Source of the DNA: Chloroflexota bacterium
GTDB lineage: Bacteria > Chloroflexota > Dehalococcoidia > Tepidiformales > Tepidiformaceae
Reading direction: 5' to 3'
DNA length: 64,000 nucleotides
Assembly (NCBI GenBank): GCA_016234445.1
Contig: JACRBT010000017.1
Coordinates: 62,001 to 126,000 of the forward strand
Position 1 is the first letter of the stretch. Each line of letters starts with the position of its first letter. The notes under the pieces were generated by a model. The model had not been told where the DNA came from. It did not search any database and was given only the letters and a program-made list of their open reading frames with translations. The position numbers and the translations under genes were made by a program. Shown piece by piece: positions 1-64,000 of this stretch.

Positions 1-35
1 GCCGGAGAGGGGGCGCGGGTAGCCTTGGTTTCGGC

Positions 36-221
36 TTATGCGGCCGAGCGGTGTTCTTCGTTGGTGATGAAGTCCATGTCGCTGAGCCAGTTCTTGAACG
101 TCTTTTCGATGCCGCAGACCTTGCAGACGCCGCGGCTCTGGGGGCCGTTGGGCTCCTCGATCCGCCAGCGGTGGAAGTGGTCGGCGGCGACCGGCCGTTC
201 CTGGGTTGCGTTCTCTGCCAT
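36..221 (-). CDS. small zinc-ribbon-like protein, unknown function
   Basis: This 61-residue protein has one CxxC knuckle (C33, C36, within CKVCG) and two histidines in the N-terminal third (H15, H17), so a single Zn site is plausible but unproven. It has no signal peptide or membrane segment. Its start is supported by a strong AGGAGG ribosome-binding site about 7 bases upstream. It is transcribed divergently from the HxlR regulator, so the two may share a control region. I recognise no defined family function. Chloroflexota encode short proteins with the same 'RGVCKVCG' core, which is a recollection and not a search result. Confidence 0.75.
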   Translation of the reverse strand: MAENATQERPVAADHFHRWRIEEPNGPQSRGVCKVCGIEKTFKNWLSDMDFITNEEHRSAA

Positions 222-407
222 GTGGGTCCTCCTTGCGTTTCTTGACTCGGCGGGCGCCGGTCAGCTACGCTTTTTCTGTGTGAGTGCCAGCGCTATTGAA
301 GCTGTAGCACCGTGTGGGCGTAAGAATCGCACACTGGCACTACGAATGCAATAGCCCCGGCGCTATTTTCTTGTTACGCTTTCATTACCTTCCCGACCGG
401 GGTGATC
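222..407. promoter_or_regulatory. divergent control region of the Zn-ribbon protein and HxlR genes
   Basis: This 186-base gap is clearly more AT-rich than its flanks. It holds a perfect 8-bp inverted repeat (AGTGCCAG at 283-290, CTGGCACT at 334-341) and three copies of the hexamer GCTATT/AATAGC (292-297, 350-355, 362-367). HxlR-type regulators are often encoded next to the divergent gene they control, so these are candidate operators. No clean -35/-10 pair is assigned. Confidence 0.4.
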
Positions 408-1088
408 ATGGGCCAGCGAAGCGATTCCGAAGCCGGGCGTAAGTCCTACAACCACCCCTGCGTGATTGCCCAAACGCTCGATATCCTCGGCGATCGCTGG
501 ACCCTTCTCATCCTCCGGGACCTCATGACCGGCCTTCATCGCTACTCCGACATCCTCGAGAACTGCTCCGGGATGTCCCCGAACGTCCTCTCGGACCGGC
601 TCAAGCGCCTCGAAGCTGATGGCCTGGTCCACCGCGAATACCATCGCGAGCTCCCGCCCCGGGTCGAGTATTCGCTGACGGAGGCCGGCTGGCACGTCCG
701 GCCCATCCTCATGGCGCTGCTCGACTGGGGACGCGAACACCTCCGCGACTTCGATCCCGAAACCGTCCGGGCGGAGTTCTCGACGGACTTCGCCATGCGG
801 GTGATCCCTGCCTTCTCCTTTCACCCTGAGCGCGCAGCCGGCCTCGCGGCCACGATGGCCATCGAAATCACGGACTGCAACGACTGCAATACCTGGACAT
901 TCGACATCCACGACGGCCACATACACCCCCGCCGCCGGATGAACGGGCTCGCCGACGTGCTCCTGAAGACGACCGCGGATGGTTTCTTCAGCTTCGTCCA
1001 GGGGCGCGCCCCGGCGGAGCAGTGCGGCGAACTCGCCGGGCCGGCGGAAGTGGCCGCGGCGATCCAGGCCTGTTTCAACCCGCTCTAA
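408..1088 (+). CDS. HxlR-family winged-helix transcriptional regulator
   Basis: This 226-residue cytoplasmic DNA-binding regulator carries the HxlR signature near residues 18-35 (LDILGDRWTLLILRDL), then the recognition helix (NVLSDRLKRLEADGLV) and wing (PRVEYSLTEAG). Classical HxlR proteins are about 110-130 residues. The extra C-terminal half (about residues 115-226) looks like a compact ligand-binding or dimerisation domain, as in longer HxlR relatives. The ATG at 408 is preferred over the GTG at 402 because GGGG lies just upstream. The ligand is unknown, and the divergent small gene is the obvious candidate target. Confidence 0.85.
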   Translation: MGQRSDSEAGRKSYNHPCVIAQTLDILGDRWTLLILRDLMTGLHRYSDILENCSGMSPNVLSDRLKRLEADGLVHREYHRELPPRVEYSLTEAGWHVRPILMALLDWGREHLRDFDPETVRAEFSTDFAMRVIPAFSFHPERAAGLAATMAIEITDCNDCNTWTFDIHDGHIHPRRRMNGLADVLLKTTADGFFSFVQGRAPAEQCGELAGPAEVAAAIQACFNPL

Positions 1089-1175
1089 GCCCGCCGCCCT
1101 CCTCTTCGAATCAGCCCCTTTTCCCGGGAGTCCCCTGCGCTGACGCCGCTGCCCGCCAGCCGGTACCATGCAGCC

Positions 1176-2264
1176 ATGCTCATCCTCCTTTCCGGCGGGA
1201 CAGTCCAGCGTGACGGCCAGGCCGACGGCGGCAACCAGCTCGCCATCCGCCGGCGCGTCCAGGAGCTCAAGGACCAGGCCGACGGCGGCAGCGGGATGCT
1301 TACCACCAACCTCACGGTCATCGAAGGGCGCGACGCGAAACCGCACGACATCCTCGGCCCGGCCATGTCGCCGCCGTTCCTTGCGCCCATGCGGCTGGTC
1401 ATCGTTGAAGGGCTGATGAACCGATTCGAACCGCGCCCGGAGCAGCGCGCGCCCCGCAGCGTCGACGCCTTCAACCCGCTCTTCGCCGGGCTCGAACAGG
1501 GGATGCCGCCGACCACCGCGCTGGTGTTCGTGGACGGCACGCATGTGAAGTCGAACCCGATGGGCGCGCGCCTCGCGAAGATCCCCGGCGCGGTCATCGA
1601 AGACCACCCGGAGATGAAGAAGGACGAGCTCCTTCGCTACATACGTGACGAGGGGGCCGCCCGGAGCCTTCGCTTCCGCGCCGGGCCATCGCGCCGCCAG
1701 CTCCACGAAGGCCAGGAGCGGGAACCGGAGAGCGACCCGGTCGCCCTGGTCGCCGCGTTGACGAAGGGCGACACCCTGGCGATCGCGAACGAACTCGACA
1801 AGCTGTCGCTCTACACGATGGGCGCGGAAGTGACGGTCGACGTCGTCGCCGAGGTCTGCGCGGGCGACCGCGAGGCCAACAACTTCGACTTCGTCGACGG
1901 CGTCATGGATGGCGACCTGAAGAAGGCGTTCGCGGCGCTGGAGATGCTCCGCCGCGACGGGGCCACGGAACAGGAGCTCCTCGGCCAGCTCATCAGCGCC
2001 TACCGGACGATGGGGCAGGTGATCGACCTCCTCGAGGACGGCGCCCCACCGGAACAGATCGGCTTCGCGATCAAGCGGCCATGGCCGAACCTCCGCGACC
2101 GGGCCATCGCGCGCGCCCGGCGCCTCGGGCCCGCCGGCCTGCGGAAGGCCTACGAAGCGATGATCGAGGCGGACCGCACGAACAAGATGGGCGAAGTCGA
2201 CGAAGACCTGACGACCGAGGTCCTCATCGCCCGGCTCTGGCAGATTGCGCCCGCCCGCCGGTAG
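1176..2264 (+). CDS. holA: DNA polymerase III subunit delta
   Basis: This 362-residue protein is the clamp-loader delta subunit, which opens the sliding clamp within the DnaX complex. The order fits HolA: a degenerate AAA+ N-terminal region (LTVIEGRDAKPHDILG, MRLVIVEGLMNRF), a lid helix region (ALTKGDTLAIANELDKLSLY, then VTVDVVAEVCAGD) and a C-terminal collar domain with the typical FDFVDGVMDGD and EQELLGQLISAYRT stretches. It lacks Walker A residues, as expected for delta. It converges on the OppD-like gene with six bases between stops. A 17-base direct repeat encodes QADGG twice near the N-terminus (about residues 14-40). Confidence 0.85.
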   Translation: MLILLSGGTVQRDGQADGGNQLAIRRRVQELKDQADGGSGMLTTNLTVIEGRDAKPHDILGPAMSPPFLAPMRLVIVEGLMNRFEPRPEQRAPRSVDAFNPLFAGLEQGMPPTTALVFVDGTHVKSNPMGARLAKIPGAVIEDHPEMKKDELLRYIRDEGAARSLRFRAGPSRRQLHEGQEREPESDPVALVAALTKGDTLAIANELDKLSLYTMGAEVTVDVVAEVCAGDREANNFDFVDGVMDGDLKKAFAALEMLRRDGATEQELLGQLISAYRTMGQVIDLLEDGAPPEQIGFAIKRPWPNLRDRAIARARRLGPAGLRKAYEAMIEADRTNKMGEVDEDLTTEVLIARLWQIAPARR

Positions 2265-2270
2265 GGCAGG

Positions 2271-3254
2271 TCAGCCCTGCCAGATCGGGTTGTAGCAGGC
2301 GACCTTGCGCGCGCTTTCGCCAAACGGCTCCAGGGGTGGGGGGCCGCCGCCACGGCAAGCCAGGAGCACCTTCGGGCAACGGGGGATGAAGGGGCAGTGT
2401 TCGGCCGGCTCCTTCAGTTCGGGGGGGGCCCCGGGGATCGAGGGGAGGTCGGGGCGGATGGGGCGGTCGAGGCGCGGCAGCGTCGCCAGGAGGCCGTGGC
2501 TGTAGGGATGGAGCGGCGACTTCAAGACCGAAGCCACGTCCGCCGACTCCACCACGCGGCCGCCGTACATCACGGCGACCTGGTCGGCCATCTGGGCGAC
2601 GACGCCGAAGTCGTGGGTGATCAGCAGGATCGAGGTGCCCCGCGTCCGCCGGAGTTCGTTCAGCTGATGGAGGATCTGGGCCTGGATGGTCACGTCGAGG
2701 GCGCTGGTCGGCTCGTCGGCGATGAGAATGTCGGGATTCAGCACCGTCGCGATCCCGACCATCACGCGCTGGCACATGCCGCCGGAGAGCTGGAAGGGGT
2801 AGGCCTTGGCCACGCGCTCGGGGTCGGCAAGCCCAACTTCCCGAAGGACCTCGACCGCCCGCGCCTTCGCTTCCTTCCTGGACATCTCGAGGTGGCTGGT
2901 CAGCGTCTCGGCAACCTGGTCGCCGATGGCGATGACCGGGTTCAGCCCGGCCACCGGGTCCTGGAAGATCATCGCGATCCGGCGGGCTCGCAGCTTCCGG
3001 AGGTCGCGGTCGGGGATGGAGAGCAAGTCCTGGCCTTCGAAGATGACCTGGCCGCCGGTGATCTCCGCCTGTTGGGGCAAGAGGCGGAGGAGGGACATCG
3101 CCGCCGTGGTCTTGCCCGAGCCCGACTCGCCGACAACGGCGAGGACTTCGCCGCGGTGGAGGTCGAGGCTCACCGAATCCACCGCATGGACGGTGGCATC
3201 CTTGGTGCGGTAGCGGACGCTGAGGTCCCGGACGCTCAGGATCGGTTCAGTCAT
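2271..3254 (-). CDS. oligopeptide/dipeptide ABC transporter ATP-binding protein (OppD/DppD type)
   Basis: This 327-residue ATPase has a P-loop (GESGSGKTT), Q-loop ([11 protein letters not shown]), signature, Walker B ([12 protein letters not shown]) and the C-terminal oligo_HPY region with two cysteines (CPFIPRCPK) typical of peptide/nickel importer ATPases. The signature reads LSGGMCQRV, where the family consensus has Arg in place of Cys. No permease, partner ATPase or binding protein lies nearby, so it is orphaned here and its transporter must be elsewhere. It lies downstream of lexA on the same strand, but a hairpin between them suggests separate transcription. Confidence 0.85.
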
Positions 3255-3263
3255 CGCAAACGG

Positions 3264-3290
3264 CGACGGGGCCTGTGTGGGGCCCCGTCG
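3264..3290 (-). terminator. hairpin between lexA and the OppD-like gene
   Basis: A perfect 10-bp GC-rich stem (CGACGGGGCC / GGCCCCGTCG) with a 7-base loop lies just downstream of the lexA stop on the minus strand and immediately before the ATPase start. There is no clear U-tract. It could end lexA transcription or act as a processing site. Confidence 0.5.
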
Positions 3291-3314
3291 TGGATCTCCT
3301 TGGCGTGGTCGCGT

Positions 3315-3953
3315 TTAGTCGGCGGGCCGGAACGACGAAACGAACCGTCCCTGGATCTCTACGTTATCAGGCGCGGAGTAGATCGGCTCCATGGTGCTGT
3401 TCGCCGGCTGGAGGCGAATGCGATTGCCCTCGTGGTAGAAGCGCTTGAGCGTGACCTCGCCGCGATCTTTGAGCCAGACCGCCACCTTGTCGCCATCCAC
3501 GGCGCTGCGGGCCGGTTCGAGGAAGACGATGTCGCCGTCGTCGATCAGGTCCTCGATCATCGACTTGCCCTTGACCCGGAGGGCGAAGACGTTGCTCTTG
3601 CCGCGGACCATGTCCTCGGTGACGGAGACGGTGTCCTCGGCGTCGGAGGCCCAGCGGTCGCTGGTGGGGACGGGGATGGGTTGGCCGGCGGCGATGGCGC
3701 CAAGAACGGGGATTTCCACGACCCGCGGCCGCCGTCCGCGCGCCCCGAGCACTTCGATCCCGCGCGAGATCTCGCGGTCCCGGCGGATCATCTGCTTCTC
3801 TTCGAGCTTGCGGAGGTTGTAGTCGACCACGGAGGTGCTGCTGATGCCGCAGCCTTCCTGGATGTCGCGGATGCTGGGCGGGTAGTCCTTGTCCTCGATG
3901 AACTCGCGGAGGAATTCGAGGATCTGCGCCTGTTTGCCCGATAGGTCTTTCAT
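3315..3953 (-). CDS. lexA: LexA SOS repressor
   Basis: This 212-residue repressor controls the DNA-damage response and cleaves itself when stimulated by RecA filaments. The N-terminal winged helix (residues 1-70, with IRDIQEGCGISSTSVVDYNL as recognition region) is followed by an S24 peptidase-like domain. The cleavage pair is A89-G90 (IAAGQP). The catalytic residues are S131 (KGKSMIEDL) and K170 (EVTLKRF). A perfect SOS box lies 15 bases upstream of the start codon, so autoregulation is very likely. Length and residues are standard for an active LexA. Confidence 0.95.
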   Translation of the reverse strand: MKDLSGKQAQILEFLREFIEDKDYPPSIRDIQEGCGISSTSVVDYNLRKLEEKQMIRRDREISRGIEVLGARGRRPRVVEIPVLGAIAAGQPIPVPTSDRWASDAEDTVSVTEDMVRGKSNVFALRVKGKSMIEDLIDDGDIVFLEPARSAVDGDKVAVWLKDRGEVTLKRFYHEGNRIRLQPANSTMEPIYSAPDNVEIQGRFVSSFRPAD

Positions 3954-3967
3954 GGAGATGCACCGTC

Positions 3968-3981
3968 CGAACGCATGTTCG
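3968..3981. promoter_or_regulatory. LexA (SOS) box
   Basis: CGAACGCATGTTCG has the Gram-positive-type LexA operator core GAAC-N4-GTTC with flanking C and G. It sits just upstream of the lexA start codon, where binding would block lexA transcription. A weaker relative (GAAC-AAAT-GGTC, one mismatch) lies at 4038-4049 on the side of the divergent GNAT gene. Confidence 0.8.
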
Positions 3982-4100
3982 CCGCAACTTTAACAATGCC
4001 ATCGCCTTATCGTCAATGGATGTTCGACTCCTGTTCGGAACAAATGGTCGCCATGCGCCGCGTCTGGCGTTTTCCCGCGCGGGCTGACAGACTCGCAGCC

Positions 4101-4574
4101 ATGGAAGGCGTGGAAACCGCCGCGGCGACGGAGGCCCAGGTCCGGGCGATCTGGGAGGAGCGCTGGGGCGGGCTCATCGTTTCGCTCTACCGCGAATTCG
4201 TCGCGGCGGACGTCGAGGGGCTCGTGGTCGCCAGCGAGGGCGAGGAGGCGGCCCTCGTCACCTGGCACGTCGACGGGGACTCGGCGGAGATCGTCTCGCT
4301 CGACGCCCTCATCCCGGGGCAGGGGTACGGCTCGACCGCCCTCGCCGCGGCGGAGGACCTGCTTCGCGCCCGGGGCGTCCGCCGCCTCTGGCTGACGACC
4401 ACGAATGACAACGCCGCCGCGATAGCCGTCTATCTGCGGGGCGGATGGAGGCTCGTCGCCGTCCACCTGGACCACATGGACCGGGTCCGCGCCCGCAAGC
4501 CCGCGGTGCCGCTCATCGGCGAAAACGGCCTCGCCCTGTGCGATGCCTGGGAGTTGGAGAAGCGCCTTCGATGA
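4101..4574 (+). CDS. GNAT-family N-acetyltransferase
   Basis: This 157-residue protein matches the GNAT fold, which transfers acetyl groups from acetyl-CoA to amines. The acetyl-CoA loop is visible as IPGQGYGSTALAAAEDLL (variant of the Q/RxxGxG/A motif), followed by VRRLWLTTTNDNAAAIAVYLRGGW, the typical strand-helix that ends the fold. The ATG at 4101 is chosen because the domain starts soon after it; the longer reading from 3975 would run through the lexA control region. The substrate is unknown. It is divergent from lexA, and a degenerate SOS box upstream makes damage-linked expression possible but weakly supported. Confidence 0.75.
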   Translation: MEGVETAAATEAQVRAIWEERWGGLIVSLYREFVAADVEGLVVASEGEEAALVTWHVDGDSAEIVSLDALIPGQGYGSTALAAAEDLLRARGVRRLWLTTTNDNAAAIAVYLRGGWRLVAVHLDHMDRVRARKPAVPLIGENGLALCDAWELEKRLR

Positions 4575-4641
4575 GGCTGGTTGCCCTCCTGCCTGCCCCT
4601 GCACGACGATTGACGCGCAGATTCGCCCGGAGACTTCGTCC

Positions 4642-5340
4642 TTGACCGACCCCAACGGCCGTGTCGCCCTCGTCATCGCCGCCCACCCCGATGACGGCGA
4701 CTTTGGTTGCGCCGGATACACGGCCCAACTCGCGGCGAAGGGGTGGAGCGTCCAGTTCCTGGTCTGCACGAACGGGGCCAAGGGCACATCCGACCGCGAC
4801 ATGCCGCGCGAGCGCCTCATCGCCCTTCGCCGGGAGGAACAGCGCGAGGCCTGCCGCCGCATGGGCGCGAAGGATGTGACCTTCCTCGACAACGAAGACG
4901 GCGAACTGGTCTACGACCGGCGCTTCCTCGAACAGCTGGTCCGGGCGATCCGCGTGGTCCGGCCCCACACGGTCCTCACCCACGACCCGACCGACATCAT
5001 CATCCGCAACAGCTTCATCAACCACCCGGACCATCGTGCGACCGGCACGGCCGCCCTCGACGCCATCTACCCGACGGCGCGTGACCACCTGAACTTCCCC
5101 GAGCACCTGTTGGAGGGGATCGAACCCCACAAGGTGGCCGAGGTGCTGCTCTGGGGCACGAACCAGCCGAACTTCGACGTCGACATCACGGCCGACCTGG
5201 ACACGAAGATCCACGCGCTGACCGCCCATGTGACCCAGTTCCCGGATCGCAGCGGGTTCATGGCGTTCGTGCGGGAGAACTCGAAGGCGGAGGACGGCCG
5301 CTACCTCGAACGTTTCCGCCGGATCGAGCTGGAGTTCTAG
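4642..5340 (+). CDS. PIG-L/LmbE-family deacetylase
   Basis: This protein of about 232 residues belongs to the LmbE-like zinc N-deacetylases that remove acetyl groups from N-acetylglucosamine-type conjugates. The Zn motif AHPDDGDFGCAG (HPDD) opens the protein and the second ligand motif NHPDHRATG appears near residue 130. The TTG at 4642 fits the fold and has GGAGA eight bases upstream; an ATG at 4543 would overlap the GNAT gene and add a tail with no LmbE character. The substrate cannot be read from the sequence. The following methyltransferase starts 13 bases after the stop, so co-transcription is likely. Confidence 0.8.
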   Translation: MTDPNGRVALVIAAHPDDGDFGCAGYTAQLAAKGWSVQFLVCTNGAKGTSDRDMPRERLIALRREEQREACRRMGAKDVTFLDNEDGELVYDRRFLEQLVRAIRVVRPHTVLTHDPTDIIIRNSFINHPDHRATGTAALDAIYPTARDHLNFPEHLLEGIEPHKVAEVLLWGTNQPNFDVDITADLDTKIHALTAHVTQFPDRSGFMAFVRENSKAEDGRYLERFRRIELEF

Positions 5341-5353
5341 GCGGGGGGATCGC

Positions 5354-6100
5354 ATGGCGCGCGTCGACTTCGACCAGTTCGCCGCCGACTACGACCGGGG
5401 GAGGGGCATCGCGCCGGTGGGCCTCGAAGGCTGGCACGCGGCGACGGCGCCGCTGCTCTCCGGCGTCCGGGCGCCGATCCTCGACCTCGGCGCCGGTTCG
5501 GGGCAGTTCGCCTACGCCTTCGCAGAGTGGTTTGGCGTCCCGGTCGTGGCGGTCGAGCCCTCGGCGGGGATGCGGCGGGCCGCCCGGGGGAACGGGCCTG
5601 ACTCCCGGGTGGCGATCGTGGGCGGGACGGCCGGCCATCTCCCTTTGCGGGACGCCAGCTGCGGCGCGGCCTGGCTTTCGACGGTCATCCATCACATCCC
5701 GGACCTGGCGGCGGCGGCGCGCGACCTGCGGCGGGTCCTGCAGCCGGGCGCGCCCGTGCTGATCCGGGGTTCGTTCCCGGGGCGCCACGACGGGATCAGC
5801 CTCTTCCGCTACTTCCCCGGCGCGGCCGCCGTCGCTCGCAACTTCCCGACGGTGGAGGAGACTGCCGCCGCGTTCGCCAGCGCGGGGTTCGCGATGAGGA
5901 GCCTGGAAGCGGTGCCTCAGCAGTCGGCGCCGGACCTTGCCGCCGTCCGCGAGCGGGTGATGTTGCGTACGGACACGACCCTTCGCAACCTTCCGGAGTC
6001 CGAGTTCGCGGCCGGGCTCACCGCGATCGATGCGGCCCTTGGGCGGGGGGAGGGCGGCGCGCCGGTGGTCGACCACCTTGACCTGCTCGTGCTGGCGTGA
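5354..6100 (+). CDS. class I SAM-dependent methyltransferase
   Basis: This 248-residue protein has the Rossmann methyltransferase core. Motif I is ILDLGAGSGQFAYAF (about residue 38), the acidic motif II ends AVEPSAGM, and the motif IV region is CGAAWLSTVIHHIPDLAAAARDLRRVL. This is UbiE/Methyltransf_11-like. The substrate is unknown. It follows the PIG-L deacetylase closely and may act on the same small molecule. A strong hairpin begins 20 bases after its stop. Confidence 0.8.
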   Translation: MARVDFDQFAADYDRGRGIAPVGLEGWHAATAPLLSGVRAPILDLGAGSGQFAYAFAEWFGVPVVAVEPSAGMRRAARGNGPDSRVAIVGGTAGHLPLRDASCGAAWLSTVIHHIPDLAAAARDLRRVLQPGAPVLIRGSFPGRHDGISLFRYFPGAAAVARNFPTVEETAAAFASAGFAMRSLEAVPQQSAPDLAAVRERVMLRTDTTLRNLPESEFAAGLTAIDAALGRGEGGAPVVDHLDLLVLA

Positions 6101-6120
6101 CTTCGCGCCGTTTGGGGCAA

Positions 6121-6163
6121 AGCGAAGCCCCCTCCCGGGAGCCGTCCTGGAGGGGGCTTCGCT
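6121..6163. terminator. 15-bp perfect hairpin after the methyltransferase gene
   Basis: The arms at 6121-6135 and 6149-6163 are perfect inverted copies (AGCGAAGCCCCCTCC and its complement) around a 13-base loop. The position after a stop codon suggests a terminator, but the lack of a U-tract and the length of the stem also fit a dispersed palindromic repeat. Confidence 0.55.
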
Positions 6164-6178
6164 GCTGCGGGGAACAGC

Positions 6179-6239
6179 GGCCTGTTCGGCGAGAGGCCCG
6201 GGTTTCTTGCGGAGGAAAGCCCCGGCCAACGAGCAGGCC
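6179..6239. repeat. second long imperfect palindrome in the queG leader
   Basis: An outer 10-bp stem with one mismatch (6179-6188 with 6230-6239) encloses an inner GC-rich stem (GGCCCGGG.TTTC paired with GAAA.GCCCCGGCC). It directly follows the hairpin at 6121-6163, so this 237-base gap is mostly two stacked hairpins, about 100 bases before queG. It could be a structured leader or a repeat fossil. Confidence 0.4.
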
Positions 6240-6337
6240 GCCACGGATGTCCGCGCTACCCATATGTGGCACGGCGCGGGCGAAAAGAGTCGCGGTCCGG
6301 CGAAATTCGCGAAAATCGCACCGGCGCGGCCGCTACC

Positions 6338-7531
6338 ATGGCAACCATGGACCAGGCGGGACTCGCCAGCGCGGTGACGGCGCTCTGCCGGGGGGAGGGC
6401 TTCGACCTCGTTGCCTTCGCCCCGGCGTTGCCGCAGACGGCCGCCCGCGAGGCCGCCCGCGCACGCCTCGCCGAGGGCCACCTCACCGGCATGGGCTGGA
6501 TCACGGCGGAGTGGGTCGAGCGCGCGACCGACCCCGGCCGGTTCCTTCCCGGCGCGCGGACGGTCATCCTCGTTGCGCTGCCGTGCCACGCCGAGGCGCC
6601 GGCGCGGTCCGCTGGTGCAGGGCCGACCCGTGGCCGGGTCGCGCGCTACGCCTGGGGGCGCGACTACCACCGCGTCTTTGAGTCGAAGCTGCGGCGGACC
6701 GCGCGGCGTCTGCGGGAGGAGTTCGGCGCCGCGGCGCGGGCGACGGTCGACTACGGCCCCCTCCTGGAACGGCCGCTCGCGGTCAGTGGCGGGCTCGGCT
6801 GGCGGGGGAAGTCGACGATGCTGCTGGTGCCGGGGTTGGGGCCGTGGGTGCTGCTCGGTGCTGTCGCGACGGACCTCGAACTGCCGCCGGGGGAGCCGCT
6901 CCGGAAGTCGTGCGGGAGCTGCCGACGGTGCGCGACCGCCTGCCCCACCGGCGCGCTGGGAACCGACGGGCAGGTGCTCGACGCGCGACTCTGCATCAGC
7001 TATCACACCATCGAGAACCGTGGCGTCATCCCCCGCGAGCTGCGCGCGAAGTTTGGCGAGTGGGTCTTCGGGTGCGACGACTGCCTGGACTCGTGCCCCG
7101 TCGGGGCTGCCCGCTTCGACGCCCACCCGGACTTCGCCGCCGCGTCCGAAGACGACGCGTTCCCACCGCTGGCGGCGCTGCTCGCGCTCGACGAAGCGAC
7201 CTTCGCCGCGCGCTTCCGGGGGCGGTCGATCATGCGGGCGAAGCGCGACGGCCTGGTCCGCAACGCCTGCGTGGCCCTCGGGAACACGGGCAACGGGGAC
7301 GACCTCCCGGCGCTCGTCGCGGCGCTGGGCGATGCGTCGGCCATCGTCCGGGGGCACGCCGCCTGGGGGATGGGGCGGCTCGCGACACGCTTGCGGGACC
7401 CCGGGGTGACCGCCCGGGCGGTGGCTGCCCTCGAAGTTCGTCTTGCGACGGAGGATGATGCGTTCGTGCGGGAGGAACTGGCGGCTGCGCTGGCGGAGGT
7501 GCGGCGGATGGGAGGTCGCGGCGATGCCTGA
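6338..7531 (+). CDS. queG: epoxyqueuosine reductase
   Basis: This protein of about 397 residues is the cobalamin and two-[4Fe-4S] enzyme that makes the last reduction in queuosine tRNA modification. The two ferredoxin-like clusters are visible (CGSCRRCATACPTGAL; CDDCLDSCPVG), as is the N-terminal domain (GMGWITAEWVERATDPGRF; GGLGWRGKSTMLL). The C-terminus carries PBS-lyase-type HEAT repeats (VRNACVALGNTG, IVRGHAAWGMGRLA), as in many QueG proteins. Start ATG at 6338 or 6347; a longer reading from 6266 adds an Arg-rich tail outside the family. No other queuosine gene lies in the window. Confidence 0.9.
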   Translation: MATMDQAGLASAVTALCRGEGFDLVAFAPALPQTAAREAARARLAEGHLTGMGWITAEWVERATDPGRFLPGARTVILVALPCHAEAPARSAGAGPTRGRVARYAWGRDYHRVFESKLRRTARRLREEFGAAARATVDYGPLLERPLAVSGGLGWRGKSTMLLVPGLGPWVLLGAVATDLELPPGEPLRKSCGSCRRCATACPTGALGTDGQVLDARLCISYHTIENRGVIPRELRAKFGEWVFGCDDCLDSCPVGAARFDAHPDFAAASEDDAFPPLAALLALDEATFAARFRGRSIMRAKRDGLVRNACVALGNTGNGDDLPALVAALGDASAIVRGHAAWGMGRLATRLRDPGVTARAVAALEVRLATEDDAFVREELAAALAEVRRMGGRGDA

Positions 7532-8078
7532 CGGAGCGGCCGGCCCTCCACGGCGGGTGGCGATCGTCGGGAGCGGCGGTGCGGGCAAATCCACGCTCGC
7601 GCGCGAACTCGGCGAACGCCTCGGCCTGCCCGTGATTCACCTCGACAAGGAGCACTGGCTGCCCGGCTGGGTCGAGCCGCCGGCGGACGAATGGGCCGCG
7701 CGGGTTGAGGCACTGACCGCCGGCGACCGCTGGGTCATCGACGGCAACTACGGCGGGACGATGGAGGCGCGCTTCGAAGCCGCTGACACGATCGTCTTCC
7801 TCGACTTCTCCCGCTGGCTTTGCACCTTCCGCGTCATCCGCAGGGCGACGCTGCATCGCCGCCGGCCGCGCCCCGACATGGCGCCCGGCTGCGACGAGCG
7901 GCTCGACCCCGACTTCATCCGCTGGGTCTGGACCTACCCGGACCGGAGCCGTCCGCCCGTGCTGGCCGCGCTCGAACGCTACCGCGAGGGCCGGCGGATC
8001 GCCGTCCTTCGCAACACGCGGGAGGTGCGCGCGTGGGTCGGGACCCTCACCCCCCGGCCCCCTCTCCTCGCTTCGTGA
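7524..8078 (+). CDS. P-loop NTPase, topology-modulation (FlaR)/adenylate-kinase-like
   Basis: This 184-residue protein has a Walker A (GSGGAGKSTLARELGE) and the DKEHWLPGWVEPP / WVIDGNYGGTM segments typical of the small 'DNA topology modulation protein FlaR-like' kinases. The LID region is Arg-rich (RRATLHRRRPRP). Its start overlaps the queG stop by 8 bases, which indicates translational coupling. The last dozen residues (TLTPRPPLLAS) are encoded by a dispersed palindromic repeat, so the native C-terminus has been replaced or extended by a repeat insertion. The substrate is unknown. Confidence 0.75.
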   Translation: MPDGAAGPPRRVAIVGSGGAGKSTLARELGERLGLPVIHLDKEHWLPGWVEPPADEWAARVEALTAGDRWVIDGNYGGTMEARFEAADTIVFLDFSRWLCTFRVIRRATLHRRRPRPDMAPGCDERLDPDFIRWVWTYPDRSRPPVLAALERYREGRRIAVLRNTREVRAWVGTLTPRPPLLAS

Positions 8079-8094
8079 GGAGAGGGGGAGTGAG
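8044..8094. repeat. dispersed palindromic repeat, copy 1
   Basis: This is a 51-base element running CCCTCAC....GTGAG with an inner perfect 12-bp stem (CCCCCTCTCCTC / GAGGAGAGGGGG) around a short loop. It overlaps the 3' end of the kinase gene and supplies its stop codon. Near-identical copies occur at 17259-17309, 17425-17475 and 18614-18664. Confidence 0.8.
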
Positions 8095-8113
8095 CGCCGT
8101 AGCGCTCGGATCT

Positions 8114-8135
8114 CAGTGACGAGAGGGGGAGTGAG
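8114..8135. repeat. partial copy of the palindromic repeat
   Basis: Only the right arm is present (CAGTGACGAGAGGGGGAGTG and two more bases), 20 bases downstream of copy 1. This looks like a decayed or partly duplicated element. Confidence 0.6.
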
Positions 8136-8208
8136 CTTCTGGCGGGGTGACAGGGCGGCGCCGGGTGGGGGCGTTTCGCCTACAATCGCACTGCGCGGAG
8201 GGACTGGC

Positions 8209-9078
8209 ATGGCTGAATGGACGGACGACTCCTACGTTGGCAAGTACCTGGGGCGCCACGACTACGCGACCGGCGTTGAGGCCATCGCGGGCTACATCGC
8301 GGCCACGCGCGACGACAACCCCTGGTACACCGGCCCCTCGCCCTTCGGCGGCGCGGTCGTCCCGGCCCTCTTCCTCCACAGCGAACAGTACGCATTTGCC
8401 CTTCGCGACTGGTACCTCCCGAAGCTCTACGGCAACCTCCACATTCGCCAGGACTGGGACCTCTTCCAGCCGGTGAAGGCCGGCGAACCGCTCTGGACCC
8501 ACGGCATGATCGTCGACCGCTACACCTGGCGTGACCGCGACGTCGTCGTCAACGAATTCAGCATCTTCAACGGCGACGTGATGGTCGCGCGGGGCCGCTG
8601 CCACCAGTCGTTCCTCCTCGACGTCGACCCCAACGCGACGGTGGTGGGCAAAGACAAGCCGCGCGCGAAGCCGGCCGCCGAGGAGCCGGGGGCGCCGCTG
8701 GAAGTGCTCGAACCGGTGGAGAAGGTGGTCGACCTCGACCTCTGCATGGCCTTCAGCGGCCCGAAGAAGAACTACCACAACGACCGCGAGGAGGCGAAGA
8801 AGCTGGGCTTCCCGGACGTGGTCGTCCAGGGGACGATGAGCACGACGTTCATCAGCGAGATGCTGACGAAGCGCTTCGGGGCGGGGTTCTTCCGGGGCGG
8901 GCGGATGTCGCTCAACCTGACGAACGTGCTCTGGGCGGGCGAGACGGTCACTGCCCGGGGCGTCGTCCGCGAGATTCTCCCCGAAGGCCCCCACCGCCGC
9001 GCCCACCTCGACGTCTGGACCGAGAAGCCAGACGGCACGAAGACGATCAAGGGCACCGCCAGCGCGTTGCTGACCTGA
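8209..9078 (+). CDS. MaoC/hotdog-fold dehydratase-like protein
   Basis: This 289-residue protein appears to be a double hotdog of the MaoC/FAS1-like hydratase group, which hydrate or dehydrate acyl-CoA thioesters. The N-terminal half resembles MaoC dehydratase_N (YAFALRDWYLPKLYGNLHI, WDLFQPVKAGEPLW). The C-terminal half holds the acyl-binding segment (GFPDVVVQGTMSTTFISEML, LNLTNVLWAGETVTARGVV). The typical D/H catalytic pair is not obvious: the expected 'NPIHxD' loop reads GPKKNYHNDREEAKKLGFPD. The ATG at 8209 has GGAGGGAC upstream and excludes repeat-derived sequence. The substrate is unknown. Confidence 0.7.
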   Translation: MAEWTDDSYVGKYLGRHDYATGVEAIAGYIAATRDDNPWYTGPSPFGGAVVPALFLHSEQYAFALRDWYLPKLYGNLHIRQDWDLFQPVKAGEPLWTHGMIVDRYTWRDRDVVVNEFSIFNGDVMVARGRCHQSFLLDVDPNATVVGKDKPRAKPAAEEPGAPLEVLEPVEKVVDLDLCMAFSGPKKNYHNDREEAKKLGFPDVVVQGTMSTTFISEMLTKRFGAGFFRGGRMSLNLTNVLWAGETVTARGVVREILPEGPHRRAHLDVWTEKPDGTKTIKGTASALLT

Positions 9079-9196
9079 GGCGGAGCGCCGCCGTGTCGTG
9101 AGCGAGGTCGGGCCATCCGTCGCTGGTCGATCCAGAAAGTCGTTGACATGCATTCCGGCCGGGAGTAGAACTCGCCCAACACAAGGGAGGTGTGTC

Positions 9197-9856
9197 ATGA
9201 ACGATATCCGGAGGGTTGCCGGGGTTTCCGGCATAATTTTTGTCGTTGTCCTGGTTGGGTGTTTCCTGGCCACGGGCACTCCGCCAGCGATCGACGACCC
9301 CGACTCCGACATTCTCAAGTACCTCGAGGACAAGCGGACCGCGATCCTCTGGTCCCAGTGGGGCACGTTCGTCAGCCTGCTCCCGGCACTCCCGTTCTTC
9401 GGCTACTTCATCACCCAGCTCCGGAAGGCGGAGGGGGAGAACCTGACGCTGACCATGGCGTCGGTGGTCGCACTCGCGGTGGCGCTGGGGCTCGTTGACG
9501 TCGTCGCGATGCTCTTCGGCGGCGCCGGGTTCTACGCCAAGCACGGCCTTGATGAGTCGCAGGCAAGGCTGATCTGGGACATTGCCGCCCTCGGCCTCGC
9601 CGCCCAGATCTCCGCGCTGGGGATCTTCGGGGTGATCTCGGGCTGGTGCATCGTCGCAAAGCGGGCGTTTGCGGCATGGGTGGGGTGGCTGGGGATCGCC
9701 GCTGGCGTCCTCGGCATCGCGGGTGCGGCATGTCTCGCCTCTGACGGCGCATTCGCGCCGACGGCGCCGCTCGCGGTGCTTCCCGGGATCGGTGGCTTCG
9801 CGCTCTATTCGCTGGTGCTGGCGGTCCTGTTCCTCAGGCCCGCGAAGGCCACCTAG
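9197..9856 (+). CDS. integral membrane protein, unknown function
   Basis: This 219-residue protein has about six hydrophobic segments: roughly residues 8-26, 52-72, 88-110, 130-150, 155-178 and 195-214. It starts at ATG 9197 behind a very strong AAGGGAGGTG site. Small acidic loops follow TM1 (DDPDSDILKYLEDK). It resembles DUF4386-type proteins in size and topology, but I cannot assign it firmly. No operon partner is evident. Confidence 0.7.
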   Translation: MNDIRRVAGVSGIIFVVVLVGCFLATGTPPAIDDPDSDILKYLEDKRTAILWSQWGTFVSLLPALPFFGYFITQLRKAEGENLTLTMASVVALAVALGLVDVVAMLFGGAGFYAKHGLDESQARLIWDIAALGLAAQISALGIFGVISGWCIVAKRAFAAWVGWLGIAAGVLGIAGAACLASDGAFAPTAPLAVLPGIGGFALYSLVLAVLFLRPAKAT

Positions 9857-9924
9857 GGGTCCGGGGACCCGGCGCCAACGACGGTCTCCGCGCCGTATAC
9901 TCGCCCGAAGCTGGCAATCCCGAT

Positions 9925-9959
9925 CGAAATCGGAAATCGAAGTTCGAAAATCGGAAATC
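9925..9959. repeat. AT-rich direct repeat before the Gfo/Idh gene
   Basis: CGAAATCGGAAATC (9925-9938) recurs as CGAAAATCGGAAATC (9945-9959) in an AT-rich patch between GC-rich genes. The second copy supplies the GGAA that probably acts as ribosome-binding site for the ATG at 9964. It may be an operator or a simple-repeat fossil. Confidence 0.4.
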
Positions 9960-9963
9960 ACGC

Positions 9964-11019
9964 ATGCTTCGCATCGGCCTCGTTGGCGCCCAGTTCATCG
10001 GCAACCTCTACATGCACGCCCTCAAGCAGGTGCAGGGTGCAGAGGTCGTGGCGATCGCGTCGCCGAACACGGCGGCTGATTTCGCCGCCCGTTGGGGCAT
10101 CGCCGCCCACTACAAGGACTATCGCTCGATGATCGAGGATTGCCCCCTCGACGCGGTCGCCATCGCCACCCCCAACGACCTCCACTACGACATCTGCCTG
10201 GCCGCGGCGGACGCCGGGAAGCACGTCCTCTGCGAAAAGCCGCTCGCGCTCAGCCTGGACGAGGCGAGCCAGATGATCGCCGCCTGCGAGCGAGCCGGGG
10301 TCGTCCTGATGTACGCGGAGAACCTGCTCTTCGTCCCCATGTACAACCGCCTCCGCGACCTCGCCCGGAAGGGGAACGTGGGCGAGCCGTTCCTGGTGAA
10401 GCAGGCGCAGTGCCACGGCGGGCCCTATTCGCCCTGGTTCTGGGACGTCGACCGGGCGGGTGGCGGCGTCCTCCTCGACATGGGCTGCCACAGCATCCAC
10501 GCGATCTGCTGGGCGATGGGCGACTGGCCCGAGGCGGTCACCGCGACCCTCGGGCGCTATGCCCACGCCGAAAAGACGCTCGCCGAAGACCACGCAACGG
10601 TAATGCTCCACTTCTCCGGGAACCGCCTCGGGATCGCCGAGAATTCGTGGGCCATGCCCGGCGGCAACGACTACCTGGAGGTCTATGGGCCGAAGGGCCG
10701 GCTGACGGCGAACCTCGAACGCGGGCCCGCGATCAGCATGTACCGCGCCCCCGGCGACGAAACCGCGCTCAACGCCTCCACGCGCGCCGGCTGGCAGTAC
10801 CCCCTCTACGAAGAGGCCTGGCAATTTGGCTTCCCCCAGGAACTCCAGCACTTCGTCGAGGTGGTCGCGGGGCGCGAGGAACTGCGATCGAGCGGGGCAG
10901 ACGGCCGCCGCGTCCTGGAGATCATCTGCGCCGCCTATGAGTCGGCCCGCACCGGCGCGCGGGTTGCCCTGCCCTTCGCCAGTGACCGCGAGAAGCCCGT
11001 CGACCACTGGTTTTCCTAG
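9964..11019 (+). CDS. Gfo/Idh/MocA-family oxidoreductase
   Basis: This 351-residue NAD(P)-dependent oxidoreductase starts directly with the Rossmann fold (LRIGLVGAQFIGNLYMHAL) and carries the family motif CEKPLALSLDEA near residue 95. The catalytic region is WFWDVDRAGGGVLLDMGCHSIHAI, where the D-x3-G-x3-D..H arrangement supports an active dehydrogenase of sugars or cyclitols. The C-terminal codons lie inside a 45-base direct repeat whose second copy lies beyond the adjacent peptidase gene. The substrate is unknown. Confidence 0.85.
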   Translation: MLRIGLVGAQFIGNLYMHALKQVQGAEVVAIASPNTAADFAARWGIAAHYKDYRSMIEDCPLDAVAIATPNDLHYDICLAAADAGKHVLCEKPLALSLDEASQMIAACERAGVVLMYAENLLFVPMYNRLRDLARKGNVGEPFLVKQAQCHGGPYSPWFWDVDRAGGGVLLDMGCHSIHAICWAMGDWPEAVTATLGRYAHAEKTLAEDHATVMLHFSGNRLGIAENSWAMPGGNDYLEVYGPKGRLTANLERGPAISMYRAPGDETALNASTRAGWQYPLYEEAWQFGFPQELQHFVEVVAGREELRSSGADGRRVLEIICAAYESARTGARVALPFASDREKPVDHWFS

Positions 11020-11025
11020 GCGGGC
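10981..11025 (+). repeat. 45-bp direct repeat, left copy (inside Gfo/Idh 3' end)
   Basis: This copy matches 12352-12396 at 43 of 45 bases. It encodes the C-terminus SDREKPVDHWFS, the stop codon and five further bases. Both differences between copies are synonymous serine-codon changes (AGT/AGC, TCC/TCG). Confidence 0.9.
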
Positions 11026-11031
11026 CGGAGC

Positions 11032-12324
11032 TTAGCGGAGCCGCAGCGTGGGGTCACCGAGCACCACGGCGCTGGCGAAGAGGAACTCGCGGATGTTCGC
11101 CCAGCCGGGGAGCAGTGGCACGTTCACGTGATCGACGATGGCCTGGCCGAAGCTCTTGTTGACGCTCATGCTCGTAGCGACGTTGTGGCCGAAGAAGCCG
11201 TTCGTGTTGTTGCCCATCCCGCCGGAGTCGTTCGTCGTGCCCTTCGCCACGAGCACGGTGCTGGTTGGGCTGTAGAGCACCGACGACAGGAAGTTGTCGG
11301 AGTGGTCGAGGTCGCCGGTCGCGCAGCCATTGCTCCAGAGGAAGACGGTCTTCACGGGCGTGGTTTCGACCTTCTGGATGGTGAGCTGGCCGCTGGCGCC
11401 CCAGTAGCCGTGGGCGTCGAGGTCGGTGAAGTCGGCCACGCCGGCGGCGAGGTCGGCGTAGCCCATGGCAGGCGAGAGGCCCGCGGGTGGGCTGTCGAAG
11501 TAGATGCGAGCGCCGGGACTGGTCGAGAACGGCGTCCATGCGTACAGGCCGGTCCGCAAGGCGGCGAGGATCTGGTCGCTTTCGGCGATCGTGGTGGCTT
11601 TGAGATGCTCGTCGACCTGAAGGAAGGCTCGCGGAAGCGTGTAGCCACCAGTGCGGTAGCTGTGGTTCTTCGCCAAGAAGCGGTTGAGTGCGTCGATCGT
11701 GGCGCTGGTGTTGCCCTTGTACAGGGGTAGCACCCCGATCCAGATCTCCCAGTCGACGTTGCCGGTGTGCTGGTCGAAGGAGTACGGATGGCTTCCGGGC
11801 GACTGGTAGGAAGGGGAGGTTGAGAACACCCCGTCCAGGTCGGCGTAGTACTGGAAGCTGATCACCTCCTCGGAGGTCGATGGGATGGATGGGTTCGCCG
11901 AGATCAGCGTCACCCACTGGTAGGCGTGTGGGATGTTTCCGATGAGGATCGCTCCGCGGAGGTTGTTGCCGGTGCGGGCGCGGAGGTCTGTGAGGTAGCC
12001 CCGCACTTCGGCCGGGTTCGCGAAGTCGGCACGGCGTTCGAAGACAGTGAAGCCATCGGCACAGAGGTCGAGTTCGAACTGCCTGAGGCCGGGCCGGACC
12101 GACGAGGAGAGCGCCGGGTCGACGAGCAGGGCGACGACCGGAGCCGCGGCATGGCACGCCTCGAACTCCGCGGCGGCAACGGCGTTATCCCGGGCAACCT
12201 GGGGGACTACGAGGCGGTGGGTGAGTGCGGGGGACGCGCCGCCGGCGGGCGACCATCCACCCCTCATGGCAACAGCAGCCGATGCCATGAGGAGAATCGG
12301 CGCGATGAGGGACCACCGGGACAT
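11032..12324 (-). CDS. secreted C25 (gingipain-like) cysteine peptidase homologue
   Basis: This 430-residue protein has an N-terminal signal-type segment (residues 1-20: SLIAPILLMASAAVA). The body matches the caspase-fold C25 layout: an early strand GAILIGNIPHAYQ, a candidate catalytic His in DLDAHGYWGAS, a candidate catalytic Cys in WSNGCATGDLDHSDNF, and the domain end VLGDPTLRLR. It lacks the Ig-like and sorting domains of gingipains. The ATG at 12324 is chosen because it starts the signal peptide. The gene is antisense to its neighbours and lies between 45-bp direct repeats, so it looks like an inserted cargo gene. Activity is inferred, not shown. Confidence 0.7.
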   Translation of the reverse strand: MSRWSLIAPILLMASAAVAMRGGWSPAGGASPALTHRLVVPQVARDNAVAAAEFEACHAAAPVVALLVDPALSSSVRPGLRQFELDLCADGFTVFERRADFANPAEVRGYLTDLRARTGNNLRGAILIGNIPHAYQWVTLISANPSIPSTSEEVISFQYYADLDGVFSTSPSYQSPGSHPYSFDQHTGNVDWEIWIGVLPLYKGNTSATIDALNRFLAKNHSYRTGGYTLPRAFLQVDEHLKATTIAESDQILAALRTGLYAWTPFSTSPGARIYFDSPPAGLSPAMGYADLAAGVADFTDLDAHGYWGASGQLTIQKVETTPVKTVFLWSNGCATGDLDHSDNFLSSVLYSPTSTVLVAKGTTNDSGGMGNNTNGFFGHNVATSMSVNKSFGQAIVDHVNVPLLPGWANIREFLFASAVVLGDPTLRLR

Positions 12325-12351
12325 GCGGGGATTGTACGCTCGTAGTTCCAC

Positions 12352-12396
12352 AGCGACCGCGAGAAGCCCGTCGACCACTGGTTTTCGTAGGCGGGC
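12352..12396 (+). repeat. 45-bp direct repeat, right copy (orphan Gfo/Idh gene end)
   Basis: This copy still reads SDREKPVDHWFS-stop in frame but has no gene body: an in-frame TAG lies two codons upstream. It marks the right edge of the segment holding the C25-like peptidase gene. Confidence 0.9.
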
Positions 12397-12480
12397 GTAG
12401 GCCCTGAGCGGGCGGCGGCGCGGGGCGTATCATGTGCGGGCCCGGCAGGGGCCGCCGGAGCCCAGCGGGGAGCAGCCGTC

Positions 12481-13743
12481 ATGCCGTCGATCGAAGAAAC
12501 CTACGTTGCCCGGACGCCCGGGTCGGCGGAGATTGGGCCGCGGGCCGAGCGCGTCATGCCCGCGGGAGAGACGCGAGCCGCCGGCTACCATCGCCCCTAC
12601 CCCCTGACCCTCACCCACGGCGCGGGCGCCCGTGTCTGGGATGTCGACGGCAACGAATACGTCGACCTGACCTACAACTTCACCAGCCTCGTCCACGGCC
12701 ACGGCTATGCGCCGATCGTCGAGGCGGCGGAGAAGCAGATTCGCGGCGGCACCGCCTGGCCCGCCCGCAACCCCCACCAGGTCGAACTCGCCGAGATGCT
12801 GGTCGACCGCGTCCAGTCGGTGGAGATGGTGCGCTTCTGCAACTCCGGGACCGAGGCGGCGATGCTGGCGATGCAGGTCGCGCGGCATGCCACCGGCCGC
12901 AAGAAGGTCCTGATGGCCCGCTACGGCTACCACGGCAGCCACGAGGTCTTCGAACACGGCTTCATGGCCGACACCATGGGCGAATGGGACCACACGCTCA
13001 CGGCCGAGTTTGGCAACGCGGAGAGCTTCGAGGCTGTCCTCAGTGAGCAGGGCGACGAGATCGCGGCGGTCTTCCTCGAAAGCGTCATGGGCTCCGCCGG
13101 CATCGTCGAAGGGTCGAAGGCGTTCTTCGACCGCGTCATCGCCGCCACCCACGCGGCCGGGGCGATCTTCGTCCTGGACGAGGTGATCACCTTCCGGATG
13201 TCGACGGGCGGGCAGCAGAAGGTGCTGGGGATAACGCCCGACATCACGATGTTTGGCAAGCTGATCGGCGGCGGCTTCCCGGTCGGCGCCATCGGCGGCC
13301 GGCGCGACCTCATGCGCATCCTCGACCCGCGCGAGGGCAAGCTCTTCCACTCCGGCACGTTCAACGGCAACCCGGTGACCACGGCGGCCGGCGTCGTTTC
13401 CGTGCGCGACCTCACCTCCGAGAAGATCGCGATCATGCACGGCCAGGCGGAGGAACTCGAGGCGGCGTTCCGGAAGTCGGCGGCGAAACGGAACCTGCCC
13501 TTCAGCGTGCGGCGGTCGGGTTCGCTGATGAACCTCTACTTCACGGAGGAACCGCCGCGGGCGAACCTCACCCGCCCCGACGGCCGGATGATGGGCAAGT
13601 TCCACCTCGCCGGGATGAACCACGGCCTCTACTTCGCCTCGCGGGGGATGATCGTCCTCGCCACGGTCCTCACCGATACCGACATCGCCGAGATCGCCCA
13701 GCGTGCCGACGCCGCGATGGCCGACGTCGCCGCCGAGGGCTGA
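12481..13743 (+). CDS. class III aminotransferase, glutamate-1-semialdehyde aminomutase-like
   Basis: This 420-residue PLP enzyme carries fold-type I class III motifs: WDVDGNEYVDLTYNF near residue 55, CNSGTEAAMLAMQVAR at about residue 120, IFVLDEVITFRMSTGG at about residue 225, and the PLP lysine in ITMFGKLIGGGFPVGAIGG. The order resembles HemL, but no haem biosynthesis gene is nearby, and many such genes act on other beta- or omega-amino acids. The 3' end lies in a 22-bp direct repeat shared with the far side of the next three genes. Confidence 0.8.
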   Translation: MPSIEETYVARTPGSAEIGPRAERVMPAGETRAAGYHRPYPLTLTHGAGARVWDVDGNEYVDLTYNFTSLVHGHGYAPIVEAAEKQIRGGTAWPARNPHQVELAEMLVDRVQSVEMVRFCNSGTEAAMLAMQVARHATGRKKVLMARYGYHGSHEVFEHGFMADTMGEWDHTLTAEFGNAESFEAVLSEQGDEIAAVFLESVMGSAGIVEGSKAFFDRVIAATHAAGAIFVLDEVITFRMSTGGQQKVLGITPDITMFGKLIGGGFPVGAIGGRRDLMRILDPREGKLFHSGTFNGNPVTTAAGVVSVRDLTSEKIAIMHGQAEELEAAFRKSAAKRNLPFSVRRSGSLMNLYFTEEPPRANLTRPDGRMMGKFHLAGMNHGLYFASRGMIVLATVLTDTDIAEIAQRADAAMADVAAEG

Positions 13744-13744
13744 C
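13723..13744 (+). repeat. 22-bp direct repeat, left copy (aminotransferase 3' end)
   Basis: An exact 22-base match to 15525-15546. It encodes the last residues DVAAEG and the TGA stop plus one base. It bounds the lower-GC three-gene cassette on the left. Confidence 0.85.
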
Positions 13745-13844
13745 AAAGGTCGCGCGCCTCCGGCCGCGGCCAAGAGCCTCCAAGTTGCCTGCGGCCCCCG
13801 GATAGGTGCTACCATGGCAGCCCGCTACGGAAAGGGGCACTGCA

Positions 13845-14372
13845 GTGGTGTTTGTGTTCGGCCGGGTGCCCACGCAGTTCAAGACCGCTGAGTGCCGAGG
13901 CGACTTTTCGTACCACTACGGACTCCGGTCGGACACCCTACCGGCGGCGAAGGCTGCGGAGCAACGTCGACTGTTCGACGGCCCCGGGCGAATCCTCGTC
14001 CGGGAAAGCTTGCAGTACAACTGCGCAGGGCTCGTGTTTGCTGCCCGTCGCGGCTGGCTGACTGAAGACCAGCAGAGCGAACAGAAGGAGGGCGCCGCCG
14101 ACTTTGGCAGGGTCGTGCTCAGAATCCTTGAGGCTGATGGACTTCGTCGTCGAGGCGGCGGCGAGCCCGTCAGGGAGGGGGATATCGTGCTGTACGCCCA
14201 CGAGGGTACTATTGAACATGTGGGGTGTGTGATATCGAGATTGGACCCCGTCTTTCGGAAGCCGATGGTCTTGAGTAAGTGGGGCGACGCAGGCGAGTAC
14301 CTCCACGATATTGACAACGTGGCGGCCCACCTTGGTGCCGTGCACAGCGTCTGGACTTATGAGGATGCTTGA
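13845..14372 (+). CDS. papain-like (NlpC/P60-like) Cys/His protein, cassette gene A
   Basis: This 175-residue cytoplasmic-looking protein starts at a GTG with an excellent GGAAAGGGG site eight bases upstream. It has a candidate Cys-His pair laid out as in papain-like NlpC/P60 or CHAP hydrolases: C60 at the start of a helix (YNCAGLVFAARRGWL) and H125 on a strand after the typical 'GDIVLY' step (REGDIVLYAHEGTIEHVGCVI). A third-position residue may lie in VLSKWGDAGEYLHDIDN. There is no signal peptide, so an intracellular effector, deamidase or transglutaminase-like role is as likely as cell-wall cleavage. It is the first of three tightly spaced genes of lower GC between 22-bp repeats. The exact family is not recognised. 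Confidence 0.65.
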   Translation: MVFVFGRVPTQFKTAECRGDFSYHYGLRSDTLPAAKAAEQRRLFDGPGRILVRESLQYNCAGLVFAARRGWLTEDQQSEQKEGAADFGRVVLRILEADGLRRRGGGEPVREGDIVLYAHEGTIEHVGCVISRLDPVFRKPMVLSKWGDAGEYLHDIDNVAAHLGAVHSVWTYEDA

Positions 14373-14374
14373 AA

Positions 14375-15013
14375 ATGAACGCTGAGGAGCAGTTCGCAGA
14401 AGTGGAAAGTCCGGCGTTTGCCGCGCTGGCCACAGCGGTCAGCGGCCCGGCCGCGTTTGTGAGGCAGCTGTCGCGTCTCGGACCTTACCAGCGCCTTCTT
14501 GCGTTCCTGACGGCCAAGGACGAGAGGAGCTTGCTTGGACACCAACATGCCCTAGCGCTACGGGTCGAGTCGATTGCCCGAGCGGAGCCGGAACCGGGAC
14601 ACGAGCATGAGCTGGATGCCTGCCTAGCCGCCTACATCGTGGCGCTCCATCAGGTAGATAGCATCTGGCTGGCTGCCGCCCGCTCTTGGGCAAGCGCCGC
14701 CCGAGGTGCTTGGTGGACCAGGCGGGTACTCGACCACATACAACGTTCTGAGGCAGGCTCCGCAGAGCTCTCCATCACCACCGGATCCACCATGAACCGT
14801 GCCCCGCGCGTGACCACGCTCTCCATCGCACGGTCGGCCTACGTTCAGAGGGCGACGGTCGAGCCCCAAGTGAGCATCACCCCGCGATCGACGACGGAGA
14901 GTTCGAGCTCGTTGACGTCGGGAGTCAGCTATGCCGGCCTGCCGGTCGCCCGCAGAACGGATCCGAGCGAGACGGAAACGGTGACGCCTCGTGTCCTGAG
15001 TGAGGTTGCCTAG
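14375..15013 (+). CDS. hypothetical protein, cassette gene B
   Basis: This 212-residue protein has no family I recognise. Residues 1-125 are predicted mostly helical and Ala/Leu-rich (AYIVALHQVDSIWLAAARSWASAARGAWW). Residues 126-212 are Ser/Thr-rich and probably flexible or beta-rich (TTESSSSLTSGVSYAG). It has one cysteine and no membrane segment. The ATG at 14375 lies two bases after the stop of gene A, with GAGG upstream, and the stop overlaps the GTG of gene C by one base. It is therefore translationally coupled on both sides and likely works with A and C. Confidence 0.6.
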   Translation: MNAEEQFAEVESPAFAALATAVSGPAAFVRQLSRLGPYQRLLAFLTAKDERSLLGHQHALALRVESIARAEPEPGHEHELDACLAAYIVALHQVDSIWLAAARSWASAARGAWWTRRVLDHIQRSEAGSAELSITTGSTMNRAPRVTTLSIARSAYVQRATVEPQVSITPRSTTESSSSLTSGVSYAGLPVARRTDPSETETVTPRVLSEVA

Positions 15014-15498
15014 TGAGACTTGTTTGGGCGGTGTTATGCACATCCTCCTCGGTGGACTCGGTCTCCAACAACATAAGCCTGTTTCAGGCGTTGGAGCAGG
15101 TGCAGATGGTGCTCGCGTCGCCCGCTCAAGATGCTGGGAACGGCGACCGGCGGATCGCCCCTCTGCAGTTCCAGTTGGTTGCACTCTGGGCGAGGACCAA
15201 CCGCGATGAGGCGGAGCGAGGCGACTTCCGCATCGTCATCGCGGCAGAGAATGAAGACACCGTCGGCGTGACGCCACCGATAGGCGTGGACCTTACTTCC
15301 CACCCCCGTTCGCGCAACATCGTGAACCTAACGTCCGTTCCCCTCCCCGATAATGCGGATTCACAGGTCTTCGAGTACCGGGTCGAGGAGCACGTTGGGG
15401 ACACATGGGCACTCAGGGGTTCGATCCCCCTCGATGTCAGCGTCACCGTGGACCAGACGGCTGCTGGTGGTGAGATCCCGACGCCGGTGGTGGTCTAG
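15013..15498 (+). CDS. hypothetical beta-rich protein, cassette gene C
   Basis: This 161-residue protein starts at a GTG that shares a base with the gene B stop. The opening resembles short bacterial proteins of the DUF6941 kind (a strand, a Cys, a VDS..NN.SLF..LEQVQ step, then alternating strands); this is a weak resemblance from memory. The remainder is beta-strand-like (LQFQLVALWARTN, GDFRIVIAAENED, QVFEYRVEE, LDVSVTV). It has no signal peptide. Codon use is less GC-biased than in flanking genes. Confidence 0.6.
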   Translation: MRLVWAVLCTSSSVDSVSNNISLFQALEQVQMVLASPAQDAGNGDRRIAPLQFQLVALWARTNRDEAERGDFRIVIAAENEDTVGVTPPIGVDLTSHPRSRNIVNLTSVPLPDNADSQVFEYRVEEHVGDTWALRGSIPLDVSVTVDQTAAGGEIPTPVVV

Positions 15499-15524
15499 GC
15501 ATCTCGGGAAACCGCGGAGCCCGG

Positions 15525-15546
15525 GACGTCGCCGCCGAGGGCTGAC
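15525..15546 (+). repeat. 22-bp direct repeat, right copy
   Basis: An exact copy of 13723-13744 with no reading frame of its own here. It marks the right boundary of the three-gene cassette, 41 bases before the ChrB-like gene. Confidence 0.85.
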
Positions 15547-15587
15547 GCCCGACGGGGTCGCCGGGCCCAGAACCAGGAGCCGCCACC

Positions 15588-16016
15588 ATGAAGTACGTCA
15601 CCCGCAAGCACGTGAAGGTCGACCTGGTCGCCTGCCCGTGGCTGATCACCCGCTTCGTCGACCCCCAGGCGGAGTTCCTCTTCGTCGAACCGGGCGAGGT
15701 GATGGCCGTCGCCGCGCGCGAGGAGGCGATCCCCTTCGACGTCGCCGGCGTCGAGCTCGGCCACCAGGGGGCGAACTGCTCCTTCGACGCCGTCATCGCG
15801 AAGTACAGGATCGACGCTCCCGGGATCGACCGGCTGGCGCTCATCGTCCGCGGCGCCGACACGGACGCGAAGGACCTCGCACCCGAAGCGCGGGGCCTCG
15901 AAGCGATCGCCGAGGGCTTCCGCGCCGTCGGGACCGACGACCACGACATCCTCCGCCTGGAGTTCCCGGTGTACGACGCGCTCTACGCCTACTGCCGCGC
16001 GCGGGCGGGGCGCTGA
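15588..16016 (+). CDS. ChrB-domain protein (chromate-resistance type)
   Basis: This 142-residue protein matches the C-terminal ChrB domain: MKYVTRKHVKVDLVACPWLI, then RFVDPQAEFLFV, FDVAGVELGHQGANCSFDAVI and LALIVRGADTD. In chromate operons ChrB is a chromate-sensing regulator; the domain also occurs alone, as here, without the N-terminal DNA-binding part and without a ChrA transporter. Conserved C16, H59 and C64 could form a metal or oxyanion site. It is coupled to the following MFS gene by a 3-base overlap. A role in chromate or oxyanion tolerance is inferred. Confidence 0.8.
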   Translation: MKYVTRKHVKVDLVACPWLITRFVDPQAEFLFVEPGEVMAVAAREEAIPFDVAGVELGHQGANCSFDAVIAKYRIDAPGIDRLALIVRGADTDAKDLAPEARGLEAIAEGFRAVGTDDHDILRLEFPVYDALYAYCRARAGR

Positions 16017-17248
16017 CGAAGCTCGCGCCCCTCCTGCCGCCTTCGGCCGCGCCGGACGCCGGGCGGCTGCTGACGGCGCGCGCCCTCCGGGGGTTCGCCG
16101 ACGGTTTCGTCAGCGTGCTTCTCGCCAGCTACCTCGACGGGCTTGGGTTCTCGGCGGTCCAGATCGGCGCGATCATCACGACGACTCTCCTGGGGTCGGC
16201 AGCCCTCACGCTCGGGGTCGGGCTCGTGAGCAACCGCATCCACCCCCTGCGCGTCCTTTTCGGCGCGGCCGCCCTGATGTTTGCAACCGGCCTCGGCTTC
16301 GCGGCGGTGACGGACTTCTGGCCGCTCCTCGTCGTCGCCTTCGCGGGGACCTTGAACCCCTCGGCGGGCGACGTCAGCGTCTTCCTCCCGGTCGAACAGG
16401 CGCTCCTTTCGGAGAAGGTGTCCGGCAACGACCGGACGGCGCTCTTCGCCCGCTACAACCTGGGCGGCGCCTTCGCCGGGGCGCTGGGGGCGCTCGCGAG
16501 TGGCATTCCCGCCGTCCTCGCCCGGACGAACGACTGGGACCGCACGGACGCCGAACGCTGGGGGTTCGTGCTCTATGCCGCGGTGGCGCTGGTGATCGCC
16601 GTGGTCTACCTGGGCGTCCAGCCAGCGGTTCGCCGGGGCGCGGGAGAGGCGCGCCGGAGCGTCCTTGCCCGCTCCCGGAGGGTGGTGCTACACCTCGCCG
16701 CGCTCTTCAGCCTCGACTCCTTTGGCGGCGGGTTCGTGGTCCAGTCGCTGCTGGTCCTCTGGCTGTTCAAGCGCTTCGACACCTCCACGGCGACGGTCGC
16801 GACGGTGTTCTTCGCCGCCGGGCTGCTGACCGCGCTCTCGCAACTGGCGTCGTCGTGGCTGGCCGGCCGGATCGGCCTCATCCGGACGATGGTCTTCACG
16901 CACCTCCCGGCGAACGGGTTCCTCATCGTCGCGGCGCTGATGCCGACGGCGCCGCTCGCCATCTTCTTCCTGCTGCTGCGGATGGCGCTTTCGCAGATGG
17001 ACGTCCCGGCGCGGCAGTCGTTCGTGATGGCGGTTGTGCCGCCAGAGGAGCGGGCGGCGGCGGCGAGCGTCACCAACGTCCCCCGGAGCCTCGCCTCGGC
17101 GCTCTCGCCGTTGCTGGCGGGAGCGATGCTGAGCATGTCGTCGTTCGGCTGGCCGCTGATCGCCGGTGGCGTCCTCAAGATCGTCTATGACCTGCTCTTG
17201 CTGCTGCAGTTCCGGGCGGTGCAGCTACCGGAAGATGGAGCGCCTTAG
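16013..17248 (+). CDS. MFS transporter (probable CTG start)
   Basis: This protein of about 411 residues has some 12 hydrophobic segments in two six-helix halves, beginning LRGFADGFVSVLLASYLDGLGF, with mid-loop LQPAVRRGAGEARRSVLARSRR. No ATG, GTG or TTG stands at the right place: the first membrane helix begins near 16090 and the only plausible codon that couples to the ChrB stop is CTG at 16013 (CTGA overlap). This start is inferred. The substrate is unknown; drug or anion efflux is plausible given the ChrB-domain partner. The last codons lie in a 165-bp tandem duplication. Confidence 0.75.
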   Translation: MTKLAPLLPPSAAPDAGRLLTARALRGFADGFVSVLLASYLDGLGFSAVQIGAIITTTLLGSAALTLGVGLVSNRIHPLRVLFGAAALMFATGLGFAAVTDFWPLLVVAFAGTLNPSAGDVSVFLPVEQALLSEKVSGNDRTALFARYNLGGAFAGALGALASGIPAVLARTNDWDRTDAERWGFVLYAAVALVIAVVYLGVQPAVRRGAGEARRSVLARSRRVVLHLAALFSLDSFGGGFVVQSLLVLWLFKRFDTSTATVATVFFAAGLLTALSQLASSWLAGRIGLIRTMVFTHLPANGFLIVAALMPTAPLAIFFLLLRMALSQMDVPARQSFVMAVVPPEERAAAASVTNVPRSLASALSPLLAGAMLSMSSFGWPLIAGGVLKIVYDLLLLLQFRAVQLPEDGAP

Positions 17249-17371
17249 GGGCGGGGGGCCCTCACCCCCCGGCCCCCTCTCCTCACGCAGTGAGGAGAGG
17301 GGGAGTGAGACGGGTAACACGGGGACAACTTTCTGTGGGAAGTACCAGGGTATGCCGGCGGCCTGGAGCAC
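17207..17371. repeat. 165-bp tandem duplication, unit 1
   Basis: This unit begins in the last codons of the MFS gene, contains palindromic repeat copy 2 and its tail, and ends in sequence homologous to the 3' end of the serine hydrolase gene (reverse strand VLQAAGIP). Unit 2 follows without a gap with about a dozen substitutions and one inserted base. Confidence 0.85.
17259..17309. repeat. dispersed palindromic repeat, copy 2
   Basis: Same architecture as copy 1. It continues into a conserved 3' tail ending ACAACTTTCTGTGGGAAGTA near 17325-17348, which is also seen in copies 3 and 4 but not in copy 1. Confidence 0.8.
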
Positions 17372-17537
17372 CAGTTCCGGGCGGTGCAGCTGCCGGAAGA
17401 CGGAGCTCCCTAGTGGCGGGGGGCCCCTCACCCCCCGGCCCCCTCTCCTCACGGAGTGAGGAGAGGGGGAGTGAGACGGGTAACACGGGGACAACTTTCT
17501 GTGGGGAGTATCAGGGTATGCCGGCGGCCTGGAGCAC
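17372..17537. repeat. 165-bp tandem duplication, unit 2
   Basis: This unit opens with a pseudo-tail of the MFS gene (encoding FRAVQLPED then a stop) and ends with the true 3' end of the serine hydrolase gene. Both convergent gene ends therefore exist twice in tandem. Confidence 0.85.
17425..17475. repeat. dispersed palindromic repeat, copy 3
   Basis: Nearly identical to copy 2 (loop ACGGAG against ACGCAG). Its tail runs directly into the stop codon of the serine hydrolase gene at 17511-17513. Confidence 0.8.
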
Positions 17538-18554
17538 GGCTGTCACGAGCTTCAGGGTCGCCGCTTCGGGGCCCTGGTGGGCGCGGTTCTGGTTGGCGAC
17601 GCCGGTGACGGTGATGCCGCGGCCCGGCTCGTGGATGGCGAAGGAGCCCCAGAAGCCGTTGTGGTTCCAGCAGCAGGTGTTCCCGAACAGCCGGCGGAAG
17701 ATGCCGAGGCCAGCCTGGCGCTCGGGCTGGTCGGTGGGGACCGTGGTCAGCATCTCTTGCAGCGAATCTGCGCGGTCGAAGACCTGGCCCGCGAAGAGCG
17801 CCCGCCAGAACCGCGCGAGGTCCGCTGCCGAAGACACCAGGCCGCCGCCGCCGTAGAGGTCGAAGGACGCGTCGACTTCGTTGCCATCGCGGCGGGCGAT
17901 GTACTGGTGGATGCGTTCGCCCGCGCCGACCGGGACGGGTTCGAGGCTTTCGAGGTGGGTTGCGGCCAGGCCGAGGGCGTCGAACCGCAGGAGTTCGCGA
18001 AAGGCAGCGGCGAGGGGCAGGCCGCTCAGCTGTTCGACGACCAGGCTGGCGAGGACGTAGCCCGTGTCGGAATAGTGGAAGACCTCGCCCGGGGCTCCGT
18101 AGGGATTGCCGTGGGCGAGGGCGAACTCGACCTGCTCCAGCGGCGTCCAGCGATGGCCAGGGTCGCTCACCGCCACTGCCGCGTAGGCGTCGTCGGTGCC
18201 CCAGTCATAGAGCCCGGCCGTGTGGTTGAGGGCCTGGCGGATGGTGATGCGCTCGCCGTGGGAGACGCCGTCGATGACGTTCAGGCGGGCGACGAGTTCC
18301 GCGGGGAAATAGCGGGCGATCCGGTCGTCGAGCGCCAGCCTGTCCTGTTCGACCAAACGCAGGACCGCGGCCGCGGTGAAGGTCTTGGTGTTGCTGGCGA
18401 TCCGGAAGGTCATGTCCGGGCGCATGGGCGTGCCGGCCGCGGTGTCCGCGACCCCGGCTGCGCCGGCCCAGGCGCCGCCGGCGGCCTCCAGGTGAAGAAT
18501 CACCCCGGGGACGATCGGGTTGTCACGGATGAACGCGTCGAGAATGGCTTGCAT
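17511..18554 (-). CDS. serine hydrolase, beta-lactamase class C/PBP-like family
   Basis: This 347-residue protein carries the class C beta-lactamase-fold triad: SNTK (SxxK) in FRIASNTKTFTAAAVL, YSD (YxN-type) in EVFHYSDTGYVLASLV, and the third-box position HNG in CCWNHNGFWG. It lacks a clear signal peptide, so it is more likely an esterase or D-amino-peptidase-like enzyme than a lactamase. The ATG at 18554 is the first in-frame methionine after repeat-derived sequence. Both ends of the gene are bordered by the same palindromic element. Confidence 0.8.
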   Translation of the reverse strand: MQAILDAFIRDNPIVPGVILHLEAAGGAWAGAAGVADTAAGTPMRPDMTFRIASNTKTFTAAAVLRLVEQDRLALDDRIARYFPAELVARLNVIDGVSHGERITIRQALNHTAGLYDWGTDDAYAAVAVSDPGHRWTPLEQVEFALAHGNPYGAPGEVFHYSDTGYVLASLVVEQLSGLPLAAAFRELLRFDALGLAATHLESLEPVPVGAGERIHQYIARRDGNEVDASFDLYGGGGLVSSAADLARFWRALFAGQVFDRADSLQEMLTTVPTDQPERQAGLGIFRRLFGNTCCWNHNGFWGSFAIHEPGRGITVTGVANQNRAHQGPEAATLKLVTAVLQAAGIP

Positions 18555-18613
18555 GGCCGGGGACCCTCCGGGCGCCAAGTCTAGCACTCGCTTGCGCAAC
18601 TTAGAGATCGGCC

Positions 18614-18702
18614 CCCTCACCCCCCGGCCCCCTCTCCCCACGCAGTGGGGAGAGGGGGAGTGAGCCGCCTAGCAGCGCCAACTTTCTTTGCGAAGTACCA
18701 GC
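18614..18702. repeat. dispersed palindromic repeat, copy 4, with tail
   Basis: The palindrome (18614-18664) has compensating stem changes relative to the other copies (CTCCCCACGCAGTGGGGAG against CTCCTCACGCAGTGAGGAG), so base pairing has been kept. The tail AACTTTCTTTGCGAAGTACC follows, as in copies 2 and 3. Confidence 0.8.
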
Positions 18703-18714
18703 ACCGTCCCGGTT

Positions 18715-20088
18715 TCATCCCCGGCGCGACGCCTCTTCCGTGGCCATCAACCGGAGCATGTCGCTCGCGCCGCCCTGGACGAGGACGGTCACGTCGAGGC
18801 CCCGGCGTTCGAAGAAACTGGAGGCCATCGTCGCGCGCTGGCCGCTTCCGCAAACGAGGAGGAACGGCCCCGGCCCGGCGGAGTCGATCCACGATGGCAG
18901 CTGGTCAATTGGCCGCTGGATGGCCCCCGGGAGGGGCTCGGTGGCGTGCTCGTTGCCGTAGCGAAGGTCGAGGATCGCCCGGCCGCTTGTGCCGCCGAGT
19001 GCGGCCACCGCCGCGTGGGTGTCGACCGTGGGCATGGCGAGCAAGGGCCGGTCGCCAGCCTTCCAGGTCGCGAAGGGGAGGTAGCCGCGCACGTCTTCGT
19101 AGCCGATCCGGAAGAAGTCCGTCGTGATCCGCTCCGCCTGGGGGCCGTCGTAGGCGACGAGCGCGAGGGGGGCGTTGAAGGGCAGCAGCCAGCCGGCGTA
19201 GGCGAGGAGCGAGTCGCTGTCCTCCATCTCGATGGAGCCGGGGATGTGCTCCGCCGCCCAGTCGAACCGCGAACGGACGTCGACGACGGAGACGCCGCCC
19301 GCCGCCGCGCGGTCGAGGTCAGCCGGGGTGAGGAGCGCGGGCTTCGGCGGCTCGCCGTAGACCTTGGGGCCGGCCCGGTTGATCGGCGCCATGTACCGGT
19401 AGTAGCCGGGGATGGGCGAGGCGTTGCCGAGGTGGACGGCCTTGAACGCCTCCAGGGAGGGGCTGGCGAGGGCCGGGTTTCGCGCCAGTTCCACCGCCAG
19501 CGGTCCGCAACGGCCGACGTCGGCGCCGGAGGTGCTGCAGAATGAGCCGGCGCCATGCGTGGGGTAGAGTTCGGCCTCGGGCGGGAGCATGGCCGCGAGC
19601 CGGTGGGCGGTCTCCCACTGGAGGCGGGTGAGCTCGTCGGCGTGGCCTGGCCCGAGAAGGTCGCTGCGGCCGGCGGCGGCCATCAAGAGCGCGCCCCCGG
19701 TGAACGCGCCCTGCGTCTTCCCGGCGGCGTCAACGGCGATGTAGGCGGTGTGTTCGAAGGTGTGCCCGGGGGCGGCCACCGCCCGCAGGACGCCGTCGCC
19801 GACCTTCACTTCGTCACCGTCGGAAACGGCCAGGTGGGGGAACTCAAGGCCGGAGTTGGCGGGGGCGACGACCTGCGCGCCAAGTGCCGCGAGCTCACGC
19901 CCGCCGGACACGTAGTCGTTGTGGACGTGGGTTTCGAAGACGAACTGGATCGTCGCGCCGTGGCCGGCCGCCGACTGGAGCAAGGGCCTGACGTCGCGCT
20001 GGGGGTCGACCGCGGCGGCGACACTCCCGGCGATGACGAGGTAGGACGCGTCCCCGAGCGCCTCCGTGACGAACTGGATGATCTTCAT
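18715..20088 (-). CDS. MBL-fold persulfide dioxygenase with two rhodanese domains
   Basis: This 457-residue fusion has a glyoxalase II-like metallo-hydrolase domain (residues 1-240) with the metal motif ETHVHNDYVSGG, further ligands in PGHTFEHTAY and the GAGSFCS loop. Two rhodanese domains follow (about 255-350 and 365-455). The first has no active cysteine (LALVAYDGP); the second has the loop VCGSGQRA. Such proteins oxidise glutathione or protein persulfides and move sulfane sulfur. It lies in a same-strand run behind an ArsR regulator, an MMPL transporter and a YgaP-like membrane protein, which fits sulfide or persulfide detoxification. Confidence 0.85.
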   Translation of the reverse strand: MKIIQFVTEALGDASYLVIAGSVAAAVDPQRDVRPLLQSAAGHGATIQFVFETHVHNDYVSGGRELAALGAQVVAPANSGLEFPHLAVSDGDEVKVGDGVLRAVAAPGHTFEHTAYIAVDAAGKTQGAFTGGALLMAAAGRSDLLGPGHADELTRLQWETAHRLAAMLPPEAELYPTHGAGSFCSTSGADVGRCGPLAVELARNPALASPSLEAFKAVHLGNASPIPGYYRYMAPINRAGPKVYGEPPKPALLTPADLDRAAAGGVSVVDVRSRFDWAAEHIPGSIEMEDSDSLLAYAGWLLPFNAPLALVAYDGPQAERITTDFFRIGYEDVRGYLPFATWKAGDRPLLAMPTVDTHAAVAALGGTSGRAILDLRYGNEHATEPLPGAIQRPIDQLPSWIDSAGPGPFLLVCGSGQRATMASSFFERRGLDVTVLVQGGASDMLRLMATEEASRRG

Positions 20089-20149
20089 GATTGATTCCCC
20101 TCGGTGAGGCCGCTCCCTGGCGGATCGTACGGCATGCTGGCGCTAGTGG

Positions 20150-20422
20150 TCAGGACTTTCGGCTGGCGCCCCGTGCCTTTGCGGGGCAATAGGCACTGCC
20201 CAGGAAGTGTCCGCCCCAGGCCGGGGCGATCGGGCAGAGGTTGAACACCCCGGCAGCGATGGGCACGAGGCCGAACGCCGCAACGGCCAGCCCGAGCGGC
20301 GGGGAGATGACCGTCAGGCCGACGTTGACGATGGTAACGCCGGCCGCCAGGCGGAGCATGCGGCCGTATTCACCGGCCATGAACCGCGAGAACGCGGAGC
20401 CTTCTTGAGTTTCGGTTTCCAT
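20150..20422 (-). CDS. YgaP-like small membrane protein (DUF2892)
   Basis: This 90-residue protein has two hydrophobic segments (LAAGVTIVNVGLTVI; LGLAVAAFGLVPIAAGVF) and the DUF2892 signature FNLCPIAPAWGG. In E. coli YgaP this module is fused to a rhodanese domain; here it is separate but adjacent to an MBL-rhodanese gene, which supports a shared sulfur role. A second cysteine (AYCPAK) lies near the C-terminus. Confidence 0.8.
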   Translation of the reverse strand: METETQEGSAFSRFMAGEYGRMLRLAAGVTIVNVGLTVISPPLGLAVAAFGLVPIAAGVFNLCPIAPAWGGHFLGSAYCPAKARGASRKS

Positions 20423-20501
20423 TTGCTGACCTCCGTTGCGAGTCTGAGTGGCTTCGATCGGGGCGACCTGGACGGTCTCCGGGCAGCCGGGATTGGTGTG
20501 G

Positions 20502-22586
20502 TTAGTGCGCGAAACGCACGTCCGGGAGCATGCGGCCGGCCCAGCGCGGCAGCCACCAGGCGCGCCGCCCGACCAGCGAGAGCACGGCCGGTACCAGTAC
20601 CAGCCGCACGAGGAATGCGTCGAAGAGGACCGCGGTACCGAGGATGAGGCCCATCTCCTTCATCGGGAGCGTCCCGGCGATGGCGAAGGTGAAGAACACG
20701 GCGATCATCACGCCCGCGGCGGCGACGATCGGGCGGCCGGTGTGGGCGAGGGCGCCGGTCACCGCTTCGGCCGGGTCGTTCGAACGGTCGAAGTGTTCGC
20801 GGGCCGAGGCGAGGAGGAAGACGGTGTAGTCCATCGAAATGGCGAAGACGAGGGCGAAGAAGAAGAGCGGCGCCCAGGAGGTGAGGTAGCCCTGGCTTTC
20901 GAAGCCCATCGGCCCGGCGGCCCAGCCGTGCTGGAAGGCGAGCGCCCCCACCCCGAAGGCGGCGCCCACGGAGAGCAGGTTGAAGACAACCCCCGCCACC
21001 GCGATGAACACGGCCTGGAGGGCGAAGAGGAGAAGGATGAAGCCGAGCACGAGCACCGTCCCCATCACCAGCGGCGCGCGGTCGCGGAGGGTCTGGTCGA
21101 GGTCGTGGTTTTCGGCGACGGGCCCGCCGACGAGTGCGCCCGTGGGAAGCGCCTCCCGGAGCGTGGCGACGAGGTCGGTGGTGGCGCGGTCGGACGGGCC
21201 CGTCGCCGCGAAGGCGGTGACGAGCGAATAGCCGTTGCCGCCAGGCTGGGCGGGGAAGACGGCGGCGATGCCCGGCGTCGCGGTGATGGTCTTCGCGACG
21301 GCGTTGGCATCGGTGCCAGCGGGGACTACGACCTGGATGGGGCCGGGGCCGCCGGGGCCAAAGGCGCCCTGGATGAGTTCGTAGCCCTCGCGCGCCTGCT
21401 TGTCGCCCGGGAGCACGGAGATGGACGGCATGCCCGTCTCCAGGAACAGCACCGGCGAGGCCGCCAGCAGGAGCAGGCCGGTGACGGCGACGGCGACGAT
21501 GCCGGCTCGCCGCTGGACGCGGACCGCGAACCGTTCCCACCACGGGCTACGGTGTTCGCCGATCGAATGCCAGGGCAGGGAAAGGCGGTTGATTCCCGGG
21601 CCGAGGAGCGCCGGGAGCAGGGTCAGCGCCGCCAGGAGGACAAGCCCGACCGCCAGCATCATCCCCGCCGCCATCGACTGGAAGGCGGGGACGGGCACGA
21701 GGAGCACCGCGGAAAGGCTGATGAGCACGGTGAGGCCGCTGAAGAGGACCGCCTTGCCGGCCGTGTCCATCGTGGCCCCGACGGCCGCGTTCACATCCCG
21801 GGGGTTCGCGTGGAGCGCCCCCCGGAAGCGCGTGACGATGAAGAGGGCGTAGTCGATGCCCAGGGCGAGGGCGAACATCATCGCGAAGTTGAGGGTCCAG
21901 ATCGAAAGGTCGAACGCCCGGGTGAGCCCGTAGAGGATGCCCATCGCGGAGATGAGCCCGGCCGCCGTCAGGAGGAGCGGGAGCCCCGCCGCCGCCAGCG
22001 ACCCGAAGGCCAGGACGAGGATGATCGCGGTGACCGGCCAGGTCAGCAGTTCCGCCTTCATCATCCCTTCGCGGTTGACGGCGTTGAAGTCGCCCCAGAA
22101 GGCAGCGGCGCCGGTCAGCGCGACCGTGACCTGCCGGTCGCTCAGCTTGCCGATGTCATCGGCGACGCGCTCGGCGGCACGGACGGCCTCGGTCGGGTCG
22201 ACGAGGGCGCCGGCCTGGATCATCACCGTCTTGCCGTCGGCGCCGGGCTGGGGCGGGAGGGCAGGCCCGAAGGCGGGTTCGCGGGCGAGGACGGCGGTGG
22301 CGGCGGCGATCCGTTCCTGGAAGGCGGGGCTGTCGATGGCGAGCGTGTCGCTGTGGAGCACGACGACGGCCGACTGGGAGGAGAGGCCCCCAAAGTTCTC
22401 TTCGATAACCTGGCGGGCGGCGAGGGAGTCGCTGCCATTCACTTCCCACATGGCGCCGGAGAGGGCGTGCTCAAGCTTCGGGGCGAAGGCCCCGAGCGAA
22501 ATCGCGACGAGCGCCCAGGCGAGGATCACGGGGAGCCGGTGACTGTGGGACCAGCGGCCGAGACGAGCGAGGGGGGCGTTGCCCAT
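20502..22586 (-). CDS. MMPL-family RND transporter
   Basis: This 694-residue protein has the MMPL layout: TM1, a large extracytoplasmic loop (residues about 35-170), five helices, a second TM-loop unit, and five more helices. The proton-relay motifs are visible as ALGIDYALFIVTRFRG and AISMDYTVFLLASAREHF. MMPL proteins export lipids or hydrophobic compounds. Its position directly behind an ArsR regulator and ahead of sulfur genes is unusual for lipid export and suggests it handles a sulfur- or stress-related substrate, which is inference. Confidence 0.85.
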   Translation of the reverse strand: MGNAPLARLGRWSHSHRLPVILAWALVAISLGAFAPKLEHALSGAMWEVNGSDSLAARQVIEENFGGLSSQSAVVVLHSDTLAIDSPAFQERIAAATAVLAREPAFGPALPPQPGADGKTVMIQAGALVDPTEAVRAAERVADDIGKLSDRQVTVALTGAAAFWGDFNAVNREGMMKAELLTWPVTAIILVLAFGSLAAAGLPLLLTAAGLISAMGILYGLTRAFDLSIWTLNFAMMFALALGIDYALFIVTRFRGALHANPRDVNAAVGATMDTAGKAVLFSGLTVLISLSAVLLVPVPAFQSMAAGMMLAVGLVLLAALTLLPALLGPGINRLSLPWHSIGEHRSPWWERFAVRVQRRAGIVAVAVTGLLLLAASPVLFLETGMPSISVLPGDKQAREGYELIQGAFGPGGPGPIQVVVPAGTDANAVAKTITATPGIAAVFPAQPGGNGYSLVTAFAATGPSDRATTDLVATLREALPTGALVGGPVAENHDLDQTLRDRAPLVMGTVLVLGFILLLFALQAVFIAVAGVVFNLLSVGAAFGVGALAFQHGWAAGPMGFESQGYLTSWAPLFFFALVFAISMDYTVFLLASAREHFDRSNDPAEAVTGALAHTGRPIVAAAGVMIAVFFTFAIAGTLPMKEMGLILGTAVLFDAFLVRLVLVPAVLSLVGRRAWWLPRWAGRMLPDVRFAH

Positions 22587-22661
22587 GAAGTAACTCCTTG
22601 CCGATGAAGTGATGAACTTGGGAGACGCAGCCGGGCGATAGGAACGCCGCGGGCCAGTGGG

Positions 22662-22994
22662 CTATCTGATCGCGAAGACCCTTGCTTCTTCGGCCGCCTG
22701 GTCCCGGAGCCGGTCGCAGACGAGCGTGCAGAGGTCTTCGATGCTGGGGTCGGCGATCGCGTAGTAGGCGGCGGTGCCCCGGGCGTGGCGGCTGACGATG
22801 CCGGCCTCGTGGAGGACGCGGAGGTGCTTGCTCACGTTCGCCTGGCTCGTCCCCAGCCGGTCGACGAGGTCGCCGACGTTGAGTTCGCCTTCGGCGAGGA
22901 GGGTGCGGAGGATGGAGAGCCGGGTGGCGTCGCCAAGGACGCGGAAGCGCTCGGCGACGTGTTCGAGGAGGTGTGGGGGGAGGGCGGTGCTCAT
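22662..22994 (-). CDS. ArsR-family repressor with a C-terminal cysteine pair
   Basis: This 110-residue winged-helix repressor has the ArsR core (FRVLGDATRLSILRTLL, recognition helix TSQANVSKHLRVLHEAGIV, wing RHARGTAAYYAI). Its only cysteines are C89 and C93 in the last helix (EDLCTLVCDRL), a possible thiol switch or metal site. Persulfide sensors such as BigR/SqrR use cysteines in two different helices, so this would be a different arrangement. It heads a same-strand run of MMPL, YgaP-like and persulfide dioxygenase genes. A palindrome overlaps its promoter. Confidence 0.85.
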   Translation of the reverse strand: MSTALPPHLLEHVAERFRVLGDATRLSILRTLLAEGELNVGDLVDRLGTSQANVSKHLRVLHEAGIVSRHARGTAAYYAIADPSIEDLCTLVCDRLRDQAAEEARVFAIR

Positions 22995-23004
22995 GTCTTT
23001 GTCA

Positions 23005-23033
23005 CTCTATAACCGTAGAGCGATGGATGTCAA
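23005..23033 (-). promoter_or_regulatory. promoter and operator of the ArsR gene
   Basis: On the minus strand TTGACA (23033-23028) and TATAGA (23011-23006) are spaced 16 bases apart, a near-consensus sigma-70 promoter. An inverted repeat CTCTA-N6-TAGAG (23005-23020) overlaps the -10 element, where ArsR binding would autorepress the operon. Confidence 0.6.
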
Positions 23034-23456
23034 GGAGCTGTCGGCTCTCGGCTCTCGGCTATCGGCTATCGGCTGTCGGTACTTGGCGGGCACTCCACTC
23101 CTTTACAGCCGTGGCACGGCGATGCGGGGGCCTCCGGCTGTTGCCGCTGGGTACTTGGCGGGCGGGCGGGGGGCCACTCCTTCACAGTCGTGGCTCGGCG
23201 ATGTGGGGGCCTCCGGCTATCGGGAGTTGGCTCTGCGGACATGGTGGGCAGCGTGAGGACCACTCCTTTACAGTCGTGGCACGGCGACGGGGGTGGCGGG
23301 TGCGACATCCGTACCACGACCGCGAGGGAGTGGCGCCGGTGGGCTCATCCCCCGGTGGGCGGCTGTCGGCCGCCGGTACTTGGCGGGCGGGCGGGGGGGC
23401 CACTCCTATACAGTCGTGGCTCGGCGATGTGGGGGTGAGGCTTCGCCTCGGCCGTG
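23034..23456. repeat. non-coding composite repeat region
   Basis: No gene is credible here. The stretch opens with five tandem TCGGCTN heptamers (23041-23075). Four direct copies of a 35-base unit containing CACTCCTTTACAGTCGTGGC follow at 23096, 23175, 23261 and 23401, with one inverted copy at 23313-23333. Three units are preceded by GGTACTTGGCGGGC. Spacings are irregular (79, 86 and 140 bases). Its role is unknown. Confidence 0.75.
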
Positions 23457-24143
23457 CTATGTGGGGCCGGGCGCCCGGGCGGAGACGACTTCGGTCGGCC
23501 AGCTGCCGGTTCCGCCGCAGTAGGTGCGTTGGACTTCGGTGAAGCCCGCGGCCCTGAGGAATGACCCCGCGAGCACCGGCCGGCAGCCCCCGACCTGGAT
23601 GGGGTCCTTCAGGAAGCGTGCCTTCCAGTCCTCCGAGAAGGCGACGTCCGCGCCCTCGCCCTCGGTCAGGTTGGCGAGGACGATGCGGCCGCCGGATTTC
23701 AGGACCCTGCGGAACTCGCTCACGATCTGGCCGATGTCCTCCGCCGGGATGAGGTCGAGCATGTAGCTGTTGAAGAGGCAATCGAAGGTGCCGTTCCGGA
23801 AGGGGAGGAAGCGGGCGTCGGCGAGCATCAGGGGGACCGAACTTGCGCCGGCCGCGTTGAGCCGCTCGCGCGTGAGGGAGAGCATGCCGGGGGTGAGGTC
23901 GATGCCAACGATGCCCGCGGGGCCGGTGCGCTTCACCTGTTCGACGATGCTCATGCCCGTCCCGACCGCGACCTCGAGATACCGCTCGCCGGGTTTTCGG
24001 TGCATGGCGTCGAGGGCGAGGGCCTTGGCGCGGGCTTCGAACTCGACCGTGGCGGCGTCGTAGACCGGGGCCGCCGCGCCGTAGAACGCCTGGATCTGGC
24101 GTTTGCCGAGGGGGACGTCGAGGAGGCGGTCTGTGTCAGCCAT
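23457..24143 (-). CDS. UbiE-like SAM-dependent methyltransferase
   Basis: This 228-residue protein has motif I (YLEVAVGTGMSIVEQVK), the acidic loop (VGIDLTPGMLSLTRERL), DARFLPFRNGTFDCLFNSYMLD and LKSGGRIVLANLTEGEG, as in UbiE/Methyltransf_11 enzymes. The ATG at 24143 is chosen because GGAGG lies just upstream. Two C-terminal cysteines occur (GGCRPV, TYCGGTG). The acceptor is unknown. Confidence 0.8.
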   Translation of the reverse strand: MADTDRLLDVPLGKRQIQAFYGAAAPVYDAATVEFEARAKALALDAMHRKPGERYLEVAVGTGMSIVEQVKRTGPAGIVGIDLTPGMLSLTRERLNAAGASSVPLMLADARFLPFRNGTFDCLFNSYMLDLIPAEDIGQIVSEFRRVLKSGGRIVLANLTEGEGADVAFSEDWKARFLKDPIQVGGCRPVLAGSFLRAAGFTEVQRTYCGGTGSWPTEVVSARAPGPT

Positions 24144-24220
24144 GGGAACCTCCAGGGCGGTGTCGCAGTGATGCCGCCGGATGTCCGCATTATGCACCTC
24201 GAACGGGGGCGAGGGCTTCG

Positions 24221-25393
24221 TCAGCTGATCGCGGAAACGCCCAGCAGTTGGCGGCCGATGATCAGCTTCTGGATCTCGGTCGTGCCGTCGGGGATGGTGA
24301 GGGAGCGGGCGTCGCGGAAGTAGCGCTCGATGGGGTAGCCCTCCATCAGACCGAGGGCGCCGTGGATCTCGATCGCCTTCGACGCCACCCGGACGGCCAT
24401 CTCCGTGGCGAACGCCTTCGCCGCCGAGGACTGCCAGGACGAATCCTCGCCCTTGTCCTGGAGGTCCATCGCCCGGTAGGCGAGGAACCGGGCCGAATCC
24501 GTCTCGATGACCATGTCCACGATCATCTCCTGGATCAGCTGGAAGCTGGCGATCGGCCGCCCGAACTGGTGCCGTTCGCGCGCGTAGCGGATGGAGGCGT
24601 CGATGGCGGCCTGGCCGATGCCCACCGCCATGATCGCGAGGAGCGTCCGCGGCGCTTCGAAGTGCCAGACGCGCTTCGTCTCGCCGGCCGCCTGGGCCTC
24701 ACCCTGGGGGCGGGCACGGAGGTTCCGGCGGGGCACGGTCACGTTGTCGAAACGGAGTTCCCCGTTCGGCCAGGCGCGCACCCCGAGGAGGCGGTTCTGA
24801 CGGACGGTTTCGAAGGGCGAGGTTTCGCGGTTCACGAAGATGCTGCGCACGCCCTGTCGGCCGAGCGCGGGGTCGATGGTCACATTGAGGTTGATGTGGT
24901 CACAGATGGGGCCGTTCGAAATCCAGGCTTTCGTCCCGTTGATCACCCAGTTGTCGCCGTCGAGGACGGCGCGGGTCTCCATCCGGGAGGAGTCGGACCC
25001 GTGGTCGGGTTCGGTGATGCCGCCGGCGCTGATGCTCTCGCCGGCGCGCATGCGGTCGCGGAGTTCGCGGTGGTCGGAATCGGAGAGGCCGACGGCGCTA
25101 CCGGTCCCGCCGGCGATCCAGAGCGTCCCGCAGAGGCCCGGCCAGACGCGGGAGAGTTCTTCCTGGAGCAGCCCGTAGGTTTTGGCGTCGAGGTTGGCGC
25201 CACCGAAGTCTTCGGAGGCGCGGCCGTTGTAGTAGCCCCACGGCATGAGCTGCTTGATGAAGTCGATCGTTTCCGCCCGGGTGAGCGGCCCCCGCTGCTC
25301 GTAGTCGTCGACGAGGGGGGCGATCTCTTTCTCCAGGTAGGGCCGGACGTTTTCCTGGAGCAGTCGTTGTTCTTCGGTCAGGCCGAAGTCCAT
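24221..25393 (-). CDS. acyl-CoA dehydrogenase-family flavoprotein
   Basis: This 390-residue FAD enzyme has the acyl-CoA dehydrogenase order: helical N-domain, flavin-contact segment AGGITEPDHGSDSSRMETRA with WVINGTKAWISNG, and C-domain RYARERHQFGRPIASFQLIQ and IHGALGLMEGYPIERYFRD. The catalytic-base position after the last helix reads TIPDGTTEIQ, where many family members have YEGT, so Asp may replace Glu. Electrons would go to ETF; an etfAB pair lies about 5 kb away. The substrate is unknown. Confidence 0.85.
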   Translation of the reverse strand: MDFGLTEEQRLLQENVRPYLEKEIAPLVDDYEQRGPLTRAETIDFIKQLMPWGYYNGRASEDFGGANLDAKTYGLLQEELSRVWPGLCGTLWIAGGTGSAVGLSDSDHRELRDRMRAGESISAGGITEPDHGSDSSRMETRAVLDGDNWVINGTKAWISNGPICDHINLNVTIDPALGRQGVRSIFVNRETSPFETVRQNRLLGVRAWPNGELRFDNVTVPRRNLRARPQGEAQAAGETKRVWHFEAPRTLLAIMAVGIGQAAIDASIRYARERHQFGRPIASFQLIQEMIVDMVIETDSARFLAYRAMDLQDKGEDSSWQSSAAKAFATEMAVRVASKAIEIHGALGLMEGYPIERYFRDARSLTIPDGTTEIQKLIIGRQLLGVSAIS

Positions 25394-25489
25394 GCCGGGT
25401 CACCTCCGTGCGCGCCGCCTTCGGGGCGAACGGTACGCGGCTGCCCGGCGCCCCGCAAACGCGGCCGTCTCAGCCGCGGCGGGGCCATT

Positions 25490-25969
25490 CTACGACCCCG
25501 GGCGGACCACCATCAGGAACAGGAAGACGATGAACGAGAGGTCCAAACCGATGCCGATGACGGCCGCCAGAGGCGCCGCCAGCATCGTTTTCACTTCGCT
25601 TGCGTCGGTGGACCCGGCGGCCACGAGCTCGGCGGCCCGGCGGCGAACCCTGCGATTGAACGGCAGGAACCAGCCGTGGTCCAGGCCCATCGCCACCAGC
25701 CAGAGGAGGTAGGCGGCCGAAAGCCACGCTTCGCTGAATTCGAAACCCGCTTCGCTGACCAGCCAGCTCCCGAAGACGATCGCGATCACGGCCCCCGGCG
25801 TTGTCACGAACAGCTCCGAGACCCGCTGGAGGTCGAGCCAGGCGATGATCTGCTTGAGGTCGTTCGAGCGCCCCGACATGACGCCGGCGGCGGTGGTGAT
25901 GCCGGCGGCCGCGACCATCAGGAATGCGCCGAAGATGTGGACGATGAGCAGGAACTCTTCGAGAGACAT
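25490..25969 (-). CDS. DUF2269-like integral membrane protein
   Basis: This 159-residue protein has four hydrophobic segments (about residues 4-28, 55-75, 82-100 and 128-152), starting FLLIVHIFGAFLMVAAAG, which matches DUF2269-type proteins. Function is unknown. It lies between the sulfatase and the acyl-CoA dehydrogenase on the same strand, about 40 bases from the sulfatase stop. Confidence 0.7.
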   Translation of the reverse strand: MSLEEFLLIVHIFGAFLMVAAAGITTAAGVMSGRSNDLKQIIAWLDLQRVSELFVTTPGAVIAIVFGSWLVSEAGFEFSEAWLSAAYLLWLVAMGLDHGWFLPFNRRVRRRAAELVAAGSTDASEVKTMLAAPLAAVIGIGLDLSFIVFLFLMVVRPGS

Positions 25970-26007
25970 GACGGACCCCCGTCGCGAACGATACTCCGTC
26001 CGCTGGC

Positions 26008-27549
26008 TTAGCTCGCGGGCACGGCTGGTGGCGGCTGGCCGAGGACACGCTTCGGGGGGTAGACGCGGAAGGTGGCCAGGTGGTTCCGGACGCCGGCCTG
26101 GAAGGCCTCGATGTAGGCGAGCTTCCGGGTCATGTAGTTGTGCGTCTCTTTCGGGTCCAGGTAGAGGTTGTAGAGCCGCGCGTAGGTGAAGTGCTGGGTG
26201 ACCCCCGTGAAGCCGCCCGGCCCGGCCGCGTCGCCGGGGTCGTCGCTGGTGGCGTTGAGGAGGAACTTGTATTCACCGGTGCGGACGCCGGAGAACGTGT
26301 CGACCAGCCAGTAGTAGTGGTACTTGCGGTTCGAAAGGCCGCCCGGCGCCAGGAGGAACGACGACTGGTCGACGCCGTCGATGTAGCGGTCGGTTGGGAT
26401 GCTCGCGGACGCCCCGGCGAGGCCCAGGAAGGTCGGGAGGATGTCGTTGAAGTCGAAGAGGCCGTCGGACTGGCGGTCTGCTTCGATCACCCCGGGCCAG
26501 GCGAAGATGCCGGGCACGCGGACGCCGCCCTCCCAGGTGGACCCCTTCGCGCAGCGGAAGGGGGTGTAGGCGGCGTCGGGCCAGGTCTCCATGTGGGGGC
26601 CGTTGTCGCTGGAGATGAAGATCAGCGTGTCCTCCAGCTGGTCCGTCTCCCGCAGGGTATCGACGAGACGGCGGACGACGTCGTCGAGTTCGACCAGCGT
26701 GTCCTTATAGGGATGCTTCGCCGGCGAGGCGCCAAGGAACTCTTCCTTGGGGTAGTTGTCGAAGTGGGCGCCGCGGGTGCCGTGGTAGAGGAGCCAGGGC
26801 TTGGCTTCGCCCGCCATGCGCTGGATGAACTGCTGCGAATAGGTGCACCACTTGTCGTCGAGCAGGGAGAGGACGGGGATGGTCACCTCCTCGACGTTCT
26901 CGGGTTCGCCGCCGCGGGTGGCGTGGACGAAGCACTTGTTGAAGGGCATGTTCTTGATCCACTCCGTCCGGGCCTCGGAATAGACCATCTCGGGGAAGAA
27001 GTGGGGGTCGCGCCACTCCGAGTACATGTCGCTCACGCTGAGGAAGCCGTAGAAGTCGTCGAAGCCGACGTTCTGGGGTTGCGAGGCGAGGTTCTCGCCG
27101 ACGTGCCACTTGCCCACGGCCTGGGTCACGTAGCCGGCGTTGGAGAGGAGTTCGGCGATGGTGATCTCGCCCTGGAGGCCGCCGGGTTCGCCGTACATCG
27201 GCGGGCGATGGAGCCCGTGGCGGTTGGGTACGCGGCCCGTGAGGAGCGTCGCCCGCGAAGGCGAGCACGACGGCTCCGAGTAGCAGGAGGTCAGGAGCAA
27301 GCCCTGGCGGGCCAGGCGGTCGATGTTGGGCGTGGGTGCGCCCACGGCGACGCCGCCGCCGTAGCAGCCGAAGTCGCCCCAGCCGACGTCGTCCATGAGC
27401 ACGACGAGGAAGTTCGGGCGCTTGCCCCGCCGGGCCGTGTATTCGGCGATCCTGGCGCGGGCAGCCTCGCGGTCGGCTTCGTGGACGAAGGCGGGTTCCA
27501 GGTTTGGGGTGGTCCGGACGGTGGGGGAGGCGATGGGGTCGAACGGCAT
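26008..27549 (-). CDS. sulfatase (arylsulfatase type I)
   Basis: This 513-residue alkaline-phosphatase-fold sulfatase has the Ca ligands in FLVVLMDDVGWGDFG, the formylglycine motif CSPSRATLLTGR, VGKWHVGE and SSDNGPH. The catalytic Cys must be converted to formylglycine, and no formylglycine-generating enzyme gene is in the window. There is no signal peptide at the chosen ATG (27549), so it appears cytoplasmic; the longer reading adds a Pro/Arg-rich tail. It is divergent from the amidohydrolase gene. The substrate is unknown. Confidence 0.85.
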   Translation of the reverse strand: MPFDPIASPTVRTTPNLEPAFVHEADREAARARIAEYTARRGKRPNFLVVLMDDVGWGDFGCYGGGVAVGAPTPNIDRLARQGLLLTSCYSEPSCSPSRATLLTGRVPNRHGLHRPPMYGEPGGLQGEITIAELLSNAGYVTQAVGKWHVGENLASQPQNVGFDDFYGFLSVSDMYSEWRDPHFFPEMVYSEARTEWIKNMPFNKCFVHATRGGEPENVEEVTIPVLSLLDDKWCTYSQQFIQRMAGEAKPWLLYHGTRGAHFDNYPKEEFLGASPAKHPYKDTLVELDDVVRRLVDTLRETDQLEDTLIFISSDNGPHMETWPDAAYTPFRCAKGSTWEGGVRVPGIFAWPGVIEADRQSDGLFDFNDILPTFLGLAGASASIPTDRYIDGVDQSSFLLAPGGLSNRKYHYYWLVDTFSGVRTGEYKFLLNATSDDPGDAAGPGGFTGVTQHFTYARLYNLYLDPKETHNYMTRKLAYIEAFQAGVRNHLATFRVYPPKRVLGQPPPAVPAS

Positions 27550-27692
27550 GGTCGGTACTCCGTGCGGGTGGGGGGGGATCCTGGGGGGCGGCACCCTGCG
27601 GCGCACTCTACCGAACCCGGGAACTGCGGCACAGGCCACGAGCGAGGGCGGCTCGCCGCCCGTATCCTATCGGCGCAGCACCGGGAGGCAGC

Positions 27693-29360
27693 ATGGCCGA
27701 GACGACGATCTTCCTCGCCCGCAAAGTCATCACCATGGACCCGAACGTGCCGGAGGCGAACGCGATCGCCGTCCGCGAGGGGCGGATCCTGTCCGCCGGG
27801 CCCTTCGACCGTGTCCTCGCGGCCGTCGGTGGCGCCGGGGTCGACCGCCAGTTCGCCGACAAGGTCATCCTCCCGGGGTTCGTCGAAGCCCACGCGCACA
27901 TCCTCGAAGGCATCTTCTGGCAGTTCCCCTACGCCGGCTTCATCGACCGCCGCCGGCCCGACGGCACCACCGCCGAGGGCGCGACGACGAACGAGGCCAT
28001 CGTCACCCGCCTCCGCCGCGCCTCCGCCGCGATGCCCGACCCGAACCAGCCGCTCTTCGCCTGGGGCTACGACCCGCTCTTCCTTTCGGACGAAGAGCTG
28101 ACGGCGCCCATTCTCGACACGGTCTCCGCGACCCGCCCGATCTATGTGATGCACGCCAGCGGCCACGTCGCCGCCGTCAACAGCGCGCTCCTCGAGGCGG
28201 CGGAGATCACTGCTTCCACCAACGTCGAGGGCGTGGTGAAGGGCGCGGACGGCAACCCCACCGGGGTCCTCCAGGAGACGAAGGCGATGAACCTGGGGCT
28301 CCGGGTCGCGGGGAGCCCCTTCGCCGGCGACCTTCGCCAGCCGTTGCTCAATCTCGGGCGGGCGGCGCACGTCGCCGGCGTCACCACCGTGACCGACCTT
28401 GGCACCCTGCCGCTTGCGAACCCGGCCTCGCTCCAGACCATCACCGAAGTGACTTCGAGCGATGACTTCCCGGCGCGGCTCGCCGCCGCCCACGGGCTGC
28501 TCTTCGGTAGTCACAGCCCGGAGCGCGTCGCCGAGGAGTGCCTGGCGCTGGGGGCGAAGAGCACCGACAAGCTCCGCATGGGCTTTGCCAAGATCATCAC
28601 GGACGGTTCGATCCAGGGGTTCACGGCGCGGCTCCGCTGGCCCTGTTACCACAACGGCGCCGCCAACGGCATCTGGAACGTCGACCCGGAAGCCCTCCGC
28701 GCCTGGGTGGCCGAACTCCACCGCAACCGGATCCAGGTGCACATCCACACCAACGGGGACGAAGCGACCGATGCCGCCCTCGACGCCCTCGAAGCCGCGA
28801 GCCGGGAGGCGCCCTGGGACGACCACCGCCTCGTCCTCGAACACAACCAGATGGCGAGCGAGGCCCAGTTCCGGCGGATGAAGGCGCTCGGGGCCTGCAC
28901 GAACCTCTTCGCCAACCACGTTTACTACTGGGGCGACATCCACCGGGCGGTGACCATCGGCCCCGACCGCGCGAACCGGATGGACGCCGCCGCCTCGGCC
29001 CTCCGGCTGGGGGTGCCGTTCTCCCTCCACTCCGATGCGAACGTGACGCCGATCGGCCCGCTCTTCGCCGCCTGGTGTGCGGTCAACCGGCGGACCATGT
29101 CCAACCGGGTGCTCGGGCCGGAGCAGTGCATCCCGGTGATGGACGCGCTCCGGGCGGTCACGCTTGGCGCGGCCTACCTCCTCCGGATGGACGACGAGAT
29201 CGGGAGCATCGAAACCGGCAAGCGCGCCGACCTGACCGTCCTGGGCGAAGACCCCCTCGCCGTGGACCCCCTCGAACTGAAGGACGTGCCCGTGGTGGCG
29301 ACGGTGCTCGGCGGCGTCCCCCAGCCCGTCCCCGCACCGAAGGCGGCGGCGGTGTTCTAG
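27693..29360 (+). CDS. metal-dependent amidohydrolase (YtcJ type)
   Basis: This 555-residue amidohydrolase has the TIM-barrel metal ligands GFVEAHAHILEG (HxH), VHIHTNGDEATDAALD, LEHNQM and LHSDANVTP, and the beta-sandwich ends (ITMDPNVPEANAIAVREGRIL; IETGKRADLTVLGEDP), as in YtcJ enzymes that hydrolyse N-acyl or related amides. The ATG at 27693 has GGGAGG upstream. No signal peptide is present. The substrate is unknown. Confidence 0.85.
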   Translation: MAETTIFLARKVITMDPNVPEANAIAVREGRILSAGPFDRVLAAVGGAGVDRQFADKVILPGFVEAHAHILEGIFWQFPYAGFIDRRRPDGTTAEGATTNEAIVTRLRRASAAMPDPNQPLFAWGYDPLFLSDEELTAPILDTVSATRPIYVMHASGHVAAVNSALLEAAEITASTNVEGVVKGADGNPTGVLQETKAMNLGLRVAGSPFAGDLRQPLLNLGRAAHVAGVTTVTDLGTLPLANPASLQTITEVTSSDDFPARLAAAHGLLFGSHSPERVAEECLALGAKSTDKLRMGFAKIITDGSIQGFTARLRWPCYHNGAANGIWNVDPEALRAWVAELHRNRIQVHIHTNGDEATDAALDALEAASREAPWDDHRLVLEHNQMASEAQFRRMKALGACTNLFANHVYYWGDIHRAVTIGPDRANRMDAAASALRLGVPFSLHSDANVTPIGPLFAAWCAVNRRTMSNRVLGPEQCIPVMDALRAVTLGAAYLLRMDDEIGSIETGKRADLTVLGEDPLAVDPLELKDVPVVATVLGGVPQPVPAPKAAAVF

Positions 29361-29373
29361 GGCGGCGGCACAC

Positions 29374-29398
29374 TCGGGCCTCGGGCCTCGGGCCTCGG
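29374..29398. repeat. TCGGGCC heptamer tandem repeat
   Basis: Three and a half tandem TCGGGCC units fill the gap between the amidohydrolase and etfB stops. The unit is related to the TCGGCTN heptamers at 23041-23075. Confidence 0.7.
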
Positions 29399-29405
29399 AA
29401 CTCTC

Positions 29406-30236
29406 CTACTCCCCGGCGGGGACGAGCCCTTCCTTCGCGAGGAGGTCGGCGAGCTGGCGGGCGATGCCGCCTTCGGGCGCGGCCTCGAGTGTCTTGCCGC
29501 CGCGGCCGCCCATGCCCCCGGACATCAGCTGGCGGAGGCGCTCCGATGGTTTCGCCGCCGCCGACGGCTTGAGCAGCTGGCGGGTCAGCGGCCGGGCCGG
29601 GCCATAGCCTACGAGTTCGAAGCGCTCGCCCGGTGCGACCTCGTGGGCGACGGCGCGGGCGGCGACGGTCTCCCGGCGGGCGGCGAGGCGCGTGGCCAGC
29701 CGCGGGTAGAACAGCGGCGCCGGCATCCGGGCGGCGACGAGGACAACTGGGGTCGGCGCCCGGTAGACCTGGCGGACGCCCCCACCCGCCCGGACCTGCG
29801 CGAGGAGGTGCCCCTCCCCGGCTTCGATTGCGGTCACATCCTGGAGCAACGGCCACCCGAGGACCTCGGCCAGCGCGGCCGCCAACACCCCGGAGCCGTG
29901 GTCGCTCGCGGCGCTCCCGGCGAAGACGACGCCGGCGTCCGCGGGAATCGCTTCCGCGAGTACCCGCGCTGTCGCGGCGATCCCTGCCTCGGCGAGGTCG
30001 TCCCACCAGGCCCGGGTCAGCCCGTCCACACCCATCGCGCGTGCTTCGCGGAGGGCCACGTCCCATTCGGGCGGGCCTACCGCCACCCCGTGGACCTGGC
30101 CGCCCGCCGCTCGTCGCAAGGAAAGCGCGAGGCTCAGCGCCACCACCGACGGTTCGTCCAGGCGGCAGGTGTCGCCCCAGACGCCCTGCGCCAGTTCGGG
30201 GTCGGCCACCGCGCGGAGCAAGACGACGCTCTTCAT
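29406..30236 (-). CDS. etfB: electron transfer flavoprotein subunit beta
   Basis: This 276-residue protein has the EtfB pattern: N-terminal strand VVLLRAVADPE, then ALSLALSLRRAAGGQVHGVAVGPPEWDVALREARAMGVDGL, the AMP-binding region FAGSAASDHGSGVLAAALAEVLGWP, and a long C-terminal arm. With EtfA it shuttles electrons from flavoprotein dehydrogenases. It overlaps etfA by four bases (ATGA), so the two are translationally coupled. Confidence 0.85.
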   Translation of the reverse strand: MKSVVLLRAVADPELAQGVWGDTCRLDEPSVVALSLALSLRRAAGGQVHGVAVGPPEWDVALREARAMGVDGLTRAWWDDLAEAGIAATARVLAEAIPADAGVVFAGSAASDHGSGVLAAALAEVLGWPLLQDVTAIEAGEGHLLAQVRAGGGVRQVYRAPTPVVLVAARMPAPLFYPRLATRLAARRETVAARAVAHEVAPGERFELVGYGPARPLTRQLLKPSAAAKPSERLRQLMSGGMGGRGGKTLEAAPEGGIARQLADLLAKEGLVPAGE

Positions 30237-31213
30237 CCTGCCGCTCCCGCCACCGCCGCGCGGCGGTCGCTGCTACTCCGCCGCCCCCGGAGGTCGGCGA
30301 TGAGGGCGGGCAGGATCTCGTGGACGTCGCCCACCAGCGAGACATTCGCGATCTTGAAGATCGGCGCCCGTGCGTCCGAGTTGATCGCGACGATGAAGGA
30401 GGCGCCGCGCATCCCGAGGGTGTGGTGGATGGCGCCGCTGATCCCGCAGGCGATGTAGAGCGCGGGGGTGACGGTCCTGCCGGTCAGGCCGACCTGGCGG
30501 GCCGAGGGAATCCAGCCGTTGTCGACGGCGACCCGGCTCGCCCCGACGGTGCCGCCAAGCAGCCCCGCCAGTTCGGCGAGCAAGTCGAACCCTTCGCGGC
30601 TGCCGAGACCCCGCCCCCCGGCGACGACGACGTCGGCCTCGGCGAGGTCCATCTCCCAGGGCGAGAGGCGGCTTTCCTGGACGAGCGCAAAGGGGGACGC
30701 GGATGCCACCGGGGCCAGTCCGGTGAACTCGGGGAGCGCGGGGGTGCCGGTCGCGTCACCCGCGGCCTCGGCGTTCACGAGGGCGATCGTCGTCGGCGCG
30801 CGGAGGGCCAACGTCGCGGTCCGCGTCCCGGCCAGGGCCGGGCGCGATGCCTGGAGCACGCCGTCGCGTTCGCGCAGGCCGAGGACGGAGGTGGCGATCG
30901 GGAACCCGGTTCGCACCGCCAGCCTGCCCGCCAGTTCGCGCCCCAGCGGCGTGTCCCCGATGGCGATGAGGTTGTAGGCGCCCGCCTCCGCCAGCGACGT
31001 GACCGTGCCCGCCAGCGCTACGGCATCCGCGGCGGGCACGTGCCAGGCCTGTGCCCAGCGGCCGGTCAGCGCCACGGCCGGGCCAACGACGAGGACGTCG
31101 CCTTCGCCGCGCGATTCGGTGATGGTCCGTTGGGCTACCCCGAGGGCGGCCGCTGAACGCCGTTCGACGCCCCCGGGCCCGGTCTCCACCACCGCGAGGA
31201 CGCGCCGCCCCAC
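30233..31213 (-). CDS. etfA: electron transfer flavoprotein subunit alpha
   Basis: This 326-residue protein has the diagnostic EtfA C-terminal FAD domain: VVAGGRGLGSREGFDLLAEL, VAVDNGWIPSARQVGLTGRT, ALYIACGISGAIHHTLGMRG and FIVAINSDARAPIFKIANVS. It starts three bases after the stop of the flavin oxidoreductase gene, so the order oxidoreductase-etfA-etfB is a tight operon and the oxidoreductase is the likely electron donor. Confidence 0.9.
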   Translation of the reverse strand: MGRRVLAVVETGPGGVERRSAAALGVAQRTITESRGEGDVLVVGPAVALTGRWAQAWHVPAADAVALAGTVTSLAEAGAYNLIAIGDTPLGRELAGRLAVRTGFPIATSVLGLRERDGVLQASRPALAGTRTATLALRAPTTIALVNAEAAGDATGTPALPEFTGLAPVASASPFALVQESRLSPWEMDLAEADVVVAGGRGLGSREGFDLLAELAGLLGGTVGASRVAVDNGWIPSARQVGLTGRTVTPALYIACGISGAIHHTLGMRGASFIVAINSDARAPIFKIANVSLVGDVHEILPALIADLRGRRSSSDRRAAVAGAAG

Positions 31214-31216
31214 GCC

Positions 31217-33193
31217 CTAACCCCGGCGCATGGGGACAGCCACAAGGTCAGGCCGGGCGGGCGGCCCATCGAGCCCGCGGGCCGCTTCATGGCCGTCGAA
31301 GGTCGCCATCTCCAGCCGCCGCGGGCCCGTGCAGTCGCCGATCGCGCGAACGCGGGAGTGGTGTTCCGAAAGCTGGTAGAAGAGGGCGTTCGCGGGGACG
31401 ATGTTGCAGGCGAGGACGACGGTGTCGACGGGGACTTCCGTCTCTTCCGAGGTGTAGAAGTCGTAGAGCGTCACCGACCCGGGCCGGATCTCGCGTGCCC
31501 AGGTGGTCGGCCGGATGTCGACGCCGAGCGCGTGGACCCGGCGCAGAGTGGCCGTCCGGGTGATCGGCTCGGCGTGCTTGCCGGCTTCAAGTTCGCGCGT
31601 CGCGAGGATGACTTCCTTGCCCTGCGCCGCCAGCAGTTCGGCGACGCCCATGCCCTGGACGTGGTGTTCGTCGTCGAGGATGACGACCCGGTTGCCGGGT
31701 TCGACGACGCCGTTGAGGACGTCCCAGGCCTGGACCACGTTTGCGCCGTCGACGCCCTTGATGTGGTCGGGGACGCGGGGGGTGCCGCCGGTGGCGACGA
31801 AGATGTCGTCGGGCTTGAGGTCGAGGACATCCCGGGCGGTGGCGCGGGTGTTGAGGCGGACGTCGACGCCGAGTCGTTTCATCTCGACGGTGTAGTAACG
31901 CCCGACCTCGGCGAAGTCGGTGCGGCCGGGGGCCCTGGCGGCGATGTTGGTCTGCCCGCCGAGCGCGCCCGACGCCTCGAAGAGGGTGACGTTGTGTCCC
32001 GCGCTGGCGGCGACGCGCGCGGCCTCGCACCCGGCCGGGCCCCCGCCGACGATGACCAGGCGCTTCGGGTCGGAGGTCTTCGGAATGGTGCCCCAGTGCT
32101 CTTCCCGGCCGATGGCGGGGTTGATGGCGCAGGTGATCGACGCCAGCTTCTCGACGTGGCCCCAGCAGCCTTCGTTGCAGCCAAGGCAGTGGCGGATCTG
32201 GTCGAGGCGGCCTTCCCGGGCCTTGTTCGGGAGTTCCGGGTCGCAGATGTTCGCCCGGGTCATCCCGACCATGTCGGCCTGGCGGTTCTCGAGGATCTGC
32301 TCGGCCATCACGGGGTCGTTGATCCGGCCGATGCAGACGACGGGGATGTCCAGCACTTCCTTGGCGATCGCCGAGAGGTAAACGAACGAGCCGCCGGGGT
32401 AGTACATCGGGGCGATGATCGTGTCTTTCGACCGGTAGGTGCCGACGCTGACGCTCATGTAGTCGAGCTGGCCGCCGGCCGTGAGGATGGGCACCATGCG
32501 CTCAAAGTCTTCGCTGGTGTAGCCGTCCTCGGTCATCTCGTCGCCGGAGATGCGCATGCCGACCGTCCAGTCGCGGCCCACTTCGGCGCGGACGGACTCG
32601 ATGATCTGGGCGACGAAGTTCATCCTGCGTTCGAAGTCGCCGCCGTACTCGTCGTCGCGCATGTTCGAAAGCGGCGAAAGGAACTGGGTGATGAGGTAGC
32701 CGTGGGCGCCGTGGATCTCGGCGCCGTCGAGCCCGGCCTCGCGGAGCACGGAAGCCCCGCGCGCGTAGCCGGCGATCACTTCCTGGACCTCGCCGACGGT
32801 CATCTCGTGGGGGACGGTCCAGGTGTCGGGCGTGGGGATCGGCGACGGCGCCCACGGCTGGCCGAAGAGGTTGCTCCCCTGGGCGCCGGGGTGCCAGAGC
32901 TGGCCGACGAACTTGGCGCCGTGTTCGTGGATCGCCTCGGTCGCGGCGCGGAACTTCGCCACCGCCGCCGGCTGGGCGAAGGTGTCGCCGATCGAGCGGT
33001 GGATGCCGTGGACGTGGGAGCCGATGAGGCCGATGCCGCCCTTCGACTTCGCCACCCAGTAGGCGATTTCGCGCGACCCGGGGAGGCCGTCGGGGTCGGT
33101 GAAGAGGGTGTGGTGCGGCGTGCTCATGATCCGGTTGCGGACCGTGAAGCTGCCGATCTTGAGCGGGCTGAAGAGAAGCTTGAACTCGGTCAC
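31217..33193 (-). CDS. Fe-S flavin oxidoreductase, dienoyl-CoA reductase/trimethylamine dehydrogenase-like
   Basis: This 658-residue protein has an N-terminal old-yellow-enzyme TIM barrel (FMN; LFSPLKIGSFTVRNRIMSTP, GAEIHGAHGYLITQFLSP), a [4Fe-4S] site C-x2-C-x3-C-x11-C (HCLGCNEGCWG...SITC), and a C-terminal nucleotide-binding region (LVIVGGGPAGCEAARVAA; VVILDDEHHVQGMGVAELL). The order fits 2,4-dienoyl-CoA reductase and trimethylamine/dimethylamine dehydrogenases. Partnership with etfAB points to the dehydrogenase type, which passes electrons to ETF. The GTG at 33193 has a GGGGG site and begins the barrel. The substrate is unknown. Confidence 0.85.
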   Translation of the reverse strand: MTEFKLLFSPLKIGSFTVRNRIMSTPHHTLFTDPDGLPGSREIAYWVAKSKGGIGLIGSHVHGIHRSIGDTFAQPAAVAKFRAATEAIHEHGAKFVGQLWHPGAQGSNLFGQPWAPSPIPTPDTWTVPHEMTVGEVQEVIAGYARGASVLREAGLDGAEIHGAHGYLITQFLSPLSNMRDDEYGGDFERRMNFVAQIIESVRAEVGRDWTVGMRISGDEMTEDGYTSEDFERMVPILTAGGQLDYMSVSVGTYRSKDTIIAPMYYPGGSFVYLSAIAKEVLDIPVVCIGRINDPVMAEQILENRQADMVGMTRANICDPELPNKAREGRLDQIRHCLGCNEGCWGHVEKLASITCAINPAIGREEHWGTIPKTSDPKRLVIVGGGPAGCEAARVAASAGHNVTLFEASGALGGQTNIAARAPGRTDFAEVGRYYTVEMKRLGVDVRLNTRATARDVLDLKPDDIFVATGGTPRVPDHIKGVDGANVVQAWDVLNGVVEPGNRVVILDDEHHVQGMGVAELLAAQGKEVILATRELEAGKHAEPITRTATLRRVHALGVDIRPTTWAREIRPGSVTLYDFYTSEETEVPVDTVVLACNIVPANALFYQLSEHHSRVRAIGDCTGPRRLEMATFDGHEAARGLDGPPARPDLVAVPMRRG

Positions 33194-33432
33194 GGCCGAC
33201 CCCCGGATTGGACTATCCGTGCTATCGAAGGCAGCGGACGTTTGTGCAGGTGTGCCAGAGCCGCCGGGGCGCGGCAATGACGCCGATCATATTTGGGGGT
33301 GACGCCCGCGCGGCCTCCAACCCAGCTGCGTGGGCACGCGGGTAGTGACCAGCGAAGTTGCAAACTGTTTACGTTCAGGTGCTTGACTGCGGCTGCGCGT
33401 TAGTCCGAAATGCGAAAGAGACCCACGCGGAA

Positions 33433-34014
33433 ATGATGACAAGAACCTACCGTAACCTGGCGCTCGCCTTCCTGGCGGTGATCTGCATCAGCGCGGGTGC
33501 CCTGCTCTGGGCGGGGCGAGGGCAAGCGATGCGAAACCCGGCGCCGGCCCCGGTCGCTGCCGCGCCATCCAGACTTGCCGACGGTGCCGGCGTTTCGGCA
33601 GCCTATTCCGCGGCGGCCGAGGAGACGAGGCGATGCCTCGAAGAAGCAGGCCTGAAGAGCGTAACCACGTCGGCGGATGCCGCGGGCAAGGTGTCGTTCT
33701 CCTGGGGGGGCTTCCCCACGCGCGAGGAGGCCCAGCGCGCAGGCGAGATCTACAAAGGCTGCTACTTCAAGCTCATGGCGGATGCCGATCGACTCTGGCA
33801 GCAGTCCCCCGAGACGGAAACAGCGGCGGCGGAACGCGGATGGATCGTCATGAAGTGCATCGAGGAAGGGCGCCCCGGCTTCCGTTTCGCCGGTGATGAG
33901 CAGGCTGTGGTCGCGCAGGTTATTGGCATGCAGCGAGGTGGTGACCCGGTCGCGCAGCGCTGCCTGGCCGCGGCGGGAACCGACCTTGTGAAGTTCACGC
34001 CGCTGGCACATTAG
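33433..34014 (+). CDS. membrane-anchored or secreted hypothetical protein
   Basis: This protein of about 193 residues starts MMTRTYRN and has one N-terminal hydrophobic segment (LALAFLAVICISAGALLW), suggesting a signal anchor or signal peptide. The exported part is helical with four spaced cysteines (RRCLEE, GCYFKL, MKCIEE, QRCLAA) that could form two disulfides. I recognise no family. It lies just upstream of the molybdopterin enzyme on the same strand, 71 bases away, so co-expression is possible. The 239-base region upstream is divergent from the flavin oxidoreductase operon. Confidence 0.65.
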   Translation: MMTRTYRNLALAFLAVICISAGALLWAGRGQAMRNPAPAPVAAAPSRLADGAGVSAAYSAAAEETRRCLEEAGLKSVTTSADAAGKVSFSWGGFPTREEAQRAGEIYKGCYFKLMADADRLWQQSPETETAAAERGWIVMKCIEEGRPGFRFAGDEQAVVAQVIGMQRGGDPVAQRCLAAAGTDLVKFTPLAH

Positions 34015-34085
34015 GCGGGCGGGCGGCGCGAACATGATCTTCGTCATGGCGCGCCATCCCGAGTCCTGGCGCATCATCTCGCGTC

Positions 34086-36902
34086 ATGACTACTACACCA
34101 TCGGCCGCGCCTGTCCCTAAGAGCCTGGAGAAATACCGCGACAAGCTGGAGTGGGATGCCGTTTACTGGGGCACCCATTGCGTCGACTGCTACCCGGGGG
34201 ACTGCCCCGTCCGGGTCTACGTGAAGGACGGCAAGGTCGTCCGCGAGGAGCAGGCGGGGACGATCGCCATGGTCGAAGCGGGTGTGCCCGACTTCAACCC
34301 CATGGGCTGCCAGAAGGGCGCCTCCTGGAGCCAGTCGCTCTATGGGCCGGACCGCGTCCAGTACCCCCTGCGGCGGGCGGGCGAACGCGGCGAAGGCAAG
34401 TGGGAACGGATCAGCTGGGACACGGCCCTGACCGAGCTTGCCGAGACGATGGTGGATGCGATCGAGACGCACGGTTCCCAGTCAATCGTCCAGGAGGGCA
34501 CGCCGGAGGGGGGCGGGAGCATGGGCATGCGCCGCTTCCTGTCGACGGTGGGCGGTCACTACCTCGACCTCCAGGGGTCGTTCAACGACTTCTCGATCGG
34601 CCTCTACGAGACCTTCGGGAAGTTCAGCCCCACCTCGTCGGCCGACGACTGGTTCAAGTCGGAGCTGATCCTCTTCTGGCACATGAACCCGGTCTACACG
34701 CGGATCTCGCTCTACCACTTCATCGCCGAGGCCCGCTACAACGGCGCCGAGATCGTCAACATCTCCCCGGACATCAACGCCTCCCACACCCACGCCGACT
34801 ACCAGGTGCCGATCAACGGCGCCTCGGACCCGGCCTTCGGGCTCGCGCTCGTCCAGGTGATGCTCGAAGAGGGCATCGCCGACTGGAAGTTCCTCAAGGA
34901 ACAGACCGACTTCGGCTTCCTCGTCCGGACCGACACCCGGCGCTACCTCCGCCAGGTCGACGTCGAAGGCAAGGGGCGCGAGGACCAGATGTACCAGTGG
35001 GTCCCGGGCCGCGGCCTGAAGCTCGCCGACCGGGGGAACATGTTCCTCAAGGGCGTCGAGATCGCCCTCGAAGGGGTCTTCGACGTGAAGCTGGCCGACG
35101 GCTCCACGGTCCAGGTCACGCCCGTCTACGCGCTCCTGAAGGACAAGCTGGACCGCGAATACACGCCGGAGAAGCAGCAGGCCATCACCAGCGTCCACCC
35201 GGACGTGATCCGGATGCTCGCCCGCAAGATCGCGACCAAGCGGACGAACATCATGCTTGGCTACAACGCCTGCAAGTTCTACCACGGCGACCTGATCGAA
35301 CGGGTCATGTGCCTGGTCCTCGCCGCGAGCGGCAACTGGGGCAAGCACGGCACCGGCATTCGCTGCTGGGCGGCGGCGATGAACGACGGGGCCGGCATCG
35401 CCATGGCCAAGCCCGGCCCCGGCGCCGCGAACAGCGAGATCATCCTGTCCGCCCGCGATGCCGCCGTCGCCGCCTTCAAGAAGCAGGACCCGACGATGAC
35501 GACGGAGATCGCCGTCCGGGAGCTTTCGAAGATGATCGCGGGCTCCGAGCGCGGCGGGATCAACAAGGTCGACCAGACGCCGGTGGCCGGCGGGACCTCG
35601 TCGCCCCCCGCCTTCTGGTGGTACTGGCACGGCGGATACAAGGACCGCTGGAACAAGCGCGAATGGGGCGACGAGTCGCTCCCGCGCGGCTTCGACGCCT
35701 ACTTCCAGGAAGCGATCGACAAGGGCTGGTGGAAGGGCCTCAACCGGCCCGGCCCGGATGACCCGCCCCAGGTCTTCATCGAATGCGGCGGGAACACGCT
35801 CCGGCGGACGCGCGGCGGCAAGGGCGCCCTGCTCCGCACCCTCTGGCCGAAGCTCAAGGCGATCGTCGTCATCGACTTCCGGATGAGCCAGACGGCGCTG
35901 TACGCCGACTACTTCCTCCCGGCGGCGCAGCACTACGAGAAGCTGGCCTTCGGGATGCCGACACCCCACGTCATGAACCTCACCCTGGGCGACCGGGCCG
36001 CGGCGCCGGCTGGCGAAGCCAAGGACGAATGGGAGATCTTCGACCTCCTGGTGAAGAAGATCGCCGAGGTGGCCGAGCAACGCGGGCTCGTCCAGTACAC
36101 CGGCGGCAACGGCGTCGAGCGCTTCTACGCGGGCCTCTCCCAGGCCTATTCGATGCACAACTACTTCGACAACGAAGACTCCCGCTTCGACGAAATCATC
36201 CGCGACTCCGCCCTCGCCGGGACGCTGCCGATGGGCACGAACCTCCGCACCATGCGGGAGACGGGCCACGTCCGCTTCATCGACTGGGGCCTCGCGCCGA
36301 TGGGGCTCTCGCAGGCGTCGCCGCTCGAGCCGAACAAGACCCACGTCCCCTTCCGGGACCACACCGAACGCGGCGACCCGTTCCCGACCTATGCCCGCCG
36401 CGCCCAGTTCTACATCGACCACCCCTGGTTCCTGGAAGCTGGCGAAGAGCTGCCGGTCCACAAGCCCAACCCGAACATGGGCGGCGACTACCCGATCGGC
36501 CTGACCTCGGGCCACAACCGCTGGTCGATCCACACCATGAACCAGGCGAACGAGGTCATCCTCGGGACGCACCGCGGCGAGCCGTTCGCCGAGGTGAACG
36601 TGGAGGATGCGGCGGCCCGCGGGATCAAGGACGACGACCTCATGCGCGTCTTCAACGACGTCAGCGAGTTCAAGGTCCGCGCCAAGGTTTCGCCGAGCGT
36701 GAAGCCGGGCCAGATCGTCTCCTACAACGGCTGGGCGGGGTTCCAGTACCGGGACTGGTCCGGCGCCAACGAGATCGAACCGGGGATGGTCAAGTGGATC
36801 GGCTTTGCCGGCGGCTATGGCCACCTTCAGCACCTCAGCGCCGAGTGGCAGCCCGTGCCGGTCGACCGCTGGGTGCGGTGCGACTACGAGAAGGTAAAAT
36901 AG
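34086..36902 (+). CDS. molybdopterin oxidoreductase, DMSO-reductase family catalytic subunit
   Basis: This 938-residue protein belongs to the Mo/W-bisPGD family. The N-terminal [4Fe-4S] region is H31-C32-x2-C35-x4-C40-x34-C75 (THCVDCYPGDC ... NPMGCQKG), which differs from the usual Cx2-3Cx3C spacing. Segments such as RISWDTALTELAETM, GNWGKHGTGI and GLTSGHNRWSIHTMNQANEVI fit the cofactor-binding domains and the C-terminal cap, most like the type II (nitrate reductase, ethylbenzene dehydrogenase-like) group. No twin-arginine leader is present. No Fe-S beta or haem/gamma subunit gene follows. The substrate is unknown. Confidence 0.85.
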   Translation: MTTTPSAAPVPKSLEKYRDKLEWDAVYWGTHCVDCYPGDCPVRVYVKDGKVVREEQAGTIAMVEAGVPDFNPMGCQKGASWSQSLYGPDRVQYPLRRAGERGEGKWERISWDTALTELAETMVDAIETHGSQSIVQEGTPEGGGSMGMRRFLSTVGGHYLDLQGSFNDFSIGLYETFGKFSPTSSADDWFKSELILFWHMNPVYTRISLYHFIAEARYNGAEIVNISPDINASHTHADYQVPINGASDPAFGLALVQVMLEEGIADWKFLKEQTDFGFLVRTDTRRYLRQVDVEGKGREDQMYQWVPGRGLKLADRGNMFLKGVEIALEGVFDVKLADGSTVQVTPVYALLKDKLDREYTPEKQQAITSVHPDVIRMLARKIATKRTNIMLGYNACKFYHGDLIERVMCLVLAASGNWGKHGTGIRCWAAAMNDGAGIAMAKPGPGAANSEIILSARDAAVAAFKKQDPTMTTEIAVRELSKMIAGSERGGINKVDQTPVAGGTSSPPAFWWYWHGGYKDRWNKREWGDESLPRGFDAYFQEAIDKGWWKGLNRPGPDDPPQVFIECGGNTLRRTRGGKGALLRTLWPKLKAIVVIDFRMSQTALYADYFLPAAQHYEKLAFGMPTPHVMNLTLGDRAAAPAGEAKDEWEIFDLLVKKIAEVAEQRGLVQYTGGNGVERFYAGLSQAYSMHNYFDNEDSRFDEIIRDSALAGTLPMGTNLRTMRETGHVRFIDWGLAPMGLSQASPLEPNKTHVPFRDHTERGDPFPTYARRAQFYIDHPWFLEAGEELPVHKPNPNMGGDYPIGLTSGHNRWSIHTMNQANEVILGTHRGEPFAEVNVEDAAARGIKDDDLMRVFNDVSEFKVRAKVSPSVKPGQIVSYNGWAGFQYRDWSGANEIEPGMVKWIGFAGGYGHLQHLSAEWQPVPVDRWVRCDYEKVK

Positions 36903-36955
36903 CCGGGCGGCAGGTTGGGCCGTCCGGCCTCGAAACCTTCGAAAGGGGGAGTCCG

Positions 36956-37471
36956 ATGACGCTGAGAAAACGGTCCCGCGCGTTCCTGCTGGTCATGGCC
37001 TTCACGGGCATCGTGGGCACTGTGCTCGCGATCTCGGCCGCCTGTGGCGGTGACGACGACGACAGCGACGGTGGGGACGGCGGCGCCACAGCCACCGCGA
37101 CCCAGCCGCAGACCGGCCCGGCAACTATCACGCTCTCCAGTTCGAGCCCGATCACGGGGCAGAAGGACCGCATCCTCCTCGTCTACGCGGCCATCGCTGG
37201 AAGCGGCCCGGTGGGCCAGGCCTGCGTGACCATCACTTCGGACAACTTCACGGTCCCGGCCACGGTGATGCTGGAAGTCCCCGCGGGGCAGCAGGCGCCG
37301 TGCACGGGTTCGCCGAAGCAGGCCGTCTTCGCGAAGGGCACCTACACGCTCACGGCCGGCGTGTACGTGGGCGGTCAGCAGACGCCCGGGAAGCAGTCGA
37401 CCCAGACCGCGGAAGTTGCGGGCACGGCGCCGGTGCAGGTCAAGCTCGACGGGGCGGCGCTTTCGAAGTAG
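36956..37471 (+). CDS. putative lipoprotein
   Basis: This 171-residue protein has a lipoprotein signal: Arg/Lys-rich start MTLRKRSRAF, hydrophobic core LLVMAFTGIVGTVLAI and lipobox ISAAC (Cys30), followed by an Asp/Gly-rich and Thr-rich linker (GGDDDDSDGGDGGATATATQ). The rest looks like an Ig-like beta-sandwich (ATITLSSSSPITGQ, VKLDGAALSK) with two cysteines. The ATG at 36956 follows AAAGGGGGA. It lies 53 bases after the molybdopterin gene; a functional link is possible but unproven. Confidence 0.75.
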   Translation: MTLRKRSRAFLLVMAFTGIVGTVLAISAACGGDDDDSDGGDGGATATATQPQTGPATITLSSSSPITGQKDRILLVYAAIAGSGPVGQACVTITSDNFTVPATVMLEVPAGQQAPCTGSPKQAVFAKGTYTLTAGVYVGGQQTPGKQSTQTAEVAGTAPVQVKLDGAALSK

Positions 37472-37499
37472 GGGTCCGCCGGGCTGGGAGGTGGTTGCG

Positions 37500-38009
37500 A
37501 TGACCATGTCCGCCGGGGAAGGCGCACGGGCGTCTCCTCGCCATAGCCAGGGCTTCTGGATCACGAACAGCGTGGCGAATCCACCGCTGCGGCTGCTCCT
37601 CCGGAGCCCGCTCGGCCGCTGGATGGGCAAGAGCCTGGCGATCATCCAGGTCACGGGGCGCAAGTCGGGCCGGAGCTACTCGCTCGTCGTCCAGTACGTC
37701 CGCGAGGGCGACACCGCCTGGGTGCTCCCGGCGCACTGGGAACGCAAGACGTGGTGGCGGAACCTGCGCGGCGGGGCCGACATGGCCATCCGGCTCGCCG
37801 GCCGCGACCACCGGGCCCGGGGCACGGCGCTCCTCGGGGGCGAGAATCCCGCCGCTGTGGCCGAAGGTCTGGCCGCCTACCTCTCGGGGTCGCCCGGCGT
37901 CCGCAAGAGCCTCGGACTTCAGCCATCCGCCACCACAGCCGCCGACGCGCCGGAGATCCGGGAGCTCAGCGGCCGCGCGGTCATCGTCCGCGTCGACCTC
38001 GCCCGCTGA
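37500..38009 (+). CDS. deazaflavin (F420)-dependent nitroreductase-family protein
   Basis: This 169-residue split-barrel protein resembles the DDN/DUF385 family, which uses F420 or related deazaflavins. The signature is AIIQVTGRKSGRSYSLVVQY, then WVLPAHWERKTWWRNLRGGADM. The ATG at 37500 is preceded by GGGAGGTGG. There is no membrane segment. The family reduces varied quinone- or nitro-like substrates; the substrate here is not known. It also hints that this organism makes F420. Confidence 0.8.
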   Translation: MTMSAGEGARASPRHSQGFWITNSVANPPLRLLLRSPLGRWMGKSLAIIQVTGRKSGRSYSLVVQYVREGDTAWVLPAHWERKTWWRNLRGGADMAIRLAGRDHRARGTALLGGENPAAVAEGLAAYLSGSPGVRKSLGLQPSATTAADAPEIRELSGRAVIVRVDLAR

Positions 38010-38017
38010 GCGGCGTC

Positions 38018-38042
38018 CCCGCCCGGCCATCCGGCCGGCGGG
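38018..38042. terminator. GC-rich hairpin after the deazaflavin reductase
   Basis: CCCGCCCGGCC pairs with GGCCGGCGGG with one bulged base around a four-base loop, nine bases after the stop codon. There is no clear U-tract. Confidence 0.45.
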
Positions 38043-38105
38043 AAGGGGCCGCCCGGCCCTAGCAATCCCCTCGCGCCGGGAGCAGGATGGACGAGGGTTG
38101 TCATT

Positions 38106-39386
38106 ATGGTCACGTTCCAGGATCGCGATGACGCCGGTCGCCGGCTCGGCGAATTGCTCAAGCAGCGCGGGCTCAAACGGCCGCTGGTGCTGGGGATCCC
38201 CCGCGGCGGGGTGCCCGTCGCCGCCCAGGTCGCACGCGCGGTCGAGGGCGAACTCGGCGTCGTGGTCGCCCGCAAGGTTGGGGCGCCGTACCAGCCGGAG
38301 CTCGCGATCGGCGCCGTGACCGCCGACGGGGTCGCCTGGATCAACGAGCCGCTCGCCGCCGACACGGGCGCGGGGAAGGACTACCTCGACCGCGAGATCG
38401 CGGGCCAGGCGGCGGAAGCGAGGCGCCGCGAAGCCGTCTTCGATGGCCATCGCCGTGGTGCCGTGTCCGGCCGGCCGGTCATCATCGTCGACGACGGCAT
38501 CGCCACCGGGGCCACCGCCCTCGCGGCCGCGCGTTCGATGCGCAAGGCGGGCGCGAAGCCGCTTATCGTTGCCGTGCCGGTTGGCCCGCCCCACACCCTC
38601 GACCTCCTGAAGCAAGAGGCGGACGAGGTGATCTGCCTCCACGAAGAGCCCGACTTCTGGGCCATCGGCCAGTTCTACGTCGACTTCCACCCCATGGAAG
38701 ACCGCGAGGTCCTGGACGTGCTGGCAGCCTTCCCGGCCGCCGCCCCCGACGGCACCGTGGAAGCCTTCATCCGCCGCGACGGGGTCGAATTGGCGGCCCG
38801 GCTGCGGCTGCCCGGGGGCCGCGCGCCGGTGGTGGTGTTCGTCCACGGACTTGGCAGTTCGAAGGACTCCCCCCGGAACGTCGTCATCGCCGAACGGCTT
38901 GTGGACGCGGGCATCGCCGCCCTGCTCTTCGACCTCAGCGGGCACGGCGAATCGACCGCCGGCCGCCACGAGGGGATAGAGGCCTACGTCGACGACCTTG
39001 TTGCCGCCGTCGCCTGGGTGAAGGAGCAGCCCGGCATCGACGCCGAGCACCTGGCGATCGCCGGGTCGAGCCTCGGCGCGGTCGTCGCCCTCCAGGCCGT
39101 GCAGTCGGGCCGGGTGAAGCCGGCCGCGCTCGTGCTCCGCGCGCCGCCCGCCGACCCGGAGGAGTTCCGGGGGCTCACGGTTCCGGCGCTGCTGCTCGTC
39201 GGCTCGGATGATCCCTTGCTCGAACAGGCCTGCGGGGCTGCCGGGGTGTCGCCATCGGTCCGGCTCCAGGTGGCGCCGGGCGCCAGCCACCTCTTCGAAG
39301 AGCCGGGGACGCTCGAACTGGCGACCGACGCCACCGTCTCCTGGCTGCGCGGCCAACTGGCGGCCCCCGCCGCGGCCCGGGCCTAA
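38106..39386 (+). CDS. phosphoribosyltransferase-alpha/beta hydrolase fusion
   Basis: This 426-residue protein has two domains. Residues 1-215 are a phosphoribosyltransferase with the PRPP loop VIIVDDGIATGATA (125-138) and PRGGVPVA near residue 32. Residues 222-426 are an alpha/beta hydrolase with oxyanion region VVFVHGLGSSKDS, nucleophile S322 (GSSLG), acid D368 or D369 (VGSDDP) and H395 (GASHLF). The reaction and substrate are unknown; phosphate-ester or nucleotide-linked chemistry is a guess. Archease and RtcB genes follow at once, so a role in RNA-end or nucleotide salvage is worth considering. Confidence 0.85.
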   Translation: MVTFQDRDDAGRRLGELLKQRGLKRPLVLGIPRGGVPVAAQVARAVEGELGVVVARKVGAPYQPELAIGAVTADGVAWINEPLAADTGAGKDYLDREIAGQAAEARRREAVFDGHRRGAVSGRPVIIVDDGIATGATALAAARSMRKAGAKPLIVAVPVGPPHTLDLLKQEADEVICLHEEPDFWAIGQFYVDFHPMEDREVLDVLAAFPAAAPDGTVEAFIRRDGVELAARLRLPGGRAPVVVFVHGLGSSKDSPRNVVIAERLVDAGIAALLFDLSGHGESTAGRHEGIEAYVDDLVAAVAWVKEQPGIDAEHLAIAGSSLGAVVALQAVQSGRVKPAALVLRAPPADPEEFRGLTVPALLLVGSDDPLLEQACGAAGVSPSVRLQVAPGASHLFEEPGTLELATDATVSWLRGQLAAPAAARA

Positions 39387-39390
39387 CGCC

Positions 39391-39840
39391 GTGGCCGGGG
39401 ACGGACCGCCAACGGCTGGAGAGGCCGAATCGCCGGGTGTCGACTACTTCGAGCACGCCGCCGACATCGGAGTGATCGGCCGCGGAGCCACCGTCGAGGA
39501 GGCTTTCGTGCACGCCGCCGAGGCGACCTTCGCGGTCATGGCCGACCTCGCCGCGATCCGCCCGCTGAGCCGCTTCCGGGTCCGCTTCGAAGAGGACGAC
39601 GCGGAGTTGGCGCTTGCCCGCTGGCTCAACCGTCTCCTGGCCGAAGCCCGGAGCCGCCGTCTCGCCCTCGGCAAGTTTGCCGTCCGCCGCAAGGGCAACC
39701 GGTGGGAGGGAGAAGCCTGGGGGGAGCCATGGCACCCGGGGCTCGACCGCGGCGTCGAGGTCAAGGGCGCGACCCTCACCATGCTTTCTGTGCGCGCGAA
39801 CGGCGGCCGCTGGGACGCGCGCTGTGTCGTGGACGTGTAG
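39391..39840 (+). CDS. archease
   Basis: This 149-residue protein is the activator of the RtcB RNA ligase. The conserved opening is YFEHAADIGVIGRG with the Asp used for metal binding, followed by VEEAFVHAAEATFAVM, LALARWLNRLLAEA and the C-terminal EVKGATLTMLSV. The GTG at 39391 gives a family-length protein; a longer reading would overlap the fusion gene. Its stop lies two bases before the rtcB start, a typical operon pair. Confidence 0.85.
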   Translation: MAGDGPPTAGEAESPGVDYFEHAADIGVIGRGATVEEAFVHAAEATFAVMADLAAIRPLSRFRVRFEEDDAELALARWLNRLLAEARSRRLALGKFAVRRKGNRWEGEAWGEPWHPGLDRGVEVKGATLTMLSVRANGGRWDARCVVDV

Positions 39841-39842
39841 CG

Positions 39843-41276
39843 ATGGACATTTCGAAGCTTCGCGAGACCGCACCTTTCGCCTGGACGCTTGTTCCCTCCG
39901 GGGGCGAACCCCGGGCCCCGGTCGTCTTCTACGGCAGCCGTGAACTGGTCGAGGCGATGGACGACAAGGTGGTCGAACAGGCGTCGAACGTGGCCCGCCT
40001 GCCGGGGATCGTGGGCGCTTCGATGGCCATGCCCGACGCGCACTGGGGCTACGGTTTCCCGATCGGCGGCGTCGCTGCGTTCGACCCGGACAAGGGAGGG
40101 ATCGTCTCGGCCGGCGGTGTCGGCTTCGACATCTCCTGCGGGATTCGCTGCCTGCGGACGAACCTTGACGGCGAGAGCCTGCCGCCCGTCGCCGCGGCGC
40201 TTGCCGACGGCCTCTTCGCGGCGATCCCGGCGGGCGTGGGCGAAGAAGGGGAGCTGCGCCTCTCCCCGGGCGAAATCGACGACATGCTCGTGGGTGGCGC
40301 CCGCTGGGCGGTTGGCCGCGGCTATTCCAGCCCAGCCGACCTCGAATTCGTGGAAGAGCAGGGGGCGATGCCCGGCGCCGCGCCCGGGGCCGTCTCGGAC
40401 CTGGCGAAGAAGCGCCAGCGCGGCGAAGTGGGGACGCTCGGGTCCGGCAACCACTACCTGGAGGTGCAGGTGGTGGAGCGCATCTTCGACGCCGCGGCGG
40501 CGGAGGCCTTCGGACTCGCCGTGGGGCAGGTCGTCGTCTGCATTCACTGCGGCTCGCGCGGGCTCGGGCACCAGATCGGCACGGACTACCTGGTCTCGAT
40601 GGCGAAGGCGGCAGAGCGTCTCGGCACTCATCTCCCCGACCGCGAACTCGCCTGCGCGCCCATCCGTTCAGACGAGGGCCAGCAGTACCTTGGGGCGATG
40701 CGCGCCGGGATCAACTGCGCGCTCGCCAACCGCCAGGTGCTGACCCACCTCACGCGCGAGGCGTTCGCGACGGTCCTCCCGGGGGCTTCGCTGGAGACCC
40801 TGTTCGACGTCTCCCACAACACCTGCAAGGCCGAACGCCATCGGGTCGACGGCCGGGTCCGCGAGCTCTTCGTCCACCGCAAGGGGGCGACCCGCGCCTT
40901 CGGCCCCGGCCACCCCGAGTTGCCTGACCGCTACCGCGAGGTTGGCCAGCCGGTGATCATCGGCGGGAGCATGGGGACCGCCTCCTACGTCCTTTGCGGG
41001 ACCGCCGAGAGCGAGGCGCGGTCGTACTCCTCGGCGTCGCACGGCGCCGGCCGGGCGATGAGCCGCCACGAGGCGCTTCGCCGCTGGCAGGGCCGGGCCC
41101 TCGTGGACCAGCTTCGGGGCGAGGGCATCTTCATCCGGACGAAGTCGATGCGGGGTGTCGCCGAAGAGGCGCCCGGCGCCTACAAGGACGTCCACGTCGT
41201 CGCCGAGTCGACCGAGCAGGCGGGGCTGGCGAAGCGGGTGGCGTTGCTGAAGCCACGTATCTGCGTGAAGGGCTGA
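39843..41276 (+). CDS. rtcB: RNA-splicing ligase RtcB
   Basis: This 477-residue Mn/GTP-dependent RNA ligase joins 2',3'-cyclic-phosphate and 5'-OH ends in tRNA splicing or RNA repair. The family motifs are PDAHWGYGFPIGG, GGVGFDISCGIRCLR (metal Cys), GSGNHYLEVQ, VCIHCGSRGLGHQ, DVSHNTCK and the histidine that receives GMP in SASHGAGRAMSR. The length is normal and all visible motifs are intact. It is coupled to archease. Confidence 0.95.
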   Translation: MDISKLRETAPFAWTLVPSGGEPRAPVVFYGSRELVEAMDDKVVEQASNVARLPGIVGASMAMPDAHWGYGFPIGGVAAFDPDKGGIVSAGGVGFDISCGIRCLRTNLDGESLPPVAAALADGLFAAIPAGVGEEGELRLSPGEIDDMLVGGARWAVGRGYSSPADLEFVEEQGAMPGAAPGAVSDLAKKRQRGEVGTLGSGNHYLEVQVVERIFDAAAAEAFGLAVGQVVVCIHCGSRGLGHQIGTDYLVSMAKAAERLGTHLPDRELACAPIRSDEGQQYLGAMRAGINCALANRQVLTHLTREAFATVLPGASLETLFDVSHNTCKAERHRVDGRVRELFVHRKGATRAFGPGHPELPDRYREVGQPVIIGGSMGTASYVLCGTAESEARSYSSASHGAGRAMSRHEALRRWQGRALVDQLRGEGIFIRTKSMRGVAEEAPGAYKDVHVVAESTEQAGLAKRVALLKPRICVKG

Positions 41277-41315
41277 GTCCTCCATTCTTGCGGCCGCCTG
41301 GCGTAGTCTCTGCAA

Positions 41316-42704
41316 GTGGCCTACGACTACGACCTCCTCGTCATCGGTTCTGGCCCTGCAGGCGAAAAAGGCGCGGCCCAGGCGGCCTATTTCGGCAAGC
41401 GCGTCGCCATCATCGAGAAGGCGGAGGAGCCCGGCGGCGCGGCCGTCCACACGGGCACGCTGCCTTCGAAGACGCTGCGGGAGACCGCCCTCTTTCTCTC
41501 CGGCTACCGGCAGCGCGAGCTCTACAGCATCTCCGTCTCGCTCGACCCCGGGCTCGCCGTCCCCCGGCTCCTGTCCCGGAAGGACGCGGTGCGGGAGATG
41601 GAAGTTGCCCGCATCCACGAGAACCTGGACCGGCACCGGATCGAGATGCTCCATGGCACCGCGCGGGTCGTCGACGGTCATACGGTGGAGGTCGCCGGCC
41701 CCGGGGGGAGCCGGTCCGTCACCGGAGAGTTCATCCTGATCGCCACCGGGTCGGTGCCCTTCCACCCGGCGGGAATCGACTTCCCGGACACCTCCATCGA
41801 CGACAGCGACGAGATCCTGACGATCGACTCCATGCCCCGGACGCTGGTCGTCCTCGGTGCCGGGGTTATCGGCTGCGAATACGCCTGCGTCTTTGCGGCC
41901 ATGGGCGTCGGAGTGACGTTGCTCGACTCACGCCCCAACCTCTTGCCCTTCCTCGACACGGAGATCAGCCGGGAGCTCCAGGCTTCGATGGTGCGGCTCG
42001 GAATCGACGTCCGCCTGGGCGAAGTGGCAGCCAGCGTCCTGCGCGAAGGCGACGGGATCGCCGTTCGCCTCGCTTCGGGCGCCAGCCTCCACTGCGACCG
42101 CCTTCTCAACGCCGCCGGGCGCAACGGCGCCACCGCCGGTCTCGGGCTGGAAGAGGCCGGCGTCCGCATGGCCCCGCGCGGCTGCGTTGACGTCGACGGC
42201 GAATACCGGACGAACGTGCCCTCCATCTTCGCGGCGGGGGACGTGGTCGGCTTCCCCGCGCTCGCGTCGACGTCCATGGAACAGGGCCGGGTCGCGGTTT
42301 GCCGGGCCTTCGGGTTCGAGTACAAGCAGCAGATGAGCGCGCTGCTGCCCTACGGCATCTTCACGATCCCGGAAGTGAGCGCGGTCGGGCTGACCGAGCA
42401 GGAAGCAGCGGCGAAGGGACAGGCCGTGGTCTGCGGCCGGGCGCTCTACCGGGACAACGCCCGCGGCAAGATCATCGGCGCCAGCGAGGGGATGGTGAAA
42501 CTGGTCTTTGACGCGGGCACGCGGCGCCTGGCCGGCACCCACATCATCGGTGACGGCGCCGCCGAGCTCCTCCACATCGGCCAGGCCATGATCGCACTCG
42601 GCGGGACGGTGGAGACCCTGATCGAGACCGTCTTCAACTACCCGACGCTCTCCGAGTGCTACAAGTACGCGGCCTACGACGCCCTGGGGCGCTGGCCCGC
42701 CTGA
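41316..42704 (+). CDS. sthA: Si-specific (soluble) pyridine nucleotide transhydrogenase
   Basis: This 462-residue flavoprotein exchanges reducing equivalents between NADPH and NADH. The FAD motif is LLVIGSGPAGEKGA and the NAD motif VVLGAGVIGCEYACVFAAMG, with FAAGDVVG and the dimerisation domain TIPEVSAVGLTEQEA. The site where dihydrolipoamide dehydrogenases have a redox Cys pair reads GTLPSKTLRETA without cysteines, which separates it from lipoamide or glutathione reductases. The start is a GTG. Confidence 0.85.
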   Translation: MAYDYDLLVIGSGPAGEKGAAQAAYFGKRVAIIEKAEEPGGAAVHTGTLPSKTLRETALFLSGYRQRELYSISVSLDPGLAVPRLLSRKDAVREMEVARIHENLDRHRIEMLHGTARVVDGHTVEVAGPGGSRSVTGEFILIATGSVPFHPAGIDFPDTSIDDSDEILTIDSMPRTLVVLGAGVIGCEYACVFAAMGVGVTLLDSRPNLLPFLDTEISRELQASMVRLGIDVRLGEVAASVLREGDGIAVRLASGASLHCDRLLNAAGRNGATAGLGLEEAGVRMAPRGCVDVDGEYRTNVPSIFAAGDVVGFPALASTSMEQGRVAVCRAFGFEYKQQMSALLPYGIFTIPEVSAVGLTEQEAAAKGQAVVCGRALYRDNARGKIIGASEGMVKLVFDAGTRRLAGTHIIGDGAAELLHIGQAMIALGGTVETLIETVFNYPTLSECYKYAAYDALGRWPA

Positions 42705-42794
42705 AGGGGAGCGCCGTCCAGAGGGCCCCGGTTCAGTGCCCCGTACGGTCGTTCACGCCGGGGGTTCCGGGTGCGAAACTGCCGGGGCGACGCC

Positions 42795-44957
42795 ATGCAA
42801 ACGCGACAGCCATCCCCAGACGGTAAGCGGGACCTTGCGGTAGCAGCCGCGATCCTCGCGGGCCACCTGCCGCCCGAGTTCGCACCCCTGGCGACGCTGG
42901 CCTACAACTACTGGTGGTCCTGGGCGCCGGGCGGCGAAGACGTCTTTTCCTCGCTCGACCCCCATCGCTGGCAGCGCTGCGGGATGAACCCCGTGCGGCT
43001 GCTGCAAGAACTCGACCCCTCGCGGCTGCGGGTGCTTGCGATGCAGCCGGGGGTGCTCCCGCGGGTCGAAGCCCTCGCCCGGGCGCTCCGCGAGGAGCTT
43101 CGCCGCCCCGAACGGGCGATCACGGTCCCGGGGCGGCCGGCCGTCATCGTCTGCGCCGAGTTCGGCATCCACCGCTCGCTGCCGTTCTATGCTGGCGGCC
43201 TCGGCGTGCTCGCCGGCGACTTCCTCAAGGAGGTCTCCGACCAGGGATACCCCGCCGCCGGGATCGGCCTCTTCTACTCCCAGGGGTCGTTCCACCAGCG
43301 TGTCGACAACTCCGGCTGGCAGCACGAGTTCTGGCTCGACACCGACTCTGACCGGCTGCCCGCGGCGGTCGTCACCGGGGCCGACGGCGCGCCGCTCACC
43401 GTCAGCGTCCCCATGCGGGGGCGGGAGCTGACTGCTCAGGTCTGGCGCGTCGACGTTGGCCGCGTGCCCCTCTACCTGCTCGACACGAACCACCCGGGGA
43501 ACGTCCCCGGGGACCGCTGGATAACCTCGCGGCTCTATGTCGGCAACCGGGAGGTGCGGCTGGCCCAGTACGCCCTGCTCGGGATTGGCGGGATCCGCGC
43601 CATGCGGGCGATGGGGATCGAACCGGCGATCATCCACCTGAACGAAGGCCACGCTGGGCTCGCGCTGCTCGAACTGCTCCGCGAACAAATCGCGGCTGGC
43701 GCCGGCGTCGAGGCCGCGACGGAACGGGTCCGCGCGGCCACCGTCTTCACCACCCACACGCCCGTCGCCGCCGGGAACGAGACGCTCTCGACCGACGACC
43801 TCCGCTCGGTACTCCCGGACCTGCCGGCGTCGCTCGGGATGGAGTGGCCGGAGGTGGTGGCGATGGGCCGCATCCGCCCCGAGGACCCCGCCGAGCCGTT
43901 CGGCCTCACGCCCTTCGCCCTGCGGATGACGGGCGCCGCCAACGCGGTCAGCCGCCTTCACGGCGAAGTCGCGCGCCAGATGTGGCACGACCTCTGGCCC
44001 GGCGTGGCCCCGGAGCAGGTCCCCATCGGGCATGTCACGAACGGGGTCCACATGGCGACGTGGATGGCCCCCGAGATGTGGGCGCTGCTCGGCCGCTACC
44101 TCCCGGGGTGGCCAGCCTCCGCGGCCGACCCAGCGACCTGGGAGCATGTCGACGAGATCCCGGACGGCGAGCTCTGGGCCGTGCGCTGCCAGCTTCGCGC
44201 CGGCCTCGGCGGCTTCGTCCGCGATCGCAGCGTGGTCGAACGCCTTGGGCGCGGCGAAGCCCTGCCCTACGCCGAATCCGCCGCCCGGGCCTGGAGCGAC
44301 GACTCCCTCACGGCCGGGTTCGCCCGCCGGATTGCCACCTACAAGCGACTCTACCTGGTCACCCGCAACCTCGACCGCGGCCTCCGCCTGATGAACGGCG
44401 AACTCCCGGTCCAGCTGGTCATCGCCGGGCGCGCCCACCCATCGGACGACGACGCCAAGCGCACGGTCCAGCAGGTTTTCGCGCTGAACTACCTCCCGAA
44501 CCTCGCCGGCCGGGTCGTCTTCCTCGAAGAGCACGACATGGCGCTGTCTGCTCGCCTGGTCCGCGGCTCCGACCTCTGGGTGAACCTGCCCCGGCCCCTG
44601 AACGAAGCCAGCGGCACCAGCGGGATGAAGTCCGCCCTCAACGGCGGGCTCCAACTGAGCGTTCTCGATGGCTGGTGGGCCGAGGCCTACGACGGCGCCA
44701 ACGGCTGGGCGATCGCCTCCAACCCCGGCCTCCCCGCCGCCGAACAGGACGCCCAGGACGCAACCGCCCTCTTCGACCTGCTCGAGTCCGAGGTCCTGCC
44801 GCTCTTCTACGCCCGCAACGAGCACGGCATTCCCCACGGCTGGGTGCAGAAGATGAAGGCTTCGCTCAAGTCCATTGGCCCGCGCTTCACGGCGACGCGG
44901 ATGCTGGGCGAATACGTCGACCGCGCCCGGGCGCTGCGGGGCGCGCCGGGGGAGTGA
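42795..44957 (+). CDS. glgP: alpha-glucan/glycogen phosphorylase (short GlgP form)
   Basis: This 720-residue GT35 enzyme releases glucose-1-phosphate from alpha-1,4-glucans. It shows CAEFGIHRSLPFYAGGLGVLAGD, the domain core IHLNEGHAGLALLE, TTHTPVAAGNE, HVTNGVHMATWM, and the PLP-lysine region EASGTSGMKSALNGGLQLSVLDGWW. The shorter length fits the bacterial and archaeal alpha-glucan phosphorylases. The ATG at 42795 is preferred over an upstream GTG. It converges on the acyl-CoA synthetase gene, with 12 bases between stops. Confidence 0.9.
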   Translation: MQTRQPSPDGKRDLAVAAAILAGHLPPEFAPLATLAYNYWWSWAPGGEDVFSSLDPHRWQRCGMNPVRLLQELDPSRLRVLAMQPGVLPRVEALARALREELRRPERAITVPGRPAVIVCAEFGIHRSLPFYAGGLGVLAGDFLKEVSDQGYPAAGIGLFYSQGSFHQRVDNSGWQHEFWLDTDSDRLPAAVVTGADGAPLTVSVPMRGRELTAQVWRVDVGRVPLYLLDTNHPGNVPGDRWITSRLYVGNREVRLAQYALLGIGGIRAMRAMGIEPAIIHLNEGHAGLALLELLREQIAAGAGVEAATERVRAATVFTTHTPVAAGNETLSTDDLRSVLPDLPASLGMEWPEVVAMGRIRPEDPAEPFGLTPFALRMTGAANAVSRLHGEVARQMWHDLWPGVAPEQVPIGHVTNGVHMATWMAPEMWALLGRYLPGWPASAADPATWEHVDEIPDGELWAVRCQLRAGLGGFVRDRSVVERLGRGEALPYAESAARAWSDDSLTAGFARRIATYKRLYLVTRNLDRGLRLMNGELPVQLVIAGRAHPSDDDAKRTVQQVFALNYLPNLAGRVVFLEEHDMALSARLVRGSDLWVNLPRPLNEASGTSGMKSALNGGLQLSVLDGWWAEAYDGANGWAIASNPGLPAAEQDAQDATALFDLLESEVLPLFYARNEHGIPHGWVQKMKASLKSIGPRFTATRMLGEYVDRARALRGAPGE

Positions 44958-44969
44958 CCGCCTGTCCCG

Positions 44970-46475
44970 TCAGTGCGCGACCGGCACCGGCAGGGCCCGG
45001 CGGAGGACCTTGCCCGTCGGCGTCCGCGGGAGTTCGTCAATCACCTGGACCGAGCGCGGGACCTTGTAGGTCGCCAGGTGTTCGCGGCAGTGGGCGCGGA
45101 GGGCGGTCTCGTCGAAGGTTGCCCCTTCGGCGAGCTCGATGAAGGCCACCGGCACCTGCCCGCGGGACGGGTCGGGAACGCCGATCACGGCGGAATCAGC
45201 GACGGAGGGATGGGTGTTCAGCACCTCCTCGATCTCCGTCGGGAAGACGTTTTCGCCGGCGATGATGATGAGGTCGCTGATCCGGCCGGTGATGAAGAGA
45301 TGGCCACTTTCGTCGAAGCGCCCGAGGTCGCCGGTCTTGAAGTAGCCGTTGGTGTCGAAGGCCCGCGCCGTCAGCTCCGGAAGCTTGAAGTAGCCGGTCA
45401 TCAGGTTCGGGCCGCGCACGCGGATCTCGCCCTCTTCGCCGGCAGGCAGCGGGTTCCCCTGGATGTCGCAGACCACCTCGTCCACGCCCGGCAGGGACTT
45501 CCCGACCGAGTCCGGCTCCTGGTCTTCCGGGCGGCACCAGTTGAGGACGGCGCTGGTCTCGGTCAGCCCGTAGCCCTGGCTGATGGTGATCGCGAAGCGG
45601 CGCTCGAACTGTTCCCTCACCCGCGCTGAGAGCGGCTCGCCGCCGGAGATCAGGTAGCGGTAGGAGGTGAAGTCGGCGGAGGTGGCCGTGCGGTCGGAGA
45701 GGAGGGCGTTGTACATCGCCGGCACCCCGACGAACCCGGTCGGCCGGTAGCGCCGCATCAGTTCGAAGAGGCGCCGGGGGACGAACCGGGCCGTGTAGAC
45801 CACCTTCCCGCCGACCGTCAGCGGCAGCAGCGTGAGGACGGTGAGCCCGAAGCAATGGAACTGGGGGAGGACGCCGAGGAAGACGTCGCGTTTGGTGACG
45901 TTGCCCCACTCGGCGCACTGGCTCACGTTGGCCGCCAGTGCCGCCGCGCTCAGTTCGACGCCCTTGGGCCGCCCGGAGGTGCCGGAGGTGTAGACGAGCA
46001 CTGCCGTCCCTGCCGGGTCCTCGGCGGGCGCGCGGCGGAAGGGCGGTAGCAGGCCCCGTTCCAGGTCCTCCAGGAACAGCGGCCGGACCCCTTCGGGCAG
46101 TTCCCCGAAGCGTTCGATCATCGGGCGGACCGTCACCACCAGGTCCAGTTCTGCGTCGTTGATGACGTAGGCGAGTTCCTGCGGCCGAAGGAGGTAGTTC
46201 AGCGGCACCGCCGTCCGGCCGAGCAGCCAGGTTGCCATCGCCGCCAGGGGGAACATCCCGGAGGTCGGCAGCATCAGCCCGACGCGCCGGTTCGGGGTCG
46301 ACCGCTCGATCGCCCGCGCCAGGTAGAGCGCGCCGAGGTAGAGGTGAATGCCGCGCCAGCTGCGCTGGTCGTCGACGATGAAGGTGCGGAAGGGATGGCG
46401 CCGGAGGTTGCGAAGCAGCGGCCCGAGGAGTGTCTGCGGGCGGCGCGACGCAACCGGTGGCGGCGAGGCGCTCAT
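44970..46475 (-). CDS. AMP-binding acyl-CoA synthetase
   Basis: This protein of about 501 residues belongs to the ANL superfamily, which activates carboxylic acids to acyl-AMP and acyl-CoA. Motifs: VLVYTSGTSGRPKGVELS (A3), YGLTETSAVLNW (A5), GYFKTGDLGRFDESGHLFITGRISDLI (A7-A8) and the lysine PRTPTGKVLRR (A10). The chain-length preference cannot be read. The ATG at 46475 avoids an Arg-rich extension. It follows the GPH-type transporter gene on the same strand after 94 bases. Confidence 0.9.
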   Translation of the reverse strand: MSASPPPVASRRPQTLLGPLLRNLRRHPFRTFIVDDQRSWRGIHLYLGALYLARAIERSTPNRRVGLMLPTSGMFPLAAMATWLLGRTAVPLNYLLRPQELAYVINDAELDLVVTVRPMIERFGELPEGVRPLFLEDLERGLLPPFRRAPAEDPAGTAVLVYTSGTSGRPKGVELSAAALAANVSQCAEWGNVTKRDVFLGVLPQFHCFGLTVLTLLPLTVGGKVVYTARFVPRRLFELMRRYRPTGFVGVPAMYNALLSDRTATSADFTSYRYLISGGEPLSARVREQFERRFAITISQGYGLTETSAVLNWCRPEDQEPDSVGKSLPGVDEVVCDIQGNPLPAGEEGEIRVRGPNLMTGYFKLPELTARAFDTNGYFKTGDLGRFDESGHLFITGRISDLIIIAGENVFPTEIEEVLNTHPSVADSAVIGVPDPSRGQVPVAFIELAEGATFDETALRAHCREHLATYKVPRSVQVIDELPRTPTGKVLRRALPVPVAH

Positions 46476-46569
46476 CTTGTGACACAGCCTGCTCCTGGCG
46501 GCCACCGCCTGTCACGTCCGAAAGGGCCGGTTTCGGGGATCTGCCGGACCCAAGTGCGGGCGAGCGCGG

Positions 46570-47934
46570 TCACGGCCGCCGTTCGAGTGCCTGCGGCCGG
46601 ACCGCCCGGACCGACTCTTCGTTCACGCTGTCCGGGAGCCAGAACCCCCGGAAGGCGAGGTAGCCGATCAGCGTCGAAAGCCCGGCCACCGGCCCGACGA
46701 GGCGGATGCCGATGGGGTTCTCGGTCGTTGAGCCGAGCGTCAGGAGGATCGCCAGGAGGAGGGGCGCGAGCGACGACGCGGTCTTTTCGAACATCGCCTG
46801 GGTCGCGTAATAGGTGCCTTCGCGGCGTTCGCCGGTGCGGAGGGTGTCGTAGTCGGTGAGGTCGGCGATGAGCGCGTTCGGGAAAGTCTGGAGCGGCGCC
46901 AGCGGCAGCCCCAGGAAGGCGGCATAGATGAGGATCTGGACGACGGGCGGGATGCCGGGGATGAACCCGATGAAGAAGAGGAAGGGGAAGTAGACGGCGG
47001 CATAGAGCATGCCCAGGGAATACATCCGGCGCTTTCCGTGGCGCTTCGCCATTCGCACGAACAGGGGCAGCACCGCCACCAGCATGCCGATGGCGACCGC
47101 GTTGATAAGCGCCGTCATCGTCCCTTCGTTTTCGAATTCCAGGACCGCTTTCACCAGGAAGGGCATCACCCCCGTGATCATGAGGACGCCCATGTTGTAG
47201 AAGATGTAGGTCGGCAGGAAGAGGACGAACTGGTCGTTCCGCATGCAGGTTGCGATCGACTGCCAGAACGACTCTGCCGGTGGCGGCTTCGACGCCGTCC
47301 GGGCCGCCTCCACGGCCGGGCGCCAGGCCCCGGCGAGGGCGACGAAGCGGAAGACGAGCGCCAGGGTCGCCATGATCATCGCCATCACCTGGAACCCGAA
47401 GGCGTCGATGATGAACCCGCTCCCGACCAGCGCCACCGCCGCCCCGGCGACGCCAAACGCCACCTGCCAGGAGACGATGCTCAGGCGGTCTTCGTTGTTC
47501 CGCGCGATTTCTGGCAGCAGTGACTCGAAAGGCCCCCCGGAGAGCGTACTGAAGAGGTGGAACAGGGCCAGGGCGCCGAAGAGGAAGATGGCGTTGCTCA
47601 TGCTCTGGTCGTGCGAGGGTGGGAACCAGAGAACCACGAACATCAGCGAAAGAAACGGGGTCGCCGCAACCACGAACGGGATCCGCCTCCCCCAGCGTGA
47701 CCGCGTCCGGTCGCTCCAGTAGCCGATGAGCGGGTCGTCGAAGGCTTCGATGAAGCGGATGGAGAAGAGGACGACGCCGACGGCGAGCGTGGTCGTCCGG
47801 CGCGAGATGTCGGCGTCGTCCGGGGGCGCGTAGAAATAGAGGAGCCAGAGATCCTTGCTCCGGCCAATGGCGTTGCCGCCGATGCTCCCCGAGGCGTAGA
47901 GCAGGCGGGTGACAAGCGGCAGCCGTCCGGGCAC
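46570..47934 (-). CDS. MFS transporter, glycoside-pentoside-hexuronide (GPH) type
   Basis: This 454-residue protein has 12 hydrophobic segments and the GPH signature FIEAFDDPLIGYWSDRTRSRWGRRIPF after TM2. Family members import sugars or glycosides with cations, but lipid transport is known for some relatives. Pairing with an acyl-CoA synthetase gene downstream suggests uptake of a fatty-acid-like substrate, which is inference. Confidence 0.85.
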   Translation of the reverse strand: MPGRLPLVTRLLYASGSIGGNAIGRSKDLWLLYFYAPPDDADISRRTTTLAVGVVLFSIRFIEAFDDPLIGYWSDRTRSRWGRRIPFVVAATPFLSLMFVVLWFPPSHDQSMSNAIFLFGALALFHLFSTLSGGPFESLLPEIARNNEDRLSIVSWQVAFGVAGAAVALVGSGFIIDAFGFQVMAMIMATLALVFRFVALAGAWRPAVEAARTASKPPPAESFWQSIATCMRNDQFVLFLPTYIFYNMGVLMITGVMPFLVKAVLEFENEGTMTALINAVAIGMLVAVLPLFVRMAKRHGKRRMYSLGMLYAAVYFPFLFFIGFIPGIPPVVQILIYAAFLGLPLAPLQTFPNALIADLTDYDTLRTGERREGTYYATQAMFEKTASSLAPLLLAILLTLGSTTENPIGIRLVGPVAGLSTLIGYLAFRGFWLPDSVNEESVRAVRPQALERRP

Positions 47935-48167
47935 GGGCCCCTCCCGGCGCCCATTGGAGCATGCGGCTATCGCCGTGGCAGCGTCCGGCAGACCCCGCCA
48001 AACGGCCCGAGCGGCCCTAATCTGGGCGGCGAGGCTCCCGGCGCACCCCGGCGGTCAAGCCCGGCTATTGCGCCCACAGGGGCAGGTTCCTTGCCCCGGT
48101 TGGCGCTCCCGGGTTTGACTCCATGGCCTACAGTGGATGCATCTCACGCGAGTGGAGCATCACCAAG

Positions 48168-48914
48168 ATGGGCAAGCTGGATGGCAAAGTTGCGATCGTC
48201 ACGGGCGGGGGCTCGGGCATCGGCCGGGCGACGGCGCTCTTGTTCGCCCGCGAAGGCGCGAAAGTGGTCGTCGCCGACATCACCGGCAAGGAGAAGGAGA
48301 CCGTCAGCGAGATCGGCGCCGGCGCTATCGCGGCCCACGTCGACGTCTCCATTTCCGCAGACATCCGGGCGATGATCGAAGCAGCCCGCGGCAACTTCGG
48401 GAGGCTGGACATCCTCTTCAACAACGCCGGCATCGAAGGCGCACAGGCGCCCACCGCCGACTGCACAGAGGAGAACTTCGACCGGGTCATTGCCGTCAAT
48501 CTTCGTGGCGTCTTTCTCGGGATGAAGTACGCGATCCCGGCGATGCTGGCCGGTGGCGGTGGTTCGATCATCAACACCGCTTCGATCGCCGGCCTCGTCG
48601 GTTTCATGAACATCCCGGCTTATTGCGCGTCGAAGGGGGCGGTCGTCCAGCTCACGAAGACCGCCGCGCTCGAATACGCGACCCAGAACCTGCGGGTCAA
48701 CGCGATCTGCCCGGGCGTCATCTGGACGCCGATGGTCGAGCGCTTCACCGGCGGAACCGAGGAAGGGAAGGCGGCGATGGCGGGCCTCGAGCCTGTGGGC
48801 CGGATGGGCACGGCCGAGGAAGTGGCGTCGCTGGCGCTCTACCTGGCGAGCGACGAGTCGGGCTTCGTGACGGGCACGGCGATCCCGATCGACGGTGGCT
48901 TCGTCGCCCGATAG
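48168..48914 (+). CDS. short-chain dehydrogenase/reductase
   Basis: This 248-residue NAD(P)-dependent oxidoreductase has TGGGSGIGRATALLF, NNAGIEG, the catalytic Ser in IINTASIAGLVG, the YxxxK pair in AYCASKGAVVQ, and the C-terminal VTGTAIPIDGGFVAR, which is the FabG/BKR-like classical layout. The ATG at 48168 (MGKLDGKVAIVTG) is preferred to the one at 48123. The substrate is unknown. A small inverted repeat (48915-48935, ACTCTGC/GCAGAGT) follows the stop. Confidence 0.85.
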   Translation: MGKLDGKVAIVTGGGSGIGRATALLFAREGAKVVVADITGKEKETVSEIGAGAIAAHVDVSISADIRAMIEAARGNFGRLDILFNNAGIEGAQAPTADCTEENFDRVIAVNLRGVFLGMKYAIPAMLAGGGGSIINTASIAGLVGFMNIPAYCASKGAVVQLTKTAALEYATQNLRVNAICPGVIWTPMVERFTGGTEEGKAAMAGLEPVGRMGTAEEVASLALYLASDESGFVTGTAIPIDGGFVAR

Positions 48915-49062
48915 ACTCTGCCAAGAGTGCAGAGTGAACGCTCAGGCGGCGCGCCTGCCGCGGAGGCCGGGCTCGTGCGACGGAGTGGGCGGAAGGGCAC
49001 CGCGTGCCAACCTGAAGGGTGCGCACGCGCTCGCAACAGCCACACCGTGAGGGGGCTCCACA

Positions 49063-49653
49063 GTGCGAACGAGGAATGTCCTGGTCGCGATTGCCGCCAT
49101 CGTGACTCTCCTTGTAGGGGGCGCCGCCGGCGCCGAACTGATCGCGCGGTCGTCCCGCTCCCGATCGGCCGAGATCGAGGTGGTGGTTAACGGCGCAGTC
49201 GTGGCAAGCACGACGGATGCCGGCATGGCTCTCGAGGGCGCTTCCCGGCAGGTCGGCTTCGCCGTGGTGGTGCCGAGGCGGCTGCCGTACGCTGGATTCC
49301 GCCTCGCTGGCATCCGGGTGGAACTCGGGCGACCGTCCGAGCCGGATGCACCCAGTGCGGCCACCGTCGTCGTTGCCGACAAACCCGGCGGCGTTACCGC
49401 GGGCGCGACCGTGATCGAGATTCGGCAACCGGGCCGGCCGCCCTGCGAGCCCGCGGATTGCGCAACGCTCCTCGACCTTGGCGTCCCCGGGGCACGGGCC
49501 TACGTCCAGGAGACGGACCTGGCCGCCGGGTACTGGCTTTTCGCCAACAACCGCGGATTCGAGATCGCCGTGCGCGGCCCCGCCCCGCCTGCCCGGGGCG
49601 AGATGTTTGCTCTCCTGAAGTCGCTCGCGAACGAGGCTGCCGCCGCTTCGTGA
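49063..49653 (+). CDS. exported hypothetical protein
   Basis: This 196-residue protein starts at a GTG with GAGGGGG upstream. It has an N-terminal hydrophobic segment (VLVAIAAIVTLLVGGAAGAE) that could be a signal peptide or anchor. The mature part is beta-rich with paired segments VEVVVNGAVVAST-like and FAVVVPRRLPYAGF, and a cysteine pair in PPCEPADCATLL. I do not recognise the family. Confidence 0.65.
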   Translation: MRTRNVLVAIAAIVTLLVGGAAGAELIARSSRSRSAEIEVVVNGAVVASTTDAGMALEGASRQVGFAVVVPRRLPYAGFRLAGIRVELGRPSEPDAPSAATVVVADKPGGVTAGATVIEIRQPGRPPCEPADCATLLDLGVPGARAYVQETDLAAGYWLFANNRGFEIAVRGPAPPARGEMFALLKSLANEAAAAS

Positions 49654-49726
49654 CCGGCGCGGCCAGGCGACAGCGCCCCGCCGGCCGACCGCGTATGCTC
49701 CGCCGAAACCGACACGGAGCAGACGC

Positions 49727-50080
49727 ATGGAAGCAGATTGGGCACGGCCCGTCGTCCATTGGGAGATCCAGGCCCAGGACCCGGCGAAGATCCGCGACTT
49801 CTACGCGGCCATGTTCAACTGGACCATCGGCGACGGGCCGATCATGCGGTTCGGGGCCGGGGTCGGCCCTCCCGAGCCGGGCCCGGGCGGTCACATCTCG
49901 TCCGCGGCGACGTCGCGCGTGGTCGTCCACATCCAGGTCCGGGACCTGCGGGAGTCGCTCGAGCGCGCCGCCGCGCTGGGCGGGAGCATTCTCCGCGAGC
50001 CCTTCCAGATCCCCGGCGGGGCCACGATCGCGGCGATCCTCGACCCCGAGGGCAACCAGGTGGGGCTCGTCCAGCAGTAG
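49727..50080 (+). CDS. VOC-family (glyoxalase-like) protein
   Basis: This 117-residue protein has the vicinal-oxygen-chelate paired beta-alpha-beta units: VHWEIQAQDPAKIRDFYAAM, FNWTIGDG, VVVHIQVRDLRESLERAAALGGS and ILDPEGNQVGLVQ. Candidate metal ligands are H15 and the C-terminal acidic loop. The reaction is unknown. It ends 71 bases before the TetR regulator. Confidence 0.8.
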   Translation: MEADWARPVVHWEIQAQDPAKIRDFYAAMFNWTIGDGPIMRFGAGVGPPEPGPGGHISSAATSRVVVHIQVRDLRESLERAAALGGSILREPFQIPGGATIAAILDPEGNQVGLVQQ

Positions 50081-50151
50081 TGCCGCTGCCATTGGCACTG
50101 CTGGTGACAACTTCGGTTGACGCCCGGCCCCGCCCGGCAAAGAATGAGCGC

Positions 50152-50793
50152 ATGAGCGAACTCGCGGCGGCCGACGAAACGCTGTCCCCGGGCGGCGCCC
50201 CCCTGCGGCTCGACGGACGCCACGCCTGGCGGGAACGCAACCGCAACGCCGTCGTCGACGCCCTCCTCGACCTCTACGCCGAGGGCAACCTCCGGCCCGA
50301 CGCACAGGAGATCGCCGACCGTTCGGGGGTCTCCCGGCGTTCGGTCTTCCGCTACTTCGACGACATGGACGACCTCGACCGGGCGGCCGTCGACCGCCAG
50401 CTGGCGCGCGTCCGCCATCTCTTCGACGTCCCGGACCTCGGCGCCGGCACCCTGGACGAGCGCATCGCGGCGATCACGGACCAGCGCGTCCGCCTCTACG
50501 AAACGCTCGCCCCGATGGCGCGTCTCACCCGCCGCCGCGCGGCCTTCCATCCCGTCATGGCCCGGCAGCTGGCGGACGCCCGCCGCTCCTTCCTCCGCCA
50601 GGCGGAACGGCAGTTTTCGGCCGAGCTCGACCGCCTGGACGCCGCCGCCCGCACGGAGACGCTTGCCGCGGCAGACGTCCTCTGCTCCTTCGAGGCCTAC
50701 GACCTCCTGGTGGCGGGAAGCGGGATGACCCCCGCGGGCGTGGCCGCCGTCGTCCGCAGGGGGCTGGCGGCCCTCTTCGCGGCGACGGCCTGA
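50152..50793 (+). CDS. TetR/AcrR-family transcriptional regulator
   Basis: This 213-residue regulator has the TetR DNA-binding head (RNAVVDALLDLYAEGNL, IADRSGVSRRSVFRYFDDMDDL) and a helical ligand-binding C-domain. The ATG at 50152 starts a family-length protein. It converges with the sulfatase gene with two bases between stops. Strong palindromes between the sulfatase and haloalkane dehalogenase starts are plausible operators for it, so it may control both. Confidence 0.85.
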   Translation: MSELAAADETLSPGGAPLRLDGRHAWRERNRNAVVDALLDLYAEGNLRPDAQEIADRSGVSRRSVFRYFDDMDDLDRAAVDRQLARVRHLFDVPDLGAGTLDERIAAITDQRVRLYETLAPMARLTRRRAAFHPVMARQLADARRSFLRQAERQFSAELDRLDAAARTETLAAADVLCSFEAYDLLVAGSGMTPAGVAAVVRRGLAALFAATA

Positions 50794-50795
50794 GG

Positions 50796-53060
50796 CTACT
50801 CCTTCGCCAGTTCGCTCCGGGCGATGACGGCGACATCGGCGCGGTCGCGTTCGCTGCGGATGCGGAAGGCCGCCCGGCGCAGCGTCCCCGTGAAGGCGAA
50901 CGGCCCCTCATAGTCGTCGACCACCGTTGAGAGGCGGTCGCAGCCGATGTCGAGCCCCGTCGAACCGAGCATCCGGATCACCACCGGGATCGCCACCGAG
51001 CCGAGTTCGGCGCCGTCCACGGCGAGCACGAGGACGCCGTCGGCCCGGCCAACGCGGTCGAACCGCGCCTCGATCACGTGGTCCCCGGCCGCGAGGCGGA
51101 GGGGGAAGGCTGCCCGGGTGTGCTGGCCGAGGGCGTTGTAGTCGAACTGGAGGAGACCGTCCTTGACGAAGAAGCTGTGGCCGACGTTGTGGTTGCCGCG
51201 CGCATAGAGGACGCCTTCGCAGCCCGCGGGCGGCACGGTGACGTCGAATGTGGCCGTCCAGTTGCGGCCGCCGAGGCCGGGCGCGGCGTCGCTGGGGATG
51301 TGCGAGATCGGCGGGAAGTATTCGTAGACGGCACGCCCGTGGGGAGTCCCGGGCCTGGGGGCAGCGCCGAAGAGTTCGGTCGTGCGGTCGTCGAGGGGGA
51401 GGACGCCGTTCGCGCCGGCTTCCACCCACCAGGCGTCGACGAGCTCACGGAGCTTTTCCGGGTGCTCGGCGGCGAGGTCGTGGCATTCGGAGAAGTCGGC
51501 GTCGAGGTGATAGAGCGCCCAGGCGTCCTCTTCAAAGGGCTTGCCCTTCCAGTGATAGGTGACTGCCTTCCAGCCCTGCATCCAGAGGCCGCGATGGCCG
51601 AACTGCTCGAAGTACTGGGGCCGGCGGATGGTTGGCGGCGCGGCCTTCTCCCAGGTGTAGGCGAGGCTTTCGCCGCTGAGGGGGATCTGCTGGTGGCCGT
51701 TCACCCCCTCCGGGAGGCTCGCCCCGAGGGCGTCGAGCACGGTGGGGACGATGTCGGTGATGTGGCAGAACTGGTCGCGGATGGCGCCCGGCTCGGCGAT
51801 CCCGGCCGGGTAGTGGATGATCAAGGGGTCGCGCACACCGCCGCCGTAGGTGTTCTGCTTGTACCACTTCAGCGGCGTGTTCCCGACCTGCGCCCACCCC
51901 CAGGGGTAGTTGCTGTGGGAATGGGGCCCGCCGATGTCGTCCAGACGGTTGGCGACGATGTCGTCGATGTCTTCGCGCATGAAGTTGAAGAAGCTGAATT
52001 CGTCCATGACGCCGTAGGGACCGCCTTCCTGGCTGGCGCCGTTGTCCGACATCACCATGAAGATGGTGTTGTCCAGCATCTCCATGCCTTCGAGGAAGGT
52101 GACGAGCCGCCCGATCTGGGCATCGGTGTGTTCGAGGAAGCCGGCGAAGGCCTCCTGGAGCCGGGCCGCGAACGCGCGCTGGTTTTCCGTCAGTTCGTCC
52201 CAGGCGGCCACCCCCGGGTTGCGGGGCGCGAGGGTGGTCCCCGGCGGCACCACGCCGGCCGCCAGCTGGCGGGCGAACCACTCCTCGCGGGCGGCGTCCC
52301 AGCCTTTGTCGAACTTGCCGCGGTAGCGTTCGACGTACTCCTTCGGCGCCTGGTGGGGGGCGTGCGTCGCCCCGAAGGCGAGGTAGAGGAAGAAGGGGCG
52401 GTCCGGCCGGACCGACTTCAGGTCGCGGATCCAGCCCATCGACTGGTCGACGATGTCTTCGCTGACGTGGTAGCCGTCTTCGTACTTGCCCGGCGGGTCG
52501 ATGTGGTGGTTGTCGGCCGTGAGTTCGGGGGCGAACTGGTCGGCTTCGCCCTGGAGGAAGCCGTAGAAGCGGTCAAAGCCCTTCTGGAGCGGCCAGTTCG
52601 TATGGGGGCCGGCGGCGGAACATTCGTGCATCGGCGCCAGGTGCCACTTGCCGGCGGCGTAGGTCGCGTAGCCATGGGGACGGAGCAGTTCCGGCAGCGT
52701 CGCCGCGCGGGGGGTGATGGCGCCCCGCATGTTCGGGAACCCGGTGTCGAAGTTCGAGACGGCGCGCATGCCCACGGCGTGGTGGTTTCGCCCGGTGAGC
52801 AGGCAGGCGCGCGAGGGCGAACAGAGGGCGGTCGTGTGGAAGCCTGTGTACTGGAGCCCGTTCGCGGCCAGCCGGTCGATCGCCGGCGTCGCGATGGTGG
52901 AGCCGTAGCAGCCGAAGTGCGCGAACCCGGTGTCGTCGAGCATGACGAGGACGATGTTGGGGGCGGCCTTCGGGGGGCGGGGAGGCTCCGGCCACCAGGG
53001 CGTGGATTCGGCGAAGGTGCGGCCGATGCGGCCCGCGAAGCCGGGTTCGGGTGTGGTCAT
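50796..53060 (-). CDS. arylsulfatase, long form with C-terminal beta domain
   Basis: This 754-residue sulfatase has IVLVMLDDTGFAHFGCYGS, the formylglycine motif CSPSRACLLTGR, AGKWHLAP and MSDNGASQEGG in its first 500 residues. The last 200 residues form a beta-rich domain (WTATFDVTVPPAGCEGVLYARG; HVIEARFDRVGRADGVLVLAVD) found in long arylsulfatases. The chosen ATG is at 53060. No signal peptide is seen. It is divergent from the haloalkane dehalogenase gene. Confidence 0.9.
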   Translation of the reverse strand: MTTPEPGFAGRIGRTFAESTPWWPEPPRPPKAAPNIVLVMLDDTGFAHFGCYGSTIATPAIDRLAANGLQYTGFHTTALCSPSRACLLTGRNHHAVGMRAVSNFDTGFPNMRGAITPRAATLPELLRPHGYATYAAGKWHLAPMHECSAAGPHTNWPLQKGFDRFYGFLQGEADQFAPELTADNHHIDPPGKYEDGYHVSEDIVDQSMGWIRDLKSVRPDRPFFLYLAFGATHAPHQAPKEYVERYRGKFDKGWDAAREEWFARQLAAGVVPPGTTLAPRNPGVAAWDELTENQRAFAARLQEAFAGFLEHTDAQIGRLVTFLEGMEMLDNTIFMVMSDNGASQEGGPYGVMDEFSFFNFMREDIDDIVANRLDDIGGPHSHSNYPWGWAQVGNTPLKWYKQNTYGGGVRDPLIIHYPAGIAEPGAIRDQFCHITDIVPTVLDALGASLPEGVNGHQQIPLSGESLAYTWEKAAPPTIRRPQYFEQFGHRGLWMQGWKAVTYHWKGKPFEEDAWALYHLDADFSECHDLAAEHPEKLRELVDAWWVEAGANGVLPLDDRTTELFGAAPRPGTPHGRAVYEYFPPISHIPSDAAPGLGGRNWTATFDVTVPPAGCEGVLYARGNHNVGHSFFVKDGLLQFDYNALGQHTRAAFPLRLAAGDHVIEARFDRVGRADGVLVLAVDGAELGSVAIPVVIRMLGSTGLDIGCDRLSTVVDDYEGPFAFTGTLRRAAFRIRSERDRADVAVIARSELAKE

Positions 53061-53113
53061 TTGGGGGTCCTCTCTCTGGCGCTGCCCGGGATTTGTACGT
53101 TCTGGCGCGCTCA

Positions 53114-53144
53114 GTGTCAACAGGTATTGACACTCCGAGTGTCA
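53114..53144. promoter_or_regulatory. overlapping palindromes between sulfatase and dehalogenase genes
   Basis: Two perfect palindromes share a half-site: GTGTCAA-N6-TTGACAC (53114-53133) and TGACACT-CCG-AGTGTCA (53128-53144), giving three GTGTCA half-sites in all. They lie in the 152-base divergent promoter region. This is the typical size of TetR-family operators and the TetR gene lies just beyond the sulfatase gene. Confidence 0.65.
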
Positions 53145-53212
53145 GCAGCGTAGGCTCGCTCCTACCGCGGAGCGCCTGTTCGCGCGCGGACGACGATCCC
53201 CGAGGAGCCACG

Positions 53213-54121
53213 ATGAAAGTCCTCCGAACCCCCGACGAGCGCTTCGCCAACCTGCCGGGCTACCCCTTCCAGCCCCACTACATCCAGGTGCCGGACGGCG
53301 AAGGCGGCGAACTCCGCGTCCACTACCTGGACGAAGGCCCGCGCGACGGCGAGGTCGTCCTCCTTATGCATGGCGAGCCCTCGTGGTCCTTCCTCTACCG
53401 GAAGATGGTCCCGGTCCTGGCCGCCGCCGGCTTCCGCTGCGTCGTCCCCGACCTCGTGGGGTTTGGGCGCTCGGACAAGCCAGCCTCCCGCGCGGACTAC
53501 ACGTACGCCCGCCACGTCGCCTGGATGAAGGCGGCTTTGCTCGATCGGCTCGACCTCCGCGGGATCACCCTGTTCGGCCAGGACTGGGGCGGGCTCGTCG
53601 GCATCCGCCTGCTGGCGGAGAACGTTGACCGCTTCCGCCGCCTCGTGGTCGGGAACACCGGCCTCCCGACGGGCGACGGCCGCCCCTCCGAGGCGTTCCT
53701 CCGCTGGCAGACGTTCTCGCAGCAGTCGCCCGCCTTCCCGATCGGAACCATCGTCTCGAACGGCTGCGCGACGCCGCTCGCGCCTGACGTCGTCGCCGCC
53801 TACGACGCGCCCTTCCCGGACGACACGTACAAGGAGGGCGCCCGCATCTTCCCGTCGCTTGTCCCGACCCGGCCGGACGACCCTGCCTCCGAGGCGAACC
53901 GGAGGGCATGGACCGTCCTGGAAGGGTGGCAGGGCCCCGTGCTCTGCGCCTTCAGCGACAAGGACGCGATCACGGCCGACGGTGAAAGGGTGTTCCAACG
54001 CCTGCCCGGCGCCCAGGGCCAGCCCCACGTCACCATCGCCGGCGGCGGGCATTTCCTCCAGGAAGACCGCGGCGAGGCGCTTGCCGCTATCATCGTCCAG
54101 TTCATGGAGGCCACGGCGTGA
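53213..54121 (+). CDS. haloalkane dehalogenase-like alpha/beta hydrolase
   Basis: This 302-residue protein matches haloalkane dehalogenases, which hydrolyse carbon-halogen bonds. The oxyanion motif is LLMHGEPSWSFLYRKM; the nucleophile and halide Trp lie in FGQDWGGLVGIRL (Asp plus the following Trp). The base His is in GGGHFLQED. DwaA/DhlA-type enzymes share the HGEPSWSF and QDWGG motifs. Its stop overlaps the next gene (GTGA). The pair with a sulfatase suggests use of substituted organic compounds. Confidence 0.85.
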   Translation: MKVLRTPDERFANLPGYPFQPHYIQVPDGEGGELRVHYLDEGPRDGEVVLLMHGEPSWSFLYRKMVPVLAAAGFRCVVPDLVGFGRSDKPASRADYTYARHVAWMKAALLDRLDLRGITLFGQDWGGLVGIRLLAENVDRFRRLVVGNTGLPTGDGRPSEAFLRWQTFSQQSPAFPIGTIVSNGCATPLAPDVVAAYDAPFPDDTYKEGARIFPSLVPTRPDDPASEANRRAWTVLEGWQGPVLCAFSDKDAITADGERVFQRLPGAQGQPHVTIAGGGHFLQEDRGEALAAIIVQFMEATA

Positions 54122-55020
54122 GCGAACGGTTCGAAGTCGTCTTTCTCGGCACCGGCAGCCCGCTGCCGAGCGCCGACCGCTGCGGCGCCGGCAACGTCAT
54201 CGTTGCGGGCGACACCAACGTCCTCGTCGACTGCGGGTGGGGGGCGGCCCGGCGGCTGATCCCCTCGGGTGTGCGGCCGCCGTCCATCGACGTCGCCATC
54301 TTCACCCACATGCACACCGACCACATGACGGACGTCCCGGACTTCCTCTTCCAGCGCTGGGTCGGCGGGGCGACTGTCCCCCTCCGCGTCTACGGCCCGG
54401 AAGGCACGCAGGAGATGATCGACGGCTTCCTCCTCGCCCTTCGCCGCGACATCGGCTTCCGCCTGGCCCACCACGGCGACAAGCTCAGCCCCGACGGCAT
54501 CAAGGTCGAGGTGACCGAGCTGCCGACGACGAAGGCCCCGGAGCAGTTCCTCGACCTTGGCGGCCTCCGCTTCGAAGCCTTCGAGGTCGACCACTTCCCG
54601 GTGGTGCCGGCGTTTGGCTACCGTGTCCGCTTCGACGGCCGATCCGCGGTGCTCTCCGGCGACACGTCGTTCTGCGAGACCCTCGCGCACGCTTCCGAAG
54701 GGGCGGACATGCTCGTCTGCGAGGCCATGAGCGCCCCGCTGATGGAGCAGCTGATCAGCATGCTCAAGCTCACCGGGAGGAACCGCGAGGCCGGGCTCAT
54801 GGGGGACGTCCCTTCGTACCACATCGACACCGGTGCGATCGCGAAGCTGGCGAGGGACGCGGGTGTCGGCGAAGTCGTCCTTTCGCATATCATTCCGCCT
54901 ATCCCGAACGACGCCGCCCAGGAGGCGGTTTTCATCGCCGGGATGAACGACGTCTATCCCGGCCCCGTCCGCATTGCCCGCGACATGCAGCGCATCCCCG
55001 TGACGAAGCGAGGTTCCTGA
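54118..55020 (+). CDS. MBL-fold metallo-hydrolase (RNase Z-like)
   Basis: This 300-residue metallo-beta-lactamase-fold enzyme has the HxHxDH motif THMHTDHMTD, an opening FLGTGSPLPSADRCGAGN as in RNase Z and arylsulfatase-type hydrolases, LSGDTSFCE (Asp ligand) and SHIIPP (His ligand). It is probably a small-molecule hydrolase and not tRNase Z. The start is a GTG overlapping the dehalogenase stop, so it is in the same operon. Confidence 0.85.
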   Translation: MSERFEVVFLGTGSPLPSADRCGAGNVIVAGDTNVLVDCGWGAARRLIPSGVRPPSIDVAIFTHMHTDHMTDVPDFLFQRWVGGATVPLRVYGPEGTQEMIDGFLLALRRDIGFRLAHHGDKLSPDGIKVEVTELPTTKAPEQFLDLGGLRFEAFEVDHFPVVPAFGYRVRFDGRSAVLSGDTSFCETLAHASEGADMLVCEAMSAPLMEQLISMLKLTGRNREAGLMGDVPSYHIDTGAIAKLARDAGVGEVVLSHIIPPIPNDAAQEAVFIAGMNDVYPGPVRIARDMQRIPVTKRGS

Positions 55021-55028
55021 TGCCCGGC
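55010..55028 (+). repeat. 19-bp direct repeat, left copy
   Basis: GAGGTTCCTGATGCCCGGC covers the stop of the MBL gene and the start codon of the PPOX gene. An exact copy at 55476-55494 covers the start of the DinB gene. Confidence 0.8.
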
Positions 55029-55475
55029 CCGTCCTGGGATTTCGAAAGTGACCCCGTTGTGCAGGAACTCCTGGCGAGCCCGACGCTGATGCGTCTCGCC
55101 TACGTCGGGGCCAACCTCCAGCCCCACGTCGTCCCCATCTGGTACCGCTACGGCGATGGGGAGTTTGTTGTCGTCACCGGGCCGAAGGCGGACAAGGTGC
55201 GCCACATCAGCGAGCGCCCTCGTGTCTCCTTCACGATCGACTCCGACCGGCCGCCCTACAAGGTGCTGCTGGTCGACGGCCTCGCCACGGTCGAGCCGGT
55301 GGAAGGGATGGCGCCCGAATACCCGGAAATTGTCCGCAAGTTCCTCGGGCCCGGGGCCGATGGCTACCTCGGGCGGATGGAGGGCCGGGTCAAGCGCCAG
55401 GTCCGGATCCGGATCGCCCCGACCTCCGTCCGCGTCCTCGACTTCGTCAAGCGCACACCGCGCAGCCTGTCCTGA
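55020..55475 (+). CDS. PPOX-class F420-dependent oxidoreductase-like protein
   Basis: This 151-residue split-barrel protein has HVVPIWYRYGDGEFVVVTGPKADKVRHI and PRVSFTID, typical of pyridoxamine-oxidase-like proteins, many of which use F420. The ATG overlaps the MBL stop by one base. It lies exactly between two 19-bp direct repeats, which suggests it was inserted between the MBL and DinB genes. The substrate is unknown. Confidence 0.8.
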   Translation: MPGPSWDFESDPVVQELLASPTLMRLAYVGANLQPHVVPIWYRYGDGEFVVVTGPKADKVRHISERPRVSFTIDSDRPPYKVLLVDGLATVEPVEGMAPEYPEIVRKFLGPGADGYLGRMEGRVKRQVRIRIAPTSVRVLDFVKRTPRSLS

Positions 55476-55494
55476 GAGGTTCCTGATGCCCGGC
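55476..55494 (+). repeat. 19-bp direct repeat, right copy
   Basis: An exact copy of 55010-55028; here it supplies the ribosome-binding region and the first three codons (MPG) of the DinB gene. Confidence 0.8.
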
Positions 55495-56064
55495 ACCGAG
55501 ATGTTCGTCCAGTCCCTTCGCAACCGCATCCGCGCTATGAACGTGCTCTGGGAGCGCGCCGTCAGCGACCTTTCGCTCGACCAGGTGAACCACCACGAAC
55601 GCGAAGGCGTGCTCCCGATGGCCTTCAGCTTCAGCCACTTCATGCGCACGCAGGACCAGTCCATCAGCGGCCCCTTTCTCCGCGAACCGCCGCTCTGGCT
55701 GTCCGGCGGGTGGGCGGTGAAGATCGGCGTCAGCCTCGACGCCTTCGGCCGCGAAGAGACGGTCGAAGAGATGCAGCACCTTCGCTTCTCCGACCTCGAA
55801 GCCTATAAGGCGTACCAGGCCGCCGTGATCGCGCGGACGGCGGGCGTGCTGGAGACGATCAACGACGAGACACTGGCGGAAGTGCTGATGCCGCAGTTGC
55901 CGCCGAACATGCAGCAGATCTTCTGCGCGATCGTCATCGGCCCCGGCGCGCCCTTGCGGAAGCTGGAAGTGCTCGAATGCTTCATCTACCAGCACGGGCT
56001 GCGGCACATGGGGGAAATCGAGCACGGCCGCGCCCTCGTCGGCCTCCAGGGGATGACGAGCTAA
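55486..56064 (+). CDS. DinB-family protein
   Basis: This 192-residue helical protein fits the DinB/YfiT-like four-helix bundle: NRIRAMNVLWERAVSDLSLDQVN, FSFSHFMRTQDQ and LECFIYQHGLRHMGEIEHG, whose histidines could bind a metal. DinB-like proteins include thiol-dependent S-transferases; the partner thiol is unknown. It converges on the ABC permease gene. Confidence 0.75.
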   Translation: MPGTEMFVQSLRNRIRAMNVLWERAVSDLSLDQVNHHEREGVLPMAFSFSHFMRTQDQSISGPFLREPPLWLSGGWAVKIGVSLDAFGREETVEEMQHLRFSDLEAYKAYQAAVIARTAGVLETINDETLAEVLMPQLPPNMQQIFCAIVIGPGAPLRKLEVLECFIYQHGLRHMGEIEHGRALVGLQGMTS

Positions 56065-56074
56065 GCGGGCTCGG

Positions 56075-56905
56075 TCAGCGCTTCCTCCGGAGCAGGCGGA
56101 ACTGCCAGGTGCGGGCCGCGATCTCCCGTTGTTCGAAGCACAGGGTCGCGAGTGCGTAGATGACCAGCCCCGCCGCCACCAGCCCGGCCTGGTACCAGGG
56201 GGACGGGCCTTCGGTCAGCCAGCGGGCGGCGTCGGAGTAGTGGTAGGCGCTGAGGTAGCGCATCCAGCTGATCGGTTCGATGGCCTGGGCGAGGGACGCC
56301 GCGATGTAGCTCGCCACCGCGAAGGCCACGACAAGCGCGGCGGCCGCCCCCCGGGAGGGCGCGATCGCCCCGAGGAGGAACCCAAGCGCGGCGAAGAAGA
56401 GCATCACCGGGAGCGCGCCGAAGGTGGCGCCAATGAGGTCGAGGAGGGTGAGCTCGCCGCGCAAGTCGACGAAGGGCGCGCTTGCCAGCCAGCCGAGGGA
56501 GATGATGGCGCAGATGAGGACAGCCCCGGCGAGGACCGCGGACGCCTTCTCCAGCATCAGGCGGCTCCGGGTGATCGGCTGCGCGAGGAGACCTTCGAGG
56601 GTGCCCCGGCCTTCTTCGCCGGCGAGCTGGCCCGTCGCCGCTACCACGGCGTAGATGATGAGTACGAGGACGGCGAACGACTGGTATTCGAGGGTGATGT
56701 AGCCCTGGGGCGTTGTCATGTCGGCTCCTCCGAAGAGGTCGAGGATCTCCTGGGGGTACGTCGCCGCGACCTCGGTGAGGTAGTCTTCGAAGAGCGGGAA
56801 GAGCCAGACCATGCCGGCGCCGTAGATCCCGAGCCCCAGGCCGAACCAGAAGATCACCCAGCGGAGTTCGCCGAGGGCGTGGGCGGCGACGGGGAAGCGG
56901 CTCAC
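56075..56905 (-). CDS. ABC-2 type exporter permease
   Basis: This 276-residue membrane protein has six hydrophobic segments and the ABC-2 permease features GEEGRGTLEGLLAQPITRSRLMLEK after TM2, a signature of exporter permeases that pair with separate ATPases. The GTG start overlaps the ATPase stop by three bases, so the two are coupled. The exported substrate is unknown. Confidence 0.85.
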   Translation of the reverse strand: MSRFPVAAHALGELRWVIFWFGLGLGIYGAGMVWLFPLFEDYLTEVAATYPQEILDLFGGADMTTPQGYITLEYQSFAVLVLIIYAVVAATGQLAGEEGRGTLEGLLAQPITRSRLMLEKASAVLAGAVLICAIISLGWLASAPFVDLRGELTLLDLIGATFGALPVMLFFAALGFLLGAIAPSRGAAAALVVAFAVASYIAASLAQAIEPISWMRYLSAYHYSDAARWLTEGPSPWYQAGLVAAGLVIYALATLCFEQREIAARTWQFRLLRRKR

Positions 56906-57816
56906 GATGACGCCTCGGCCGGCTCGTCGCCCCGGTAGTGCTGGATAAAGAGTTCTTCGAGGGTCGTCTCGCGGGCCACCAGATGGTCGACCGTGTGGGC
57001 GGCGAGACGCTTGACGAGGCCGTCGATGGAACCGTGCACCTCGAAGGTGGCCCTTCGCCCGGCGAGGCTGAGCAGCCGGACACCCTCGCCGAGGCCGTCG
57101 AAGGCCCCCGCCCGGGGAGCCTGCCCGAAGGTCACTTCGACATGGATCGGCGCGAGCCGCCGCTGCTCGGCGAGGTCGAAGACGTCGACGATCCGCCCTT
57201 CGCGGACGATCGCGGCCCGGGTGCAGATGTGTTCGACCTCTTCGAGGATGTGGGACGAGAAGAAGACGGTGGTCCCCCGCGCCTTTGCCTCGCGGAGGAT
57301 GTCTTCGACTTCGGCCTGGATGAGCGGGTCCAGCCCCGTCGTGGGCTCGTCGAGGATGAGGAGCGGGGGGCGCGGCAGAAGGGCCTGGATGAGACCGACC
57401 TTCTGGCGGTTGCCGCGGGAGAGGGTGTCCACGCTCCGGGTGGAGTCCAGCCGCAGCCGCCGGGTCAGCTCGTCGCGGTAGGCCTCGTCGAGATGTTCGC
57501 CCCGGACCGCGGCGATGTGGGCGAAGACGTCGTTGGCCGACATCCTCGGCGGGAAGACCGGGGAACTCGGGAGGTAGCCGATGAGCCGGCGCGCCAAGAC
57601 GGAGTCCCGCTGGCAATCCTGGCCGAAGACGGTCGCGCTGCCGGAAGTTGGCCTGATGAGGTCGAGCATGACCCGGATGGTGGTGCTCTTGCCGGCGCCG
57701 TTGGGGCCGACGAAGCCGAAGATCTCGCCTGTCTCGACACGAAGGTTGATGCCGCGGAGCGCGTGAACGCGGCCGTAGTCCTTGACGAGTTCCCGGATCT
57801 CGATCGCGGCAGTCAC
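56902..57816 (-). CDS. ABC exporter ATP-binding protein
   Basis: This 304-residue ATPase has Walker A GPNGAGKSTTIR, signature LSRGNRQKV, Walker B LLILDEPTTGLD, and the D-loop/H-loop SSHILEEVEHICTRAAIV, followed by a C-terminal domain of about 80 residues. The GTG at 57816 starts the domain. It forms a two-gene exporter with the permease. Confidence 0.9.
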   Translation of the reverse strand: MTAAIEIRELVKDYGRVHALRGINLRVETGEIFGFVGPNGAGKSTTIRVMLDLIRPTSGSATVFGQDCQRDSVLARRLIGYLPSSPVFPPRMSANDVFAHIAAVRGEHLDEAYRDELTRRLRLDSTRSVDTLSRGNRQKVGLIQALLPRPPLLILDEPTTGLDPLIQAEVEDILREAKARGTTVFFSSHILEEVEHICTRAAIVREGRIVDVFDLAEQRRLAPIHVEVTFGQAPRAGAFDGLGEGVRLLSLAGRRATFEVHGSIDGLVKRLAAHTVDHLVARETTLEELFIQHYRGDEPAEASS

Positions 57817-57877
57817 GGGTGGGACTACTGTACTACGAGCGGCGGGCGCGGGCGGCCGGCGCGGCGCGGGGTCCCCT

Positions 57878-58702
57878 TTACGGCCGGACGGAATGGGGGC
57901 GCGACCAGCCGCCCAGCTTGAGGGCGAGCACACAGAGCGCGGCCAGCGCCGCCCAGGACGCGGTGAGCACACCCACTTCCACCCACTCGGGGTGCAGGCG
58001 AACAGGGTCGGCGGCGACTTCGAGCGCCATCGGCAGACCGACGATCGCGGCGAAGAGGCCGGTCGCGATCAGGACCGGTCCCTGGCTGCCGCGGACCGGC
58101 GACGGCGGCCCCAGCCGCACGATCGTCCTCACCTGCGGGGCCACCGCTTCGTAGAGCGCCCGGCGTACCACGTACATGACCCCCTGGGCGAGCGCGACGG
58201 CGCCGAGGGCGATGAAAAGGCCGCCGGCAATGTCGGATGGGTAGTGGAGGCCCACGGCCACGCGTCCCAGGAGCAGGAGCCCGGTCTGGACGAGAAGGAG
58301 GTTTCGCAGCCAGGGCAGGGCGATGCCGATGCCGACGGCGAGACAGAAGGCGGCCGTGGCGTGGTCAGACGGGAACGACGGGTCGGGGGAGGGAGCGACG
58401 AGCAGCTGGACGCCACTGACGGCGTCGTAGGGCCGGGCCCGGAACCAGGCCCCGCCGGCGAGCTTGTTGGCGGCCATCCCGATGCCCAGGGCGAGAAGCG
58501 CCACGAGCACACCTTCGACGAACCGGAATGGCAGTTCCCGCCGTCGCAGGTGGGGGTAGGCGCCGGCAAGCCCGCCAACGACGAGGGTCGCCACGAGGCC
58601 GAACTGCAAGTCCTTCGCCGCCCAGGTGGCGGCATCGTGCAGGATGCTCCAGCGGGTTGCCGCGTCGTTCAGCCACCGGACGGTGCTCGCGTCGATGTCC
58701 AC
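57878..58702 (-). CDS. PAP2-superfamily membrane phosphatase
   Basis: This 274-residue membrane protein has the three phosphatase motifs: NKLAGGAWFRARP (K-x6-RP type), FPSDHATAAF (PSDH) and GRVAVGLHYPSDI (R-x5-H). It has about six membrane segments. Members dephosphorylate phosphatidic acid, undecaprenyl diphosphate or related lipids. Confidence 0.85.
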   Translation of the reverse strand: MDIDASTVRWLNDAATRWSILHDAATWAAKDLQFGLVATLVVGGLAGAYPHLRRRELPFRFVEGVLVALLALGIGMAANKLAGGAWFRARPYDAVSGVQLLVAPSPDPSFPSDHATAAFCLAVGIGIALPWLRNLLLVQTGLLLLGRVAVGLHYPSDIAGGLFIALGAVALAQGVMYVVRRALYEAVAPQVRTIVRLGPPSPVRGSQGPVLIATGLFAAIVGLPMALEVAADPVRLHPEWVEVGVLTASWAALAALCVLALKLGGWSRPHSVRP

Positions 58703-58910
58703 GTTCAGGAGCGTAACAGGGCTGCCGTGGGAACGTCAGCGAATGGGCGCTCCCGGCCAGCGTTCGTCTTCACCGGGGGTTGACGCGGGCGAGTTGGGAG
58801 CGGGCATCCGGGATGGCCCATCCGGCCCAGCACAATTGATCCGTTCGGCCGTGGCTGGCCGCGGCCTCCCGGGGCGACCATGGAGGGTGGATCAGCAGGA
58901 GGTGTTGGCC

Positions 58911-59360
58911 ATGACTACCCTGACGCGTTGGAACCCCTTCACCGATATCGAACGAATCTGGCCGCGGGATCTGTTCGCCCGTGACCTCTTCGGCCGCATG
59001 GCGCCCGACGGTGGCCTCGCGGTCGAATGGAGCCCCCGCTGCGACATGGACGAAACGGACGCGGAGATCGTCGTCCACGTCGAACTGCCGGGCGTCGAAG
59101 CGAAGGACATGGACGTTTCGATCGCCGAGGGCATGCTCACGATCCGGGGTGAGAAGCTGACGGAGAAGAAGGAAGAGAAGGAGGGCCGCAAGTACAGCGA
59201 GCGCTTCTTCGGCTCCTTCGAACGCTCCCTCAACATCCCCGCGACCGTGGACGAGGCGAAGATCGAGGCGAAGATGAAGGACGGCGTCCTCGAAGTGCAC
59301 CTGCCCACGACGATACCGGCCAGGCCCGAAGCCACGAAGATCGAGATCAAGCCGGGCTAA
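58911..59360 (+). CDS. Hsp20/alpha-crystallin-family small heat shock protein
   Basis: This 149-residue ATP-independent chaperone has the alpha-crystallin domain from about residue 40 (DETDAEIVVHVELPGVEAKDMDVSI, LTIRGEK) through KMKDGVLEVHLPT and a short C-terminal tail. The ATG at 58911 follows AGGAGGTG. No heat-shock operator (CIRCE or HAIR) is seen upstream. A hairpin follows the gene. Confidence 0.9.
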   Translation: MTTLTRWNPFTDIERIWPRDLFARDLFGRMAPDGGLAVEWSPRCDMDETDAEIVVHVELPGVEAKDMDVSIAEGMLTIRGEKLTEKKEEKEGRKYSERFFGSFERSLNIPATVDEAKIEAKMKDGVLEVHLPTTIPARPEATKIEIKPG

Positions 59361-59390
59361 GGGCCCCGATACAGGTTCCCTCGACCATCC

Positions 59391-59423
59391 GGCCCGCCGT
59401 CCCGGAACTGCCGGGAGCGGGCC
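59391..59423. terminator. hairpin after hsp20
   Basis: GGCCCGC (59391-59397) pairs with GCGGGCC (59417-59423), and CCCGG (59401-59405) pairs with CCGGG (59411-59415) around a 5-base loop. It stands 30 bases after the stop and between convergent genes. Confidence 0.5.
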
Positions 59424-59473
59424 GGACGAGCGTGCCCGGGAAGCCCACAGTCCCGGCGCCCGCAAGGCGTTCC

Positions 59474-61069
59474 CTACAGCCGCCAGAGCACCTCGTCGAC
59501 CTGCCCCGCGAGGCGGTTTTCGGTCGAGACGCGGACGTGCTCGCCGGGCGCCAATTCTGACGCCGGCTCGAATTCGGCCCGGAGCGACTGGTAGGTGTCG
59601 ATGGTCGCGTCGGACCACGCATCCGGCGTCAATGCTCTGCGCTGCAGCCGCTCGACCACCACGGCTTCCGGCGCCGAACACTCGACGAAGAGGAAGCGGG
59701 CGCCCCGGGCGCAGGCGGCCTCCCGGAGACGTTCGCGGTCGGCCCGTCGCCGGAGGGTGGCGTCGACAACTACGCTCCGGCCGCGCCTCAAGGCGTCGTC
59801 GGCGTCAGCGGCGAGGGCGCTGTAGACGTGGTGGTTCATCTCCCTGGTGTAAAGCCCGCCGTCGAGCGCGGACTCCGGGTGGACTCCCGAGCCGAGCCCG
59901 GCGATCCGCTTCCGGGTCGCGTCCGCGCTCGTGACGGCCGCCCCGGTCGCCGCCCCGAGCGCTTTCGCCAGCGTCGTCTTCCCCGTCCCCGGGAGGCCCC
60001 CCACGGCGAACAGCACCGGGCGGCGCTCTTCGCGGGCGAACCGGAGCGCGTGGTAGACGTAACGCCGCAGGGACAACGCCGCGCCCCACCGCGTCTCGGC
60101 GGTCACTCCCGGGTCTCGTTCCACCACCCCGGCTACCTTCGCGCGCACCAACGCCCGGTACCAGGAATACAGGGGGAGGACCTCACCGATGGCGTCGCCC
60201 GAGGCGGCTTCGTAGGCCTCGACGAGGGGTTCGACGAGGTCCGGGAAGCCCCCGGCGGCGAGGTCCATCACCAGGAAAGCGAGGTCGAGGGCCGTGTCGC
60301 CGAGCCGGTAGCGGGGGCTGAACTCGACGCAGTCGATGATCTCGACGGTGTCGCCGTCGAGGTAGACGTGCTCGGCGCGGAGGTCGCCGTGGCCGTCGCG
60401 GATGCGGCCCGCCGCCACCCGGCCGTGGAGGACGGCGCCGAACCGGCCGGGGGCCTGGTCGAGGTATCGCGCCAACTTGGCCGGCACCGCCGCGGGCAGA
60501 GTCGACTCGCCGCCGGCTTCGAGGGCGGCCAGGTTTTCCCGGGCGTTACGGAAGAACGTGGAGGGGCCGAACCGGGCGGGGGCGATGGCCGCTTCGTTGT
60601 GGAAGGCGGCGATGCGCTCGCCGACCCGCCGGAGGTCGTCCGCGCTCACCGTGCCGGCCTGGGCCATCGCTCCCAGCGACCGTTCGTCCGGGAGCCGCCG
60701 CATGTGGACAAGGTAGTCGACGACGCGGCCCCGCCCGTTGAGACGAAAGGCGCCGTCCCGCTCGCGGGTCACCTTCTCGACGCCGAGGTAGACGCCGGGG
60801 GCCAGCCGCCGGTTCAGCGCGACCTCCTGCCGGCACATTCGCCCCCGCCGCCGGAGCGTGCTGTAGTCGAGGAAGCCGAGGTCCACCGGCTTCTTCAGCT
60901 TGTAGACGTCGGATGGGGTGAGGTAGACCAGCGAGGCGTGAGTCTCCCGGAGCTCGACTGGCCCCGCCTGCCCGAACAGCGCGCCCGCGCCGAGCGCCTC
61001 CACCAGCTGCCGGTGCTCGGCGCCGAAGCCGCCTGCGCCGGCGTGCCTGCCCGACCTCGCCCCCGTCAT
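59474..61069 (-). CDS. aminoglycoside-phosphotransferase-like/P-loop kinase fusion
   Basis: This 531-residue protein is a fusion. The first part (to about 330) has the kinase-fold active-site motif GHGDLRAEHVYL followed by IIDCVEFSPRYRLGDTALDLAFL, as in aminoglycoside/choline phosphotransferases. The second (about 350-531) has Walker A GLPGTGKTTLAKALG and resembles gluconate or Zeta-toxin-type kinases. Such fusions are known as bifunctional APH/AAA ATP-binding proteins with unknown substrates. Confidence 0.85.
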   Translation of the reverse strand: MTGARSGRHAGAGGFGAEHRQLVEALGAGALFGQAGPVELRETHASLVYLTPSDVYKLKKPVDLGFLDYSTLRRRGRMCRQEVALNRRLAPGVYLGVEKVTRERDGAFRLNGRGRVVDYLVHMRRLPDERSLGAMAQAGTVSADDLRRVGERIAAFHNEAAIAPARFGPSTFFRNARENLAALEAGGESTLPAAVPAKLARYLDQAPGRFGAVLHGRVAAGRIRDGHGDLRAEHVYLDGDTVEIIDCVEFSPRYRLGDTALDLAFLVMDLAAGGFPDLVEPLVEAYEAASGDAIGEVLPLYSWYRALVRAKVAGVVERDPGVTAETRWGAALSLRRYVYHALRFAREERRPVLFAVGGLPGTGKTTLAKALGAATGAAVTSADATRKRIAGLGSGVHPESALDGGLYTREMNHHVYSALAADADDALRRGRSVVVDATLRRRADRERLREAACARGARFLFVECSAPEAVVVERLQRRALTPDAWSDATIDTYQSLRAEFEPASELAPGEHVRVSTENRLAGQVDEVLWRL

Positions 61070-61098
61070 CCCGGCACCTCCTTCGATGCCGCGGCACC

Positions 61099-61956
61099 CT
61101 ACTTCGACACGCCCAGGAGCCGGTTCAGGACGGGCAGTGCGTCGTCGATCGCGATGGCGAAGCTGATGTTCTGGCCGGCGGTGGAGCCGGCGGCGAGGAT
61201 GCCCACAACGTGCCCCTGGCCGTCGACGAGCAGGCCACCGGAGTCGCCGGCGTTGATCGCTGTGTCCGTCTGGAGGAGGCCGGTGTAGCGGAGGCCGTCG
61301 TCCGTCTTGATGGCCCGGTCCAGGGCCGAGACGATGCCCAGGGTTGCCGTGGGCCTGCCCCCGAGGTCGAGCGCGTGGCCGATCGCGACGACGAAGTCTC
61401 CGGCCCGGAGGCTGTCCGATCGCCCGAAGGTCACCGGCGTCAGCCCATCGCGGTCAACGTGGAGGACCGCGAGGTCGTGTTCGGTGGAGACTCCGACGAC
61501 CGTCGCCCGGAGCTTCGCGCCGTCGGGAAGGGTGACGGTGATGCGCTGCCCGCCGGCGACAACGTGCGCGTTCGTCGCGATGAAACCGCCGGCGCCGATG
61601 ACGAAGCCGGAGCCGCCGCCTTCCTCGGTGATGGACCACGAATCGCCGACGGTCTCGCTGTAGACGTTGAGGGCGACGATCGACTTGTTGGCGGTGGCGA
61701 TGATCTCCGGGAAGCCGGGCACCAGGCCGCCGCCCTGGGCCAGGCCGCTGCGGGCCGAAGAATGCCCGTCGTCGTTGATCGCGGTGATCAGGCTGGCGGT
61801 GGCGGCGCCGGCACTCGCGCCGGCGAGAATGGCGATGGCCACAACGAACCTGCCGGCATGCCACCAGGGTCTCCCGGCGCCCGTGCCCGCGGCCTGGGGG
61901 CCGGTCGTCCCGTCGTGCACCGCGGCCGGGCGCGCAGCGACCATCCGGTTCCACAT
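61099..61956 (-). CDS. membrane-anchored trypsin-like serine protease (HtrA type, no PDZ)
   Basis: This 285-residue protein has an N-terminal membrane segment (about residues 36-60, FVVAIAILAGASAGAATASL). The chymotrypsin-fold protease domain follows, with the triad His (ATNAHVV), Asp (EHDLAVLHV) and Ser (INAGDSGGLL). Typical DegP/HtrA proteins carry one or two PDZ domains after the Ser; none is present here. It is expected outside the cell membrane and may handle misfolded proteins. Confidence 0.85.
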   Translation of the reverse strand: MWNRMVAARPAAVHDGTTGPQAAGTGAGRPWWHAGRFVVAIAILAGASAGAATASLITAINDDGHSSARSGLAQGGGLVPGFPEIIATANKSIVALNVYSETVGDSWSITEEGGGSGFVIGAGGFIATNAHVVAGGQRITVTLPDGAKLRATVVGVSTEHDLAVLHVDRDGLTPVTFGRSDSLRAGDFVVAIGHALDLGGRPTATLGIVSALDRAIKTDDGLRYTGLLQTDTAINAGDSGGLLVDGQGHVVGILAAGSTAGQNISFAIAIDDALPVLNRLLGVSK

Positions 61957-62138
61957 CTCGCCGCTCCTTTTCCCAGGGATCAGCTTGCCTCTTTGTGGGG
62001 CTGATGTTGAGGGTCAGGCGGTCCACTATCCCGGCCCTTCCGACCCCTTCGTGGGCTCCGCTTGTGTGAACTCTCCCCCACAGCGCACGGCGGGCAGCGA
62101 TGTAGAATGCGCCATCCACCGCCGGCAGAATGAGGACT

Positions 62139-62192
62139 CGCCGTGAGCGAAGAACGCCAGGCAACCTGCGAAGCACTCCAGGCGCGAATCGC
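62139..62192 (+). repeat. 54-bp direct repeat, left copy (5' end of GAF gene)
   Basis: This copy matches 62699-62752 at 51 of 54 bases. It includes the start codon and first 16 codons of the GAF-domain gene (encoding MSEERQATCEALQARIA), but the rest of the gene is missing, so it is a detached gene start. Confidence 0.9.
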
Positions 62193-62244
62193 GGCCGCCC
62201 GGGGCGTGAGCGGGCGCCGTGCGGGCACCTCCGGGACGGGTGCG

Positions 62245-62403
62245 TCAGACGCCGGCCGTTTCGAAGCCGAGCGAGGCCGCCGCGGTGGCGACGACATCGG
62301 TTTCGGAGGCGACGGCGGCTTCCCACAAGTCCGGCCGCTCCAGCATCGGGCCATCTCCGATCAGCCGGCGGAGGAGACAGCTGGCGTCAAGGTAGGAGGT
62401 CAC
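62245..62403 (-). pseudogene. vapC: internally deleted VapC-like PIN toxin
   Basis: Translated on the minus strand from GTG 62403, this 52-residue frame opens with the PIN-domain start YLDASCLLRRLIGDG (first acidic residue in LDAS) and ends with ATAAASLGFETAGV, which looks like a PIN C-terminus. A VapC toxin has about 130 residues with three or four acidic active-site residues; here the middle is missing. It overlaps the antitoxin gene end as in intact vapBC operons. Nuclease activity is not expected. Confidence 0.6.
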
Positions 62404-62665
62404 GGTCCTCGGTCACCTCGCGCAGTACGTCGAGGATGTCGGTCCCGTCGGAGAGGCGCACTCTCCGAATCTCGATGTCGCGCATGTGCCTGGTCGCCCG
62501 CCGCATGCCGGGGAACGCGCGTTCGATGGCCGCGAGGGGGTCGCACGGCGACAGCTCGGCGACGGGCTCGCCGTCGCGTGCGATCAGGAGGCGTTCGCCC
62601 GCCTGGACGCGCGCCAGCACCTCGCGGAGGTGGGCTTCGAGTTCCTCGATCGGGATCGTCGTCAT
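62387..62665 (-). CDS. Phd/YefM-type (VapB-like) antitoxin
   Basis: This 92-residue protein begins ITTIPIEELEAHLREVLARV-like and has GERLLIARDGEPVAELSP, the prevent-host-death fold that binds DNA and the toxin. The toxin gene that overlaps its stop is internally deleted, so this is an orphaned antitoxin. The pair lies between 54-bp repeats copied from the start of the adjacent GAF gene. Confidence 0.75.
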   Translation of the reverse strand: MTTIPIEELEAHLREVLARVQAGERLLIARDGEPVAELSPCDPLAAIERAFPGMRRATRHMRDIEIRRVRLSDGTDILDVLREVTEDRDLLP

Positions 62666-62698
62666 GCGAATATGCTAGCACCACCGCGGACGGGGGTG

Positions 62699-62752
62699 CG
62701 CCGTGAGCGAAGAACGCCAGCCCACCTACGAAGCACTCCAGGCGCGAATCGC
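62699..62752 (+). repeat. 54-bp direct repeat, right copy (intact GAF gene start)
   Basis: This copy opens the full GAF-domain gene. It matches 62139-62192 with three differences, two of which change residues (P to A and Y to C in the left copy). Confidence 0.9.
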
Positions 62753-64000
62753 TGCGCTGGAGTCGGCGCTGGCTGAGTCCGCGAACCACCAGGCGGCAAC
62801 CGGCGAGGTCCTCGACGTCATCAGCCGCGCACCGTCGGACCTGCAGTCGGCGCTGGACCAGGTGGTGCTGAAGGCGGCCAACCTGCTGGAGTCCGAATCA
62901 GCCGTCGTCCTCAGGGTGACCGCCACAGGCAGCGAACGCGTCGCGCTCGTGTCGAACGGGGTGATCGCGGATCACTCGCGGCTTGACTCGCCGACGCCGG
63001 CGCCCAGTGATGGCGGCGCGAACTCTTCCGACGCTGTCCTGCGGGAGCACCGCACGGTGATGCGCCACGGCGGCCCCGAGGCGATCCTCAACGATGCGCC
63101 GCAGCTCGCCCGGCTGTGGAGAGCCAACAACACCGCATCGTCCCTGATCACCCCGATCGAGACCGCTGATGGCCCCTTCGGTGTGCTCGTCGTGTCGCGC
63201 TCGTCGCCGGAGCCGTATACGCCGCAGCAGGTCGCGCTCTTCGAAACGTTCGCGAAGCAAGCGTCCATCGCCATCGAAAACGCGCGGCTCTTCAACGAGC
63301 AGCGGGAGGCGGTCGAGCGACTTACGGCCACCAGCGAGGTGCTTGCCGTCATCAGCCGCTCGCCGACCGACCTGCAGCCCGTGTTCGAGGCGGTGGCTGA
63401 AAGTGCGGCGGGACTCTTTGAGGACTACGACGCGACGACGATCCTCCTCCGCGATGGGGACGACTTGCGCGTGGTGGCGCACCGCGGGCCTGTGCCGTTC
63501 GCCCCCGGCTTTACGAGGGCCGTAAACACCCGTTGGGCTGCAGGCCGGGCGGTGATCGAGGCCACCACCACCCATGTCCCCGACTTCCTGGCGGCGGCCG
63601 CCGAATACCCCGACGGCGCTGAGTCCGCCCGGGAGGGTGGCTATCGGACCATGATCGCCGTCCCGCTCCTGCGCGGTGTGGAGGCGATCGGCGCCATCAC
63701 CGTCCGGCGCACGGAATTCCGGCCCTTCACTGGCGACGAAATCGCCCTCCTCGAAACCTTCGCGGCGCAGGCGGTCATCGCCATCGAGAACGCGCGGCTC
63801 TTCAACGAACTCCAGGAGCGCCACCGCGACGTCACCGAGGCGCTGGAGCGCGAACAGGCCGTCGCCGCTGTCGCGCAGCGCATCAACGAGAACCCGCTGG
63901 ATACCGGCGGGACGCTCCAACTCATCGCCGAGCACGCCCGCGAGCTGACGGATAGCGACGGCTCGCGGGTCTGGTTGATTGACCGCGGCGAACTGGTTGG
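62703..64000 (+). CDS. tandem-GAF signalling protein, probably a histidine kinase (cut by window end)
   Basis: The frame is open from GTG 62703 to the last base (432 codons visible). A short coiled-coil-like start (YEALQARIAALESALAES) leads to GAF domain 1 (about residues 30-200, ending ETFAKQASIAIENARLFNEQ), GAF domain 2 (about 205-370, ending AAQAVIAIENARLFNELQ) and a third sensor domain that begins before the edge. The linker repeats (EVLDVISRAPSDLQSALDQV; EVLAVISRSPTDLQPVFEAV) are characteristic of large GAF histidine kinases or adenylate cyclases. The output domain lies beyond the window. Confidence 0.8.
   Translation, partial: MSEERQPTYEALQARIAALESALAESANHQAATGEVLDVISRAPSDLQSALDQVVLKAANLLESESAVVLRVTATGSERVALVSNGVIADHSRLDSPTPAPSDGGANSSDAVLREHRTVMRHGGPEAILNDAPQLARLWRANNTASSLITPIETADGPFGVLVVSRSSPEPYTPQQVALFETFAKQASIAIENARLFNEQREAVERLTATSEVLAVISRSPTDLQPVFEAVAESAAGLFEDYDATTILLRDGDDLRVVAHRGPVPFAPGFTRAVNTRWAAGRAVIEATTTHVPDFLAAAAEYPDGAESAREGGYRTMIAVPLLRGVEAIGAITVRRTEFRPFTGDEIALLETFAAQAVIAIENARLFNELQERHRDVTEALEREQAVAAVAQRINENPLDTGGTLQLIAEHARELTDSDGSRVWLIDRGELV

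Follow-up and report, generated by a model that had tools for sequence, protein, structure and literature searches.

The locus raises the question of how a gene for a secreted peptidase came to lie between the end of an intact oxidoreductase gene and a second copy of that same end. The window, i.e. the whole stretch of 64,000 nucleotides that was analyzed, lies on the 288-kb contig C5. The features at the insertion site are:

9964-11019, plus strand: Gfo/Idh/MocA oxidoreductase gene (gfo), the host gene (PF01408 7e-29, PF22725, PF02894)
10980-11025, plus strand: target duplication copy 1, across the gfo stop codon
11026-12350, no strand assigned: inserted segment of 1325 bp, with limits set by the two 46-nt copies
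11032-12324, minus strand: putative C25-like secreted cysteine peptidase with predicted dyad His305/Cys334 (homologs, PF01364 in family members, gingipain R fold, conserved dyad)
12351-12396, plus strand: target duplication copy 2, an orphan gfo end with the ancestral AGC
12481-13743, plus strand: class-III aminotransferase (PF00202 1e-52), the presumed original downstream neighbour of gfo and host gene of a second insertion

The duplicated part of gfo comprised its last 40 nt including the stop codon. The 7 nt past the stop, GGCGGGC, were present in both copies, and the repeat thus extends beyond the coding sequence. The copies were identical at 44 of 46 nt (96%) with a longest exact run of 32 nt, the second copy being located 1371 nt downstream of the first. 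When the 288-kb contig was simulated six times with an order-5 Markov model, no exact pair at distances up to 6 kb exceeded 19 nt; the 46-nt duplication is not due to chance. With multi-copy repeats left out, inverted pairs of at least 20 nt were not found on the contig. The 27-nt core of the repeat was unique to this locus among 243 loci compared. Adjacency of gfo and the aminotransferase was absent in all relatives examined, which included none of the same genus. Because no relative has the aminotransferase beside gfo, we infer the empty site, which would be a single gfo end running directly into GTAGGCCCTGAGCGG and the aminotransferase.

The insert held a single gene, convergent with gfo, and the two reading frames lie tail-to-tail on opposite strands with stop codons 12 bp apart. 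From the ATG at 12324 the N-terminus resembles a signal peptide in sequence, and LACN lipobox-like motifs were present in both close homologs of the protein. Homologs of the peptidase were found in none of 60 relatives, and none of the neighbourhoods of gfo orthologs (13 family genomes, 57-79%) contained it. The insertion of the peptidase at the gfo end is real, as a preliminary description of the locus had stated; the description was also right that the peptidase is antisense to its host gene and, judged from its signal-peptide-like N-terminus, secreted. Just two weak partial matches were obtained in 400 genomes of the phylum. An alignment-based scan of 84,980 genomes resulted in 17 relatives, namely two Anaerolineae MAG proteins (L213 and L214) at 54-56% and 15 distant ones, and a scan of genome contigs with the single peptidase sequence as query gave no match. 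The gene would have come from another lineage, perhaps an Anaerolineae-like one. A plasmid or phage origin of the insert was rejected, tblastn having given no match.

The peptidase itself had no match in Pfam (up to E 10), NCBIfam or PADLOC, and the cut-off of the C25 profile was not reached. PF01364 (Peptidase_C25) was however matched by 9 of 16 aligned family members, the best at 4.9e-12. An AlphaFold2 model built from the 16-sequence alignment (pLDDT 78, pTM 0.81) replaced a prediction from the single sequence, which was useless (pLDDT 37). The best PDB matches of the model in Foldseek were gingipain R 4ief and 1cvr (E 3e-10, TM 0.56), and in the alignment His305 and Cys334 fall in the columns where most homologs have His and Cys as well. 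Matches of the peptidase to designed beta-propeller PDB sequences represented one weak match repeated and were set aside. By its homologs, modelled fold and predicted dyad the protein is C25-like, outside the curated profile, and the earlier label was upheld by this route though the protein itself has no Pfam match. It shares with the gingipain-type C25 peptidases the fold, the His/Cys dyad and a signal-peptide-like N-terminus as predicted, but differs from them in lacking a direct Pfam match and in being small and single-domain.

The gfo end was not the only duplicated gene boundary on the contig. Five further inserts on C5, three of them within the window, were located between direct duplications of 19-54 nt across a stop or a start:

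13723-13744, plus strand: second event, copy 1 of a 22-nt, 100% identical duplication, the aminotransferase gene end
13745-15524, no strand assigned: second insert of 1.78 kb with three small genes, 13806-14372 (DUF7689/CHAP-like, weak), 14369-15013 and 15013-15498
15525-15546, plus strand: second event, copy 2, with a ChrB-like/MFS gene pair downstream
55010-55028, plus strand: third event, copy 1 of a 19-nt duplication over the overlapping stop/start TGATG
55020-55475, plus strand: third cargo, a PNPOx-like protein of 151 aa (PF01243 4.5e-11)
55476-55494, plus strand: third event, copy 2, which covers the downstream gene's start
62139-62192, plus strand: fourth event, copy 1 of a 54-nt duplication, an orphan start of a 1909-aa gene
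62245-62665, minus strand: fourth cargo, a Phd/YefM antitoxin (62387-62665; PF02604 1.4e-7) with a 52-aa reading frame downstream (62245-62403)
62699-62752, plus strand: fourth event, copy 2, the real start of the 1909-aa gene (GTG at 62703)
contig positions 183478 and 184279: 50-nt duplication over a cupredoxin end
contig positions 205178 and 206017: 31-nt duplication over a rhodanese end, enclosing a histidine phosphatase

The six protein-gene duplications on C5 thus measured 19, 22, 31, 46, 50 and 54 nt, with 94-100% identity around inserts of 0.45-1.8 kb. Apart from the gfo end, three of the five were identical and two had non-synonymous differences (Pro/Ala and Tyr/Cys between the 54-nt gene-start copies, Leu/Met and Glu/Gly between the cupredoxin ends). 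The cargoes were unrelated: a peptidase, an uncharacterised cluster, a PNPOx-like protein, an antitoxin and a histidine phosphatase. Neither a transposase nor an integrase was found in the cargo reading frames examined, no terminal motif was shared among the inspected C5 insert junctions, and PADLOC assigned no defence family to the cargoes. In the second insert, the reading frame at 14369-15013 had a single weak partial match in 60 relatives. Downstream of this insert, a ChrB-like gene and, after it, a gene for an MFS transporter (15588-17248) possibly form a chromate-response pair. A separate 166-bp tandem duplication (17207-17537, 94%) takes in a gene end together with a palindromic repeat, CCCCTCACCCCCCGGCCCCCTCTCC...GGAGAGGGGGAGTGAG, which recurs at 18613 and partly at 8075-8136.

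The third event is the one for which an uninterrupted site could be observed. The PNPOx cargo was missing at the orthologous junction in four relatives (G022, G010, G012 and G019), and in G022 and G010 the flanking genes overlap directly. The G022 junction, AAGCGAGGCGCCTGATGCCCGGCACCGA, contains the duplicated stretch in a single copy with two bases different. A PNPOx homolog (83%) is present at the same junction in G002 without the repeat, so the junction may have received an insert on more than one occasion. The start codon of the PNPOx cargo gene is supplied by the target copy. In the fourth event, the 52-aa reading frame after the antitoxin had no Pfam match; it looks shortened and is possibly a truncated toxin. 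The native upstream region of the 1909-aa gene now lies beyond the far side of the antitoxin insert.

The duplication survey covered 1.08 Mb of this genome (G000) and, in three relatives, a further 1.2 Mb. Outside C5, the 0.79 Mb surveyed in this genome contained two cases at tRNA 3' ends and one unclear case:

C2:96816 and 98110: tRNA-Asp 3' end duplication, 72 nt, 90%, about 1 kb between (L174)
C20:53923 and 54957: tRNA-Gln 3' end duplication, 44 nt, 98%, about 1 kb between (L069)
C20:102980 and 104150: 38-nt duplication, ambiguous

In the parts of the two tRNA-end cargoes that were scanned, the called genes included no integrase. A 120-nt pair at C2:410899/411653 was rejected as an insertion scar and is a decayed paralog. 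Boundary duplications of at least 20 nt were absent from G012 and G017 (0.8 Mb together). G022 (0.4 Mb) had one candidate, two minus-strand genes enclosed by a 48-nt duplication of 92% identity (C40:15827/18505, L193), the sole candidate outside this genome in the 1.2 Mb of the three relatives. As cases were sparse in the other surveyed DNA, the contrast rests mostly on contig C5. This genome encodes Ku (E 6.8e-51) and has two matches to an ATP-dependent ligase domain of LigD type. Neither Ku nor a LigD-type ligase was found in G012 and G017; in G022, whose genome is 89% complete, the ligase was present and Ku was not found. The relation between Ku/LigD and the scars is a correlation across four genomes.

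The two copies of the gfo end differ by AGT/AGC and, in the codon before the stop, TCC/TCG (gene copy first); both are serine codons and both changes are silent. These differences, and an orphan copy whose reading continues to the same TAG, had been reported for copies of 45 nt (10981-11025 and 12352-12396) and were reproduced here. They had been read as a sign that coding selection had shaped each copy in a gene of its own before the two met, as if the insert had carried in its own version of the gene end. In the comparison with the gfo ends of relatives that had been proposed as a check, the serine codon of the first mismatch could be placed in 11 orthologs, and in all of them it is AGC, the state of the orphan. 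The orphan is therefore ancestral at this position and the AGT of the intact gene derived. At the second mismatch the orthologs do not align. Under neutral drift in this 12-codon stretch, the chance that both changes turn out silent is about 3-4%, but the value is much higher if one change sits in a gene still under selection. Since the polarity puts one change in the selected gene, the argument from two silent changes loses its force. The polarity fits drift in the gene copy, and a separately evolved gene end is not needed for the orphan. The second proposed check was for the same peptidase at other gene ends: the genes for L213 and L214 have no adjoining Gfo/Idh gene and no repeats around them. 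Nothing thus points to a donor that carried this gene end, and the peptidase as driver of mobility was rejected because its two closest homologs lack flanking repeats.

The locus is probably best explained as an insertion with long target duplication, in which linear foreign DNA was captured at a staggered, filled-in break over the gfo end, the further C5 inserts having arisen likewise. A double-strand break with nicks some 20-55 nt apart would have opened the gfo end; both break ends would have been filled in, and a linear fragment with the peptidase gene inserted between the two, so that each side kept the 46-nt target. The duplicated stretch spans the stop codon, so the host gfo would have remained intact and the insertion been tolerated. 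Two later substitutions would then have separated the copies. The peptidase would be passive cargo and not self-moving, and the same process may have produced at least five other C5 inserts. Capture of linear fragments is suggested over a self-mobile element by the variable duplication lengths, the unrelated targets and cargoes, the lack of a transposase or integrase in the examined reading frames, the lack of shared termini and the cargo ends that cut into genes (the PNPOx and antitoxin cargoes). A bias to gene 3' ends would be expected from selection alone, as a duplication across the stop leaves the host gene intact. Joining by Ku/LigD end joining is plausible from the gene content of the genome. 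Against this explanation stand the concentration of the protein-gene cases on C5, the L193 candidate in a genome where Ku was not found, and the G002 homolog, which complicates the PNPOx case.

Classical attachment sites include the 3' ends of genes and tRNAs, and att-site repeats are often imperfectly identical. The repeats could for this reason be the attL/attR of small integrative elements whose integrase was lost or acts in trans, and the tRNA-Gln and tRNA-Asp cases in this genome fit such site-specific integration, as does the restoration of a host gene 3' end by the repeat. We consider it unlikely. Six unrelated protein-gene targets with repeats of 19-54 nt would demand as many specificities, one duplication covers the start of a gene, insert ends fall inside genes, and the cargo reading frames examined contained no integrase family. 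The view of the preliminary description, in which a segment from a relative, holding the peptidase and that relative's version of the Gfo/Idh end, entered by recombination at the resident gene end through one-sided homology or as a circle, would account for two silent differences, and integration of a circle by short homology gives the same layout. It appears improbable, with gfo and the peptidase paired in no relative and beside no peptidase homolog, the ancestral codon of 11 orthologs retained in the orphan, and the other duplications of the genome either identical or non-synonymously different.

An assembly artefact, in which contigs of two strains were joined at a shared overlap, has to be considered for a 20-contig assembly with 2.5% contamination that was inspected as contigs. 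Overlaps of that kind are of a single length and fully identical, whereas the present duplications range from 19 to 54 nt at identities of 94-100%, and a homolog of the PNPOx insert occupies the same junction in another genome; this origin is very unlikely. Even less credence is given to a tandem duplication of gfo, or of the gfo end with the peptidase, followed by deletion. It would also leave a second gene end, but similarity breaks off sharply at either limit of the 46-nt stretch, other genes show the same layout, and a tandem gfo, which the preliminary description had named as the observation that would speak against its view, was found in none of the 13 orthologous neighbourhoods.

Insertion with long target duplication is said to have been first described by Nobusato et al. 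in 2000 for restriction-modification genes of Helicobacter pylori. To our knowledge Helicobacter is without Ku/LigD; end joining would then not be required and cannot be the only route. The Helicobacter pattern (PMC1643837, PMC3031569, PMC3874152, PMC4978471) resembles the present one in its gene-sized insert, the absence of a transposase, long direct duplications on both sides of the insert with a length varying between events, and an uninterrupted site in a relative (here the PNPOx case). The differences are duplications of 19-54 nt here compared to the order of 100 bp, cargoes that are not restriction-modification genes (a usual association and not a structural criterion), and a host of a different phylum with Ku and a LigD-type ligase. 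Integrative elements differ in their integrase and the present set in its many unrelated targets, variable length and gene-start target; insertion sequences and transposons differ in having a transposase, terminal inverted repeats and a short duplication of fixed length. Transposed Arabidopsis genes are similarly non-transposon genes at new sites with direct repeats derived from host sequence, for which recombination of excised circles has been discussed (Woodhouse et al. 2010, PMC2869330), but they are eukaryotic. The layout itself is already known; this set departs from it in length, cargo and host.

The interest of the locus lies in the repeated scar, with six boundary duplications on one contig. 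The scars point to an uncommon route of gene gain, and the gain of single genes without a recognisable mobile element is an open question in bacteria. The scar set, together with the empty site in relatives, makes this question testable, as length distribution, Ku/LigD dependence and cargo origin can be counted in other genomes. As a tentative generalization, some bacteria with Ku/LigD may capture gene-sized foreign fragments at long-overhang breaks, with survivors enriched at gene ends since the filled-in overhang rebuilds the stop. If true, this would be a transposase-free, self-sparing route of gene gain that leaves a readable scar.

Follow-up and report, generated by a model that had tools for sequence, protein, structure and literature searches.

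A molybdoenzyme alpha subunit, probably of hydroxylase type and without a recognizable Tat leader, in a Chloroflexota genome with probable partner subunit genes on another contig

We examined a 64,000-nucleotide stretch of a Chloroflexota genome (the window). It contains a gene for a molybdopterin enzyme with no electron-carrying subunit beside it. The locus raises the question of what this enzyme does and where its electrons go. A first-pass annotation had described it as an orphan with an unusual iron-sulfur cluster motif. The gene and the residues discussed below are as follows.

34086..36902, + strand: catalytic alpha subunit, subfamily II of the DMSO reductase family, probably hydroxylase type (EbdA/S25DH-like); 938 aa, without a Tat leader
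34176..34310, + strand: FS0 [4Fe-4S] ligand region H31, C35, C40, C75; from the alignment, with coordinates taken from residue numbers 31 to 75
34587..34589, + strand: D168, aligned with the Mo ligand D223 of EbdA; from the alignment, with the role of D223 from a passage of PMC8840923
35274..35276, + strand: K397, aligned with EbdA K450; from the alignment

Family and fold of the alpha subunit

The reading frame begins with ATG. The top PDB sequence match of the product was EbdA (2ivf_A; E = 1.4e-201, 675 bits). PcrA was second (E = 7.2e-125, 421 bits), and NarG came after it. Foldseek gave the same order of relatives for the predicted model, with TM scores of 0.86/0.89 to 2ivf_A. The AlphaFold model was built from 32 alignment rows, was of medium confidence (mean pLDDT 73.7), and was used for the fold search only. 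Its pLDDT was below 50 at residues 34 to 38 and 59 to 79, so it is silent on FS0 geometry. The best NCBIfam match was TIGR03479, with 810.6 bits against a cut-off of 984.75, covering residues 17 to 933 of 938. None of the seven alphas of the window's genome (G000) passes this cut-off, including those adjacent to gamma and beta genes. The EbdA model NF042978 gave 736.1 bits, below its cut-off of 2000. Both low scores count against the hydroxylase-type explanation that we prefer. The first-pass call of a molybdopterin enzyme is right. Judged by its sequence, it is a catalytic subunit of DMSO reductase subfamily II, nearest in the PDB to EbdA. Compared with four relatives, it has a dN of 0.112 to 0.179, a dS of 0.68 to 0.97, and a dN/dS of about 0.14 to 0.19. 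It is a constrained gene under purifying selection.

FS0 ligands and active-site residues

The alignment contained 63 rows, 50 of which form the clade of interest. EbdA, ClrA, a Haloferax enzyme, nine EbdA-like Chloroflexota rows (L017 from G000 among them), and L039 were set aside from the clade. L039 is missing its N terminus and was left out of the tree and the FS0 counts. Frames shorter than 700 aa (including L046), 13 more distant rows (L055 to L067), the repeats L051 to L054, and the duplicates L026 and L116 were excluded before alignment and tree building.

The motif of the window alpha is H31-C32-V-D-C35-Y-P-G-D-C40-x34-C75, which confirms the H-C-x2-C-x4-C-x34-C reported earlier, with four residues between the second and third ligands. 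By alignment column, H31, C35, C40, and C75 are kept in all 50 clade rows. Position 32 is Cys in 48 rows and Ala in 2 (L106 and L107, from genomes G034 and G108). Four residues separate C35 from C40 in 41 of the 50 rows, and three do so in the other 9, so the motif is ordinary within the clade and not unusual as had been thought. In the 12 non-clade rows, the corresponding spacing is three (7 rows) or five (5 rows), and 11 rows have His at position 31, while one, L103, has Cys there. Alignments gave a spacing of three for PcrA and NarG and five for EbdA. The short frame L046 has an N terminus with the identical FS0 motif; it contains RR without a leader.

A passage of PMC8840923 gives one His and three Cys ligating FS0 as a trait of subfamily II. 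It describes the His ligand as apparently conserved across the subfamily, the cholesterol C25 hydroxylase and the p-cymene enzyme included. The window alpha and all 50 clade rows have one His and three Cys. Because H31 is kept throughout the clade and that passage describes the His as conserved, the alignment identifies H31 as the FS0 ligand. C32, the other candidate of the first-pass annotation, is on the same basis a conserved non-ligand neighbor, dispensable because it is Ala in two rows. The cluster motif alone carries no significance.

Two other FS0 variants were seen. In a second group of alphas, the FS0 His and the first Cys stand one residue farther apart (H-x4-C-x3-C, as in HTRVNCISAC); the group comprises five alignment rows: L017:11605-14304 (+ strand), L101, L108, L113, and L115. 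In the EbdA-like L103 (G059), the FS0 His is replaced by Cys (CLGNCSYQRAC), contrary to the conservation stated for subfamily II.

The Asp ligand of Mo is likewise given as a subfamily II trait in a passage of PMC8840923, and it is D223 in EbdA. K397 is probably the Lys that hydrogen bonds this Asp. The S25DH section of a review (PMC6153880) places Lys450 beside Asp211; its numbering scheme is unclear, so the match of positions is only probable. Residues 134 to 149 of the window alpha (P0001), which align with EbdA 186 to 204, contain no His. The His that is proposed to act in OH rebound at the EbdA active site is, as we take it, His192. Residue 192 of EbdA falls in an alignment gap, so the column for this His is unsure.

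N terminus and probable location

The window alpha has no Tat leader, as was noted earlier. Between H31 and the preceding in-frame stop lie 46 residues, with neither RR nor a hydrophobic stretch among them. The scan used patterns and inspection by eye of the longest possible N terminus, in place of a Tat predictor. The strict Tat pattern was found in none of the 50 clade rows. RR occurs in 20 of them, and the looser RR-x-[FLMIVAW] occurs in 7 (L018:5564, L032:13116, L034:7350, L036:3958, L041:10654, L099, and L107), without a leader-like stretch behind it as judged by eye. Most of these loose matches precede a more plausible start codon. L107 (RRWVMVQVRGAMGLWAE) is the hardest to judge; another pattern also flagged it and its repeat, L052. 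The same scan detects the Tat leaders of ClrA (L048, Ideonella) and the Haloferax enzyme (L047). A more distant molybdoenzyme of G000, L008 (TIGR03479, 250.9 bits), has NRRSFLKLGG near its N terminus. No leader was found in the first 60 residues of the L018 gamma, beta, and delta or the L017 gamma and beta.

Because the leader is missing, the clade is probably cytoplasmic. Passages of PMC8840923, PMC7411048, and PMC10100899 describe the characterized water-using alkyl hydroxylases of this family as periplasmic, with cytochrome c as the known or likely acceptor. This clade apparently is not periplasmic, which is a point against our preferred explanation. According to a passage of PMC7411048, the Sterolibacterium substrate is believed to move back and forth between the periplasm and the cytoplasm. 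If the clade is leaderless, its hydroxylation chemistry would be cytoplasmic, with ATP, CoA, and electron transfer flavoprotein (ETF) at hand, in both Chloroflexota and Proteobacteria assemblies.

Probable partner subunits in the genome

Partner genes were searched for by tblastn with the G000 subunits of contig C20 as queries (1e-8, 30% of query length). Neither the window nor the adjoining parts of contig C5 that were covered (10 and 14 kb beyond its ends) yielded a gamma, beta, or delta gene. There was no convincing gamma gene or remnant at positions 36800 to 40000, downstream of the alpha (best E = 0.5). The flanks searched around L020 (contig C1) and L021 (contig C6) also contained none of the three.

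G000 contains 3.54 Mb in 20 contigs and is 97.07% complete. It encodes seven full-length alphas (at least 776 bits) and two betas (at least 445 bits); beyond these, the best beta-like match scores 262.8 bits. L018, on contig C20, encodes in order of transcription a Crp/Fnr-type regulator, two alphas, gamma, beta, a delta chaperone, and another alpha. The alpha directly before gamma-beta-delta is 71% identical to the window alpha. In the second set, L017, gamma, beta, and a delta-like stretch accompany alpha-a, which falls outside the clade. The earlier statement that no Fe-S or heme subunit gene is within reach holds for the surroundings of the gene and fails for the genome, where such genes are encoded on C20.

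G077, from the same family as G000, encodes 11 alphas (at least 808 bits) and two betas (at least 433 bits). At least two of these alphas (L101 and L108) are outside the clade. Alpha genes thus outnumber beta genes by 7:2 in G000 and 11:2 in G077, a trait of the steroid dehydrogenase group. The excess is not a general rule: in G034 and G108, four alphas each stand against three full-length betas and additional partial ones. The 7:2 and 11:2 ratios suggest a substrate-swapping design, which would be useful for biocatalysis. Most likely, the electron-carrying partners of the window alpha are encoded in trans in the same genome, and the complex would assemble in trans.

Relatives and distribution

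A scan of named genomes recovered 22 loci with alphas 66 to 84% identical to the window alpha. They were from assemblies of Chloroflexota (Dehalococcoidia and Thermoflexaceae), Gammaproteobacteria, Alphaproteobacteria, and one unplaced bacterium. An alpha of 59% identity or higher was present at 25 loci (L018, L021, L025 to L046, and the window). L050 (G077) has coordinates matching those of L026 and is identical to it over the last 400 residues; it is the same gene and is not counted separately. Gamma lies directly downstream of the alpha in 13 of the 25 (L018, L025, L028, L030, L031, L032, L035, L036, L038, L039, L041, L043, and L045), including the nearest homologue, L025 (84%). L044 has beta directly after alpha and no gamma match. 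Four loci end in or just after alpha (L033, L034, L037, and L046). The other seven (L021, L026, L027, L029, L040, L042, and the window) have no partner gene by tblastn, and these absences count against our preferred explanation. All five assemblies with a window-type alpha (the window's or one 81 to 84% identical) contain gamma-beta-delta, in L018, L030, L031, L032, and L035; a contig end cuts the L031 delta. Close relatives have encoded partners and the same cluster spacing, the finding that the first-pass annotation had named as refuting its view, and gamma-beta-delta is also encoded on C20; the gene is probably not an orphan.

L038:159-5855 contains tandem alphas, 67% and 65% identical to the window alpha, ahead of one gamma-beta-delta set. 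In the L030:15940-18510 region, downstream of the alpha-b gene, is a gene for a 485-aa protein without a Pfam or PDB match (PDB E > 0.6). After it come two small genes that resemble those of membrane proteins, and one of these gives a marginal CopD match (32.3 bits versus 32.1). Relatives of the 485-aa gene occur in L017/L018, L032, L044, and L045, and those of the small genes occur in L017, L032, and L036. Together these proteins are a possible membrane electron acceptor.

The tree had 62 rows and was built by a quick method with SH-aLRT support and no bootstrap. The window alpha groups with L025 (97), then with L027 and L050 (96), within a 28-row group (100). The enzyme is rare in the phylum, with matches at E = 1e-140 or better in 4 of 400 genomes. 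In the class, 114 of 148 genomes had some match at 0.001, and only six had one of at least 500 bits (G000, G077, G034, G108, G024, and G059). Two of the nine family f1 genomes in that search carry the enzyme (G000 and G077). Matches in plasmid records were all below 60% identity. None of the titles and abstract openings listed from the open-licence literature describes this enzyme type for Chloroflexota or Dehalococcoidia.

Neighboring flavoenzyme and ETF genes

Three genes lie upstream of the window alpha on the opposite strand, starting about 800 bases from it.

31217..33277, - strand: BaiCD/2,4-dienoyl-CoA reductase-like Fe-S flavoenzyme; divergent from the window alpha, co-directional in relatives
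30233..31213, - strand: ETF alpha subunit
29406..30236, - strand: ETF beta subunit

The flavoenzyme contains an OYE barrel and a pyridine-nucleotide domain, with the Cys pattern C-x2-C-x3-C-x11-C. Its nearest PDB entries are 6qkg (named NCR) and 2,4-dienoyl-CoA reductase. It scored 406 bits with the BaiCD model and 584.6 of 793.15 bits with mycofact_OYE_2, its best NCBIfam match; both are below cut-off. A mycofactocin link was rejected. The best MftC match in G000 had 36.3 of 265 bits, and similarly weak matches occur in all 14 control genomes. Flavoenzyme and ETF most likely serve a further step of the pathway, oxidizing or reducing substrates of the class that alpha uses.

The same genes adjoin alpha in L026, L027, and L046, where flavoenzyme, ETF alpha, ETF beta, and alpha follow in this order on one strand. 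These three loci and the window have no gamma or beta in the flanks examined (L046 is cut inside alpha), and an enzyme without a Tat leader could meet a cytoplasmic ETF. The window alpha might then pass its electrons to ETF, with or without the flavoenzyme, and not to beta and gamma. We consider this reading, the main rival to shared partners, unlikely. All four assemblies concerned have gamma-beta-delta elsewhere. Gamma is directly downstream of the alpha in L025, the nearest homologue, which has no flavoenzyme or ETF gene within 3.2 kb upstream, and also in L028 (75%). A heme potential of +256 mV is too high for the usual ETF. This is the potential given in a passage of PMC8840923 for the heme at which electrons leave EbDH.

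Two other parts of the window were annotated. Positions 39702 to 41276 (+ strand) encode an RtcB-family protein that partly matches the intein-containing RtcB model (596 of 1150 bits). Positions 26008 to 29360 contain a sulfatase (- strand) and an amidohydrolase-3 family protein (+ strand). The two frames as listed share 136 bases, which means that one or both starts are probably misplaced.

Proposed function

The window alpha is likely the catalytic subunit of a hydroxylase of the ethylbenzene/steroid-side-chain dehydrogenase type that uses water, is located in the cytoplasm, and shares the partners encoded on C20. Its family and fold, FS0 ligands, Mo-ligating Asp, lack of a recognizable Tat leader, purifying selection, and the gamma-beta-delta genes in trans are directly supported. 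The apo-alpha would receive Mo-bis-MGD with the help of the delta chaperone. It would then assemble with the shared beta (Fe-S) and gamma (heme b) from C20. The enzyme would hydroxylate an unactivated or allylic C-H position with oxygen from water, and two electrons would pass from FS0 through the beta clusters and heme b to an acceptor. Several alphas of differing substrate may share one beta-gamma-delta set.

The substrate may be a sterol- or isoprenoid-like side chain, which is a guess. No sterol pathway could be shown in G000, and a test of CoA-transferases at C20 spoke against one; both points weigh against our preferred explanation. IpdAB-type steroid ring enzymes were rejected there. 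Both CoA-transferase-like genes tested match glutaconate CoA-transferase (1poi) best, so no steroid marker is shown. For the first of them, 6con and 6co6, whose chains we take to be IpdA, rank below 1poi.

The window alpha could instead work reductively, on an oxyanion, N-oxide, or similar compound, as do PcrA, ClrA, and SerA. This is quite unlikely. The subfamily is common to both types and PcrA is the second-best PDB match, but EbdA scores 675 bits to its 421. In the tree, EbdA and the 50-row clade group together (99), apart from ClrA, although EbdA sits on a long branch that leaves its exact position unsure. Acyl-CoA dehydrogenase, thiolase-like, and CoA-transferase genes in the C20 region also speak against a reductase, but weakly, since they flank alpha-a, which is outside the clade. 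That the window alpha is a decaying remnant of an alpha-gamma-beta operon, as its missing counterpart of the L025 gamma might suggest, is very improbable given its low dN/dS, intact ligands, and conserved flavoenzyme-ETF neighborhood.

A broader extension of the hydroxylase reading is a cytoplasmic, modular system of C-H hydroxylation, in which one or two beta-gamma-delta sets would serve up to 11 Tat-less alphas and the window-type outlet would have switched from heme b to a dedicated ETF and BaiCD-like flavoenzyme. We regard this as improbable. The Tat-less clade and the conserved BaiCD-like flavoenzyme-ETF neighborhood are unusual. These and the alpha excess are worth a second look; the rest of the interpretation is mostly ordinary.

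Similarity to characterized enzymes

PcrA and ClrA share the subfamily II fold and ligands with the window alpha. PcrA is 29% identical to it in the structural match. Both have three residues between the second and third ligands, and ClrA of Ideonella has a Tat leader, whereas the window alpha has none.

EbdA (2ivf) shares with it the fold, the FS0 His and three Cys, the Mo-ligating Asp (D223), and K450. They are 37% identical in the structural match. They differ in ligand spacing (five in EbdA, four in the window alpha) and in the His-free region aligned with EbdA 186 to 204, and the window alpha scores below the cut-off of the EbdA model.

The likeness to the dehydrogenases of Sterolibacterium denitrificans is judged from published features. 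S25DH and S26DH carry Tat sequences according to a passage of PMC7411048, whereas none is recognizable in the window clade. A passage of PMC6153880 reports that S25DH lacks the active-site His that has been proposed to act in the OH rebound of EbDH, and the aligned region of the window alpha has none either. S25DH1 to S25DH4 and S26DH1 and S26DH2 are likewise subfamily II alphas, whose many paralogues share a smaller number of beta-gamma genes and a chaperone, as described in a passage of PMC6016249. According to the same paper, Sterolibacterium alpha1, alpha2, and alpha3 were each produced in active form with one beta3-gamma3 pair.
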